Assembly (NCBI GenBank): GCA_030549335.1
Contig: JAUKPH010000017.1
Span: forward strand, 9,199,501-9,263,500
Reading direction: 5' to 3'
From: Pontederia crassipes
Taxonomy: Eukaryota; Streptophyta; Magnoliopsida; Commelinales; Pontederiaceae
Length of the DNA stretch: 64,000 nucleotides
The translations under genes were made by a program, and so were the position numbers. Shown piece after piece: positions 1-64,000 of this stretch. Position 1 is the first letter of the stretch. Each line of letters starts with the position of its first letter. The notes under the pieces are model-generated. The model saw only the letters and a program-made list of their open reading frames with translations, did not search any database and had not been told where the DNA came from.

Positions 1-866
1 GCAATATGTGTGGAACTTAGAAAACATAGGGGTCGAAATCATGTCCAAAGGTAGAAAAAATCGCAAGACTCGACCGCGATCCAGAAACCCTAAATCAGGA
101 AACGACGGATCGTGAAACTTTGTTCAAAATTCACGCGTCTAGAAAATGATCCAGAAAACCCTGGGTATCCGGTGAGCAAACATTTTTGTGAAGATGAAAA
201 ACAACGGCCGACGGTGAGGCAAATCACAGATTTGAAAAATAGGAACGTCGACCTACACCTAGGCAACATGGGAACGGCAATAAAAATGTCTGACAGACGA
301 AGATTGCAAAAATCGACTGGCGGTAGAGATTTCAAAAGAGGACGCAAAAAAATCTTGATGAGGGAAAATGAAAAGATGATCTGCGATGAACGAAAGACGC
401 CAATGAGAGCACTAACATGCGAGCACGATTTTTGCCATTTCGTCGTGTCGTCCGGGGTCACAGATTGAATGAGGAAGTAACGAGCGGCGTGTCCTGCAGC
501 TGTCGACGGAGAGCGATTTGTGAAGCGGACGAGAGCTGTGCAGGCGGCGAAATGAGAAAGACATCGACTTTTTCTCCAACTTCGGCGTGGGTTTCGAGGT
601 TGTTCGCTGGCCCTCGCGAACAATCCAAAGTTCATGCTCGTGGCAAGAACTTTGGTTCGGGAACAATCATTGTTGACCGAAATAATTTTTTTAGCGGGCC
701 CCACCTCAGCTGTCGGGTGTGTTTGGCAGAACATTCGATTGTTCGGATGTTTTGTTCTCATCCAAACACACCTGAGAGAATACTAAAAAAATAAACCAAA
801 GAACTAAATATCCCCCCTATGCCTTGTTCTCTCTAATGCTTATAAACATAAGTTTTAGCGTGTGTA
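1..866. other. Unassigned flank with overlapping ORFs, no recognisable gene
   Basis: This stretch has higher GC than the DNA that follows and is open in several frames on both strands, the longest being about 220 codons on the minus strand. None of the translations shows a domain, signal peptide or repeat that I recognise. They are rich in Ser, Arg and Phe, as expected for chance translation. It is probably part of a repeat or a gene fragment cut by the window edge. I do not call a gene here. Confidence 0.3.
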
Positions 867-2935
867 CACTACAAAAAAAACTACGATCCGTGACAAATTT
901 TTTCATCATAATGTATTAAAACGATCACAAATGATAATTTGTGATGTATTTTTTGATGAATTATGATCATTCGAGAAACACTCATTGCAAAAAAAAAATT
1001 GTGAGAGCTTTTTATATTCTTAACAAATTTTGACAGATTGAACCATCACAAATATAACATTTGCAAGTCTTTTGCAAATTTCGACGTAAAAATGTCAAAA
1101 ATTATGAAGGCAACTTTGCTCTTAGCAAGTTATGATGAATCATTCTAACAAAACTTGCCGAAGAATTTGGGACAAAAGATATCATGATTTTGGAGGGTTG
1201 ACTCGTCCTTCATAATTTCTGATGAATTTATTCGTAAAAAATTGTGAAGGATATCCAAACTATCGCAAATTAATAGATGTATAGAAATATATTAATTTTT
1301 ATAAATTATGTAGATATTAAGTTATATTTTTATTTAAATTAAATATAATTATTACATCTCTATAATAAAAGTTTAATTTTTGGATATTTACATATTATAG
1401 TTGCAAGTTATATTTAGTAAAAAAAATTAGAGAGAAGAGAAAGATGGAGAGAGAAGATGGAGAGGCCAGACTCCACAGAGGGGTGAGAAAGGTAGAAAGA
1501 AGAGGGAGGAGAGACCAAGAGTGAGAGTGAGAGAAAACCCAGGGGAGGCTAGAGAATGGGAAAGAGTTGGAGGGCGAGAGAATAGAGAGGACAGATTTTT
1601 AATAATATCAAAATATTATATAATATAAAATGTATTTAATAATATATTATCTTTTATGAATATATATACTTTATCAAGTTGCCATGGTTCAAAATTCTTG
1701 GCAAACTACGAAGGATATATTAGTCGAAATTTTAAATTAATTATATGATTGGGCTGAAGTTATTAAATATAAAGAAGTTCAATAATATGTTATCTTTATA
1801 TTTTTGCGGATAACATATAATATATTTGACATGGGGAATCCAAACTTCTAAAATATAAAAAAATATTTAGCAATGTATTATTTTCAAATTTTTGACAAAT
1901 TTTGCCTTCCTAATTTCCTATGGATATTTGACATCAGGAAATTTAAATTAATTATTCTATTATATATTTGACCTTGGCAATCTAAACGTCCGAATAAAAA
2001 AGGTTAATGCTATATTTTTAAAATTTTCAATAAATAAATCTTTTGTAATTTTCTACGGACTCAAATTTCATCACAAATTGCGAAAATATATTCTTCAAAA
2101 AATTTAAATTATGATATTATATATTTCATTTTGGAAATGTGAACTTTTAAAATTTAAAAATATTTAATAATATATTATTTTTAAGATTTTGACAGATATA
2201 TCCTTGGTAAGTTGGGACGGATTCATTCAACATTTGAATAGTTACTTACAATTCTTCCTCCTATCCTTGACATAGTGAAATTAATTAATAATTATATGTC
2301 ATTACTTAGTAACAGCCATAAGAAAATATATAAGTCATATAATTCATTTGGAAATAAATGTTTGATAATTAATGATAAGGGAGCGAGAGACGGTAGAGTA
2401 CTAAATATTATGTTTAGGTAACGGATTAGGAATCAGGATGAGTTGAAGTATGAAATATTTATTTATTCAATATTATTTTTTATCCTTCATTGTATATAAG
2501 TTATTTATATTGCATATCTATCTATTACTCAATTTTAGTGCATCATTTTTTTCTAAATCTTCTCGAATTTGTATTCTTCAGTTTCCTATGGTGTCTATTT
2601 TCTTTATCTTTGTTTGAAAAAAAAGAAATAAATATGTTTGTTCTACCCTTTTAAGAAGTAGGTCATCCATCGTCGTTAAATTCATAATTAATGACGAATC
2701 TATTAATCATTTTTTTATCAAATGTATATCATTAATGAAGCATGAGTGGATACCTAATAGTACTACAATTTAAAAGAGTAGCGTAATTATTTTTTTCTAA
2801 AAGTATATAAATACATTCCTAATTAATCAATGGAGATTACTGCCAAACCATCAGCATTTTTTTCTCATTTGAGAAAGTCCAAGCTCGAGTGTTTTTTCTT
2901 TTTTTTTGCGTATCCATCCTCTCATCAATGATATT
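867..2935. repeat. AT-rich repeat DNA, possible truncated CACTA-type end
   Basis: At 867 the sequence starts CACTACAAAAAAAACTACG, which resembles a CACTA transposon terminus. It is followed by scattered copies of a TTTTGACAAATTTTGC-like motif, which could be subterminal repeats. No matching inverted terminus was found downstream, so the element would be truncated or too diverged to see. A purine-rich GA tract lies at about 1420-1600. No ORF of note occurs. The region ends at the target site of the gypsy element that begins at 2941. Confidence 0.3.
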
Positions 2936-2940
2936 GATAG
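2936..2940. repeat. Target site duplication GATAG (left)
   Basis: GATAG sits directly before the TG that opens the 5' LTR. It matches exactly the GATAG directly after the CA that closes the 3' LTR at 11147-11151. A 5-bp duplication is standard for LTR retrotransposon insertion. Confidence 0.9.
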
Positions 2941-5207
2941 TGTAATAACCGACAAAAAAAAGAAAAGATAAAAAAAAAAGAGGAAGAATCGAGTTTGACT
3001 CAAATAACCGGCCAATAGATAACATAACGTTATCTTATTAAGAGTAGAAAAAAAAACGTATCCATAGGGGATGAATCCTATTTGATTTAAAGAGACCTAG
3101 GAGATAAAACCCAAAGAAGATATTAAAATCCTCCCAAGGAACTCACGAAAACCTCTTTTTCCCCTAACCCTCACGGTCTCCTTTCCCCTTGGCTTGCTGT
3201 CCTGCACACGACTTGAGAGGAGGCCGCCCCTGGTCGTTTTGCAGCAACCACTGATCTGCTAGGAGAGAACAAGGCGCAGGGAGAAGGGAGGGGATGCGAC
3301 CGATAGTTTTTCCGACGAACGAAAAGAGGGATTAATCGCGAACCGAGGTGGGTGAATCGAAATCACCTTGCATGGCCTCTGAATTATCTCAATTCATGCC
3401 CGAATCGTTATGAAAAGAATATGAATATGATTCAAGTTATTGTTTTTAATTGTTTGATTTCTTGAATTCTTTGATTGGTTGATTGTTGCATGCATAGTTA
3501 TTTTCTGTTTGTTATATTTCTGTATTATTGATTGCTAAGGTGTAAGATTTAGAGAGGATTTCGTTTTCGGTCTTATAACGCAATTTAATTTTTAAAAGTA
3601 GAAGTATTACGGCCGTAAAAAAATTGTTTGGCCGTAATTTTCTTACGGTCGAGAAAAGGGATAGAGAGGTAGAGAATTTCGGCCGTAAAGGAATAGAGAG
3701 AATAGAATTTCGGCCGTAAATGAATAGAGAGAATAGAGTTTCGGCCGTAAAAGAATAGAGAGAATAGAATTTCGGCCGTAAAAGAATAGAGAGAAAAGAA
3801 GAGAGAGAAAAGGGAAATAGATTGTTACGGCCGAAGAGTTAGGTTTTCGGCCGTAATAAAATAGAAAAGAGAGAGAGGGAAGACGTCGGCCGTAAAAGAT
3901 GTCGGCCGTAAAAGATGTCGGCCGTAATAGATGTCGACCGTAACAGATGAGTTTTACGGTCGTAAAAATCCGAGAAGTTGGGAGAGAGAGAAACGAAGAG
4001 AGAGAAAAGGGGAGATGGGTTGTTACGGCCGAAGAGTATAGTTTTACGGCCGTAACGGGATAGGCCGTAACGGATGGGAGTAACAGATGATGGCCGTAAC
4101 GAAATAAGAGTTGAATTATTACGGTCGAAATAGAATAGAAAATAGGGTTTTACGGCCGTAACGTAATTAAGGGTGGATTTTTACGGCCGTAAAATGAAAG
4201 AATTCCTCGGGCGTAAAATCCAAAGAATTAGGGTTTTACGGCCGTAAGGTGGAGGAGATTCTTTGGGCGAAAAATCCAACAAAATTTACCTATTAATCTC
4301 TCTTTATTTTTATATGAATATTATTGATTTCTTTATAATTCCAACATGAACTCTTTATCTTGATTTACCTCATACCGATCATATCTCCTTCATCACATGA
4401 TACAAAGAATGAAAAGATAATAAAAGTGATTAATAAGTTCAGATGAAAGATTAATGATGGGTTGCCAGTCCAAGCCAAGTGCATCAAGATAAGGGTCGCT
4501 CCCTTGGTCATGGTTTGATCACCCATTGACCCGCACAAGGCCGTATCGTTTGCTGGGCATACCCCAAGAATTAAAGGCACCTCAAAGTCACCCTGATTGT
4601 TAATTAATAACCAAGATCGACAAGCATGTTCAAGTTCAAGTTCAAGTCAAGTCAAGTATGTCATGATTCCAAGTTTACTATGTACTATTGATCCTCATGA
4701 TTCATGATATCGTTGATCTTATCCTTATTATGATTCATGATACTTGTATGTTATCTTTCATGCTCAAGTTAAGCCTGATTAATTATCGCTGATTATTATA
4801 TTCATGTCATGCATTGTATATCATGTGGTTCCCCACTAGGCTGTAAAGCTTACGGGAGGACCTCCTCCCCTGTGTCTGATTTCCACAGGACCAGGTCAGT
4901 AACGTGGTGGAGTAGGCGTGTGGTGATGAGGCTCTGGCGATAGGACAGCACATGAACCATAGGGCTTTTAGAGTGTTATTTAGTTTTCATTTACCTTCCG
5001 CATTTTAGATTTATGATGTAGAACTTATTTTATTTCTTTTAGACTTCCGCAATTAAAGTTATAATTTATCTTCATTTCTTTTCTTCCGCTGACGTGTCTC
5101 GGTTCTTGACTGAGATATGGTCAATATGATGGTCAAAGTCATAGCATGCCGTAGCGTCTCCAGGTTGGTCTTCGCCACGTGGCGGGGGTCGATCTGGGGG
5201 CGTTACA
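2941..5207 (+). repeat. 5' LTR (2267 bp) of the gypsy element
   Basis: It starts TGTAATAACC and ends GGGCGTTACA, so it has the canonical TG...CA ends. Comparing by eye with the 3' LTR, I count about 17 substitutions, mostly transitions, plus one 16-bp indel. A GATAAAA stretch near 3092 followed by a C/T-rich segment could mark the promoter and start of R, but I cannot fix the U3/R/U5 borders. The LTR contains the CGGCCGTAA motif array described separately. Confidence 0.92.
3607..4260 (+). repeat. CGGCCGTAA / TTACGGCCGTAA motif array in the 5' LTR
   Basis: About 23 copies of a (T)CGGCCGTAA-type motif lie in roughly 650 bp. Five are the perfect 12-bp palindrome TTACGGCCGTAA, for example at 3607-3618. 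Others are half-site variants with TTCGGCCGTAA or GTCGGCCGTAA. Two subarrays are truly tandem: a unit of about 30 bp with AATAGAGAG spacers (about 3665-3790) and a 16-bp GTCGGCCGTAAAAGAT-type unit (about 3890-3940). The remaining copies are irregularly spaced. Protein-binding or RNA-structure roles are conceivable but not shown. Confidence 0.85.
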
Positions 5208-5211
5208 TTTA

Positions 5212-5223
5212 TGGTATCAGAGC
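5212..5223 (+). other. Primer-binding site (initiator tRNA-Met)
   Basis: TGGTATCAGAGC begins four bases after the end of the 5' LTR. This is the usual plant LTR-retrotransposon primer-binding site, complementary to the 3' end of initiator methionyl-tRNA, and would prime minus-strand DNA synthesis. Confidence 0.9.
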
Positions 5224-8200
5224 CTAAAGTTAGGACTCTCTTGACGTCCTAGTGTATAGAATAGTATAGTATGGTAAAAGGTTCATGTGCTATCGCCGTG
5301 CAGTCGCCACACCCTCCACCGAAAAGTAATGTAAGTCAAGCTCATGTTTATGCCAAGTTACTGTTTATTGATGTATTGATATATATTTGATATGAGTGGT
5401 TGATTCCTAAGAAGATTATTCTGTATGGTAGGAATCAACCTAAATGTTATTAGTGTTTAGACAAAAAGGTTCATAAAGGTTACGAACAAAGTGAAAATGA
5501 ATATGTAATAAGGATGTGGATAAATATACTCATGTGAAGAATGAGTCTTACAGATATTTAAAGGGTAAAATATAAGAAATGATTATGTTTCTTATAATTC
5601 ATATTTTTCATCTCTTTCATGATTGCTCTATTCACAGACTTCTTCTGCTGACTGCAGCAGTATGAAGAGGAAAATGAATAGGCATATCAGTTGCAAAGAG
5701 ATGTAGATTTAAGAAAGAAACGAGAGAATTATAAGAGTAATTAAAGGATTCGACTCACACAACACGTAGGTGTGAGATGATTTCAAATAGTAGAGGTGAA
5801 ACCAAGCATGCATAAGTTATGATTTATGGTGATGACTTATGTGGTTCCATTGGTCTACCAATATAAGGGTTCAATAAATTATCTTATATGTTTATGTTGA
5901 TAAGTATGGACCCATAATGCTTCTTGCGCTTTAGACTTCATATGATCCCTTTATTATGTGGATAAAGGTCCTAATCAAAAAAATAATAATAATAATAAAT
6001 CAAATTAGTTATACGAATTTCTAATTAGATTACCTTATATTGGAAATAGGAATTAGAAAGATTAATCATGTTCAAGTTATGTAAGATTAGTTAAACAATA
6101 ATTTAAGTATTAGTGAGCTGCCCAAGAATCATGCATAAGGTATGGATGGACAAATATAGAAGCTTAAAGTGTTAAGAAGTCACCTTGGCTTGAATAAATG
6201 TTAGAAGGAACTTTCAATGAGTAAGTGACTGGTTGAGTTAATCGAACATTTAAATCTAGCATATTCATACGCATATGTACATATAACATAGTATACTTAT
6301 AAATATATAAAGATAATAAATAATTAGATTTAATTAACTTAGTTTAGTATAGGGTAGATTTGAAATTTTAATATTATGAAGTATATTTTAAATAGCCACT
6401 ATTAAAGAATGAATTCTCTAACATCGCAATGTATATATATTTTCAAAATAGACTAATATGGTTAATACCAGAATTATATAAGAATAAGCAAGGCATAAAA
6501 GAGTTAAATTGGATGTGAGAAATTTTGAAAAAAATTTAAGATATTCTAACTAAGATAAGCTTGAGGAGGCACATGAGCCTCTAGCCATTAAGTATTAAAA
6601 GATCAAAACACCAAGTGAGGAAATTTTTAGAAAGTATGGAAGGGTTAAGGTAAAGTATGAGGAATTTTATAAGTCCCCTACAAGATTTCTGGAAAAGCAA
6701 GTTATGCACCCGAGAGGGATGATTACGCAAGTTTTAATATAATTATAGTTTTCATAATAATGTCAAAACGTATAGAGTATTCAATCATATAATCATGGTT
6801 GATGGTTCAAGAGGGAAAATAAATCATATATGTGTTTAGATAATGGGTTAAGCAAGCCATCGGGTGATACATAGAATGTCCTCTAAGATGCAAGATATAA
6901 GATGATATATAGAATGTTCTCTAAGATGCCTCTACGTCAGTATGATGAAAAATGTTTAAGGTTTTGTCTTGATCAAGTGGACCACTTATGATTTGATCAT
7001 AAGTCTTATAAATGGATTAGTTCTCCTTTCCAACTTTAAAGTTTTCCCGACCCTCTCACATGTACTACAAGATATCGTTAATGCAAAGGATCATGAAATG
7101 ATGCACGAAGAAGAAGAAGAATGATTGCTTGTCTTCTGTTTTGTTGATTGTTTTGTTTTCTTGTCTTATTGTTTGAATTCATTCCATGTGTCAACATGCA
7201 TTCATGATGTTTGACTAAGGACTTATGTTATGTAGTGCACATAAATTATTCTGTTAATTCTGGATTAGAATATACTATGTAGCGACCTCTCAGCGTAGAT
7301 ATCGTTCGACCTTAACATTGATTCAGAGTGCTTCAAGATACTCAAGAAAAAGATTTATTGTGGTCATATATAATCACTGGCCTCCCATGAAATGATATGA
7401 CCTGACATTGCAAGAAACAAATCAATGTAAGCTAAGAAGTTAAGATTGAGGGCAACTCTCATGACAATCATATCAAATAAAGCATTGGCACAATGTGTCG
7501 AGAAAAAAAAAAGGGGGGGATAACAAATGACATTGATTAAGAAACAACCCTATTCCAATGACATAGAATGCCAAGAATGATCCGTCCTCAATTGATTTAA
7601 AGGACTCTTGAGTGATATCAAACATAATTGTCTTATTTGACAATTATTCATTTTTATACTTTATTTAATCCTTTAAGATATCTGATTTAAGATGAAGATC
7701 AAGTGACCATAAAGTCCATGCTAGTGATACTAATGACGATTGAAGATAAGATCTATTTTTCACATCAACTAGAAACTTCTTAGGAGGATTGTGATGGGAT
7801 TTCTATTTGATTCTTCCTCCTAAGATGTATAAGTATTATGCAAAAAGAAGAAGATAGTTACTGGTATCCAAATCGTCTAAAAGGTTATCGTTCGAAGTTG
7901 AGTGTCATATCGACCTCTTTTCAAAGTATGACATTGATTTCTAATGCCCCATGACACATGAATCGAAAAGACAAATTTAATAACTTCAAGACACGGGGTT
8001 TATGAGACTGATGGTCTCATTTTTAGATGCTCCACATCTTTTGTAAAGAAGAATGATGACTATATAAATCTGAAAATTTATTAACAAGTTATTAATTAAA
8101 ATAACCATCAAGACATAAGTGTTTGTTACCATGCAAAGATGACCTATTTAAGACTAGGGATTTTCAAGATCGATCTATGGAGTGAGTACCAACAGTTTTG

Positions 8201-8863
8201 AGTTGTTGAAGAAGAAGTAATGAAGATAATTTTTCATGGCAATGAATGATCACTATAAATAGAGCGATGTCATTGGACTAAGAATACCCCTCAAACTTTT
8301 AGGTCCTTACGAACATTGTGTTCAAACTATGCCCACATTTATGTAGAAAAGATTGAAGTGTTCATAAAAAAAAAAGGAGAAGTACTCGATAAATAACATA
8401 AGCCTGGGTTGCGGTCCATTTAGGAATAAGTCTTATAGGAAGTATGTGATGAATATAATAAGCCTGGGTTGCGATCCATTCGGGAAGGACACGGATGTAT
8501 AAGGATGAATAAATAGTTATGACATGAAACATGGAGATACGAAAATAAGTCCCAAGTACCCAGCATGTCAATGTGAAGAAAAAAAAATAGAGCATCAGAA
8601 ATCCTATTAGATGATGATGCATGACGTTAAGAATTCGTAGACCTGACCTTCGCTGAGTATCCAACGCACATAGTGGAGCGTAAGGTGCAACGCCAGAAGA
8701 ACAATAACGTAACCATGGTCAGAGTAGCTTGGCATTTCCATAAAGGCGATGATGCGACATAGGAGCTCGAGTCGGAAATGCGCCAAGAATTTCCTCATCT
8801 TTTCGATAAGCCCTCTACTTAGTGCAAAATTCGAGGACGAATTTTCTTTTAAGGGGGTAAGAA
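5224..8863 (+). pseudogene. Degenerate gypsy gag-pol interior
   Basis: No reading frame exceeds about 100 codons on the plus strand. From about 7900 to 8350, fragments in shifting frames still resemble the gypsy reverse transcriptase segment, including an FKIDL core. From about 8645 to 8862 the end of pol is recognisable: a WELESEMR-type integrase tail in which the Trp codon is now TAG, then an acidic FEDEF tail. Most of RNase H and the integrase core appears deleted between these two blocks. Two copies of an AAGCCTGGGTTGCG motif about 61 bp apart (near 8401 and 8462) lie in the gap. The gag, protease and upstream part is not recognisable. Confidence 0.75.
8851..8863 (+). other. Polypurine tract before the 3' LTR
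   Basis: AAGGGGGTAAGAA lies directly 5' of the 3' LTR and directly after the acidic pol tail. Its position and purine content fit the plus-strand primer of a gypsy element. Confidence 0.75.
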
Positions 8864-11146
8864 AGTAATAACCGACAAAAAAAAGAAAAGATAAAAAAAA
8901 AAGAGGAAGAATCGAGTTTGACTCAAATAACCGGCCAATAGATAACATAACGTTATCTTATTAAGAGTAGAAAAAAAAACGTATCCATAGGGGATGAATC
9001 CTATTTGATTTAAAGAGACCTAGGAGATAAAACCCAAAGAAGATATTAAAATCCTCCCAAGGAACTCACGAAAACCTCTTTTTCCCCTAACCCTCACGAT
9101 CTCCTTTCCCCTTGGCTTGCTGTCCTGCACACGACTTGAGAGGAGGCCGCCCCTGGTCATTTTGCAGCAACCACTGATCTGCTAGGAGAGAACAAGGCGC
9201 AGGGAGAAGGGAGGGGATGCGACCGATAGTTTTTCCGACGAACGAAAAGAGGGATTAATCGCGAACCGAGGTGGGTGAATCGAAATCACCTTGCATGGCC
9301 TCTGAATTATCTCAATTCATGCCCGAATCGTTATGAAAAGAATATGAATATGATTCAAGTTATTGTTTTTAATTGTTTGATTTCTTGAATTATTTGATTG
9401 GTTGATTGTTGCATGCATAGTTATTTTCTGTTTGTTATATTTCTGTATTATTGATTGCTAAGGTGTAAGATTTAGAGAGGATTTCGTTTTCGGTCTTATA
9501 ACGCAATTTAATTTTTAAAAGTAGAAGTATTACGGCCGTAAAAAAATTGTTTGGCCGTAATTTTCTTACGGTCGAGAAAAGGGATAGAGAGGTAGAGAAT
9601 TTCGGCCGTAAAGGAATAGAGAGAATAGAATTTCGGCCGTAAAGGAATAGAGAGAATAGAGTTTCGGCCGTAAAAGAATAGAGAGAATAGAATTTCGGCC
9701 GTAAAAGAATAGAGAGAAAAGAAGAGAGAGAAAAGGGAAATAGATTGTTACGGCCGAAGAGTTAGGTTTTCGGCCGTAATAAAATAGAAAAGAGAGAGAG
9801 GGAAGACGTCGACCGTAAAAGATGTCGGCCGTAAAAGATGTCGGCCGTAAAAGATGTCGGCCGTAATAGATGTCGACCGTAACAGATGAGTTTTACGGTC
9901 GTAAAAATCCGAGAAGTTGGGAGAGAGAGAAACGAAGAGAGAGAAAAGGGGAGATGGATTGTTACGGCCGAAGAGTATAGTTTTACGGCCGTAACGGGAT
10001 AGGCCGTAACGGATGAGAGTAACAGATGATGGCCGTAACGAAATAAGAGTTGAATTATTACGGCCGAAATAGAATAGAAAATAGGGTTTTACGGCCGTAA
10101 CGTAATTAAGGGTGGATTTTTACGGCCGTAAAATGAAAGAATTCCTCGGGCGTAAAATCCAAAGAATTAGGGTTTTACGGCCGTAAGGTGGAGGAGATTC
10201 TTTGGGCGAAAAATCCAACAAAATTTACCTATTAATCTCTCTTTATTTTTATATGAATATTATTGATTTCTTTATAATTCCAACATGAACTCTTTATCTT
10301 GATTTACCTCATACCGATCATATCTCCTTCATCACATGATACAAAGAATGAAAAGATAATAAAAGTGATTAATAAGTTCAGATGAAAGATTAATGATGGG
10401 TTGCCAGTCCAAGCCAAGTGCATCAAGATAAGGGTCGCTCCCTTGGTCATGGTTTGATCACCCATTGACCCGCACAAGGCCGTATCGTTTGCTGGGCATA
10501 CCCCAAGAATTAAAGGCACCTCAAAGTCACCCTGATTGTTAATTAATAACCAAGATCGATAAGCATGTTCAAGTTCAAGTTCAAGTCAAGTCAAGTATGT
10601 CATGATTCCAAGTTTACTATGTACTATTGATCCTCATGATTCATGATATCGCTGATCTTATCCTTATTATGATTCATGATACTTGTATGTTATCTTTCAT
10701 GCTCAAGTTAAGCCTGATTAATTATCGCTGATTATTATATTCATGTCATGCATTGTATATCATGTGGTTCCCCACTAGGCTGTAAAGCTTACGGGAGGAC
10801 CTCCTCCTCTGTGTCTGATTTCCACAGGACCAGGTCAGTAACGTGGTGGAGTAGGCGTGTGGTGATGAGGCTCTGGCGATAGGACAGCACATGAACCATA
10901 GGGCTTTTAGAGTGTTATTTGGTTTTCATTTACCTTCCGCATTTTAGATTTATGATGTAGAACTTATTTTATTTCTTTTAGACTTCCGCAATTAAAGTTA
11001 TAATTTATCTTCATTTCTTTTCTTCCGCTGACGTGTCTCGGTTCTTGACTGAGATATGGTCAATATGATGGTCAAAGTCATAACATGTCGTAGCGTCTTC
11101 AGGTTGGTCTTCGCCACGTGGCGGGGGTCGATCTGAGGGCGTTACA
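8864..11146 (+). repeat. 3' LTR (2283 bp) of the gypsy element
   Basis: It is colinear with the 5' LTR. The first base is A instead of T, and it carries one extra 16-bp GTCGGCCGTAAAAGAT unit, which accounts exactly for the 16-bp length difference. It ends GGGCGTTACA at 11146. Because it lies on the same strand as the chitinase and only about 845 bp upstream of its start, it could act as an alternative promoter or enhancer. That is inference only. Confidence 0.92.
9533..10199 (+). repeat. CGGCCGTAA / TTACGGCCGTAA motif array in the 3' LTR
   Basis: This is the counterpart of the array in the 5' LTR, with one additional 16-bp unit near 9808-9870. A few motif copies differ by single transitions between the LTRs; for example, a TCGGCC in one LTR is TCGACC in the other. 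Confidence 0.85.
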
Positions 11147-11151
11147 GATAG
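11147..11151. repeat. Target site duplication GATAG (right)
   Basis: This is an exact match to the left copy at 2936-2940, directly after the terminal CA of the 3' LTR. Confidence 0.9.
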
Positions 11152-11302
11152 ACTCATCTTATTGGAAAGCAATCGTTCTCACGCTCATCACCCGGCATTT
11201 ATATTGGATCTTTTATCCCGTGGACGAAAAGAAACATTATCATATTTCCCCCTTCTCTCTGCTTGACTTTGTAACTAACGCACGTTATTAAACACCAAAT
11301 GG

Positions 11303-11354
11303 GGTCAACAAAGTTGGTAGAGCCCAAGACTTCGGTCAACTGGTCGATGGTCAA
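11303..11354 (-). promoter_or_regulatory. Cluster of three W-boxes upstream of the chitinase
   Basis: GGTCAA occurs at 11303-11308, 11334-11339 and 11349-11354. Each reads TTGACC on the minus strand, the core WRKY-binding W-box. Three copies within 52 bp, about 640 bp before the chitinase ATG, fit pathogen-responsive control of a PR-3 gene. Binding itself is inferred. Confidence 0.5.
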
Positions 11355-11897
11355 CGAACATCGCTAGTTGATGTAATTGGTTACGACAATATTTTGCTAG
11401 AAAGCTAATAATAAGTCTGGATTGTGTGGTGAATTATGGTTGATTTGCAAATTAATAATAATTTAAAATTTATTTTAAAAATATTATCAAGAATGATCAT
11501 GATCCCATTTTTATATATATTCCTTAAATCCTGCGTGCTGAGAAATGAGTTATGGCTCAACACATATCGATATCGAGCTCTTTACGAAAAAAAATTGTAA
11601 CGACATGAAATTTATCATTGAATAGTACCATATGAATAAAACATGAATAAAACTATCCACTTCATTTATCAATATATGTGAGTCAATGATCCAAAAGTTC
11701 TTAATTCTTGATTTTCAACGAAGAAATATAATAAATTAGATTATATCTTCTCATTGATTTTTTTTTCATAAAATGCAAATCATGATTGCATAAAAATAAT
11801 AATAAAAAAATGGATTCATGAATTCAAATTTCACCACTAACAATTTTGTTGAAAGAAAAAAAAGAAGTGCACGCCAAATCCCGCAATGAATAATTGT

Positions 11898-11947
11898 CCA
11901 ATGACGTGCAATTGCTTTCCCGCCTTTGGAGCCCCGTTCTATTTAAT
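11898..11947 (+). promoter_or_regulatory. Putative chitinase core promoter
   Basis: A CCAAT box (11898-11902) overlaps a TGACGT motif (11902-11907), which resembles the as-1/TGA bZIP site. A TATA-like CTATTTAAT lies at 11939-11947. The ATG follows 44 bp later, so the 5' leader would be very short. The TATA match is imperfect. Confidence 0.4.
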
Positions 11948-11990
11948 CACAAACGAGATATGATGCGGAGACCCAAAACAAAGCAACAAG

Positions 11991-13259
11991 ATGAAGGCTT
12001 CGGCTTTGCTCTCGGCCGCCATTTGCGCGGCCTCCTTGCTCGGCGCCCTGGCCGAGCAATGCGGTTCGCAGGCAGGCGGCGCGCTGTGCCCCGGCGGCCT
12101 CTGCTGCAGCCAGTTTGGCTGGTGTGGAACCACGGCAGAGTACTGCTGCAAGGGCTGCCAGAGCCAGTGCCAGTGCTCCGGCCCGGCCCCTCCTCCGCCT
12201 AGCGGCGGCGGTGTGGCTTCGCTTCTGAACTCCAGCACGTTCGAGCAGATGCTGAAGCGCCGGAACGACCCCGCGTGCCACGCTATTGGCTTCTACACTT
12301 ACGACGCATTCGTGGCCGCGGCGAACTCCTTCCCCGGGTTCGCGAATATCGGAGATGACGCCATCCGCAGGAGGGAGATCGCTGCTTTCTTCGGGCAGAC
12401 CTCCCATGAGACGACTGGTTAGTCTTTTTCCTCATCTCAGCTGAGCGATGCGTGTGGATGCAGCTAATCACTTAGAATTCGGACGTACACAGGTGGAAGT
12501 GATAGGAAGGATGCGCCGGAATGGGGCTACTGCTTCAAGGAGGAACAGTCCGATCGATCTAATCATTGTGTTGACAGCGCGCAGTGGCCATGCGTTAAGA
12601 ACAAGTCCTATTACGGCCGAGGTCCCATTCAGATTTCCTAGTAAGTAGTTTCTGCCTGATCGATCAAGCAACATTTTTTTAAAAAAAATTTAGTACGTTA
12701 ACTGGATCTTGTTTCTCGCTAGCCTTTTTCATAAGTTTCTTTTCTTCAAGTTTTCTGAATCAGAACACTGAGCTCTAATGCATAAAAGTAGCTTCCTGTT
12801 CGCTACGAACTCACCCCGTCCGTCCATCCTTCATGCAGCAACTACAATTATGGGCCGGCAGGGAAAGCCATCGGCGTCGACCTGCTGAACAACCCGGACC
12901 TGGTTTCGACGGACCCGATCATCTCATTCAAGACCGCGCTGTGGTTCTGGATGACGCCGCAGTCGCTGAAGCCGTCCTGCCACGACGTCGTCACTGGGAA
13001 TTGGAGTCCGACGGCAGCCGACAAGTTGGCCGGACGACTGCCGGGGTACGGCGTCATCACCAACATCATCAATGGAGGGGTGGAGTGCGGCAGAGGGTTC
13101 GACGCTCGCGTCGACGACCGGATCGGATTCTACAAGAGGTACTGCGGCCTGCTCGGCATCGGCTACGGGGACAACCTCGATTGCTACAGCCAGAAGCCCT
13201 TTGGCCAAGCGGTGGAACAGCAGCAGCTGCCGCCTGCAGCATCCAGCTACTCCATGTAG
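11991..13259 (+). CDS. Class I chitinase (hevein domain plus GH19)
   Basis: This endochitinase hydrolyses beta-1,4-GlcNAc polymers of fungal walls (PR-3 family). There are three exons: 11991-12417, 12493-12640 and 12839-13259. The introns are 75 and 198 bp, GT-AG, and the joined CDS is 996 nt (331 residues). Residues 1-21 form a signal peptide ending ALA. Residues 22-60 are a hevein-type chitin-binding domain. A Pro/Gly hinge follows, and the GH19 domain starts near residue 80. HETTGG at 139-144 supplies catalytic Glu140, and YCFKEE supplies the second acid, probably Glu160. NYNYG and [11 protein letters not shown] are also present. The hevein domain has nine Cys (YCC where YCG is common). 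After the usual DCYSQKPFG ending, a 17-residue tail may be a vacuolar sorting propeptide. Exon GC is high. The gene looks intact. Confidence 0.95.
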
Positions 13260-13270
13260 TAGTTTTACTC

Positions 13271-13276
13271 AATAAA
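13271..13276 (+). terminator. Poly(A) signal of the chitinase
   Basis: AATAAA occurs 11 bp after the TAG stop, giving a very short 3' UTR if used. T-rich DNA follows. Confidence 0.5.
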
Positions 13277-16200
13277 CTATTTGGTGTTATGTTGCTTATG
13301 CATGCTCAGAGTCACAGTGTCCGTATGTGCGATGTGATCCTGTGACTTGCTCATCGCCTTCAAATAAGAGTCTCATGTGCTTGGGACCATGAATTTATAA
13401 AGTTTGTACGAATCTTAATATAATACAAGTCTTTTAAGTTTTTTTCAATTGTCTATCCCAATATTTGGGTAGCTGTGTCTCATCCTGAATTCGGCTAAAC
13501 GTTGGCGGACTTATCCTCTCATCCCCTCACTAACCTGGTGTTATTCCGCGTTGCGAACTGTTTCCCCTCTTCTGAGCATATCCATCTGTCAAATCAGCGT
13601 TCGAAATAAAGGAGTCGACACGCTTCGTCTTCGAATGACGAATGATGAATGATGATTGATGATTGATGATTGATGATTGATGATGTATGCACTACACTCT
13701 TTTTCCATGATCTAAGCTTAAATTCTAATCTTTCACTCAACATATCTAGTGCATCTCATTCATTGATTAATGAATTAATGATTAAGATAATTAATATTTT
13801 TAAATCATAAAGTTTAATAATTTTTTATCAAATCCATTTATACAATAATTAAGATGCGATCAACATCTCTACAAAGTAAAAAATATTTTGTAAGTACATT
13901 AATCCATTTCTATAATGTATTATTTCAAGTTTACAATTAACATCGTTATGATATTGAATCGTAAAACGTTGTTATAGAATAAATTCGTTAGTGAGTGGCT
14001 GAGTGCGGTAAAAATAGTAGTAGGAATGTCGCGAGAAACTGTTATTAGTTATTTAATTTCATAATTTGATAAGAGAAAAAATATTATTTTCTAAATATGT
14101 TTGTAATTAAAAAATAAAATAGTGAAAATAAAATAATATAATAACAATTTGATGATGAGGTTTAGGCCTTAATGAGAATGATTAAGCATGTGAATCCAAA
14201 AAGATTAACTTAGTCTCTTAGAGTTTTCCTAAATTTTTAATTTAATAAAAGTAAATTTTCACGCTCCGCTCGATAAACAAAATGAAATAGATCATTGAAG
14301 CATGAATAAATATAAAAAATCAACAAAAAAAACATATGCACGCGATGATTAAATTTAAAAGATAATTAGGATATAATACTAAAATATGTTAGGCTTTACA
14401 CACATTAAACTCTCACAAACTTAAAGGATTTCTTGTTCTTAAGTAAAATTCGAATCAAGACAAAAAAATAAGGGTTTCAATAATAATCTCCACAATACTA
14501 ACTAATTTTCCAACGTTGTCTTTTGCACGTCTACTACCCTATATCTCATCACTTTTCATTTAGTTAGTTAATTACATATAACATCTTTTATATGTAGCAC
14601 ATCTTTTATGTCACTAGCAAAACTGCCTTTTTTATTTATTCACCCCAAGCACACCGAAGTTCCAAAAAACACATTCGTATTACTTAATTTATTTTTCTTT
14701 TTTCATTTTTTTATTTCAACATTATGTGTTTTTTTTATTTTATTTCATTTTTATAAGTTCAAAAAGTAATTTTAATTAAAGGCTACTACTATCAAGAGTA
14801 AAATAAAAATAAGAAATAAAAGTATGCATAAACATAAAATTGTAGTGTGGACATATAATTCTTGTTCATGGCACATAGATCAACGTTAAGGCATTAAATG
14901 ATATAACATAACTAAATAAGTGAGCATTATATAATTAGAAAGTATTTTTTCTCTTGAAAACATAACTTGTTTCCAATTCCAAATAAGACAACCAAATAAG
15001 TACTAAAGAATGGACACATATCTTTATAGTGAAGGACTAAAATTTTAGGGATGACAAAAACTCTTAGAGATGGGGTCACACATGTCTTTTCGACATATAC
15101 TTAGGATTGCGTTTAATTTTTTTATCTAATTTGCACATGGCATTCTTTATTTAATTAATCTATTTGAGTTAGTAATGTACTCTATTTTGGTGATATTTTG
15201 CATAAAAATACTTGAAAAAGGTGAAAACATGATAGAAAGAAGAATCATGCAAAAAGAAGTTAAATTTGCTTCTGAAATATAAAAAATTATGGATTTCACT
15301 TGCCATGATGTCATACCACGACTGTTGTAGTGCCAACTCCAGGTCTCGTCATGGTGACTACAGTGCGAGTATGAGGAGAGACAGAAGGAAACACTGAGTC
15401 GTTACAAGTACATATATTGATGTTATAAGCAAATTTCACGCTTCATTATAGTGGCATCACAGACATTAGGATACATACAATGAACACATAACATAATATA
15501 ATGGGTCGTTACAGCTCCATAACGACCTGTAACTTCAGCTTTCATGAAAACAAACACGAGTCGTAATATTAATATAACGACTTTCACAGAGAAGTTACAA
15601 TGAGAAGTTAATTATCATTGGTTGTTGCTTTTTCATAATGATCGAGAAAACTTAAGTTATGAGATCAACTTGAAAATCAATCCAATTCATGGGTCATGAC
15701 CACCAAGCACCAATTCTATGCCAAGTTTGATTCAAACAATGCATTGCCCGTTACATACACATCAAGGGACTATGATTACGTCAAAATTTGAGTTGAAAAA
15801 TTATTTTCAAAAGAATTTCATATGCACACGGACTCCAACGGATACAATATGCTTAAAATATTTTATGATTAGAATCTCGGAGTTTGACAAAGCTAATATT
15901 TTATATTTACTTCATATGTGGATTTACCTTATTTTGATATAGAAAGGAGTTCTGCCGATCACAAAAAATTCGAAGCCTTATAAATTGAGGCCCTCTTCAA
16001 CTTGGAGAGAGGATGCTATAGTATACAACCGAAGTTTTAAAACCAAGAACATGAGATAATTCATATGATTTGCTAGAAAATTTCTACAAGGTTGACTCTT
16101 GATGAGGGTTTCATCATTGTTTCAATACTCTATGATTTACCTTATGTTGGGATGATATCATACTTAATTGATCTATTTTTCTATTTTTTGTTATCTGAAT

Positions 16201-17120
16201 AATTTAGTTTTATTTTTGTTTAAGACATTTGTAATAGTTTAAATGATAAGATAAATTATTAAAATACATTCATAATTGTTTAAAGTATAGTTTTCCTTTG
16301 AATATGCATGTTATTATTAAAGTATTTCCAAAGATTATTTGTCTTCTCTAGATAACTATTATTCTAGTAGGACTATAATATAAGTGTTAATAATTTAGAG
16401 TTTACATTTTAATGCATCTTGATCTCATGTTTGATTATACTAGATGCGGTAGTCTCAATCTTAATTTAATTAAAATAGGTCGGTTGATTATAGACAAAAA
16501 TTAATACATCTAGTAGACTTTAATCCATATTAAAAATTAACTTGTATTATTCGGTCAAATCAGATTGTCTACAATATAAGGCCCTAAACATCAGTAAATG
16601 TAATTATATTTATATTTATATTTATATTTATATTTAATATTTATTTTTCTGTAATTCTATTTGTTGAATACTTTATTTGAAACTAATAATCTTTTATTAG
16701 TATATGAGATTAGTTTAGTTAAGTAAATTGATTTCTCGTTGGATAGTCAATCTTTACTCATTATATTTTATTACTGAAAAACTAGTGCACTTGCTAGCAT
16801 TATATTACTACCAATTTTCGCATTGCGGGGACTTCTAAGAATCCCTCGTGGAGGATAGAAATGACCGGAGGACATTTAGAGAATTAGGATGTAGATCAAT
16901 TCTCTCATGTCACAGGGTTCTAATTCCTAAAATTAATATAAATTTGTTTTAATTTTAATACTTATTAAATAGTTTATTTTAAAGTATTTATATATTTGAT
17001 TTTATTTTGTGATTGTATAAGTTAATAATATTTTAATAACTTAATGCATGTCTATGTTATTTTATTAAATATTAAAAATATTGATAATTTTGTATATGAT
17101 AGTGGTCCAAAATCCTCACA
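13277..17120. other. AT-rich intergenic DNA with decayed repeats
   Basis: No gene is visible in 3.8 kb. A TGATTGA microsatellite lies at about 13640-13684 and a TATATT repeat at about 16606-16640. The block at about 15300-16060 resembles 62590-63044 near the other end of the window (shared phrases such as AGAGTTTGACAAAG, and a TATAAA followed by an AGAGAGGATG-like segment). It is probably a diverged LTR or other repeat copy. The remainder is low-complexity AT-rich sequence. Confidence 0.4.
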
Positions 17121-18535
17121 TTTCACTACAAGAAAACTGTCGAATAACGACGATGGTTAGTGTCACAAGATGTGGTGATGCTAAGTCGACGCCAATAGCG
17201 TATATATAGTGAAGCAATTGTGCCAAGGAATCACAACACTAACTGCCTCACTATAGCGGCACATTAGTGTCACATTAGCGTATAGAAAGTCGACGCTACA
17301 TACAATGCCATGGAGACGCTACTTCGTCCCTATTGTTACGCACCAGAATGAGGAATGTGTGGTATATCGTAGCATTGTATTGGCGTCGACGGAAGCCGAT
17401 GCTAAAATAGCATCACAATATGAGTGATGCTAGTTGGCACGACAGATAGAGTCGATATTGGGCGTCGCCCGCTTGCACTATGTTGGCGTAGACTTTCTGC
17501 GATGCTAATTAGCGCCACCAATGTTGCGAGGCTATGTAGACGCTTTGCGAATTAAATATTCCTAATTAAATATATATGTTACCAGTTCCTACATTTACCT
17601 ACATATGTATTCCTATATTATGTGTTACCTACATATATATTCGTATACTATATGTTAGCTACATTATATGTATTACCTACATATATATTCTTATACCATA
17701 TGTTACATATATATATATTATAGATAAATTATTTTTATTCTTAATCATGGAATACGAGGGTTGAACTAAGTGATATGATTTAGCGCCACAGTATATATAG
17801 ACGCAATGGCATTGATATAGTATTCCAATACATATATATTATACTAAGTTAGAGCCACCACTGCATCAATTTAGCGCCGCAAGTATTTGGCATCTCAAAG
17901 ATGTGATGCCGTGTCGACACTATTCGGTCGCTATATATTTTAGCCACGACGTAGCACCGAAATAGCGAGGCAACCCCACCAACCTCCTCCTCTGCCTCCT
18001 CCGACCCTGCCACCCTGCTCCGACGCTAATGTAGATTCCTCCTCCGCCGGCCTCCTCTGACCCCATCGCCCTCCTCCGCTGCCTTCATCCGACCCTGCCG
18101 GCTTCCTCCTCCATCAACCTCCTCCTCCCTTGCCCTTCTCCAACCCCGCCGCCCTGCTCCGATGCTAATATAAATAGTGTAACATATATATATATGTATT
18201 TATGTATGTATGTATGTATGTAGACATATATATATGTATATATAGATATATTCTTATAATTAGGTAATATAAACTTATAATATATACATTTGATAATATA
18301 AATATATGTATAAAATAGTTTATCTAATATGAACACCTGCACACACACACATCATATATCATATCATATCTTAATTATATATCTATAATATTAATCAAAA
18401 TATTTTAAAATTAACTATCTATAAACTATATTTTTTATCTCCTTAGTTATATAATTATACATATACGTATATGTTGATATAGATATACATATATTTATTT
18501 ATGTGCATTCAATCAATTTATAGTGACACATTAGC

Positions 18536-20900
18536 GTTATATTAGCGACACCATCCTTCTAGCGACACATTGGTTGTAACATTTAAAAAAAGGTGGAATT
18601 TGTTTAAAAGTTAAGGGCAATTTCGACATTTTGCAGGAACTGACAACAGAAAGAAAAAATAATAATAAATTGACCGTGTGGTAAGAGAAAAAAATAAAAA
18701 AGGATCGTCGTCTTCCCCACCCCGTTGTTGTAGTACCCCCCACGAATGCTCCAACCGTCACCCATTTCGGCTATCGTTTCTCCTCCGTCCGGCCATCATT
18801 TTTCATGTGTGAGGTATCTTTGGAAAGAGGACAACGAGACGAACATTTTACATGGGTTAGGAGATGATCGGTCCACTGTGCGTGACACAGCAAGCTTAGA
18901 ATGCGAGGAGATGGAAATTTCGTCGACAACGATTTCGATGATGATTTTGACTGTGATTCACACTGATCCTTCTCCCGATGAGTTGTACATCATTCTCAGG
19001 TTAATTAGGATCATTTTGAAGGGTTTTAATTATGCCTTCGTTCCAAAACACGTAGGAGACCGAAATTGGGGCTTTCCGGCGAACTTTTCTAGCGACCTTT
19101 CCGGCGAACCGACGAGGAACTCCGACCAATCTTATCTCGACGTTCTGTACATGAGGCAAAAAGAAATCGGATTGTTGTTCGTATAATAATTAATCACTAA
19201 TCTTTTTTTAAGTTCGTAGGTTTTGAATTTCGATCATTCTCTGGCGACCTTTCCGATGACTCGTTCTCGTGTCGCGATTGGTAAGGGAATAAGAATGTGC
19301 ATGTGATTGGATTTCAGCTATGTGAACAAATTTAAATTAACTTTATTTTATTATTGATGAATAAGACATTCGATGGCTTTTCGACATTTTGACGGGTTCG
19401 ACAATGATTTTGAGAACGGTGGCTACTGTGGTTGTGGTATGAATGATCGGATAACTAGAAGTCAATTTTTATAATGCAGTAAAAGTCATAATTGGATGTT
19501 GTCTTAAAAATTGATTTGAACTTCGCTTATAGGGGTTGTTAATCGGAGGCGACGGTTCGGTTGAAATTTGATTAGGCGGTTAATAGATGACAATGCCTTC
19601 TTTTCCTTCTCGGTAAGTATTTTAGCAAATCCATAATATGACTTGGCTTATGATAAGTATGTTGAGTTGTTGCGAAGAGTGAATTATCAATTAAATTTTA
19701 TAATATTAATTTATCAAGTAATAGATGTGATATGTTGTGTTTACTTTTGATTAAATTTGGACGAGGAGTTAATTTGGGCTCTCGACGAATCCAAGATGAG
19801 GGAACTTATCTCAATTGATATGAACCACTTATCTCCTTTGAGTGATGACATTGTCCCATCCGATGTGGGACTAGTTTTTGTGATAATTTTTTCCCATGTA
19901 AAAATCATATTATTTGTATGCTTCTTATATGTGCTCTAATATGACTGTGATATTTTATTATGAATTGTGGAAGTCTTTAATTAATAGAAGTTTCTCCTGT
20001 CACCTGAAATGAAGGATTTACTTTTGAAATGAAATGTTTCTTTAGTATAATTATTTCAAGTTTTAGATTTTCATTTTGAAATTGCATTCATGCATTACAT
20101 GTAAAATTCGCATAACACGGAGTGTTTTCACCTCGGAGGATTGGCCAACTTTGGGTAGACCGATTTACGAAGAGCATGTTCAATACCCTATGTCAATATA
20201 GTGATACGAAGGGTGAAATTAGAACAACCATCCTGTGTATGGGATATGAAGGATGGAAAGTAGAGATAAGAAGCCTTGTGTCAATGGGATACGAAGGACA
20301 GTTCAACGTCCTGTGTCAATGGGATACGAGGGACATAGTTAAAACAACCACCCTATGTCAACGTGTGGGGTGAGATTGATTCCTCTATTGAGGAGATTGG
20401 ATATCTATATTTGATGATGTTTCTCCAAATTTTATGATGTTATCTTATTATCATGCATGTGCATCCATAACATTCATTTTGGTATGATCATTATTTTAAA
20501 GAATTTTCTTGGAGAAATGAGAAGGGTTTGGAATAATTTTTTAAAATGAAAAGTTGGTTTTTCCTTCGCTGTTTTAACATTTGAGATAATCATTTTACTC
20601 ACTGAGCATGTGTGAGAGGCGTGATTATTGAATAGCTAATTTCACGTTTCATTGAGTTTTCTTATACGAATTTATTTCTTGATGAATGTTTTGAAAGATT
20701 TTGTAAATGTTGGATAATTGTGTGGAGCGAATGATGCTCACGTTATATGGTTTACGAGCATCTGACTCGTGATTTTGATTTAAGAGTGAGCTTGAGACTC
20801 ACTATTTTGGGCATGTGTCCCACCATTTTAACTATCTGATGAATTGTCAGTAATGTCCTTACAACTGCCTATGATGATTAAAGTTTTGAAGTTAATTGTT
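18536..20900. other. Interior of the CACTA element, unassigned ORFs
   Basis: A 146-codon plus-strand ORF (18746-19186) and shorter ones at 19757-19939 and 20122-20373 have no recognisable domain. The 20122-20373 stretch contains three to four imperfect direct repeats built on a TGTCAATGGGATACGA phrase. The stretch could be a nested LTR-like insertion, but I could not find paired ends. Confidence 0.3.
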
Positions 20901-21419
20901 GCAATGAGATATATATGACTAATTGTATATGACGAATAAACGAATTTACGCATACGTCATGCCGAAATTTTTGAAAATTTCCAGAGTTAGTTTATTTTTG
21001 AAATGTTAGTTTCCGTTGAAGATTTGAATTTGAATTTAAATGATTGATTTTTCGGTTTCACCCCTTATGGCGCCAAAACGAGTAGAAGGGCATCACAATA
21101 GCATCGCCGACTGTCGATGCCACCCTTGCACCGTGCATAACGGTGCATCCCAAGCAATCAACGCCAATGAGACGCGAATGTTAAACCTTAGCGTCGCAAT
21201 TTTAGAGTCGCTAATACATGGCGCTATCCGGCATATTTTATAATTAATTATCTATTAACATGACATGACATTAGCAATGCAATAGCGTCAGAACATATGT
21301 GTCACTAATTGGTGATCCATGTGCTCGTTGGAGAACGAATCCTAACCCTCCTTTCTTTTAATCCAACACTTTGCATTCTATTGTCACTTGCCATGGCACC
21401 ACCAACATACTCTCTTTTT

Positions 21420-22134
21420 ACCCCCTCCTCTTATACTCCTTTCGGTAATGATCCGTGTTGCTCAATTCCTCCACCTCCACCTCCGACGTCCACAAGCTCT
21501 ACACCATACGCGCCGCCATCGCCCACCTCCACTCTGAAGGCGGGCGATCGCCACCACCACCACCGCCACACTGCGGCTCTTGCTCTACTCTCGCATCGGT
21601 CCAATCGCCTCCATGTGCTCCGACCATTGGGACTCCACACACCGCTGCTGCTTCGCCCTCTTCCTTGACGACTCTGCCACTATTTCTTCACCCTCTGCCC
21701 TGACGACTCCGCTGTCGCCATCGATTCGCCCCCCCAAGATCCCTCCCTCCTTCCCCATCCCCTCCGACCCCTTCTCCTCCCCTCTACCTGATGCGGCCTT
21801 CTGTTGTCATCGCCGCCGCCTGATTCCCCACCATCCTTGGCTTCACCCAGAAGGGCGAGTTCGGACATTTCCTCTCCGCCAAGTCCACCCTCGGCCTACC
21901 CCTCCTACAACTCAACCTCGCCAGATCCGCCTAGGCCAGGCCTCGATGTCAGCGGCAGCGTGGGGACACTCACCGCACAACTTCGGTGACTGTGCCACCG
22001 TGCTCACACCACCCATGGCTAAGGTGCAACGGGGGCGTAGGAGGCCGCCGGAAATCGGGTGCAGAGAGCGGGCCAGAGTCCGCTGGCGGAGGAGGAGGAG
22101 GAGTGCGAGAACGCTGAGAAGGGGGAGTCACTGA
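21420..22134. other. GC-rich, proline-rich segment in the CACTA element
   Basis: An abrupt GC-rich block inside AT-rich DNA is open in several frames, giving Pro- and His-rich translations such as runs of six prolines. The composition resembles plant 5' exon DNA, so captured gene sequence is possible. No frame gives a domain I recognise. Confidence 0.3.
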
Positions 22135-23214
22135 ATTTTGATTTTGATTGTATTGAGCTGTAATTTGATTGTAAAATAATGAATTTACAATTTTAATGAA
22201 CTATAAAACTCCTTAATATCTTAATGCAATGGTGTCGAATTTTGATTTCTCTTTTGATTCGAGACGATGTAAATTGAATGTAAAATCATTTGAAATCTTA
22301 AGATGTCTCCGACGTGAATATTGTGATAGTGGTGATTTACAGTATTATATAAAATATTATTTAGCATTGACAAACAACATCGTTTGAACGCCACAATAGC
22401 ACCGTGATGGAGGATTATTTTTGCGCCTGAATAGCATTACCATGGCATCACTCACAATAGCGCCGCGATAGAGTCAACTTTTGAGACATTAAAAGTGATT
22501 CCCCGATCCTGCAAATAATGTCATCGTTGCATCGGTGTAGCGCCATGTGACGATGACAATAGCGTCACACACTTGTGGGCACAGCTGCGACGCTGATAAT
22601 ACCATAACTTTTGCGTCGCCACGTCCATGGTGCCAAGTCGATGCTAATGTGTCATGATTTTGATCAGTGCCTAGTTAATGACGCATTAGCAACAATATAG
22701 TGTGTCGCTAATTGATCAATTTCTTGTAGTGCATTGGGATTGAGGATCAATATTTAACTCACTCCACCAAGAGATTTAAGGGCTAAGTGGGGCTAGAACC
22801 CTCCTACATAGGGTTGAATGCCATCTTCATAAGACCTTTAAATAATTTTATTTTGTTTGAGTCCTTCAATGTTTTTATATTACACTAACAATTAAAATGC
22901 CAATAATTAAGGATAAATTGCATAAAAAGCCCAAACTTCAATTTTATTCTCAAGCCTAAGGTAAATTTTTAGTTTTTCATAAAAAATCATGAACTTTGAA
23001 ATTCCTATTACCGTGTTTTGGAATTCTAAATTTCCAATTCTAAAAATATCTCATGCTTGATTTTGCCATACGATTTTGAATCTGTATTATTGACTTTGGA
23101 ATTCTAAAGTTTCAATTACTAAACATATTCTAGGGTCCTTCCGGGAGGGTGCAGAAATAATAATGAAAATATTAAAAATATTTTATGACATTACTATGTT
23201 ATCACTTTCAGAAA

Positions 23215-25095
23215 GATATCGACACCCTATTCCTCGATTTTGATATGCTTGATGAGTTCCATGATTTTGCTATATTTTTTAAGATCGATTTAAAAAGGAT
23301 ACAATCAAATCAGGATGAGGGAAGGTGATGAATAGAAGACTATCTTTAAAACAAAACATAATGAATCGAGCCTTGCATGCTTTTATAGGCAAATTTATTG
23401 TTGCATATTTTGATGACATCTTACTTTTATGCATTGGTGAGAGCTTTAGAGATTTGGCAACACTATTTGTGATTAAAAAACATTTGTCATTCGTTTAGGC
23501 CATGAATCCTTAAAACACTCGAAGGGACAAGGTAAGCTAAATCGATGGCATGATCACTGAGTTGAATTCATTAAAATATTTCCTTTTGTTATCAAATATT
23601 ATAACTATGGAAAGGAAAACATAGCTATTGATGTGTTGTCATGAAGTATACACTTATCTCATAGTTGATGCAAAATTTTTGGGTTTTGAATATTTCAAAG
23701 ATTTGTGTGAGAAAGATACATATTTTTCTGTTGTGTTTAAAGCTCCTGAAAAATTTTGGTTTTGACATTTTTTACAAATTTGAAGGGTATTTGTTATACA
23801 AGAATAAGTTATGTATTTCTCAATGTTCTATGCGTGAATTATTTGTTAAAAACTCACATGCAGAAGAATTGTTGGGGGATTTTGGAGTTTTGAAAACTTT
23901 AAAAACTCTGAAAGAACATTTATTTTGGTATCATATGAAGAGAGATGTGCAATGAAATTACAATAATTGGATAGCATATAGGAAGACTAAATATAAAATT
24001 AGGCCTCATGGATTATATATACCTTTTCAGTTCTTAGTCATCATTGAACTCATGTTTTCATAGATTTTGTTCTAGCTTTGCTTAGGTCTAGAAGTGGCAA
24101 AGGCACTATATTTGTTATTGTTGATAGGTTTCCGAAAACGGCACACTTTATTCATTGTCATAAAACTAATTATGCCACTAATATTGCAGATTTATTTTTT
24201 AAAGAGGTTGTGTGTCTACGTGGCATTTTAAAGATTATTGTAAGTGATAGGGATGTCAAATTTCGGAGCCACTTTTGACATATTTTATGGGATAAGTTTG
24301 GTACAAAAATATTGTATTCTACTACTTGTCACCGGTAAACTAATGGGCAAACCAAGGTAGTAAATCAAACTCTTGGTACTTTATTGCAGGCTACGATAAT
24401 GAAAAATTTGAAATCTTGGGAAGAATGCTTACTTGTAATTGAATTTTCTTATAATAGAACATTGCATACATCTACCAAGTTACTCCTTTTGAAGTTGTTT
24501 ATGACTTTAATCCATTAAATCATTTAGATTTGATTCCATTGCTAGTGAAAGAAGTTGCCAATCTAGATGGCAAAAGAAAAGTAGAATTGATTAAGAAGAT
24601 TCATGAGGATACCAGGGATCATATTTTTTAAAGAAATGAACAAGTTTCTAGTCGCATGAATACCAAGAGAAAGAAGATTACTTTTCAACCAAGAGATCTC
24701 GTTTGGGTGCGTTTTAGAAAGAAGATATTTCCATAAGAACGAAAATCAAAGTTGCATCCACGTGGAGATGGTCCTTTCGAGATTCTTGAGAAAATTAATG
24801 ACAATGTCTATAAAGTCAACTTGCAAGGTAAGTATGAAGTGAGTTCTACTTTCAATATTACTGACTTGTCTTCTTTTAATTTTAATACAAATTCGAGGAT
24901 GGAGTCCTTTTGAAAGGAGGGAAAAGATATGAACGTGAAAGTTTCCATAAATGCAACTGATGCTAAGAATGATGTTCCAGCAATGTTTTATGATCAAGAT
25001 AGTGTTGTAGATCTTAGAGATAATGAAACTAAAGCTAATCAAGAACCCTTGCGATTTACAATTGGTCCAATTACAAGATCAAGGGAAAAATAACT
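23215..25095 (+). pseudogene. Degenerate Ty3/gypsy pol (reverse transcriptase to integrase tail)
   Basis: At about 23215-23480 the sequence reads, in broken frames, as a gypsy reverse transcriptase: a KIDL block, then YFDDIL, the catalytic YxDD motif. After a gap, 24078-24278 is open and encodes the integrase core with [12 protein letters not shown] and VSDRDVKF. The Glu of the DDE triad falls in NGQTKVVNQTL, where the usual Glu position is Lys. The integrase C-terminal part continues to about 24880 (GDGPFEILEKINDN), with several stops. A purine run (GAAAGGAGGG, about 24915) marks the end of the internal region. No flanking LTR pair was identified. Confidence 0.8.
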
Positions 25096-25133
25096 TCGGG
25101 CTACGGTAGAAACTCATTTTCAATGCGTCTACA

Positions 25134-25142
25134 ACTATGGAT
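25134..25142. repeat. Target site duplication ACTATGGAT (left)
   Basis: Nine bases identical to 25879-25887 flank the foldback element. Nine base pairs is the typical Mutator-like duplication length. Confidence 0.75.
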
Positions 25143-25878
25143 CGGATAAATTTTACTAAATACCCTCCAACTTTGGACATTTCCCGACGCTACCCTCAAA
25201 CTTCATAACTTTTTTCACCAACTACACTTTTGACCTTTGATCGAAGGTTTCCTGATCGTACTATCGACGTGGCAGCCACACGATGATTTTCTCTCTCCTC
25301 CAGGCAAGTAGGTCGTCTGACGTGGCATCATTAAAAAATAAACTAATATTAAAAATAAAAAACCCCAGTGATGTCTTCGCTTGCGTCGGTGAATGTAGGT
25401 ATGACCCACCCTCTTGTTCCCTGTACTCGACAGAGCAGGTGGGCCCCCCTTTCCCTGTAGAAAAAAAGGCGGGTGGGAGGTCGCCCCCCCACCCCCCCCC
25501 CCCCCCCCCCCCCATGCGACCTCCGACAAGGGGTCCCCCCCTTTCCATTGCGCTCGCCCATGAAGCGAAAGAGGGCATTCCCCCATGTGACCTCCAGGCA
25601 ACCTCGTTGGAGGTTGCGAGTGGGGGCAGGGGGACCGCCTTTCCTTACGCTGATTCATATTTTTAATATAAATTTTTTAATGATGCCATGTAGGATATTA
25701 TTTTCATGAAGGAGAGAGAAAATTATCACGTGACAATCATGTCGATAGCATGATCAGGAAACCACCAATCAATAGTTAAAAAGGTAGTTGATGAAACAAG
25801 TTAAAAGATGAAGGACACTTTGGTTGAGAGTAGTTGAGAAAGTGCCCAAAGTTGGACGGTATTTGGTGAAATTTATCT
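25143..25878. mobile_element. MULE-type foldback element (736 bp)
   Basis: Long terminal inverted repeats of roughly 200-250 bp: the left arm from GGATAAATTTTACTAAATACC and the right arm ending GGTATTTGGTGAAATTTATC correspond imperfectly along their length, down to a shared GGCATCATTAAAAAA near the loop. The element is flanked by perfect 9-bp duplications ACTATGGAT. The loop is GC-rich and contains a run of 22 C (25492-25513). No transposase is encoded. Long TIRs plus a 9-bp duplication indicate a non-autonomous Mutator-like element. Confidence 0.8.
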
Positions 25879-25887
25879 ACTATGGAT

Positions 25888-27446
25888 TAGATTCAACTTT
25901 TCAACATGTTATAAATTGGGTCATATGAAGAGTCAATATAATTTGGGCCAAATAAATTATGATTAACCATATTTATTTGAAAATTTTGAAATTAGGTATA
26001 TATAAAAATTATGTTGAGAGTTGTAAGAGAAATTGATTTGGTTATTTTTGTTATCTTACTTGTAGGCTAATTTAGGAATTTTTTCACCCCAAATTTTGGT
26101 TTCTAAGGCCTATAAATACTAACATTTGTTATTATTTTGGACATCTTTAAATCTATTGAATTTTGACTTAATTGATTTTACTATGAGAGAACTCCTACAA
26201 TCCATTTTTCATGAACTTTCATTGTTAATTACAAAGTTCGTAATCTTATGATTAAATTCATCCATTTATAATATCGATTGTTTAGTTCATATTTCGCTAC
26301 CTGAAATTTGTTTGATCTTATTTCTTTTTATTATTATATATTATTTCAGTCACTCAAGACATCGTTCTTGAATATAGGATTACAAGGTATAAAGAAAGTT
26401 TCATAAATTTTATGACTAATCATTTAATAGATAACTTTAACATAATTGCAATAGTAGAAAAAAAATAAAATCTTAAACAAAATACGAAAGAAGCAACAAT
26501 GAATGAACTTTATAATTATTATGAAAATAAGGCATTGATTGTGATGGTAATGTTCTTGTTGACCTTTGTAGATTTTGCTGTGCACTTTGCCGAGTTTGAA
26601 TATCAAATAGCATTGATTGTGTATGAAAATTATCCACCTTAGTAAATAACTCATCCATCATCCTACAATGTTCTTCTTATTGACTGTTGAGGTTACATAT
26701 GTTCTTCTTCCCGAAATTTAGGTGGAGTCACATATGCAGATGAGGCTAAAAGACTTGATACCACTTGAATGTTCATAGTGGATTTGCATTTGACATCTAA
26801 TTTTGATCCTGAATTTGAGTTGATAATGCTGATCATTGTAGGATCAATTTTCTTGATAACTTTACAAATTTGTATTTTGAGCATATGAAAAAGAAGACTT
26901 ATTTTTCGATTGATTCCTCTAATTATCCATGAAATTGAGCTATCCATATGGTGTCACTTGAAGATAAGAAGTGCATGGCTGCAATAGGAATAAGCTTGAG
27001 AAGTTGCAATAGCATTGATTTTGGACCTTTCAATTGCATTTCCAATAATGTTTTCAGCTTTAGCACACAAGTGTTAAATCACAAAGTAACAAAAGGAGAT
27101 TGAATTATTGTTAAATAAAAATAATAATTTCACAAAAACTGAAGCTTAAAATCTATTCGTTAAACTTTAAACTAATACAATAATAGTCAAATTACATGCA
27201 TAATAGAATATGAAAGAAAGGGAGAGAGAAAGAAAATTATAGTAAGGCAAGATCCTTTCTTGACAAAGTTTGGCCACATTGTCCTCTTGACATGACATAA
27301 ATTTCATAACTTTTCCTTTGTTCTAAATGGAGCAAGGAAATCATTCTTTACATCACACCACTTTTTCACCAAATATGAACTCTTTCTACTTTTTAAACAT
27401 CTTTCAATTTCTCTCTAAGTTGTAATATACAAGCAAGATAATAAAT
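25888..27446. other. AT-rich intergenic DNA, no gene seen
   Basis: Several short minus-strand ORFs (for example 26693-26947 and 26424-26661) sit next to each other and could be remnants of one decayed coding region, but I do not recognise a domain. The remainder is AT-rich without clear structure. Confidence 0.3.
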
Positions 27447-27730
27447 TAAGACTATCATCTGCATATCAACGATAATCCACATGTGTTCCTGCTTTGGATC
27501 CACTTAATCCCACTAAATCATCAAGGATTTATGAAATATATGAACCCAAAATAGGTCTACACATATGGATTCATCGTTAATTTATAAATCAATTGTAGTC
27601 CTTTATAAGCACTTTTTAAAGTGAATTTATAATGAATTTAAGACTATTATTTATTTGCAAATCGATGATAGTTCACATGTGTGGACCTATTTTGGATCCA
27701 TACAATCCTCAATCCAATTAAATCATCAAG

Positions 27731-27973
27731 GGGGCATTTGGTATACGAATAAAGGGAAGAACAATGTCTTAACCCCCAGTTTTTTACCAAATGATAATTT
27801 TGTTGATGAGTGGGGTTCACATCATTAATGGCAAGAACAAGGCAAAAGTAAGAGCAAAATGGTTTCAGCTCAATCGAGGAACAACGCCGCTCCCATCTTG
27901 CTCCCACTGCAAGAACACGTCAAGAACAAAAAATTTTGTTCTCGAAACAAAATGGTGAGTGCCGAATTGCCCC
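27731..27973. mobile_element. MITE-like insertion inside the tandem repeat
   Basis: The insertion is about 243 bp and disrupts a repeat unit between ATCAAGG and the TTTCATGAATATGTG continuation. Its ends, GGGGGCATTTGGTA and the inverted GGGGCAATTCGGCA, are imperfect terminal inverted repeats. An internal palindrome GAACAAAAAATTTTGTTC lies near the right end. The duplicated bases could be CAA or CAAG. I cannot assign a superfamily with confidence. Confidence 0.5.
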
Positions 27974-28450
27974 AAGGGTTTCATGAATATGTGAGCCCAA
28001 AATGGGTCCACACATATGGATTTCTATTGATTCATAAATCAATGGTACTCGATGAGCACTTTTTAAAGATAATTTGTAATGAATATAAAATTACCATCAA
28101 TGATGGTCTACATGTGTAGACATGCTTTGAATCCACACAATCCTTAATCTCATTAAATTATCGAGGATTTAAGGAAATGTATTCACACATATGGATTCAT
28201 CGTTGATTCATAAATTATTGGTACTTGTTTATAGGCACTTTTAAAAGTAAATTTATAATATATTTAAGACTATCATTGATATGCAAATCAACGACAATTC
28301 ATATGTATGGATTTGTTTTGAATCCACACAATTCTCAATCATATTAAATCATCAAGGATTTAAGGAATATGTGGACCAAAAATGGTTCCACACATATGAA
28401 TTCATCATTGATTCATAAATCAATGGTAATCGTTGATAAACACTTTTTAA

Positions 28451-28971
28451 CTTATGACATTAAAGTCACTTCACGTGAGCCTTTGTGTATGGTGGGTTCA
28501 GATCACTCAACGAGGACGTTGAGTCTCCTAAAGGGGAAAGGGACTCTAAGGGGGAAAGGATGCATGAGACATGCATTGAATTAGTCTCACATGCACAAGT
28601 CATGAGAGATATGCTGGATATATATATGGGAGCAAGCTCTTGACTTGGTAGGACGCGTTTTAAGAAAATCGTGCGGGCGGAGGCTCAAAGCAGACAATAT
28701 CCTATGCAAGTGCAAGGATGTTACATATGATATCAAAGCCACTCCGATGAATCTCTATGCATGGTGGAGTACGATCACTTAACAAGGATTTTGATTCCCC
28801 TAAGGTGGAAGGATGCACGAGGCATACCTTAGATATATAGGTACATGACCTTGTTCAGATGTACGCATTAGAAAACCATGAGCTTAGGGGGTGCATTTTG
28901 ATAAAACTGTACGGGTCGAGGCCCAGAGCGGACAATATTACACGCTGATCGAAAAATATTACATATGAAAG
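28451..28971 (+). repeat. LTR-like dispersed repeat inserted in the tandem array
   Basis: This block contains two related copies of a module: CATGGTGG..., CACTCAACGAGGACGTTGAG, GGAAAGGATGCAT, and GCGGACAATAT followed by TGTTACATA or ATTACATA. After the first copy comes TGATATCAAAGCC, a mutated form of the TGGTATCAGAGCC primer-binding site. This suggests an LTR junction followed by a second partial LTR. Another copy of the module lies at 43988-44170. Confidence 0.5.
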
Positions 28972-29442
28972 TAAATTTGTAATAAATTTAAGATTACCAT
29001 TGATTTGCAAATCAACGATCCTGCTTTGGATTCACACAATTCTTAATCCAATTAAATCATCAAGGATTTAAAGAATATGTGTACCCAAAATGGATCCACA
29101 CATATGGATTCTCCATTCATTCATAAATCAAGGATAATCCATAAGCACTTTTCAATGTGAATTTATAATATATTTAAAACTACTATTGATCTGCATATCA
29201 ACGATAGTCCTACTTTGAATCCACGTAATCTTCAATCCCATTAAATCTCAAGGATTTAAATCAAACAATAAATTCATGTGTGCATGGTATCAAATTTTCA
29301 AATAAAGATTTAACTATGAAAAGAACAAAGCACAAGTGGATTTACTAATGGTGATTTTGAGTAGGGGATAAGGATTATGTGAGGAAAAATAGTTACTCAT
29401 ATATATAGACCAATGTAGCTAAAGTATTCAAATGCCTATCAT

Positions 29443-29450
29443 GATCTAAC
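29443..29450. repeat. hAT target site duplication (left), GATCTAAC
   Basis: This matches the right flank GATTTAAA (33507-33514) at six of eight positions, as expected for an old 8-bp hAT duplication. Confidence 0.5.
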
Positions 29451-32400
29451 CAATGTTGTCACGATCACCGAACAACGAACCGAAAAAAGGCTCCATTTTA
29501 GGTTGGACCGGTCGAATCGGTCGGATTGGTCGGTCGGACCGTTCAGTAATAAAATATTATTATTTAATATAATCCATTAAATTTAGACATGTACCAAAAA
29601 AATTTAGACATAATAAGTTAAAAGATTGTAATGAAATAACATCATAATGTTTTAAATTCTAGCAAGTAATACCAAAATAATAGACATTAATAACTAACAA
29701 CAAGACAACAAGTAATTCATATGCCATAACTTTAAAATTAAAATTCAAATTTCACAATCACATGACATAACTTCAAGTTCACAATCACATGTCATAACTT
29801 CAAAATCAAAATTCAAAGTTCACAATCACATGCCATAACTTCAAATTCAAAGATCAATTAAATTCTAACACAAACTACAAGTTCAGTAGTTCACATATCC
29901 ATGGCTTCAAATACAAAATACAATATCAAATATCATTCTCTTCTCAAATAATCTTCATCTTCTCGTGGAAAAGAATCCAAGTTAAAATCCATAGCTTCAA
30001 TCCTTTCTTCTTGCACATCACCTTGTAAAAAAAAGATAAATTAATAATATACAATAAATCAACTATTATAATGATGCATAAAATAAATAATCATTTAAAT
30101 TTTTACCTTCTTGTGTACAAACTTTTGGACATCCAAATCATTATAAATATTTTTTTCTAACTCATCATAATCAAGTAATGAAGCATCTTCATCTTCTACA
30201 ATTCAATAATCAATCTTTTCCATACTTTCATAATCAATGGGATCAAGAAGAGATTTCTTCTTGTTAAGAGCCCTATAAAACAAAGAAACATATATAATCA
30301 ATCAAATATGAACTATAATTTTTTTATAAATAATAACTTTTTTGTAACACATACCTATTTTTCAAACCCATATTATAATGAACATACACAAGATCATTTA
30401 ATCTCTTGTGTTCTAACTTATTTCTTTTCTTTGAATGTATCCTTTCAAACACACTCCAATTTCTCTTACAATCAGAAGAAAATGCAATTTGGCTTAATAG
30501 TCGAATTGCCAATTGTGATATTATTGGAGCATTAAATCTAAAACTATGCCACCATTGATCTGTCATAAAATATAATATAGAAAGATTAGTAACACTTAAC
30601 AAAGTTAATGATATACAAAAAATTAAAAAATGAGATTATTACCTAGTCTTAACTCCTTAGTTGTTTCAATAGTTAAGTGATTACCAAAGCTTATGATTCG
30701 ATCATGATATAGCCAAATTTGTTTTAAGGCTTCAATTTTTTATGTGTAACAAGTGTGTTCAATACATCAAGTCATCCTTGTTACACTTCTGGTTTGATAC
30801 AAAAGTTCTCTGTCATAAAAAAATGCGGGATTAAAAAAATATGCAGCATAATGAATCTTTTTGCGAAGTTGATTATCCCATCTATTCTTGATGATTCTTG
30901 TATAAGACTTGTACAAAGATCTTTTCATCATAAATATTTCCTTAATTGTTTTCTTTGCTCTGTAGATGCCATCATATACATAATCAACTGAAGGTTTATC
31001 ATCTCCATCAACAATTCTTAGCAATCGAACCAAAGGAGCTACAACTTGCACAATAACACCACAATCATTCCAAAACCTACTATACAAGATAATAGCAAAA
31101 CGAGTTACTCTAGGACGTAAAATTTCAGTCCAATTTGATCTTTTTCTTAACCAAGCAAGTAAAAATGGATGATTATAAATAAACTTTGTCACCTTACTTG
31201 CTTTTTCTATCAAAACAGTCACAAGCTTCATTTTTTCAAGATCTCTTAAGATCAAATTCAAATAATGTGCAATACAAGGAGGCCAAAAAATAGTAGAATA
31301 CTTTTCATTCAATAATCTACCTGCAGCTTTATAATTTGCAGCATTATTTATAATCAAGTGCACAATATTTTCCACTCCAACAAATTCAACCAATTCCACA
31401 AATAAATTACAAAGAGTTGGGGCATCTTTAACAATATTAGAAGCATCAACTGATCTAACAAAAAATCCTTTTAGAGAATAAATGAGAAAAATAATCAGTT
31501 GTCTATTCTTTCGATCTTGCCAACCATCATCCATGATAGTGCAACCAGTTTCTTTTCAAGCATTTCTAAAAATTTCAACCAATAATCCTACCTCCTTCTT
31601 GATATCATATAATAATTTAGTTCTAATAGAATGATAAGAAGACCCTTTGTATCCCGGACCAATAGCATCTATTATGAGTTGATAATAAACTAAATTTGCA
31701 CAGTTAAATGAAATACAATAATCATAAAAGAATCTAGCAACAACCAAATCAGCTTGATATATAACATCTTTATCTGCCATAGCACTTCTAATAGAAGGTT
31801 GTGCACCATGACTTGTCCTTGGAGCAAAAAAAGTGGTTGCATTTGTTATTTCCTTTCCCTTCTCTTTTGCAACTTGTTCTTGTGAACATTGAACATCTAC
31901 ATGTGACTGTTGACTAGAATTTACTTCATCTCTTTGATCAATGTTTTTTTCTTGGATGCAGATGCCACTTTCAATTGCTCTCCAAGAAGATACTTCACCT
32001 CATGACTAACTTTAGGACAAGACATTACGTCTCCTTTTTGTCCTGCAAGATACATCTTCATTCTATGTATTCCTCCACCCTTAAAAACTTTTGCACAAAA
32101 TAAACATTTAAACCATTTTTTCCTTCGGCATCATAACAAATTTGGCAATGTTCCCATGCAACATGAGTACTAGCAATTGCAAATTGAGTGTTCGATGCTA
32201 CTGTTTGAGATTCACCAGCACTACTTCCGGCAGATGCCATGATTTAAGCCTACATAGTATAATCAAGATAATAATATAATCAACAAATAATCAAGACAAA
32301 AATAATCACTGATCACATCACATTTCACATTGCATAGCTTAGTAATTAGTACACAACTACATTTACTACTCTATATCACATTTTTTATAAGCAATCAATA

Positions 32401-33506
32401 ATCATCATTCACAACAATATAATTAATTAAAAAACTGTTATCATCAATATGATAACAGTCTCATCCACTCGGCCGCATTACAACAATCTCATCATTCTGC
32501 TGTATCATCCACTCGGCCACTCAGCCGCATTACAAGTTTACAACAGTCTCGAGATCAGAGGATTTAGAGCCAGACCGCATTACAACAGTCTCAAATCATT
32601 CTGCTTCGGCTTGCACGACTGACGATGACATCCGGCACGGGACGTACACCATGAGGCGCGAGCATCGTAGCCAGACAAAACCTCCGTCGGCCATGCCACT
32701 ATGATCGGGAACGGCCATGGCCTGGCCTCAGGGATGGCACCGCGCGCTCACGTGGCGATGTACAATGCGGTAGGAGATGGTCGCGGTCTGAGATGGCGGT
32801 CGGAGTCGGATGATAGGAGATTGTGGACGAAGATGAGAGGAAGGAAACTGAAATGAAACTAAAAATAAAACTACGAGATCATTTACCATTTTTTGTTGGT
32901 TGCAGGTGCTTGTCGATAGTCGGCAATTGATGGAGTCGTCGAGTCGCGCACGCTTGATAGGAGTTGCCTTCACCGCCGACTGGCGTTCGGGACCTTCGGG
33001 TTTGCCTTCACCACCATCGGAGTCGCGCACGTCAGCCACCGATTTGCCTTCGCCACCATCAAAGTCGAGTCGCGCGCGTCAACCACCGAATCCGATTTGC
33101 CTCCCGCCTCCGCCACCGCTGGAGTCGTGCGCGTCAACCACCGTCGTGTGTTAGCCATCGTCGTCGTGTCATGTGTGATTCGCTCGCTCTGTCACCGTCG
33201 GCCGGATTAGGGATTGCGGACTGCGAGTGCGAACTGCGGGGCAGAGTTGTCGATGTTTAGGTCATTTAGGTTTAGGTCGTTTAGGTGTCTTGGCCAGCCT
33301 TTTTGGTCTTTGAGTTTTATTTTTTTTCTTTTTATGAACCGATCGATCTAGCAAAACGCGGTTTGATCCAATTTTTTCGGCTTGGATTTTTGAACGGTTT
33401 TGACCGGTCCAATCCTGTCCAATAGGGTTCCTGATTTTAGAGGTAATCGTGTTATTGCCCGATCGATGGTCCGACTGGCCGGTCCAGTTCGATCGTGACA
33501 ACACTG
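29451..33506 (-). mobile_element. hAT transposon (4056 bp) with broken transposase
   Basis: The left end CAATGTTGTCACGATC and the right end, read inverted, CAGTGTTGTCACGATC are near-perfect terminal inverted repeats. Subterminal DNA is rich in GGACCGGTCG-like repeats at both ends. Imperfect 8-bp flanks (GATCTAAC/GATTTAAA) support hAT-type insertion. The interior encodes a BED-finger, DUF659 and hAT-dimerisation transposase on the minus strand. A GC-rich segment (32560-33260) lies between the transposase start and the right end, probably a 5' leader or subterminal region. Confidence 0.85.
30324..32240 (-). pseudogene. hAT-family transposase (DUF659 type), disrupted
   Basis: Read on the minus strand, ATG at 32240 opens a serine-rich N-terminus. 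A BED zinc finger follows in the next frame (CLFCAKVFKGGG, then HRMK...C), with the frame change near a six-A run (32116-32121). The DUF659 region is open at 31780-31556, then a TGA at 31553-31555 sits where the family normally has Trp. The same frame resumes as TGCTIMDDGW and runs to about 30767. The hAT C-terminal dimerisation domain lies at about 30570-30390 (SDCKRNWSVFERIHSKKRN, LNDLVYVHYN). Other breaks probably include introns. At least one frameshift and one nonsense change mean the protein is not made as it stands. Confidence 0.8.
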
Positions 33507-33514
33507 GATTTAAA
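33507..33514. repeat. hAT target site duplication (right), GATTTAAA
   Basis: This is the partner of GATCTAAC at 29443-29450, six of eight bases identical. Confidence 0.5.
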
Positions 33515-33812
33515 TAGGTCACTTTTTTTCTTCCCACAACTCTTATTACCTTTTGAATATTTTGTGACTTTGAGATAATAAAATATCAACTAACAGAAAT
33601 CTTTTTTCCCGGCATTTTACACTTTTGCTTTTAAGTTTTAACAGAGGTTATAGTTGCATAATCAGCTGTGTAAATTAAGAAATAATAAATAAATAAATAA
33701 TATGTTAAACCCGCTCGATTCTTAATTAAAAAATTCAAAAGCCCTAAAAAGAAGTAGCCGACTCCCCCTTGCTATCACGAACCTGCACGTCGGCGACGAA
33801 CTCCCATCTCCG

Positions 33813-36008
33813 ATGAGCCGCCGCCTCTCCCTCTTTCTCCGCCACCGTTGCTCCTTCTCCTCTTACGCCTTCTCCCGAGCACAACACCCTCGTCCCACCT
33901 TCCCTCCGCCGCTGCAGCCACCGCCCCCGCCTCGGTCTCCTGCTCCACCTTTCCTCGCCGGAGACCACCAACATCGCCGCCTTCTCCCGGCAGTTTCAGA
34001 CCCCCTCGCACCCTCGAACGACCCAACGAAGCTTCTCCATGACGATCCCATCTCCCTCTGCTCTGCGATGTGGCTCGACAGCTTCCGCGACCCCTCCGCC
34101 ACCGCCACGAACATCTCTCCGCACCTTCGTCGCCTGGAGCTTTGGGTTCTCGCCTACCAGAAGGTATACGCCGACGAGACCGGCTCTTACCTCCCCAAGT
34201 CCTCCGTCCCTCCGGTCGCCCTCCATTCTCTCTTAGCCCTTCGCAACGCCGTTCTTGATGGCCGCTTCCGCTGGGGCGCCCGCGTGAACCTTATCCTGCG
34301 GTCGCCGCGCGATACCACTGACCCTGCTACTCTTTCCAAGCGCAAGCTCCGTGCACTCTTGACCTCTACCCAGCCACCGCCCTTCCAGGACCGGGTCGTC
34401 CAGGAGGTCCTCCTCATGATCCTCGAGCCTGTTTTCGAGGCTCGGTTCTCCCAGAAGTCATTTGCCTTCCGCCCAGGTCGCACGGCTCACACCGTCATCC
34501 GCACCATTCGCCGCAGCTTTGCTGGATACTTGTGGTACATCAAGGGCGATCTGAGCACAATCCTGGATGACGCCAAGCCGGGATTCATCATCAATGCATT
34601 CATACGGGACGTTAGGGACAAGAAAATTGTTGATCTGATCAAGTCAGCCCTCACAACACCAGTCATCACTGGGAGGCCGATCGATGAGGCAGAGGCCAAG
34701 AAGAAGAAAAAGAAGCGGAAGTACCAGAAAAAGCGAGTCTTAGCGGAGGATGAACCAAAGCCAGATCCTTATTGGCTCCAAACCTTCTTTGGTTTTGCCC
34801 CAGAGGAGGCCGTGAAGCTACCGAATTGGGGGCATTGTGGTGTCCTAAGTCCATTGCTTGCAAATGTATGTTTGGATGAATTTGACAAATGGATGGAAGA
34901 GAAGATTAAGGAGTTTTATAAGCCGTCAAAATCAGATGTTATATGGAGAGGGGATGAGGGAGAGCAGGAGAACACATCGTGGCCAGAGTTTGTGCCGACC
35001 AGTGGTCCTGACAAGACACGGAAGATAGACTACATTAGATATGGTGGGCACTTCTTGATTGGAATTAGAGGCCCCCGAGCTGATGCTGCAGTACTTAGGA
35101 AGCAACTTATTGAGTTCTGCGACCAACGGTTTCAGCTTAAATTAGATAATGAGAACCTCCCTATTGAACATATCACTAAAGGGATCATGTTTCTGGACCA
35201 TGTGTTGTGTCGCCGAGTAGTTTACCCAACATTGAGGTATACAGCAACAGGAGGGAAGATAATAAGCGAGAAGGGCGTTGGCACGCTCTTATCAGTCACT
35301 GCAAGCCTTAAGCAATGCATAAAACAGTTCAGGAAATTGGAGTTCCTGAAGGGTGATAGGGACCCCGACCCACAACCCTGTTTTAGGATGTTCCATGCTA
35401 CCCAGGCACACACAAACGCTCAGATGAACAAGTTCTTACAGACCATGGTTGAATGGTATAGGTATGCTGACAACCGTAAAAAGGTGGTCAATTTTTGTTC
35501 TTACATCATAAGGGGTTCTTTGGCTAAGCTTTATGCTGCCAAATATAAGCTAAGATCAAGAGCAAAGGTGTACAAAATTGCATCTAGGAATCTAAGTCGT
35601 CCTTTGAAGGAGAAGAAAGGGCAGTCACCAGAATACCAAAACTTGATGAGAATGGGCTTGTTAGACTCGATTGATGGGCTTCATTATACCCGGATGTCTT
35701 TGGTGCCTGAGACAGATTATACTCCATTTCCTAGTGGGTGGAGGCCAGATCATGAAAAGGTTTTGTTGGAATACATAAGGTTGTTGGATCCTAAGTGTCT
35801 AGAGGAGCAGAGAAATCATCTCAGTGAAGAAGGGCTCATAACACCACAAGATAATATTTCAATGCTTGTTTGGAATTACAAGAAAAATGCTCTTGCATTG
35901 CCCCCTCTAGGGGAAATTGATTTCGAGAGAGCCAAGGAAGAGCTATTGGAGTTGAGTAGAGACAAACTCCGGGATAGGATAAGTGATAGTGAGAAGAATG
36001 AATTCTGA
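33813..36008 (+). CDS. nMAT2: Nuclear-encoded organellar group II intron maturase, nMAT2-like
   Basis: This intronless gene encodes 731 residues, close to the plant nMAT1/nMAT2 size. Nuclear maturases are imported into mitochondria (some also into plastids) and help splice group II introns. The first 50 or so residues are Arg/Ser/Pro-rich with few acids, like an organelle presequence. Reverse-transcriptase-like blocks run from about 130 to 480 (RVVQEVLLMILEPVFEARFS; FAFRPGRTAHTVI). The YADD catalytic motif is replaced by Y410-GGH, so reverse transcriptase activity is not expected. A Lys-rich insertion lies at about 290-310. Maturase domain X spans about 541-605 (VEWYRYADNRKKVVNF). There is no C-terminal HNH domain, which points to nMAT1/nMAT2 rather than nMAT3/nMAT4; nMAT2 is my best match from memory. 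GC falls sharply from 5' to 3'. Confidence 0.88.
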   Translation: MSRRLSLFLRHRCSFSSYAFSRAQHPRPTFPPPLQPPPPPRSPAPPFLAGDHQHRRLLPAVSDPLAPSNDPTKLLHDDPISLCSAMWLDSFRDPSATATNISPHLRRLELWVLAYQKVYADETGSYLPKSSVPPVALHSLLALRNAVLDGRFRWGARVNLILRSPRDTTDPATLSKRKLRALLTSTQPPPFQDRVVQEVLLMILEPVFEARFSQKSFAFRPGRTAHTVIRTIRRSFAGYLWYIKGDLSTILDDAKPGFIINAFIRDVRDKKIVDLIKSALTTPVITGRPIDEAEAKKKKKKRKYQKKRVLAEDEPKPDPYWLQTFFGFAPEEAVKLPNWGHCGVLSPLLANVCLDEFDKWMEEKIKEFYKPSKSDVIWRGDEGEQENTSWPEFVPTSGPDKTRKIDYIRYGGHFLIGIRGPRADAAVLRKQLIEFCDQRFQLKLDNENLPIEHITKGIMFLDHVLCRRVVYPTLRYTATGGKIISEKGVGTLLSVTASLKQCIKQFRKLEFLKGDRDPDPQPCFRMFHATQAHTNAQMNKFLQTMVEWYRYADNRKKVVNFCSYIIRGSLAKLYAAKYKLRSRAKVYKIASRNLSRPLKEKKGQSPEYQNLMRMGLLDSIDGLHYTRMSLVPETDYTPFPSGWRPDHEKVLLEYIRLLDPKCLEEQRNHLSEEGLITPQDNISMLVWNYKKNALALPPLGEIDFERAKEELLELSRDKLRDRISDSEKNEF

Positions 36009-38833
36009 GCTAAATCATACTACTTAGCGCTCAGACTTAATTTTAGCTACTTGGGCTTGCAAGCCAAACTAATGTCCTTTATATTATTGAGGTATGTTGA
36101 TTTTATAATTTTCACATTTAAATACCAAGAAAATGTTTCTTTTCTTGAACCCTGAAGTGCATTTAATTGTGACAGATAAATTTGCATTGTGATCTAACAT
36201 TTTGTTCACCTAACCAGAGGTGTAGTGCAAAGAAGTTGATGCATCTCTTGAAGTGCCAATATGCAGAACGTGTCCAATCAGTGGTTACCTATGTGTATAT
36301 TCCTCAATATTGTCTGGAAACAATCAGTCCTGATACTTTTTTGAGGGGCCAAAAGATGGCTATAATGGATTGTCATCCATGCAATCCTCTTGATATTATA
36401 TTTTAGATGGTTCATCCTAACCATGCAAACCTGATAAGGGGGAAACCTAATTTTGATGATACCAGCACTGTACCTGTTAAAGTTATAAATGTTTCCTGCA
36501 TTTCATCCTCATGATGGATTTGTAGTTGATTGAATTTGATGATACTTGATTTCTAAAAACAAAAGATGATGCTTGTTTGATGTTTTGCCCATGTAGTAAC
36601 TATAAGCCTTATTTTTTGTATTCTTTCATGTTGCAGTCTTTGATTGAGCTTTTGATGTGAAATGATTAAAAGTAAACATGTTTATAAGTTTTGTTGTTTA
36701 TCAATGCAACTGCCACTCTTTACCAAGGACATGTAAAATAACCTCACTCTTCTGAAGGAATTTCGTAGGATGAACAGGTTTGCAAATGATATAGCAAGAT
36801 TCTGTTAGATTTTTTTTAAATCTTGATATTTGGATTATAAGATATTTTGGTTTCCTATTTTTTATCTTAGGAATATTTTCTTTTTACTTCTAAGTTTTTT
36901 AGTTGTAGACAAACTCCTTTGTAGAACTTCATATAATAGTTTTTTGGGATGAATAAAATAAGACTTTAAATATTTTTGTCTAATTGAACTTTGGTTCTTT
37001 TATCATGTGAATTCACGATGCCTTTGACGGACTCCGAAGAACTCTGGTGGATTCTAGAGTGATTATTTGAAGCAAAAGGCATGCAGGTCGTTTTTTTTTT
37101 TTGAGAGATTACAGGTCGATATTGTTGGTGGATTCTGAGATTGTTCACTTGCCTCATCGCCATTGTCGCCCTGCCTACACCCATCTTCCACAACCCCGCT
37201 GCATCAACAAATCTATTTTGTGCTCCAATTAGACAGTGATGATGACAAAGAAGAGCTTGCAGCTCCTTCTGTTACTTTTTGTTCAAGCCTGTGAGTCCCC
37301 TTTGCATTGATGAAGCATGTGTTCTCTATTTTATGACCACTCAAGTCCATTGAATTATGTCAATTGATTGGACAGTGTTTTCAAATCTTATCCTTCTGAT
37401 TTTGAAGTTTGCCAAAGTTTCTTCTAAAAAAAGAAAGAAAAGGATCATGAGAGCTTGCTGTAATTCTTTTTGGCATGTGTTAGCTGCATATTGATAATAA
37501 ATTGTCATTTAGATCTTGTACGCGGACTTATGATATGCCGTGTCATAAATTAATGTACACTTTTGTTGGTTTTAGTTGGTATCAGGGCACAAAAAATCAT
37601 ATGAATATTTTAATTTCATGTATATGGTATTATGATATCTCGTGAGTATCTGCGACCTAATTGATTAACCAATTATTTTATGGATTATTTTTGGATGAAT
37701 ACTGAATATTAACTCTATTTCCACATGGTAGCAAGGGAAAAGCCAATTATGAAGAAAAATTTCAAGTACAAAAGATTACATCCCAGAAGAAGGCATCCTA
37801 CCTTCAGATTCTTGGAAGTTATACAGCGTTGTTTGGGGATTGGCTTAAAATGGCAGGTAAAACCATTCTTTCTTATTCTTTTTTGTGTAACTAGATGAAA
37901 ACACATTTTTTATTTGTTTCCTAAGCTTAAAATATGCTTATTAAATTTCATACTGCACTCCTGCTTCATATATGTCACGAAGTTGTTGCATCCAAGTTTT
38001 ATTATTTCATGAAATCTTGCACTGCAGATTCAGAATTCATAATTATTTACTTCTCTCTAGCATTCCTCTGTGCAATTATATGTTTGTGTTTTCGTATATT
38101 TCTAAATATGTTAGACATGCACCATTTCTGCCTTTATATTTCCACCCAAAATCTTGCATTCGGCTTTTTCTCAATAATTTGAATTCCCATGTTTAAACCA
38201 GTTGAACCATATATACTGTAGCAAGTATACATTTTCTGCAATCCACATCTATGAGAGTCTGAGAATATCATTGTTTATATGATATTGTTTCTCATAAGTC
38301 ATGTTTTACCTATGTATAAAAATATATGATTGCATTGCCAGTGCGTTTTTTGCAAATAATCTTGTTAGTTACTATGGTTGATGATTGCAAAAAGATAGCA
38401 ACCATCCTTCCCGCTCTAAAAAAATTATTAATATAATGGAAACATTTTTTTTCCTAAAGCAAACTGATAAAAAACTAGTTTGATGTATAAAGCAGAGTCT
38501 TCACCAGGTTGAATTTTTTTCATCATCAGTACATGAAAAATAGCTCCTCACTATTCATTTGAATTCTTTCATCATGTGTCTAGTTATGTTAACTCTGCAG
38601 ATGATTCTATAAGTATGCCTTTTATTCTCTTAGATTACAATTACAATTATTTATACATTCTTCACTGTGTAATTAATTCTTGCAATTCGCTTAAAAAAAG
38701 GACTAATTCTTGCAATCAGTAAGATTCCTCATAACCTTTGCCAATCGAGAACACTATTAGAGGGTTATCTTATTAAGATTTCTGAATAGAGGGTTAAAAA
38801 TTATTTATATTTTCAACTTTTTCAATAGTAAAC
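36009..38833. other. 3' flank of the maturase gene, no clear gene
   Basis: AT-rich. Possible AATAAA signals occur, for example near 36953. Two short segments look exon-like by composition (about 37190-37265 and 37735-37858, the latter followed by GTAAAA), but they give no recognisable protein. They could be 3' UTR exons or repeat fragments. Confidence 0.3.
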
Positions 38834-38850
38834 AGTTGCCTCAAACTTCA
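38834..38850. repeat. SINE target site duplication (left), 17 bp
   Basis: AGTTGCCTCAAACTTCA is repeated exactly at 39056-39072. Confidence 0.9.
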
Positions 38851-39055
38851 ACAACAACAACAACAAAGCCTTATCCCACTAGGTGGGGTCGGCTACATGG
38901 ATCATACGACGCCATTCCGCTCTATTAATAACCAAACCTTATTCGTTGATCCATGTTCATGAAATTCGACAGGGTTTTACGCTGGCTGTTGGGGCCTAAC
39001 ACAACCCTCCTCCTTTATCCGGGCTTGGGACCGGCTATAAAACATAGGCGGAGGT
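38851..39055 (-). mobile_element. Au-like SINE, antisense, 205 bp
   Basis: Read on the minus strand, the element ends CACCTAGTGGGATAAGGC followed by TTTGTTGTTGTTGTTGTTG. This is the characteristic 3' end of the plant Au SINE family, with a TTG-repeat tail. The body contains TAGCCGGTCCCAAGCCCGG. Exact 17-bp duplications flank it, the hallmark of LINE-mediated retroposition. It is inserted only a few bases from the left end of the adjacent MULE. Confidence 0.85.
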
Positions 39056-39072
39056 AGTTGCCTCAAACTTCA
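39056..39072. repeat. SINE target site duplication (right), 17 bp
   Basis: This is an exact copy of 38834-38850. Confidence 0.9.
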
Positions 39073-39077
39073 TTCTA

Positions 39078-40608
39078 TGTAAATTTCACGCATTGTCGTC
39101 AACTTCGTTTTGTAACTAGACTATCCTCAAAATTTAAGTTTTTTACACGTGTTGTCCTCGTGACCGTGGTTAGTCAGTTTTCTGATTTTCTTGCTTACAC
39201 GGTTGTCACATTCCATGCTCTCTCTCTCCTTCACATCATTTTACCATTAATAAAATGTTTTCTCCTTTTTATCACCCCACTCTGCTTGCAAGCGCCCTTG
39301 ATCGTGTGAAGAATCAGTAGCGATGGCCTTTGGCTTGTTCCACCTTCAGGTGCTCGTCCATTGCTGGCTGCTGCTCCTGTACTTCGTCACCTGGATGGCC
39401 CGCATCATGGCTACTGTGGTGGTGGCGGTCTTCATGCCGGAGATGGTTTTGTATGGGTGGTCTTGCCAGCTTCGTCCTTCCACTAGCCCTGCGGCGAGGG
39501 CTCCATGAGGATTCCCTTGGAGGGTTTGCCAGATGAGGTTTGTGTGCCAGCAGACCTCTTCGACCGGTCTGGCCTTGACGTGTTTGCCCCCTAGTCTGCG
39601 TCGTCATGGTGGTCCTTTTCTCCCTCTGCGTTACCAGAGCCAAACATGGACTTGTGAGAGTCCAACAACAGTGAAAAAGGGGAACAAGAAGACAACAAAG
39701 AGAGGATTATATGAGATGATCTTGCGATCAATTAAAAATAATCACCAGGTAGTGATGTTCAACTGCGAATTGTTGTTGCTGGTGGTCATAGAGATGCCGA
39801 ATTCATAGCAATGATGACAAAAACTTACACCCTAAATGAGGCTTCACACATCAAACACATTTCAGCAAAACAAGCCAGCAGCAAAAAGGGCGGCACAAAA
39901 TGACGACCAAAGATAATGAAATAACTCACGTCAAAGATTCAATATTAAGAAACAAAACTCCTCAGCAACATTGGCGAAGTTTTTCAGACGTTGAATTGGT
40001 GAGAGGGGACCGGAAGCTCACCTTGTCGATACACTGGCAAGACTCGTCGATGAAGTCGAAGGTGGGGTCCTTGAGCAGCTCCGACTTGAGGTGGGAGTAG
40101 ATCTGAAGGAACACAGCCTTCTGATTGGTTGCGGCCAGCACCGGTGACCCCCCCCCCCCCCCCCCCCGTTGGCAGAGGCCTTTGATCCACCAGCAGGACT
40201 CGTCGATGAAGTCGAAGGCGCGGTCCTCAAGCACTTCCGACTTGAGGCAGGATTAGATCTAAAGGAACACAACCTTCTGATCGGCTGAAATCCCTAGTTG
40301 GCAGAGGCCTTCGATCCACCGGGGGGATTCGTCGATGAAGTTGAAGGTGGGGTCCTCAAGCAGCTCCAACTTGAGGCGGGAATAGATCCCCCGTTGGCAG
40401 AGGAGAGCAGATTTTGAGGGAGGGAGGATGAAGAGGACGTGGATGAGATTTTTTAATTAATAGTTAGATGAGTGGAGGAGAGAAATATGAGACGTAGCAG
40501 TCATGTAATTTATCAATTGTCATGGCACACGTGCAAAAAAATTAAACTTCAATGATAGTCTAGTTACAAAATGCAGTTCGGGGACCATATAGACCATGTA
40601 ATTTACCC
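39078..40608. mobile_element. Pack-MULE-like element carrying gene fragments
   Basis: The left arm from GTAAATTTCACG (39079) and the right arm ending near 40608 are imperfect terminal inverted repeats. They share TTTTGTAACTAGACTATC exactly and a TTTTTT-CACGTGT block further in. Flanks CTTCATTCT and CAACATTCT are a possible mutated 9-bp duplication. Between the arms lie GC-rich segments unlike the surroundings: 39320-39640, open on both strands, with no match I recognise; and 39990-40400, which holds three antisense gene fragments. A 20-C run lies at 40148-40167. No transposase is seen. Confidence 0.6.
40018..40390 (-). pseudogene. Three tandem fragments resembling farnesyl diphosphate synthase exon 1
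   Basis: On the minus strand three copies (40390-40310, 40285-40181, 40130-40018) encode variants of IYSHLKSELLKDPTFDFIDES. This strongly resembles the N-terminal segment of plant farnesyl diphosphate synthases, which make FPP for sterols and sesquiterpenes. The best copy is preceded by KAVFLQ and followed by a GTGAGC, like an exon end with its donor site. The middle copy contains two stop codons. Only this short N-terminal part is present, with none of the catalytic Asp-rich motifs, so it is non-functional as an enzyme. The family assignment is from memory of the motif. Confidence 0.55.
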
Positions 40609-40628
40609 CAACATTCTTTCCTTTTTGT

Positions 40629-40732
40629 GGCTGACTGGATCCTCAGGGCTTTCACTGATTATGTTATGCCTAATGGCAGTGGCTGACTGGATCCTCAGGG
40701 CTTTCACTGATTATGTTATGCCTAATGGCAGT
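40629..40732 (+). repeat. Perfect tandem duplication, 2 x 52 bp
   Basis: Positions 40629-40680 and 40681-40732 are identical, each beginning GGCTGACTGGATCCTCAGG. The unit is not a multiple of three, so it shifts any frame through it. It lies just right of the Pack-MULE-like element. Confidence 0.9.
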
Positions 40733-41043
40733 CAGGTTGTATGGAAGTCGAGGAGTCTGGTATTTTATACTAACATGTCACATCTGAAATCCTAATGAAC
40801 ATCACAGCACCAACAAGGGCTTATTAGATAAAGTTTTGTTCTGTTTTGTTCTTGAGTTTTTCCCTAATTTATCTTACGTATATTAGTCTATTTTTAAGTC
40901 TCCCATTGGTTTTTATTGCCCATTTCATGTTTGTTGCCTATCCAAAGGGATAGATGGGTATTCCTTCTGTTGTATGTATTTATCAACTTCTTTCTTCAAT
41001 GTGTTTGCCGTTGATGCTCGTCTAATGCACTTTCTGGGCATGT

Positions 41044-41240
41044 GATGCTAATATTATCATTCTCTTCTTACAATATGGTGATGACACATTATCTTTTATG
41101 GAATATTCAACTGAGGTGGCAAGATGGATTGCTAAAATCATCTTCGGTGAGTTATTCGGGCTTCGCATAAGTCACTTTAAATCATTTTTTATACCTTTCA
41201 GAACAGAAAGTGAGAAAGCTGATAGGTGTGCAACATACTG
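41044..41240 (+). pseudogene. LINE reverse transcriptase fragment
   Basis: An open stretch reads ANIIILFLQYGDDTLSFMEY, then a GLRISHFKS segment, before a stop at about 41238. LQYADDTLIF followed by a G-x-RIN-x-x-KS block is typical of plant L1-type LINE reverse transcriptases. Here the catalytic motif is YGDD rather than YADD. Only this short block of the domain survives, without the endonuclease or the 3' end. Confidence 0.65.
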
Positions 41241-43987
41241 AGGACACCCATCTATAGCCTCCTTTTATCATCCTCGGGGCTACCTCTCTCGGATAGGATC
41301 TAATCAAGAAACTTTACCGGTTCACTGTCTGGTCAGATCTTTACAACATTGCATGATATCCGCAATCTTTCTAAATTGAAAGGTTAGGGCAAATCATTAC
41401 TTTCAAGAACATACACCATGAATGTAAAAGGCATCATGTCGTATCTTTAACTTTAATGATGTGTTGAGATATTTTCTTCAACTTGATACTTTATTATGGT
41501 TAGCAATATCAAATATCTATATAATGCAGTCTTCATTTTTTTCAATGTAATCACAATTTATCATGAGAGTTCGATGTCTAAGTGAATATCAATACATCAG
41601 TAAACAATCTGAAGCATAGAGCATAGACAAATGTAGTATGTTAGCAACTTATCATTATTATAATTCATTAAGAATGTAAATAAATGAATAAATAATTAAG
41701 TAATTAATGTGAATCATAAGTCATCTTAGAAGAACTTCATGGTAGTCACAGTCGTAAACCCTAGTTTACGTCCATGTCATAAAACTCATGAATAGTCCAC
41801 GACCTTTGATTAGTTGCTGATAACTCCATTATGTTTGTAAATCATACATGAACATTGGTATTAACATATCATTATTTCTTTACTTCATCATATAACATTT
41901 TCATTAGTTGCTTCATAACTCTGATGTTTATTTATTACATAACATCTTTATTATTTATTTATTCCATTATCATATGATTTCCTGGAATTTCACTTTGATT
42001 TCATTGCTTTCATTTTATCATATGATAACTTGGAGCTTTCTTAATTGAATGCAAATGGTAACGTCATTAGATTGGTCAATGAGGCCATTGCTCATGAAAC
42101 TTGACAAAAACATCATGTTTTGTAAAGCAATTGCAAACTACCTTATTTTTTTACGAGTTATTTTTAAAGTAACAAAATAAAAGAGAAAGGTCCCAAATGA
42201 TCGCCCATCATTTCATAACATCATAACTATAATAAAGAACATTTCTAAATTTATTATGACGTCACTCATTGCTTTCTTTCTTAGCCACAAAAAATAATGC
42301 AACATATGTTGGGGATGGAGAGAGGAGTTATATCTTTTACAACGATCTCTTTCTTCGTTCTTCTTCCTCAAACCCTAATGTCAATATTAAAAATATTTAT
42401 CAAAAGTCTGAAATACTCTTACTCAATTATTTGAAATATTACATCATGCTAGAGTCCTATGAGTCGTAGTTCACAAGAGTTACTCCAAACATCAGAATCA
42501 TATCCACGCCATGGCCGAACAACAAATCAGAAGATTTCGACGTCAGAGATAAATTATAGCTAAAAAGGGGTTGTACAATATTTATCTAAAAAAAATATTA
42601 TTTATTTTTTATATTATTTTTGTTTAGTTAGAGATAGAAAAAGAAGTGAAAGACGAGGGTTTTGAATTTGTTATATAAGCTCCAAAGTTTTGGGCTGAGA
42701 TTCTACAATCACGAGTTTCGACGCTCGCGGCCCAAATCCTAACGCAGTGGGGGCCCATTCGATTTGTTTTCACAATGGCTAAGAAAATGAATAAAATCTA
42801 AGATCCATAAACCAGAATGTTAGATTCGAGACGGTGGGTCTTCAATTCATAATTAGTGCACATAACTTTGAACGCCACCTGAAATCGTTGAAAGGTGTCC
42901 CTTCCGAAGCACTGGGTGACAACCATGAAGTACCGTAATCTTTTTCATTGATTGAAGATAATCAAGAGTATGAGAGTATTAAATGTTAATATTTCTAAGG
43001 AGTCCGAACATTGCTCATTAGCTCTTCCTCGTGCCATTTGAATCAATTTACTTATCAACTCAGTCAACGTCTGCAACTTAATTCTATATATTTTTTTTAT
43101 ACACATTCGTGACTCCGGATGAAGGCTCTATTTGGCAGTATTAATAGTTTGATAAGCGAATAGCAGTTTAATAAATAAATAACGATTTGATAATGGATAG
43201 TGATTTAATAGCGGATAGTACATTAAGAGGTTCTAACAAATAAGTGTTCGATAAATTTAGTGGTGGAATTAGTTGATGAATATAAAATGATATAATTGGA
43301 CATACAATAAATTATTCAATTCAAGCACATATAAATTATATTATAATGCAATAAATAAATTATTTATATCTCAATTCAATAAAAAAATCTTGCAACTAAT
43401 TTTTTTTAAAATATATAGAAATTTATATAGTGCACCCATGATATATTATTAAATCATTTTTTGTTCATTGTTAATATATAAATAATTTGTAATTAATAAA
43501 GCATGAATATAAAAAAATATAGGTAAATTATGATAAAATAAAAATGAAAAAAATAATAAAATAAGTTGAGAAAAAATAATGTTTGAATAAGAGTAAAATT
43601 GAAAAAAATTATAAACCATTAACTTTTAATCATTAAACTCTAATAGAAATATAAACGCTAAATACTATTTATTTTTGTCATTTACAAAAAAATAATGTTT
43701 GAATCGCTAACGCTACTTGAAATGCAAATTTTAATATTACCAAAAAGAGCCAAAGAGTTGAACAACTTGATAGGGACTGCATGAATGGGACCAAAGTCTT
43801 GGACATCTTGCTGACCATAGAACTCAATCTTGTCATCAACCACACTTAATTCTATACTATAATTTCTAATTCCAAATTTAACTAATGTTACGAGGTTCAT
43901 GAACCTAATGCGCTTCTTAACTAAGATTTGAATGATTGAAGAACCTTTTATTTTTAAAAGAATAATGTGATAATATAAGTCATTTAG
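41241..43987. other. AT-rich intergenic DNA, no gene seen
   Basis: Low-complexity AT-rich sequence with only short chance ORFs. At about 43135-43260, repeated GATAGTGATTTAATAGCGGATAG-like phrases suggest a decayed MITE, but paired ends are not visible. Confidence 0.3.
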
Positions 43988-44170
43988 TCTTTGTGCATGG
44001 TGGGGTGCGATCACTCAACGAGGACGTTGAGTTCCTTAAGAACGGAATGATGTATATGGCATGACTTGAATTAGTCCTACATGCACAAATCACGAAAGAG
44101 ATGCTAATTATATATAGGAGAATGATTTAAAAAATCATAAACCTAAGGGCAAAATGAACAATATCTTACC
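43988..44170 (+). repeat. Dispersed LTR-like repeat, related to 28451-28971
   Basis: It shares the phrases CATGGTGGGG, CGATCACTCAACGAGGACGTTGAG, GAATTAGTCCTACATGCACAA and GACAATAT-like segments with the block at 28470-28730, in the same order. The copy here is diverged and truncated. Confidence 0.6.
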
Positions 44171-44260
44171 AAGTACATAGACTTCAAGGGTAGTGGGCCA
44201 TTGTGCCACTTTGATACTGAAAGACACATTTTAATAAAATCGCGAGGGCAAGTTGGCAAC

Positions 44261-47200
44261 GACTCCATGCCAATGAGAATAATGTTAGGTAGGAATACCA
44301 AATGACGTGCCACTTTTGTGGTCATCCAAGCAACTCTTGGTCACCACACCATGCAAATAAAGGTAATCCAACTTCTAATCCCTTGATAAGAAATAGAAGC
44401 CAATTGTTGCCTCAATTCTTTTTTCTCCGCCAATTGCTTCTTTTGATTAAGATTCCGAATGAGACAACTAGTCGTCTAAAGCATGACATGAATGATTCCT
44501 TCTTCTTGGCAACACACTCACAAGATTCCCATGAATATGAAAGGTTTTAAGAAAACATATATAGTGAAAACTCATCCATTAGAAATATCATTGGTGAAAC
44601 TCGTATAACTTTCATCATTTAGTCATAATATTGAGTCTTTTGTTACTTAAAGTTATATGCATTAATGACTCCGAAACAAGTTATTAAAAAAGATTCAGTG
44701 ATTTTTTTTCTTTTTCTAAATTGATTTACGGTCATTTTTAAAATGTGAAAACATTAATGTCTGGCAATTTTTGTTGCCAAACTGACCCAAGTCAAGCTAT
44801 TTTCACCTTTAATATTACTTTTGTTTTCATATTATCAAAATATATTATATAACTAGGAAAAGAAAACGTATGTAGTTAAAGATCCATTAACTATTTTAAA
44901 TTCTCGCGGTTCTAGCTAAAAAAAATCCACAAGAATGGATAAAAAATATAAAATTTCAGTTACAATTTAAGAATAAATAAATAAAAATGGTAAAATCAGG
45001 TAACTAATTTGATTAGTAATTATGATTAGTTTAGAGTGGGGATACCTATTAGGGTATGATAATATGAGCCAAAAAATATTCTCCTTTAGGTTGCCAAAAA
45101 TAAGATATGATTCATTTGACTATTTAGATCAAGCTAAGCTGGTTACGTCTTTTTCAATGCCCAACTAATTTGAGCTCATTAGTTCCAAATAACTAGTATG
45201 CCTTTATTAATCACTTAGCACTAATATTCTTAAGTATTTATTTCAAATGATTTATGTTTTTTTTAAAAAATCGTAGCATCTAAATTAACATAAGATGTTC
45301 TTTAATTTAAATTTCATGGAATCTCCTATATAAAAAAAACTATTCATCTAATTTAACAAGTAATTCTAAGTTATTTTAGTCTCATATCTCTGGTTAATTG
45401 TGCATTTTTTATTGACTGAACATTTAATTAGTAGACTTACATCTAAAGAAAATATAAAAAATATTGTTCTTTTATTGTCGTAAAAACAATTTCATTTTAG
45501 ACATTCAAATCTAAACGGATTATTTTTTTTAAGTACCTAATTCGAATTAGTACGGTATTAAAAAGTGTATTGTCCACAAGTTGAAGATCGGCCCATCAAC
45601 GAATCCAACTAATCTGATTAAATTCTCTTGTATCGCGTATCTAACAGTAGTATGTGAGATTTTAAAAAAGATCTTACATTCATGTAAACTCAAAATTAAA
45701 ATCTTACTTGAACGAAAAGAAATCCAAATTTCACACTTTCAACCGAACCAATACGCTCCTGTGGACTACTGAAAGGATCCCTGGAGCATTCTTGTTCACA
45801 ACTCAGAAGACCCACAAGCTTTTGGTCTTGTGGTGTCAGCTAGAGATTGGGATCCGGAGAGATGAAATAAAAACGTGTACTTTGTCTAAGCATATCAAAT
45901 TGATTTGAAATTACATCTTTCATGCTTACACGTACGGTACAATTCGATTGTGACACATATAGTGGTGACATGGTATCATTAGCCGACTCCTATTACATGC
46001 CATAATTATCTGACGTAATTTCCTAAGTAGTTGAGGTACAAAAAATTATGTAATTAAACAAATAGTTAGAAATTGGAGTAAGAAAAATCATTTACAAAGT
46101 TTATTATTGAATTACATATATAGTGTGATAATTTATTATTTCTCATTTCGTTTCGTTTTTCCGGAGACATAAAGTAATAATCTAAAATAGCCATCATCCA
46201 AAGTCTACACAGGTGGTCACAGTCGCAACATCCAATCATGAACTAATTGGTCATGTCCATGAACTATGTATAATCCCAATACACCAAATAAACACGGGAG
46301 ATGAGGTCATTTGGATTAAAATACTAGAATATTATATTTTTGTGTACAGTAAAAAATTATATATATATATATATATATATTGTATCTTGTGATTAAATTG
46401 AAAAGAACAAAATTATATAGTTAAACTATTTAATTATAAATAGTTTTAATTAATTACAGTGGTAAATACTGAAATAATATTATATCATCGGATTGAAATT
46501 TTTAAAAAATATGGTTAAAAATAAGACGAAAATTAGAATATAAACTATATTCTTTCAATATGCAAGAATAATTATATTCTTTTTGAAAGGTTAAAACGTG
46601 TGTTTGTTCATTTTTCTATTCTAAATTATTTGTCAAAAGATGAGATTTGACAAAAATAAATTTATTTTAAATTAATGTTTAATTGTATTCTTAATATTCG
46701 AGCGTTCATTCGTCAATCAAATGGCTACGTCGGTTCCTTTTTGCCTTTTTTTTTTGCGTCCCTTCGATTAACACATGACATAATATATAATAAATAATAC
46801 AAAGTTGATTTGATGGCCGTGGTAACCTCCCCTATTAATGAAAAGCTGATGTTAATCGCTCTTATTACATAGGCAAATGAGACCCACGATATCATTAAAA
46901 TTTAAATATTAAAAATGAATATATATATATATATGCCAATTTTAACCATATCTAAACATTGTATCATATAAAATATATCATATTAATAATAAGTAATTAG
47001 GAAACTTTGAATTTATAAGCGAAAAGGGGTCCTTAGGAGTCTTTTGGCGACCCCTAATTAAGAGGCCGAAAAATTTCCACTAAAATAGACTTTTCTTTTT
47101 TTTTTTATGAAATTTTCTTATATTAGCAGCTATGCACTTAATGTTTTTCCTTCATTTTCTTGTGCACATGAGAATTTGATAAGTTGGCATGACTCAATTA

Positions 47201-48329
47201 ACGGATTTCTTCATTACAACTCAGATAGCGACGATTTCTCTGCTCCCTGCGGGGATGGAGTGATAGAAATATTGAGAATTTAAGATAAGGTCACAGCGAG
47301 ACGTGTCATTTTTTGTTTCATTTGATTTCGTCAAATGATATGACATTTAATGGAATCGGAGACGGAACGTGAAATGACACATTTTGTGATGAAGTCGGAG
47401 ACGGAACGTGATTTCAAAAAAAGAGGTCATGTGCCATTTTTTTCTTTCACTTGGTGGAATATGTAGCAGTCACAATCTTTTTTTTTCTTTCTTTATTTCT
47501 CTCTCACACACATGTATGTTATAAAATAATTTATTTATTAAATATAAATTATTTATTATAACATATTAATATAATATTATTTCCTACTTGTTATTTCATT
47601 AAAAAAGGTTTAATATTTTACTACATATAATTTATTAAAACGCCAATTTTTTATATTTACATAATATATTTTTTAACAATTTTTTAAACAAAATTTTTAA
47701 TTTTTACTTTTGTTTTTATTTATTAAAAATATTTTATTTTATATTTATAATATTAATTTTTATTTCAAAGCCCATAAAAAATTAATCCATAATATTTACT
47801 TTTTTTTATCACATAACACACCCCGAATTAATATGTCAACTCAAACTATTCGCAAAAACTTGGTAGAACTTCAATTTCCGTTATCAAACGAACCTGTTTT
47901 GTTTTTTTTTTCTTATTTCAATCTAAATAATCTTGTTATCCTTTTCGCACAATTTAGCATGTCAGGACTGCAACATGCATGAATCAATGTATATATATTA
48001 CAGCAAACGGTACGTTCGGGAATGTTGGGCACGTTCAATGTTCCACAGCACATACATCGCTTCTGCCTCACTGCGTTCTACGTACTATGTGTGCTATTGC
48101 ATGCATGCAGGCACGCATACAGACTTGTCGTCTTGAGAGCTCTGCAATAATAATGGTGATATGTGGACATGGAGGTCATCCCTGCACGTCCATGGCCGGC
48201 CAACCAGTACGCCAAAGGCCGGCCATCACCCACGTACGTACGTACGTATGCTGCCCCCACTCTGCAACTTTTCTCGCCCCAGGCCATACAATTAATTAGG
48301 ACCTCCATTTTGTTGCAGGTGACGAAGGT
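44261..48329. other. AT-rich intergenic DNA with microsatellites, no gene seen
   Basis: Only short chance ORFs occur. An AT dinucleotide run lies at 46358-46381. At about 47335-47420 the phrase GGAGACGGAACGTGA occurs twice. A GC-richer stretch at 48030-48300 contains a GTAC tetranucleotide run (about 48233-48247). Confidence 0.35.
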
Positions 48330-48496
48330 CCATCTTTTGGAGTAGAAGAATTTGCCTGTGGAGAGTGTACCGTCGGAAAATTTTTGCGACGAGCAAGTTT
48401 TTGTCGGTTGCCTCCCATCGGAATAATCGTCGAAAATATACAGTTTTTTCATATTTCCCTTGTAACCATGGGAAAAGAGCGATTTTTCTTATAGTG
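48330..48496. mobile_element. Single CACTA-type end (fragment)
   Basis: The block ends GAGCGATTTTTCTTATAGTG at 48496, which inverted reads CACTATAAGAAAAATCGCTC. It is preceded by GTCGGAAAATTTTTGCGACG-like motifs that could be subterminal repeats. I found no matching left end, so it may be a truncated element. Confidence 0.35.
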
Positions 48497-49833
48497 CACT
48501 TTTCAAAACATTTCTATTAATTTATCTTCGAAGAATGATTATACACATTATCCGCTTATTAGAAATAAATTCATCATCGAGCTCAAATAATCCGATAAAA
48601 TCTTAATTAAGCCAAGAACCGTTCCCACTACCAATTTTATCCTTGTATTTGGCTTTTGGACTCGTTATAATTTATAAGATAGAAAGAGAAACATAAGACA
48701 TATTAGATTATATATCATTGATTTAGAGAGATCGTTCGTACACGACAATTCTTACAAATGTGTACAACTTTACCTACCAGCTCCAAATATTTGTCAGGAT
48801 CATAAATTCTCACACTTGAAGTTAATGAATTATATTTCTGATAACAGAAAATTAACACACTTTATTTATTGCATGAACGATCATTATTCCATATATTTGA
48901 TCTTGTTAAATTAATGAAGAACCGTTGGCATTTTAATAGTACCGTAATTGTAAATAAACCCTTTCATTACAAGAAAAACTCATTTTGCCACCAAAATTGT
49001 GCTTAAGTCATGAACAAAAAGAGATTTATATACGTAATGAAGCCCACCCACACACACACACAAAAAAAAAAAGAATTACCTTAAATTTGACTCTTGATGG
49101 TTTAGTCAGATGCTATTACTTTGGTACAATGGTAAGCCTAGATAAAAAAAATGAATTAGACATATGAATTGATTCCATTTTACTGCTTGTCCTAAACTAT
49201 ATCATATCTATTAATGTTATTTACTTGCATTTCTTCGAACTTTAAAGTAGGCTTAACCCAATTGCCTACATGTTATTTTCTTTAATTACAAATTTACCTT
49301 ATTATTATTTCTAAAAAATTAAAGAACAAAAATCAAATAGGGTGAACACTCTCCGATCATATTCTTCACTTGATTTTTAATTTTCATATCTAAATGTAGT
49401 AAATAAATAAAAGTAAGTACACAAAGTAAAATGCATAATTAAAATGATACAAATTTCAGGCATATGGGTCCAAGGGAAAATATTTGAAAAGTTGAAGGGA
49501 GGTACTTGGGTAATATTAAAGTTTAGTAGGGGTGGAAATGTGGTATTTATAGTTTATGGGAGGAAAATAAGATTAATTGTGTATATATAACGAATCAATA
49601 AAGTGGTTTTACGCAGACCTTGGAAAAAAAATTTAATGCCCGCTCAACTAATTCGCCTTTTGGACTAATCGATATTCCCCTTGAGGTGCATTAATTATAT
49701 GCAACTTTTAGTTGTCTTAATTTGACTCATAATTAAACAATAGGGCATTAATCACACTACACTTTAAACTCCGTTAATTGCGTGCATCACGTACATTTAG
49801 TATTGCATATGAACTTTATTATTATCATATATG

Positions 49834-49881
<48 letters not shown>

Positions 49882-50649
49882 GAGATTAATGGAGGTGTAT
49901 GCATATATAAGGTCACTCTAACAAGGTTACTATGGCAAGACAAGCTATATTTATACACATTAGCCTCCTAATTTCTAGCTAATTAACTAATTTTTTTAGA
50001 GGTCAAATTGAGGCAACATTTGGTCAGAAGTCATCTAATTAATGAAAGGTCAAAAAGTTAAATCATGAATGAAAAGTGTTCTTGACGAGTAGAGAGATAG
50101 ATGATAGATGCATGCATTTGTCACTCCTTCAAAACTCAATTAGTTAATTAATTATCAAGAAGAATCTATTTAAAGTGCCAAGGTTTGTGCCAGATGACCC
50201 CTGTGATCATGATGTGTGTTTATTTTCAGCCTAGTTGGTAAGCAGTCATCAATGGCCTGGCCTAATTATTCTCTATTTATCCAATTAATTAGATCCTTAT
50301 AAAATTGAAGTATTGGTCATCTAAAACTTATCATTAGTTCTTTAAGGATTGCTTGACTTGCTCCACAGATATGTTTAGCTCGATTTCACTTTTATGCAAA
50401 CGAAAAATCGAGAGCTTTATCATCAGTAGATTTTTGACTGGAAGTCTGAAAAGAGATGAGCTGATGATGAATACGAGGGAGGGATTCCTGTGGCGTGGCC
50501 TCTGAATTCGTTCGCTGCAACAAGTAAAACAAACTGCAGTTAATCAGATGACACCATCTCTTAATCAGCTGCAGCATCATCCCTCATCATTCTTTCTTTC
50601 TATCTACCCAACCCACACACCCCCCAACCCTTCCCACTTGTACTACCAC

Positions 50650-50699
<50 letters not shown>

Positions 50700-51228
50700 G
50701 CTTTAACCTAATACGCAATAAACAACACTGTCCCTGTGACTGTCTGTCTGTAACGTTAGAATGTAGCACCAGTATCGTTGCTCTTTATTGCTGGTATCGT
50801 TCACTCCCATCCTGTTATGGCAACCAATACAGCTGTTTGTGCTGGAGCATTCGTCTCTCTCTCTCTCCCTCCCTTTGCCCTTTATTGCTGGTTATTATCT
50901 GCCTCTATGCACGGCCCTGAACAACAGCTACCGAAGTTGACACGTTTCTTGTATCCGCAGAGAGGTGCGCGGCGCTGTATCTCGTAGATGAGTAGTATTA
51001 TTGCAGACAAAAGCATGTAGTATTGTAGTGTATACGTCGTTATCTGTGTGTCTGTGTGTGATACGTTCATACGTATAAGTGGACAACAAGCAGAAGTTGA
51101 GAGGAGAGAGGGAAACGATGGATGTGCGAGTTTACGAGCGAAACGGAGGGCCTACACGTGTGGACGGCTTCGGAGCCATGCATGATTGCTTGTCCGAAAC
51201 CCGAGACCCTGCCCCAGTGCGTGTGTGT

Positions 51229-51260
<32 letters not shown>

Positions 51261-51760
51261 GGGTGACGGTGGTGGGATGTCGGTTTGTCATTCTGGTCTC
51301 TTGGTGTACATGTATAATAAAATGACAAAAAAAATGGTAAATCTTCCAGCAATTAGTAGCTTCATTACACTTTGGTTCCTCTTCGTCGATCATTATCCAT
51401 ATTTTATTTTATTTTACTATGACGGCATCATTTACCATATTATACTTTACAATCTGTTATCGAAGGAATAGTTCTTCATTAAAATAAATGGAAGACAATA
51501 ATTTTAAAAAATAGTATAAAAATCATACCTTTTTCTTTTCTTTGATGCCATTAACTCCTATCGCCAATATATTTGTTTTCTGAAAATTTCTCCAAGTTAT
51601 GAAAATTATGGATAGAAAGGAGATAATCAGAGTAAAGCAATGAAATTAGTAATAGTCTAGCAACTGTTGATTTTGACAGACCGTTTTTTCCAACTATCGC
51701 CTGCCCTGCTCTGCTTTGCCAGAAAATTGAATAAAAAAGTTAAAAACAGTGATATACATA

Positions 51761-51791
<31 letters not shown>

Positions 51792-52126
51792 AAGAGAGAG
51801 AGAGGGGGAGGGAGCTCATATTTGTTTTTTTGCTAGGAAACATTTCGTTTGTCTTTGCTGTGGACACTGTACAACAGTGCATGAACGAGATGAAAGAAGC
51901 CAAGAGGGGGTTGGCAAAGGGGGCTATAAGTTGGAAGTATCACAACTCTCCTGGGGGCCCTTTCTAAGGCATGACCAAAGCAGGAGGGATCTGCACAACA
52001 ACTACAGTGCCCAAACAAAAGGCCAAAAAGGAAGGCGTTTAGAAGAGAGAGAAAGAGTCGTGTGACTGTACTCTTCAGATTTTTCGTCAGCTGAAAGGAG
52101 TTGGGGAGAGAGAGTGGAGGAGGTAA
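48497..52126. other. Upstream region of the LOG gene, microsatellite-rich, no gene seen
   Basis: An AT run lies at about 49837-49872 and a CT run of about 22 repeats at about 50655-50698. GA-rich tracts occur at about 51229-51260 and 51761-51806. The last kilobase or so could include the LOG promoter and leader, and GA/CT tracts are common in plant core promoters. I see no convincing TATA box and no protein-coding gene. Confidence 0.35.
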
Positions 52127-53688
52127 ATGGAGGAGAACAAGGTGATGGTGATGGTGGGAAAATCAAGGTTCAAGAGGGTGTGCGTCTTCTGTGGGAGCAG
52201 CACCGGGAAGAAGGATTGCTACCAGGATGCCGCCGTAGAGCTCGGCAAAGAGCTGGTATTTTGTATTTGCTGAAGCTTCCCCTTTTTTTTTCTAAGTACT
52301 TTTTCTAGCTTTCTCTCTCCTTGTCCTCAAGATCCCAACCTGTATCTTGAAGGCTTCTGATTGGATGTGCACAAAACTATATTTTCTTAAGTCGCGTGGC
52401 ATGTCGCAGGTGGCCAGAAATGTCGATCTGGTGTATGGAGGTGGAAGCTTGGGGCTCATGGGTCTGGTCTCTGAAGCTGTTTTCAGAGGTGGAGGCCATG
52501 TCATTGGGTGAGACTGCTTGCTTCTATCATGGCTTGTTTCCTAGCTTCGAAACCTCTCTCTTTCTCTATCTCTCTCATGTCTATCTTATTTAAGTTTATT
52601 TCTGTTTTGCCAGGATAATCCCAAGGACCCTGATGAGCAAAGAGGTTCTTATCGAACAACCTAGTAGTACTTCCCTGATATCACTACTAATAGCATTATG
52701 TTAACCTCCTTTTATCCTTGTGTGTTTTGGTGATGGTGGTGTTCTCAGATAACCGGTGAGACGCTTGGCGAGGTGAAGCCAGTAGGCAGCATGCACCAGC
52801 GCAAGGCTGAGATGGCTCGCCATTCTGATGCCTTCATAGCCCTCCCTGGTCTCTCTCTCTCTCTCTCTCTCTCCCCCCCCCCTCCCCCTCCATATCATAT
52901 CGAACCTTTTGTTAGCACAGTGCAGAGTTCATCGTTATGTGTGAATCATCCTTGTCTGGTCTCATAGGTGGCTATGGAACACTGGAGGAACTCTTGGAGG
53001 TCATCACCTGGGCTCAACTTGGCATCCACAACAAACCCGTAAGTAAGCCATATCCCACTTCCCCACCTTAACTATTCTACAAGGACACACAGGGAAATGC
53101 TTGAAGCAGGCACTGACATATCCCCCGTCTTTTCGTGTCCATGTCTACAACACTTGCATGATGTATGCAAATTAAAAAGGTGGGTTTGCTCAACGTGGAT
53201 GGGTACTACAACTTCCTCTTGGCCTTCATAGACAAGGCCGTGGACGACGGCTTCATCCAGCCCTTCCAGCGCCACATCATCGTCTCCGCCACCAACGCCA
53301 AGGACCTCGTCCAAAAGCTCGAGGTAACCATATACATACACATATGTACCAATGCATGGAGAGCTCCCTCCTACGTAACCATTAAAAAACACATGGATCT
53401 ATGGATCCTTAATTAATTTACAACACTTGGGCTTGGACAAGTATATACCTATCTACATAAGAAGACCATAAAGTGGCAGTAGTACCAGACGTCGATCGTC
53501 GTCGCCATTATTTCATGCGCTCCTGCTTCTTTGACTGCTGCCTTACTCGTTTTTTTATGCATCGATCCGACTGCTTTGTTCGACCTGTGACGCAGGATTA
53601 CGTCCCCGTCGAGGACGCAGTGGCAGCAAAGCTTCTCTGGGAAATGGAGCAGCTGAACACGTCTCCCCAAGTTGAGATAGATCGGTAG
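52127..53688 (+). CDS. LOG: LOG-family cytokinin riboside 5'-monophosphate phosphoribohydrolase
   Basis: This enzyme releases active free-base cytokinin from the nucleotide in one step, in the cytosol. Seven exons: 52127-52255, 52410-52507, 52614-52644, 52749-52848, 52968-53038, 53180-53323 and 53596-53688. Every junction is GT-AG and stays in frame, giving 221 residues, normal for LOG. Diagnostic motifs are VCVFCGSS near residue 20, [10 protein letters not shown] (52-61), MHQRKAEM (101-108) and the signature PGGYGTLEE (119-127), split by intron 4 after Gly120. The ATG chosen is the first in frame and directly precedes the conserved N-terminal fold. Exon 3 is only 31 nt. Intron 4 starts with a CT and C tract. 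I cannot assign which LOG paralogue it is. Confidence 0.93.
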
Positions 53689-56223
53689 ATCGCAAGCTAG
53701 GAGCAAAGAAAGACACGGAGACTAATCAAACAGGCCCGAACTTATTTGGTGTCTTCGTCTCATGCATGTTAGCTGATCGATGTTCTTGTACTTTTGGTCG
53801 CCTCTATCACAAGTTCTAATCCTATATTGTAAGCCACATATATATAGAGATTACGTTTGCTTCTTGTGGTCGACTGGGGGATGATTGAAGATCAAGCACA
53901 CATCGATGCTTGTTATTGAACCGTGCATGTAGTGTTCTTCTCACCATTCCACATCCTTTTCTTTCTTACTTCTGCTCTTGTTTTCTTTTTTCTTGCTTAT
54001 GATAAAACTATAGATTATGTAATGTGGATGGCGCCTTTTTTAGCTACAGAACTCAGATACACAACATCCGTTCATCGGGGCTGTGGCCTTCTCTAGTGTT
54101 CATGTGCTGTGAATGCTATCAAATTCTCTCTCTCTCTCTCTCCCTGCCTGTATGGTTCAGGGTGTACGTATCTGATGAGGAACTGAGCAACGTGTGGGAC
54201 TTGGAGCTCTTGTTGGTAATGATGGCCCTGGGAGCAATCATGGCTGTTGTGGTGTTGTCTTGAGTTATCCTCCTGAATCCATGTCTGTCATAAAAAAGCA
54301 CAGCTAGCTGGACTTGTGTAACCTTTTGTGCGCTGTGGTGCATCCAAGGGGCCCTGTTGTGGAGAATAAAATAATATGCTACTCCGGTGAAGTAACGCAA
54401 TCCCGCATCTTAACTATGCTCCCTCTATTATTTGTGAGTTCACTACAATCTGAAATTAGTTCCTTTAACCCTTGTGACTCATTCACTGCAACGTGCTTTG
54501 CTAATGGATGAGAACGCTTGGCTGCTCGGGGCTCCTGTCCTGGGTGTTGAGACACCCAGGTCGCACGTTTGTTTGCTTGGTGAAGCCATACAACTCTTGC
54601 AGTTGGCACTTCCTCATACGTAGTCCCCTGATAATACTGTCCGGCCTGACATCATGGAGATTGAAGAAAGCTGGAGATCAGTCAAGGACCATCAATCCTT
54701 TTATTTTATTGCACTGCAAAGTACTCTGATTTGATTGACTACTAGTACGGTTTCATGTCAAAAAATTAAAACTTATCTTTTCATGCATAATTAGGATCTT
54801 GTTGTGCATTATATGCTTGTTGCACGAACGGTGAATTGAAATCGTTCTGTTTTTTTTTTTAATCCTGAATAAAGTTAGCATATGTCTAAATGCCATTAAG
54901 CTAACCAGTAACACTCACTCATACAGAGTTGCCTGGGCGTTTTTCAATATTAAGTTCACATTAAAACCAAAGGTATCAAATTAACAACTTAGATTATTCA
55001 AAGGGTGCATTGACACTATAGTTTTGAAGGAAAATAGTTAGTGTTTGAATGCTGTAATTAAAAACAGATAAATGCACCTTCGACTCAGAAAGAAAAAAAA
55101 AGAAATAGATGAAGGCACTGCCATATGTGCATATATCTAGTGATTTATGATGCTATTAACATTTGAGATGATAACTTTGCTCTTTCAAAAAAAAAAAAAA
55201 AGGAAAATTTGAGATCACAAGATGACGAGCTTTCCTCTCCCAACCTTTCGCCATGACAAACTATTTTAGCACAGTGAAACATGCCCCCTTTCTGTGCATA
55301 TAAACTTTCTGGACATCATATGTTGTTTGTTATGTTTCTTTTTTTTATTTTTTCTAGTGAAGGACACCACCTATTCTTCGGCATGTTCCTTTATGAGGGT
55401 GGCCATGGCGTTATGAAAAAGGTGGAGTAAATGCTCACAGTAGATAGTGCTAGGGAGGGCTTAGGATTTGCACAGCTCATGTTTCCCAAAAATGGTTAGG
55501 CATTGAGTCACCTTTTGGTATTGCGGACCTTTAATCAGTTGGGAGCTTATAAAGTAGTACATTTGTGTGTGTTGGCAGACAAAGAGAGAGAGAAAGAAAG
55601 AGATTGTCCATACTGTTCACTTCAAACAAGAGCTTTCAAATCTTCACTTCCTATTTGGATGCAAAAGCACTTAGATGTCTCGTGTGGAGACCATTCTGAT
55701 CATATGCCTGTTTCTGATGCCACCTCTCTTGCTATTTTTGCCAAACTTGTTAATGCTGCCCCTCTCCAATTTATAGATGGTGGCTGGTCTAACATGTTAG
55801 CTCCTTTCAACAATCAATGCTATCGTCTTTAAAATGCACCATCATCTTTTTAATTAATTACTATCCCTGCTTCAGTCTTTCTCATTAGAGAAACACAGGT
55901 TTAAATTTAAAATTGGACCTGTTATAGTTTATACATTGTGTGTTTTATTAATCCTGTGGTTAATTTTTGTACATTTTGTTTTTAAATTAGAATCATCCTT
56001 TTTACACAAGCATACTTCTTTTCACATCTGACCATGAATTATAAATTTAAAAAATATCACTCTCTCAAATTTTTTCATTTAACAAAATTTTCATTTCATC
56101 AATTTCTATTTATTTTTTGTTTGTTCAGAACTTACTAGCTAGTCTACCCTTTGTAACTCAAATTACACTATAAACTTCAATAAAGAAGCATAGCCCACAT
56201 TTATTTATTTATTTGTTTGTTTG
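53689..56223. other. 3' flank of LOG, no clear gene
   Basis: A short ORF at 54024-54263 ends with a hydrophobic LLLVMMALGAIMAVVVLS segment, and a 110-codon ORF lies at 55503-55832. Neither shows a recognisable family. A perfect 9-bp stem with a 4-base loop lies at 54539-54560. The remainder is AT-rich. Confidence 0.3.
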
Positions 56224-56233
56224 TTTAAGTATA
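56224..56233. repeat. Probable MULE target duplication (left), TTTAAGTATA
   Basis: This corresponds to TTTAATATA at 56860-56868 with one base indel. Confidence 0.45.
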
Positions 56234-56859
56234 AGATTATTTTCATAAACCACTCCTAAATTATCACAATTTTCACGTTTAATCCCAAACCATGAACTTA
56301 TTTTTTGAAGTCCTTAAACTATCATAAATTTTTTAATTTGATCATTCCATTCAATTCTATTAACTTCTCTGTTATCTTTCATTTTTTCATTTATGAAAAG
56401 TCTAAATTGTTCCTCCTTTCATCTGATCTAGTATTTAAAAAATAAAATTAAAATAAAAAATGCAGTCGTCGGAGTAAAAAAAATTGAGGGGGGGGGGGGG
56501 GGGGGGGAGGGGGGGGGCGTATCGACGCCCCCCTCTACGATGATGCGAACGCAGAGGGGGGTAGCGACCACCCCCACCTCTTTTTCCTTGCGCCGACGAC
56601 TTATTTAGTCCTCTTACGGGCTGTCATCGACGATTGTATTTATTTTTTTATTTTTAAATATTAAAGAGATGAAAGAAGAGGCAATTTGGATTTTTATAAA
56701 TAAAAAATAAAAGATAACAGAGAAGTTGACAGAATTGAACGGAATGATTAAATTGAAAAAAAAAATGTGATAGTTTAAGAATCTAAAAAAATAAGTTCGT
56801 AGTTTGAAATTAGATGTGAAAAATCGTGATGGTTTAGGAGTGGTTTATGAAAATAATTC
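56234..56859. mobile_element. MULE-type foldback element (626 bp)
   Basis: The two arms, each about 230 bp, are imperfect inverted repeats. The left arm TTATTTTCATAAACCACTCC matches the inverted right arm exactly, and similarity continues through CAACTTCTCTGTTATCTTT-type sequence. The loop is GC-rich with a 20-G run (56488-56507). No ORF is present. The architecture matches 25143-25878, although the arm sequences are different. Confidence 0.75.
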
Positions 56860-56868
56860 TTTAATATA

Positions 56869-57971
56869 TGACTTATTTAGTCCTGAGAGTCATCTCCTAA
56901 TGAAGTATTTGCACTATTTTTAAAATTTTTAGTAATCTTTTTATTACATAAGTTATATATATATGTATATGCACATATCTAGATGAACGTGTAGGCCGCG
57001 CATTCTTTTCTTAATTTATTTCGATTTTTTATTAGTTATAATTTAGAAAATACCATGCATCAAATAATCGACAATAATTACATTTATCATCTTTAAGATT
57101 TTAAAAACTCTTGAGAATTGTGAACTTTGATACCAAATCTAATCTTTTTTAATAATTTACTGTGGTAAAATTATTTAATGTTTATCTCAATTCTTTCTAG
57201 CTAAGCTATAGCTAACAGAATGTATCGGAATAAAAAAATGATGTGAGGTGTGACATGCGTATATGAATTCCTTACATAATATGCATCTTACATCGTAAAT
57301 TTTACATTTTAAACTCATATAAATATGATGTGAAGTGTGAACCACATACTAAAGTTACTTATATGGTACTATTATTACATTAGCACAATACTAGTTTGAC
57401 TTATTATTACCGAATAAATAATCTCAAAAAGTGTTTTGACTTTTGCCTGCCAAAAGCCTCCAAAGTTCTGGAGAGAATGCCGTCCACATTCATAGTAAGG
57501 ATGACGACAAATGCTGATACATTTTTTTGCATAAAAGTTAGAAAACCAAATGGTTGATATTTTTAACCGATGTGTTGTACACTCACCTTCGCAACGTTCA
57601 TACACATAAATGGAATAAACAGTGATGAACAAAATCATTTTTTTTTAAGTAAAGAAAAAGGTAAAGCTAATGACTGCCTGAAACCTTCAAATCTAAGCAC
57701 CTGCAACATCTTCTTCTCCCATCTGAAGACTCAATGAACAGTAAAAGACTTCAGAATCACAGGTAAGGTTGAAGCTACATGAACTCTTCATCTAAGATGG
57801 CACGCCAATATAACTTGATGCAGTATAATGACTGAATATTTCAAGCTTGGCGGCGAATTCATAAATGGCAAATTGTGTTCATATCCCACGCCTGTACTTG
57901 AACTAGTGCTGGCAATAGCTAGCATCATGTTCCACTCCAGAAGCCTTGTCATGAAGCTTACAGTACCATGT
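56869..57971. other. Intergenic DNA 3' of the APO gene
   Basis: AT-rich. The part from about 57660 to 57971 probably contains the APO 3' UTR on the minus strand. No separate gene is visible. Confidence 0.35.
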
Positions 57972-60839
57972 TCATACAGCCAACTTCTCTTCATCTAATC
58001 CAGGCACTGCTACATCATCTCTCATCAGCCCAGCATAGCGCTCCCCAACAGTGGCGCCTGCCTGGGCGAGGAGTTCCACTGCTGCTGGAAGTTTCCCATA
58101 ATACCTCCTCAGCTCATTTACTAGTGGCTTATCACTCTGCGGATCAGGTACATGCCATACGTACATGGGAGGCACAAGATCGTCTATGGTAGCTTCCTGC
58201 CAAGCGTGCTGCCCGTCCCTCATCTGGTGCTTGTAAGCCTGGCAGATCCTTGCCCGATGACCTTTTGGCCCAACCTGAACCTCAGGACAAAATCCACATG
58301 TTTGAACAGGGTATTTTTCCATGAGCTTTGAGATTCCAGACTGAACCTTTTCCCAAGCTTTCATGCCTTGTGTAGCTATATCTGTACCAGGATGCATCCA
58401 GGATTACATAAATGAAGGAAAACAAGATTTAAAAGTGTATACAAACAGATAGAAGAACATCAACCGCAAAGTGTTAGCTCTGCACATAACATTTATTTGA
58501 AATTGAAAATATCATCACAGTGCTGTATTGAGATTGGACTAGTGGAATGTTTCCTTGAATTGTTACAAGTTTGGTAAAAGTAACACACTGCACAATCAGA
58601 ATGGAAGAGTTATGTCTGGATTCATCCTCCTCTATCTAGTTATGGACTCCGATGTATGTTACAATTCGTTCTAGTAGCTATACAAAGTTACGAAAGAATA
58701 TAAAGTGAAACAGGCATGCGTCCTTGATGGGTGGATAGACCAACAGAAACTGCAATTTTGGGCTTGACAATCTGTAATCCCGGGTAGATGCTTTCTCAAG
58801 GAAATCTTGCTGTATTAATCACTGACATTTCATCACATTTGCAGTTGTTTTTGTAATTTCTACAGCATAACATTTGCTGATCTTCCCTTCTTTGATCTCT
58901 TTTAACAATCCATAAACCAAATTTACCAATCTTAGATCTCCTTTAACATGGTGTTTGCTAAGTGCGCAAAATTCCTCCACAGTATTTTTCAGTCAAGCAG
59001 GGTGTCATCACTCGTAAGTAAATATCTCACTAACGTCTGTTCAAGGATGATCAAGATGTGCTATTTGGGCGTGCATCTCTGTTCTTTCTTTTCCTTGATA
59101 CGTTTCTTTAAGCATTTCATCCAGCTACTTTCTATAATAATAATAATAATAATAACAATATATATATGTATATATATATACTCTTTAGAATTGCCCTATT
59201 CAACACGAGTTATATTGCAAAATAGTCAAAACATAGTCATTTATACTGATCAATTGTCCATTGCGATTAAAACTCAAAGAAATATTGAAGACGTGTTTTA
59301 TGGTGCTTTTATCTATCAAACATATTTTCTAAAGCCCTCATGATCTGTAATATATGCAATAATCATCAAAGAGACTTCTAAAGTCTGATAAGTTTGACTC
59401 TAACTGGCACACGAAAAAAACAAAAGCATTTTATAAGAGAGTTTCTATGACTTCATATAAATGATATAGTTTGAAAAGACTTTGAAGTATGTTATATGTA
59501 TATACATCAATCTCTTTTAATCCTATCAGGCACAAAGTAGGGTTAGATAAGAACAAGGGCCATTTGAAACATTGAATTCACCACCAAAGTATAATATGTA
59601 CAGGCTTTCTCAGGAGCACCTAAACTCACACTTGTTTTTCTTAAAACTATACTCGAGGTCAGGTCATGAGTAAAACAATTTATATCTTCACATGAAAGCT
59701 CCAAAAATCAATTAGTCATATGTACGAAATACTGAAGTTGCATAGCTAACAAGCTTCAATCAGTTCCATAGCATAGGGGGAAATAATTTTCTGCAATTTC
59801 TCATCCCATCGACAATTAATAAAAAAAATTGTAAGTCATCTGTCACAGGTGCTATAGGCATGTTACTCCAACCTAAGAGCCGAAGCGATGAAATAGGCAT
59901 ACCTTGGATGCTATCGAGAGGCGTAAATTGTGGATTACCAGCATCATTTTGGCTCACCTTCTTCCTTTTCTCCCAAAATCCAAATGGGGTGATATCTTTC
60001 CCACTAGTATAATCTCTAGGAAACTTCCTCTCAAAATCGATCATCTTTCCAGCAATGTTATAAACTGGAAACACCCTTCTCTTTGTCGGGTACTCTGGAA
60101 TGTCGACTCCTGCTTGCACACACAGCTCCACAACCGCAGGGATCCTATCCACCAGCAGCCGCTCCTCATGCGAAACTGCTCTACCCAGCCTGTCATATAG
60201 ATGGAACGACTCAACCAGAGGGAGAACATGCTCAGTTCCACCCCTAACCCACCTGTGCAATCTCGTGGACAGGCTACCCGAAACATTGCAAGTACGTATC
60301 TGATGGGGGACTCTTCCCACATGAACTTCGCCACACACACTGCATCGTTGAGCAATCACACAAGTCACGGAATAGAACAGCACAGTGATCTAAATGTATC
60401 AAAATTTTGTTTTTCTTTTGTTTCTTTTCAGTAATAGAAGTATGAACTAAAACAAGCTCAAGCGATGCGACATCGACTACCTGCAGACGTGAACGGAGAC
60501 GGCCTCTATGACCTGGGAGACGCAGCTGAACAGCCTGTTCCGGGCGCTGTAGACGTCGCGGGCGACAGGGATCAGGCTCCTGACAAGGAGGCCGTTCTCT
60601 GGCGGGCGCAGCGCGATCTCGCGCACCTCCTGCCGCGACTTCCTCTCGGCCCTCGCCAGCCGCTTGAGTTCGGTGATGCCCGTCACGAGCGGCTTCCTCC
60701 GGGAGCCTCTTCGCCTCGTCCGGAGGTCGGCGTGTTCGGCGGAAGCGGCGGCGCAAAAGGAGGAGGAAAGGGTTGCCGGAGTATGCCGAGGGATCACGCC
60801 GTGGCGGTTCGTAAGGACGTGGATTCGCCTGGACAGCAT
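57972..60839 (-). CDS. APO3: APO-family organelle RNA-binding protein, APO3-like
   Basis: APO proteins bind organelle RNAs; APO1 is established as a group II intron splicing factor. Three exons on the minus strand: 60839-60481, 60339-59873 and 58381-57972. Introns are 141 and 1491 bp with GT-AG borders, and the joined CDS is 1236 nt (411 residues). The ATG at 60839 is the first in frame; the frame stays open further upstream but without ATG. The N-terminus (MLSRRIHVLTNRHG) is Arg-rich and lacks acids, so mitochondrial or plastid import is likely. There are two APO motifs, each with paired Cys: CSVCGEVHVG (from residue 119) and C304GFCPEVQVGPKGH. PAVVELCVQAGVDIPEYPTKRR and HQMRDG-HAWQEATIDD are also characteristic. 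The second repeat fits APO3 best from memory; APO1 and APO2 are the alternatives. Confidence 0.88.
58382..59872 (-). other. Large second intron of the APO gene
   Basis: The intron is 1491 bp, with a GTTGGA donor after Leu-Leu and a TACAG acceptor. It contains an AAT/TA microsatellite at about 59138-59180. Short ORFs inside it on either strand are not convincing. Phase-1 joining of the flanking exons restores an uninterrupted frame. Confidence 0.75.
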
Positions 60840-61030
60840 GAACGAAGAGGGGGCCGAAAGAAGGGGCACGGGAAACAGGGGCAAGGTCGGAGGAAGCGGG
60901 TTACAACTTAAGGATGGTGTTATTATATATATGAACCGGGTTCATTTGAACTATATGTCATCACTTTTTTTTTAATTAACGAACGCAATTTACTGTGTCA
61001 CAGGGCAGCATAATCGATCCGGCCATTCGA

Positions 61031-61038
61031 TATTTTAG
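61031..61038. repeat. hAT target duplication (left), TATTTTAG
   Basis: This matches AATTTTAG at 61636-61643 at seven of eight bases. Confidence 0.6.
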
Positions 61039-61635
61039 CAGGGTTGTCAAAGACCGGATCGAACTAATCGGACCGGTCGAGTCGTAAAAAATGATCCAAA
61101 TGAAAATTGGATCTTTTTCAACGGCTTTGAATTAGTCAAAAAATCTAATAAGGTAAACAAAAAATTTGACATGGTCTACTCACCTTCTTGATGCATGGGA
61201 CTATTTATTTGTACATGTCTCTTTAATTTACTTGTTTAATAACTAAGCTTTCTTAATGTGTGACTATTTATTTATACAATTGTTTAACAAATATTATTTC
61301 TCATTTATTTAATTTATGAAAATTAAACTATTTTATATACATACTTTTTTCTTTTTACTCTCGGTTTATGTCATTTTAATTTATAATACAACAATATTTT
61401 TCAATAATTGTTTCATATAAAATCTTTATATTAAATATTAGTATAAATTTATTAGCTATTAAGATAAAATGTATTATTTCTTAAAGTTTAACTTATGATG
61501 TAATTCTATATAATTAATGCAATATGTAAATTATAATATTTTAATATTATCTGATCGGACCGAACAGATCGGTTCAGTCCAACTTGAAACAAAAACTTAT
61601 CTGCACAAATCATTGGTCTGATTTTCACAATAATG
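61039..61635. mobile_element. Non-autonomous hAT derivative (597 bp)
   Basis: The left end CAGGGTTGTCAAAGACCGGATC resembles the termini of the 29451-33506 hAT element (CAGTGTTGTCACGATC). The right end, inverted, CATTATTGTGAAAATC is a degraded partner. GGACCGGTCG and GGACCGAAC motifs lie near both ends, as in the larger element. The flanks TATTTTAG and AATTTTAG agree at seven of eight positions. The interior is AT-rich and non-coding. Confidence 0.65.
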
Positions 61636-61643
61636 AATTTTAG

Positions 61644-63044
61644 GTTGGAGTTGTTGAGATGAAAGTAGTTTCCTACCAAAACGATAACTTCTTTAGGGAA
61701 AGAATTGTATGGTCCTTAAAGAAGGCTACCTCCACGAAAATGTATCACCTGTTATAAAATTAAACAACTAATGAATTTATATTTTAAATAAATTTATTAT
61801 ATGTTTTTTTCCCTAAAGTAACATGCAGAAATAGTGGAAAACAAAGACATAATTATATTTTGAAGTTATCATTTTAAGTTGCGACTTCTTTAATAATAAA
61901 AGAAAATTGTTCACAAGTGAATAGCAAAAGGACAAATTTCACCACATGAAAATGTGAGACGTTTGGGGGCAAGCAATAGAAACCCCCCACTATCAACAAG
62001 GCACCATTTGTATTTGATCCAAAGATATAGGAGCTCATTAGCATGCAAACAACAAAAATGGGAAAAGCAAGTTATACTACAAGTGAAGAGTTCAAATTGA
62101 GAGAAGAATCAACCAAAAAATTAGAGCAATGTGGATTGACAGAAGTCGAAAGAGAGTAGTTGCATCCAACAACCAACTGGCAGAATAGCTCGAAGTCATA
62201 GGATAAGATCCGAGTAAATCACCCTATAAGTGACCAAAAAATGATGAACACGTCAAAGGTCAATGCCCTAAGGTTGGACTTGCTTCTAATGTGCTAAGGC
62301 CGAACATTATATAAGATATTGTTCAAAAAATGTGGCGACCAGCGCAATAAGGGAAAAGGAAAGTGATGCATATAAAATACAATATATATTTAATCATGCA
62401 TTTAATTTATTTTGAATCATTTTCTAATAGCATGCATTAATTTATGAGCTTATTTATACTAATTTTATAAAAATGAAAATATACCTAAATATTATATTTT
62501 ATTATGTAGAAAGTAAGAAAAATGAATTACGAAGCTAATAGAGAAAATTATGCTCAAATCAAAATTAAAACGAGTTTAGAAAATGAAAAACAATGAAGCT
62601 TGTCATGGGTGGGCCATGAAGAATTTATCACACTGCGAAACAAGGCCATGAAACCATTTTAATAGGTCGTTAAAATGCATTTTTTTAGCATGACTATGAC
62701 CAGCCTTTTATGGGTGGTGAAATCCACTATTTTAACTCGATTCAAATATTGTTTAGGTCGTGAAACACCTTTAACCACCCGTGACGAAAGTCAAAATTGT
62801 CCTGGAAATATATTTTTAAAGGAGTTTCAAGTATACAAGGACTCTTACTCAAACCACATGTCCTAAGGATCAATTGAAAAGATTTTATAGCTCAAAATTC
62901 AGAGTTTGACAAAGTCAAAATATCAAAATTAAATCTACTCTGAATTTAACTTATTTTCATAGAAAAAATTTTCATTTATTCTCCAATCACGTAGAAACTT
63001 AAACTGCTATAAAAAGAAGTCTTCTATAGTTATGAGAGAAGATG
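61644..63044. other. AT-rich repeat DNA, no gene seen
   Basis: Only short chance ORFs occur. The segment at about 62590-63044 resembles about 15300-16060, as noted there, and is cut at its right end by the LTR beginning at 63045. The remainder has no recognisable structure. Confidence 0.35.
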
Positions 63045-64000
63045 TGTAACACCCTGACATTTTGCGAATTAAAAATTGATTTTCGTAATTAAAATAAATT
63101 CAAAATTTTGGGATTTGTTAAAGAAAGATAAAGTTTGAAAATAAATAAAAGTATAGTTAGAGAAATGATAAAAGGAGAGGAAAAGATAAGATAATAAAAG
63201 TTTGAGTGAGAATGAAATTGTTATTAGATAAGAAGTAGGAAAAGAAGATTCATAATTAGATTAAAAAGGCCCTTAATGAGAGTTAAAGATAAGGGTTTTA
63301 TGTCTAAAAATATTTAAAAGATAAGATAAGATAAATACTTATTTATTTAATTATGAAATTGAGGAATAATTATATTTAGGAGAGATAAAATGAAGAAAAG
63401 ATAGTTAGAAGAGGATTAGGGATATAATTTGTTGAAGGATTGAATTAGGACTCTTAATGAGGTTGAAATTAAGAGTTTTAAGGATAAAAATATTTTGAAA
63501 TAAAATAATAATAAATTAGTATTTTAATTTTGAAAATCAAGAAATAGTATTATTAATTATTTATTTAAATTTGAAAATTCATGAAAAATAAAAGATGAAT
63601 TATGAATATGAAGTATGAGCACGAATTCTAATTAGATTAGAACTTGGGAAAATTTTTCCCTATAAATAGGTCCCAAAGACCTTTTTCAACACATCTTTCT
63701 CTCATTCTTTACATGAATTTTTTTCTCCATCTTTCAATTATTTTTCTTCTCACTCGATACGCGTGCATGGGAGTTTCGACCGACCATTCAATTTCGGATC
63801 TACCTTCTGTCCAAGGACGTCGGCCTCGTGGTTAGTCATCGCCAAATCTCATTGGAAATCGCGCCTCAAGTCTTGGGTTTTAGGTATTCTGAAACAGTTA
63901 AGGTACGTGAGATTTCAGATTCACTTTTGGGTACAATTTCGTAATGAAATAGTTAAGTTGATGAATGAATTATGATCGATATATGTTCTCCTATGTCTTA
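63045..64000 (+). repeat. Left part of an LTR running off the window
   Basis: TGTAACACCCTGACATTTTG at 63045 is a typical start for a plant Ty3/gypsy LTR. A strong TATA box, TATAAATAG, lies at 63661-63669, followed by a C/T-rich start-site-like segment. This arrangement fits U3 then R. No end is seen before 64000, so whether it is a solo or paired LTR cannot be told here. Confidence 0.5.
63661..63669 (+). promoter_or_regulatory. TATA box within the right-end LTR
   Basis: TATAAATAG lies about 616 bp into the LTR and is followed about 30 bp later by CAACACATC, a plausible initiation region. Confidence 0.45.

Follow-up and report, generated by a model that had tools for sequence, protein, structure and literature searches.

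A cluster of palindromic CGG-CCG boxes, putatively cis-regulatory, in the LTRs of a Ty3/gypsy-type retrotransposon of Pontederia crassipes

Introduction

The LTR of Tnt1, a Ty1/copia element of plants, carries repeated short activator boxes. In the VANDAL family of plant DNA transposons, arrays of an anti-silencing motif in the non-coding part of the element are the targets of a sequence-specific protein, VANC, which is the transposon's own factor. Palindromic boxes are known from the Sireviruses, a Ty1/copia group, whose RM boxes are described in the accessible text of Bousios et al, 2010 (PMC2829016) as having a CGG-CCG core, as occurring 8–32 times per whole element and as being Sirevirus-specific when set against classic Ty1/copia elements; the same text gives the Sirevirus junction as CA/ATTGG with the primer-binding site TATCAGAGC. 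The LTR palindromes of the maize Sireviruses form a cis-region and are hotspots of small RNAs (Bousios et al, 2016, as cited in excerpts of PMC10760457 and PMC5311732). In Retand, a Ty3/gypsy element, pol is separated from the 3′ LTR by short tandem arrays, whose repeats are family-specific according to the available portion of PMC11963269. Here we analyse an array of palindromic boxes in a window of 64,000 nucleotides from Pontederia crassipes (GCA_030549335.1, contig JAUKPH010000017.1, positions 9,199,501 to 9,263,500 of the forward strand).

Results

The element that carries the array

The element at 2941-11146 (Table 1) is a recently inserted, non-autonomous retrotransposon of Ty3/gypsy type. 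Between its two LTRs there are 16 substituted bases and a length difference of one 16-bp repeat unit. With LTRs, primer-binding site and purine tract present and no coding region found, it has the make-up of a large retrotransposon derivative. No Pfam match was obtained for the 15 pieces tried, out of 29 plus-strand pieces of at least 25 aa in the internal region, and no known RNA family or tRNA was found within the window at the thresholds used. A chromodomain remnant suspected by eye at 8631-8822 is not claimed, the piece 8631-8759 having neither a Pfam nor a PDB match.

Assignment to Ty3/gypsy is by the domain content of family members: L010 has a Ty3_capsid gag and L009 has RNase H, H2C2, rve and SH3_Tf2-1, so that it is these two members, and not the copy in the window, that show a Ty3-type gag and RNase H ahead of integrase in one pol frame. 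The LTR tail is 92–97% alike in members with long gag frames (L010, L030 and L036), and the LTR of L051 is 1775 bp long (486-2260). Membership of the Sireviruses was rejected, both because the junction in the window is CA/TTTATGGTATCAGAGCC and not the one published for that group (PMC2829016, in the text accessible) and because no Ty1/copia coding region was found, the window copy being non-coding and the domains of L009 and L010 being of Ty3/gypsy type.

Table 1. Features of the retrotransposon in the window.
Feature	Position	Strand	Description
Left target-site copy GATAG	2936..2940		Read from element flanks
5′ LTR	2941..5207	+	2267 bp, TGTAATAACC...GCGTTACA; self-alignment with 3′ LTR, 98.6% identity
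Weak TATA-like TATTAAAA	3121..3128	+	Possible promoter region of the window copy; CT-rich stretches at 3152 and 3177
Putative splice-donor-like GT (GAG/GTGGGTGAA)	3348..3349	+	Predicted from sequence
5′ LTR box array	3607..4247		23 GGCCGTAA half-sites, 15 CGGCCG cores, 5 perfect TTACGGCCGTAA; CpG observed/expected about 2
31-bp tandem block	3661..3800		4.5 copies, one box per copy
16-bp tandem block	3880..3949		4.4 copies; 3′ LTR counterpart 9803-9888, 5.4 copies
Putative splice-acceptor-like TGTGTCTGATTTCCACAG	4871..4888	+	Predicted from sequence
Primer-binding site TGGTATCAGAGCC	5212..5224	+	4 bases past the 5′ LTR end; presumably initiator-Met type
Internal region	5208..8863	+	Length 3656 bp; coding sequence not found; plus-strand stop-free pieces up to 54 aa
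Purine tract AAGGGGGTAAGAA	8851..8863	+	Just ahead of the 3′ LTR; one such tract seen
3′ LTR	8864..11146	+	2283 bp; A replaces T as first base; self-alignment
3′ LTR box array	9530..10186		24 half-sites, 16 CGGCCG cores, 5 perfect palindromes; one extra 16-bp unit
Right target-site copy GATAG	11147..11151		Read from element flanks

Abundance of the boxes in the window and the genome

The original prediction of about 23 sites and five perfect palindromes in an LTR is borne out. The interval 3600-4270 holds 23 exact half-sites, or 34 with one mismatch permitted, while the means over 300 simulations of this interval by a first-order Markov model were 0.06 and 0.81. The five perfect palindromes start at 3607, 4044, 4150, 4181 and 4236 in the 5′ LTR and at 9530, 9983, 10089, 10120 and 10175 in the 3′ LTR. 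The word CGGCCGTAA is matched exactly 42 times on the two strands of the window, 20 times in 3607-4247, 21 times in 9530-10186 and once as a stray at 12611, compared with a mean of 0.09 and a maximum of 1 in 100 dinucleotide shuffles. As had been proposed, the array is beyond chance, which these shuffles and simulations exclude as its origin. The box centres showed no marked helical phasing (R at most 0.42 over 7 periods, 23 sites).

A genome-wide count, also suggested in the original prediction, found the palindrome TTACGGCCGTAA 6,690 times in the 1.13-Gb host genome and CGGCCGTAA 57,070 times on both strands, against 8 and 1,807 for the reversed words, which were the sole control. Absence or randomness of the array in other family members had been named as what would refute the proposal; all 37 other LTR copies examined (20 loci) have it, with 16–32 half-sites and 2–12 palindromes each. 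Counted by CGGCCG cores, the 5′ LTR of the window has 15 and these copies 7–17, where at least 8 palindromic boxes with a CGG-CCG core define this kind of array. Loci L020-L049 were taken for the closeness of their LTR tails, the window's own LTRs (L020 and L024) being excluded from the 37, and L005-L019 were chosen for holding a palindrome.

The first 100 listed places of CGGCCGTAA all lie on contig C1 below 1.84 Mb, so that the tallies are drawn from the first megabases of that contig. By sequence similarity, all 92 of those examined are in or beside one of two groups: 34 belong with the window LTR family or its relatives and 58 with Athila-type sequence or its relatives. Wherever it was checked, the word sits in non-coding control regions of two retrotransposon groups, as if both had a regulatory docking site in common.

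The boxes of the Athila-type lineage

That the boxes also occur in an Athila-type lineage goes against the view that the motif is confined to one LTR family. Two loci of this lineage, L005 and L050, were assigned by domain content and show Retrotrans_gag, RVT_1, RNase H, rve and ATHILA ORF-1 (PF03078, E 2.6e-22). Their arrays lie in the LTR upstream of a TATA box, ahead of gag, and in the linker from pol to ATHILA ORF-1, with 4 CGGCCG in the LTR, 13 in the leader and 13 in the pol–ORF-1 linker, compared with none in the coding stretches measured (3230 + 1026 + 1812 bp). In the four Athila-type LTRs measured the boxes begin at LTR position 215–249 and the last box starts 33, 33, 149 and 165 bp ahead of TATAAATA; a fifth has its TATA 38 bp past the boxes, giving a TATA within 33–165 bp downstream of the last box in 5/5. 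An acceptor-like sequence, judged by eye, follows the leader array of L005 and the array ahead of ORF-1 in L008, and is less clear in L050.

The arrays of the two lineages have boxes in common but no long spacer similarity. No spacer match was found between them at E 1e-10, and the best among the matches listed is 29 bp at 86% (E 3.5e-5).

Rates of change in boxes and spacers

Within LTR pairs, reflecting change since insertion, boxes differ at 18 of 2365 positions and spacers at 22 of 7801, a ratio of 2.70, whereas between copies the boxes change more slowly than the spacers, at a ratio of 0.52 summed over the 147 of 210 comparisons that were kept, those with gaps of at least 35% being left out. 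This between-copy test leans towards conservation, since the alignments anchor on boxes and a box column needs one intact copy. Frequent spacer 9-mers used as a control gave pooled ratios of 0.91 and 0.83; singly, 31 such words ranged between copies from 0.42 to 1.77 (median 0.92), so that 0.52 by itself is unexceptional and the argument rests on the contrast of the between-copy with the within-pair ratio. For disjoint pairings (7 or 8 pairs, among the five draws listed) the median odds ratio was 4.0 and the median p 0.00017, the largest being 0.0031. Selection for the site, as originally proposed, is consistent with this to the extent that the boxes behave as if selected; the alignment bias may contribute to their slower change.

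It might be argued that what is retained is a dense, CpG island-like patch of CG and CCG cytosines that sets the methylation of the LTR, whether to protect it or to mark it for silencing. CpG observed/expected is 1.81–2.48 in the eight 200-bp windows from 3441-3640 through 4141-4340, at a GC of just 0.28–0.46, and 0.38–1.18 across the remaining 13 windows of the 5′ LTR; in four Athila-type LTR arrays it is 1.40–1.78. As methylated DNA would yield, 17 of the 18 box changes within pairs are transitions, with the inner C or G of CGGCCG (CCG context) changed in 12 of the 18 and a CG position in 5, and for this reason the contrast in rates could be enlarged if active copies differ from silenced ones in methylation. 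Excerpts of PMC10760457 and PMC5311732 also report the Sirevirus palindromes as small-RNA hotspots. The outer TTA/TAA, however, contains no CG or CCG cytosine and is also kept in the window family, with TAA on 164 of 220 flanks and A at +5 in 95% and at +6 in 94%; the Athila type is looser, with TAA on 87 of 208. A multiple alignment was made of the 28 copies, out of 37, that were under 98.5% alike, and in it CpG decay amounted to 65/1031 in the sites, 13/142 in the array spacers, 38/321 in the head and 10/670 in the tail. The best kept CpGs are those of the tail, not those of the sites, partly because the copies were selected by their tail. A methylation patch of this kind would seem an unlikely explanation.

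Turnover and replacement of the arrays

The arrays grow and shrink by tandem duplication. One 16-bp unit was gained or lost between the LTRs of the window element, and gaps of 16, 31, 77 and 207 columns are seen even inside LTR pairs, such that the arrays turn over fast, as drift-driven minisatellites do. Together with the 31-bp and 16-bp blocks, these length changes would fit functionless boxes multiplied by slippage and unequal exchange. The two blocks cover part of the array, however, and do not account for every copy as a tandem unit; once they are collapsed, 18 half-sites and all five palindromes are left in 510 bp. Pure tandem amplification is rejected on this ground as the full explanation, in keeping with the earlier claim that slippage alone does not suffice. 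In addition, the 17 non-redundant sites have a mean pairwise identity of 0.77 compared with 0.38 and 0.31 in their flanks, and the identical box is found in the second lineage in arrays that lack long common spacers.

Arrays that have been replaced also retain the CGGCCG core. In two relatives of the window LTR the array flanks are well matched, at 87% and 81% identity in L060 and 74% and 81% in L052, while the arrays themselves are unalignable; both again contain CGGCCG palindromes with other flanks, CACGGCCGTG, a word that is likewise in excess genome-wide (7,384 compared with 203 for the reversed control). A neutral minisatellite is on these grounds unlikely.

Position of the array relative to the promoter

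A canonical TATA is located upstream of the array in 24 of 39 family rows and is missing from 15, including both LTRs of the window; an exact TATAWAW in the LTR tail is seen in 3 of 40 rows, one of which duplicates the 3′ LTR of the window. With the TATA boxes of the family upstream, the array there is no simple upstream enhancer. The shared LTR body begins 16–46 bp upstream of the donor-like GT in nine relatives. Judging from these sequence signals, the promoter of the window family probably lies upstream of its array, which would then sit in the transcribed leader, flanked by the donor-like and acceptor-like sites, and would not be a U3 enhancer upstream of the promoter.

Pairing of the boxes with each other in a transcript leader, for dimerisation, packaging, splicing or small-RNA production, is likewise unlikely: such a position and the acceptor-like sequences beside the Athila-type arrays would suit it, and compared with shuffles the fold of the array is better by 11 standard deviations (z −11; 0/20 as good), so that the RNA hairpins envisaged originally could form, but such a fold follows trivially from repeated palindromes, and in Athila-type LTRs the array precedes the TATA box and is not part of the transcript's 5′ end.

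Discussion

We consider it probable that the array represents clustered, homotypic cis-regulatory boxes of palindromic form, putative docking sites for a host DNA-binding factor; a palindromic repeated cis-element, as first put forward, would still be its best reading. Each box, with its core CGGCCG and outer TTA...TAA, would dock a dimeric factor, presumably of host origin, a factor encoded by the element being less likely. Once bound, the factor may turn on transcription or keep the LTR open, and in the window family the boxes would act a few hundred base pairs downstream of the promoter, in the leader or in the first intron. We infer separately that a protein binds the boxes, that it would activate rather than silence, and that the slower change of the boxes would reflect selection.

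A wider interpretation can be offered tentatively. CGG-CCG palindromes may be a regulatory code common to both superfamilies of plant LTR retrotransposons and read by one class of host factor, the Sireviruses (Ty1/copia), the Athila-type lineage and the other Ty3/gypsy lineage described here each having come on their own to load LTRs, leaders and pre-envelope linkers with its sites. Entire array cassettes and promoter heads would be swapped among families and the core kept, while the outer bases would change together from TTA/TAA to CAC/GTG, as if tracking the factor or escaping silencing. If the boxes do bind one factor, it would act as a common switch for insertions of different lineages, with tens of thousands of its sites in one genome, and a feature described as Sirevirus-specific would then be a wider, convergent solution among plant retroelements.

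The array resembles those of VANDAL/VANC in that short motifs are arrayed in a non-coding part of a transposon, although VANDAL is a DNA transposon that codes for its own factor. Tnt1, likened here by description, also has repeated short boxes in a plant LTR but is Ty1/copia. Tnt1 had been named as an example of such boxes; the palindromic repeated CGG-CCG motifs of Sirevirus LTRs, as presented in the accessible text of PMC2829016, are closer. Among the literature matches listed, TTACGGCCGTAA was found only in connection with enterokinase expression in E. coli, no retrotransposon title appeared for CGGCCGTAA or GGCCGTAA, and no title appeared for a Ty3/gypsy CGG-CCG array, the search extending to little of the subscription literature. 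Retand shares with the window family its Ty3/gypsy affiliation and short tandem arrays in non-coding parts, but its arrays are between pol and the 3′ LTR and no palindromic CGG-CCG box is described in the available portion of PMC11963269.

In contrast to the Sireviruses, as far as the accessible text of PMC2829016 describes them, the host elements here are two Ty3/gypsy lineages, a single box is shared across families within the genome, the leader carries an additional array, and the array of the window family is downstream of the likely promoter. The box TTACGGCCGTAA, in which CCG follows directly on CGG, does not appear in Table 3 of that paper. The palindrome of the maize Sireviruses, CACCGGACNNNGTCCGGTG, also differs and is hosted by a Ty1/copia element, yet there too the palindrome arrays are highly variable and lie in the regulatory part of the LTR (excerpts of PMC10760457 and PMC5311732). 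The Athila-type lineage matches the published Sirevirus layout in the start of the boxes at LTR position 215–249, a TATA 33–165 bp further on, and boxes between pol and the ORF in the envelope position (PMC2829016, accessible text). Like the RM boxes of that text, those described here are CGG-CCG palindromes, many per element, in a CpG-rich LTR cluster, with 15–16 CGGCCG cores per LTR. They are best read as a Ty3/gypsy counterpart of the CGG-CCG RM boxes of the Ty1/copia Sireviruses.

A dense box array in a recent, non-autonomous element

Both LTRs of the element at the head of the table carry an array of palindromes with a CGGCCG core (boxes), with 23 half-sites (GGCCGTAA) in one LTR and 24 in the other against a chance expectation of 0.06, and five perfect palindromes (TTACGGCCGTAA) in each, bearing out the original prediction of about 23 sites and five perfect palindromes, far beyond chance, in both LTRs. 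Tandem blocks of 31 bp and 16 bp account for part of the array, but 18 half-sites are left once these are collapsed, so that slippage is, as had been suggested, not the sole source. Mean identity is 77% among 17 non-redundant sites, compared with 38% and 31% for their flanks, and the observed/expected CpG ratio is about 2 across the array as against 0.38-1.18 in the rest of the LTR.

The element is flanked by GATAG on both sides, and 16 substitutions, 13 of them transitions, and one 16-bp unit set its two LTRs apart; the insertion is therefore recent. The longest stop-free plus-strand piece of its 3656-bp internal part is 54 aa, and Pfam gave no match for the 15 of 29 plus-strand pieces that were tried, so the element is non-autonomous. 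It adjoins a class I chitinase frame, whose best PDB match is the chitinase 2dkv, a rice enzyme, which points only faintly to a monocot host; the single CGGCCGTAA in this gene region is compatible with chance. Other frames in the window include one with DUF659, a type that occurs in hAT-like transposons.

Positions of features in the window or, where a locus or host contig is named, in that locus or contig
Feature	Position	Detail
LTR retrotransposon	2941-11146	LTRs 2267 and 2283 bp
TGGTATCAGAGCC		4 bases after its 5' LTR
Purine tract		before its 3' LTR
LTR head	2941-3347	upstream of array
Donor-like site	3348-3349	
Class I chitinase frame	11991-12416	
Lone CGGCCGTAA	12611-12619	chitinase gene region
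DUF659 frame	30767-31555	
Frame with type II intron maturase domain	33726-36008	760 aa; domain E 4.8e-8
APO RNA-binding frames	57972-58403, 59760-60389	
Three LTR tails in a row	G000 C16:44575585-44588182	spacing 5845 bp
Three LTR tails in a row	G000 C27:1951226-1966311	spacing about 7085 bp
Three LTR tails in a row	G000 C4:45430598-45443343	spacing about 5922 bp
Inverted self-alignment	L006:3384-4045	666 columns, 95% identity; adjoins related LTR
Copia-type LTR end and gag start	L008:3001-3760	by eye
Solo LTR	L051:486-2260	1775 bp; GCTGC both sides

Two lineages share the boxes

In the host assembly of 1,132,208,429 bases, where the window is C17:9199501-9263500, TTACGGCCGTAA occurs 6,690 times and its reversed control word 8 times; the counts for CGGCCGTAA are 28,326 + 28,744 versus 893 + 914, and for CACGGCCGTG 7,384 versus 203. 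The 15 clusters fetched, which are all those on contig C1 among the TTACGGCCGTAA matches listed (first 100), comprise nine LTRs of the window family, a distant related pair and four of another lineage. Of the 92 CGGCCGTAA places fetched from the first 100 listed, 34 fall within or next to copies of the first family or its relatives and 58 within or next to the second, Athila-type lineage or its relatives, with none outside these two groups.

Searching with the LTR tail (downstream of the array) turned up 3,461 candidates at first look, and 40 of these were scored. The proposed conservation of the motif among family members holds, since all 37 other LTR copies examined (20 loci) carry boxes, with 16-32 half-sites, 2-12 perfect palindromes and 7-17 CGGCCG cores. 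Judged by predicted domains the window family is Ty3/gypsy, because one member (L010) codes for a Ty3_capsid gag and another (L009) for RNase H, zinc-binding integrase, rve and SH3_Tf2-1 in one frame. Three loci have three near-equally spaced LTR tails in a row, probably tandem LTR-internal-LTR-internal-LTR arrangements.

The Athila-type members are L005, with gag, L050, with RVT_1, RNase H, integrase and ATHILA ORF-1 (E 2.6e-22), and L008, L017, L019 and L051. Their boxes lie in the LTR, in the leader upstream of gag and in the linker that separates pol from ATHILA ORF-1 (4, 13 and 13 CGGCCG, respectively), and the coding stretches measured have none in 3230, 1026 and 1812 bases. By nucleotide similarity to L050, the box-rich stretch beside the ORF-1 region is also found in L008 and L054; Pfam gave no match for the L008 frame at this region. 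The copia-type piece within the L008 leader would be a nested insertion. Though the boxes are common to both lineages, no long spacer similarity between their arrays was found at E 1e-10, and at word size 7 the best match among those listed is a 29-bp stretch with 86% identity (E 3.5e-5).

Two further loci match the window on either side of the array, L060 at 87% over 245 bp upstream and 81% over 88 bp downstream, and L052 at 74% and 81%, yet neither array aligns to that of the window or of L018 (word size 7, E up to 0.001). They carry instead CACGGCCGTG-type palindromes and CGGTCGACCG, the latter being the repeated motif given for the Vitis Sirevirus in PMC2829016. This position thus retains CGG-CCG palindromes, and all else, outer bases included, is exchanged. 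The sister word CACGGCCGTG clusters both in relatives of the window LTR and in other sequence; three more such clusters (L061-L063) match neither lineage save for 44 bp.

Position of the array relative to the promoter

Likeness to the window LTR begins only at LTR position 362-392 in nine fetched relatives. With a match of at least 200 bp at at least 80% as the criterion, the 420 bp preceding the donor-like site sort into 7 groups over 39 rows, and a disrupted copy, L039, stands apart; across groups, matches at E 0.001 were seen for just 9 of 28 pairs and extend over 128 bp at most (67%). All heads join the common LTR body near AG/GTGGGTGAA, the junction reading AGGTGGGTGAA in 36 of 39 rows and GATGTGAGTGAA in two. 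The picture across the window head and loci L009-L049, of some seven dissimilar heads joined to one conserved body close to a splice-donor-like AG/GT, suggests that retrotransposons have exchanged promoters or first exons.

A TATA box is present within the head in 24 of 39 rows (the head in the window offers no more than a weak candidate), an exact TATAWAW just 3' of the array in 3 of 40, and an acceptor-like GATTTCCACAGG in 37 of 39. Because TATA boxes are in the head and few in the tail, and donor-like and acceptor-like sites are near-universal, we think that the array of the window family is located in the transcribed leader, possibly inside a leader intron. In the Athila type the LTR boxes begin at LTR position 215-249 (four LTRs) and the last lies 33, 33, 149 or 165 bp upstream of TATAAATA; in a fifth LTR a TATA follows 38 bp past the last box.

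Change within LTR pairs and between copies

Once a copy has inserted, its two LTRs decay free of selection on how the element spreads. Within 15 LTR pairs, boxes changed at 18 of 2365 columns and spacers at 22 of 7801, a ratio of 2.70, which becomes 0.52 between copies (147 of 210 comparisons, those with gaps below 35%). Frequent spacer 9-mers treated in the same way and pooled gave 0.91 within pairs and 0.83 between copies; taken singly, they gave 0.42-1.77 between copies (median 0.92, 31 words). In 300 draws of disjoint pairings the median odds ratio was 4.0, with a median p of 0.00017 and a largest p of 0.0031. The contrast between faster change of boxes within pairs and slower change between copies is evidence for selection on them, though only moderate, because anchoring of the alignments and the way boxes are defined both lean towards between-copy conservation. 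A multiple alignment of 28 non-redundant copies points in the same direction, with a rate at non-CpG positions of 0.086 for sites and 0.177 for spacers; the rates for the head (0.066) and the tail (0.024) are below both, and CpG decay is least in the tail, by which these copies were picked.

Candidate function of the boxes

The best reading, which we hold to be probable, is that the boxes would serve as docking sites for a dimeric DNA-binding factor; the box word was not found in plant literature among the matches listed. A CG/CCG patch that steers methylation is unlikely. Seventeen of the 18 within-pair box changes are transitions, as methylated DNA would give; 12 fall on the inner C or G of the core (CCG context) and just 5 on CG positions, a pattern that may reflect how the boxes are methylated. 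Against mere CG density, the TTA/TAA outer bases are preserved in the window family, if more loosely in the Athila type, which favours sequence recognition. A neutral minisatellite seems slightly less likely again. Pairing between boxes in RNA, for which the array fold has a z of -11.05 (0 of 20 shuffles as good), is the least likely. The Athila-type LTR arrays lie upstream of the TATA, which favours action as DNA.

Comparison with Sirevirus repeated motifs

Sirevirus membership is ruled out by the coding region for both the window family and the Athila type, and the LTR/PBS junction of the window element also differs. Bousios et al (2010; PMC2829016) describe Sirevirus LTRs with 8-32 palindromic CGG-CCG repeated motifs per element, 200-400 bp past the LTR start and spread across 300-500 bp, which form CpG islands a mean of 37 bp ahead of the TATA box, with further motifs upstream of the envelope gene; they present these motifs as specific to Sireviruses when set beside classic Ty1/copia elements, and assign them no function. 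In where its LTR boxes start, in the TATA box that follows them and in the further boxes ahead of an ORF in the envelope position, the Athila-type element has the same layout, whereas the window family shares the type of box but has it in another place relative to the likely promoter. By analogy, the array described here would work like a Sirevirus repeated-motif array, although the element is no Sirevirus.
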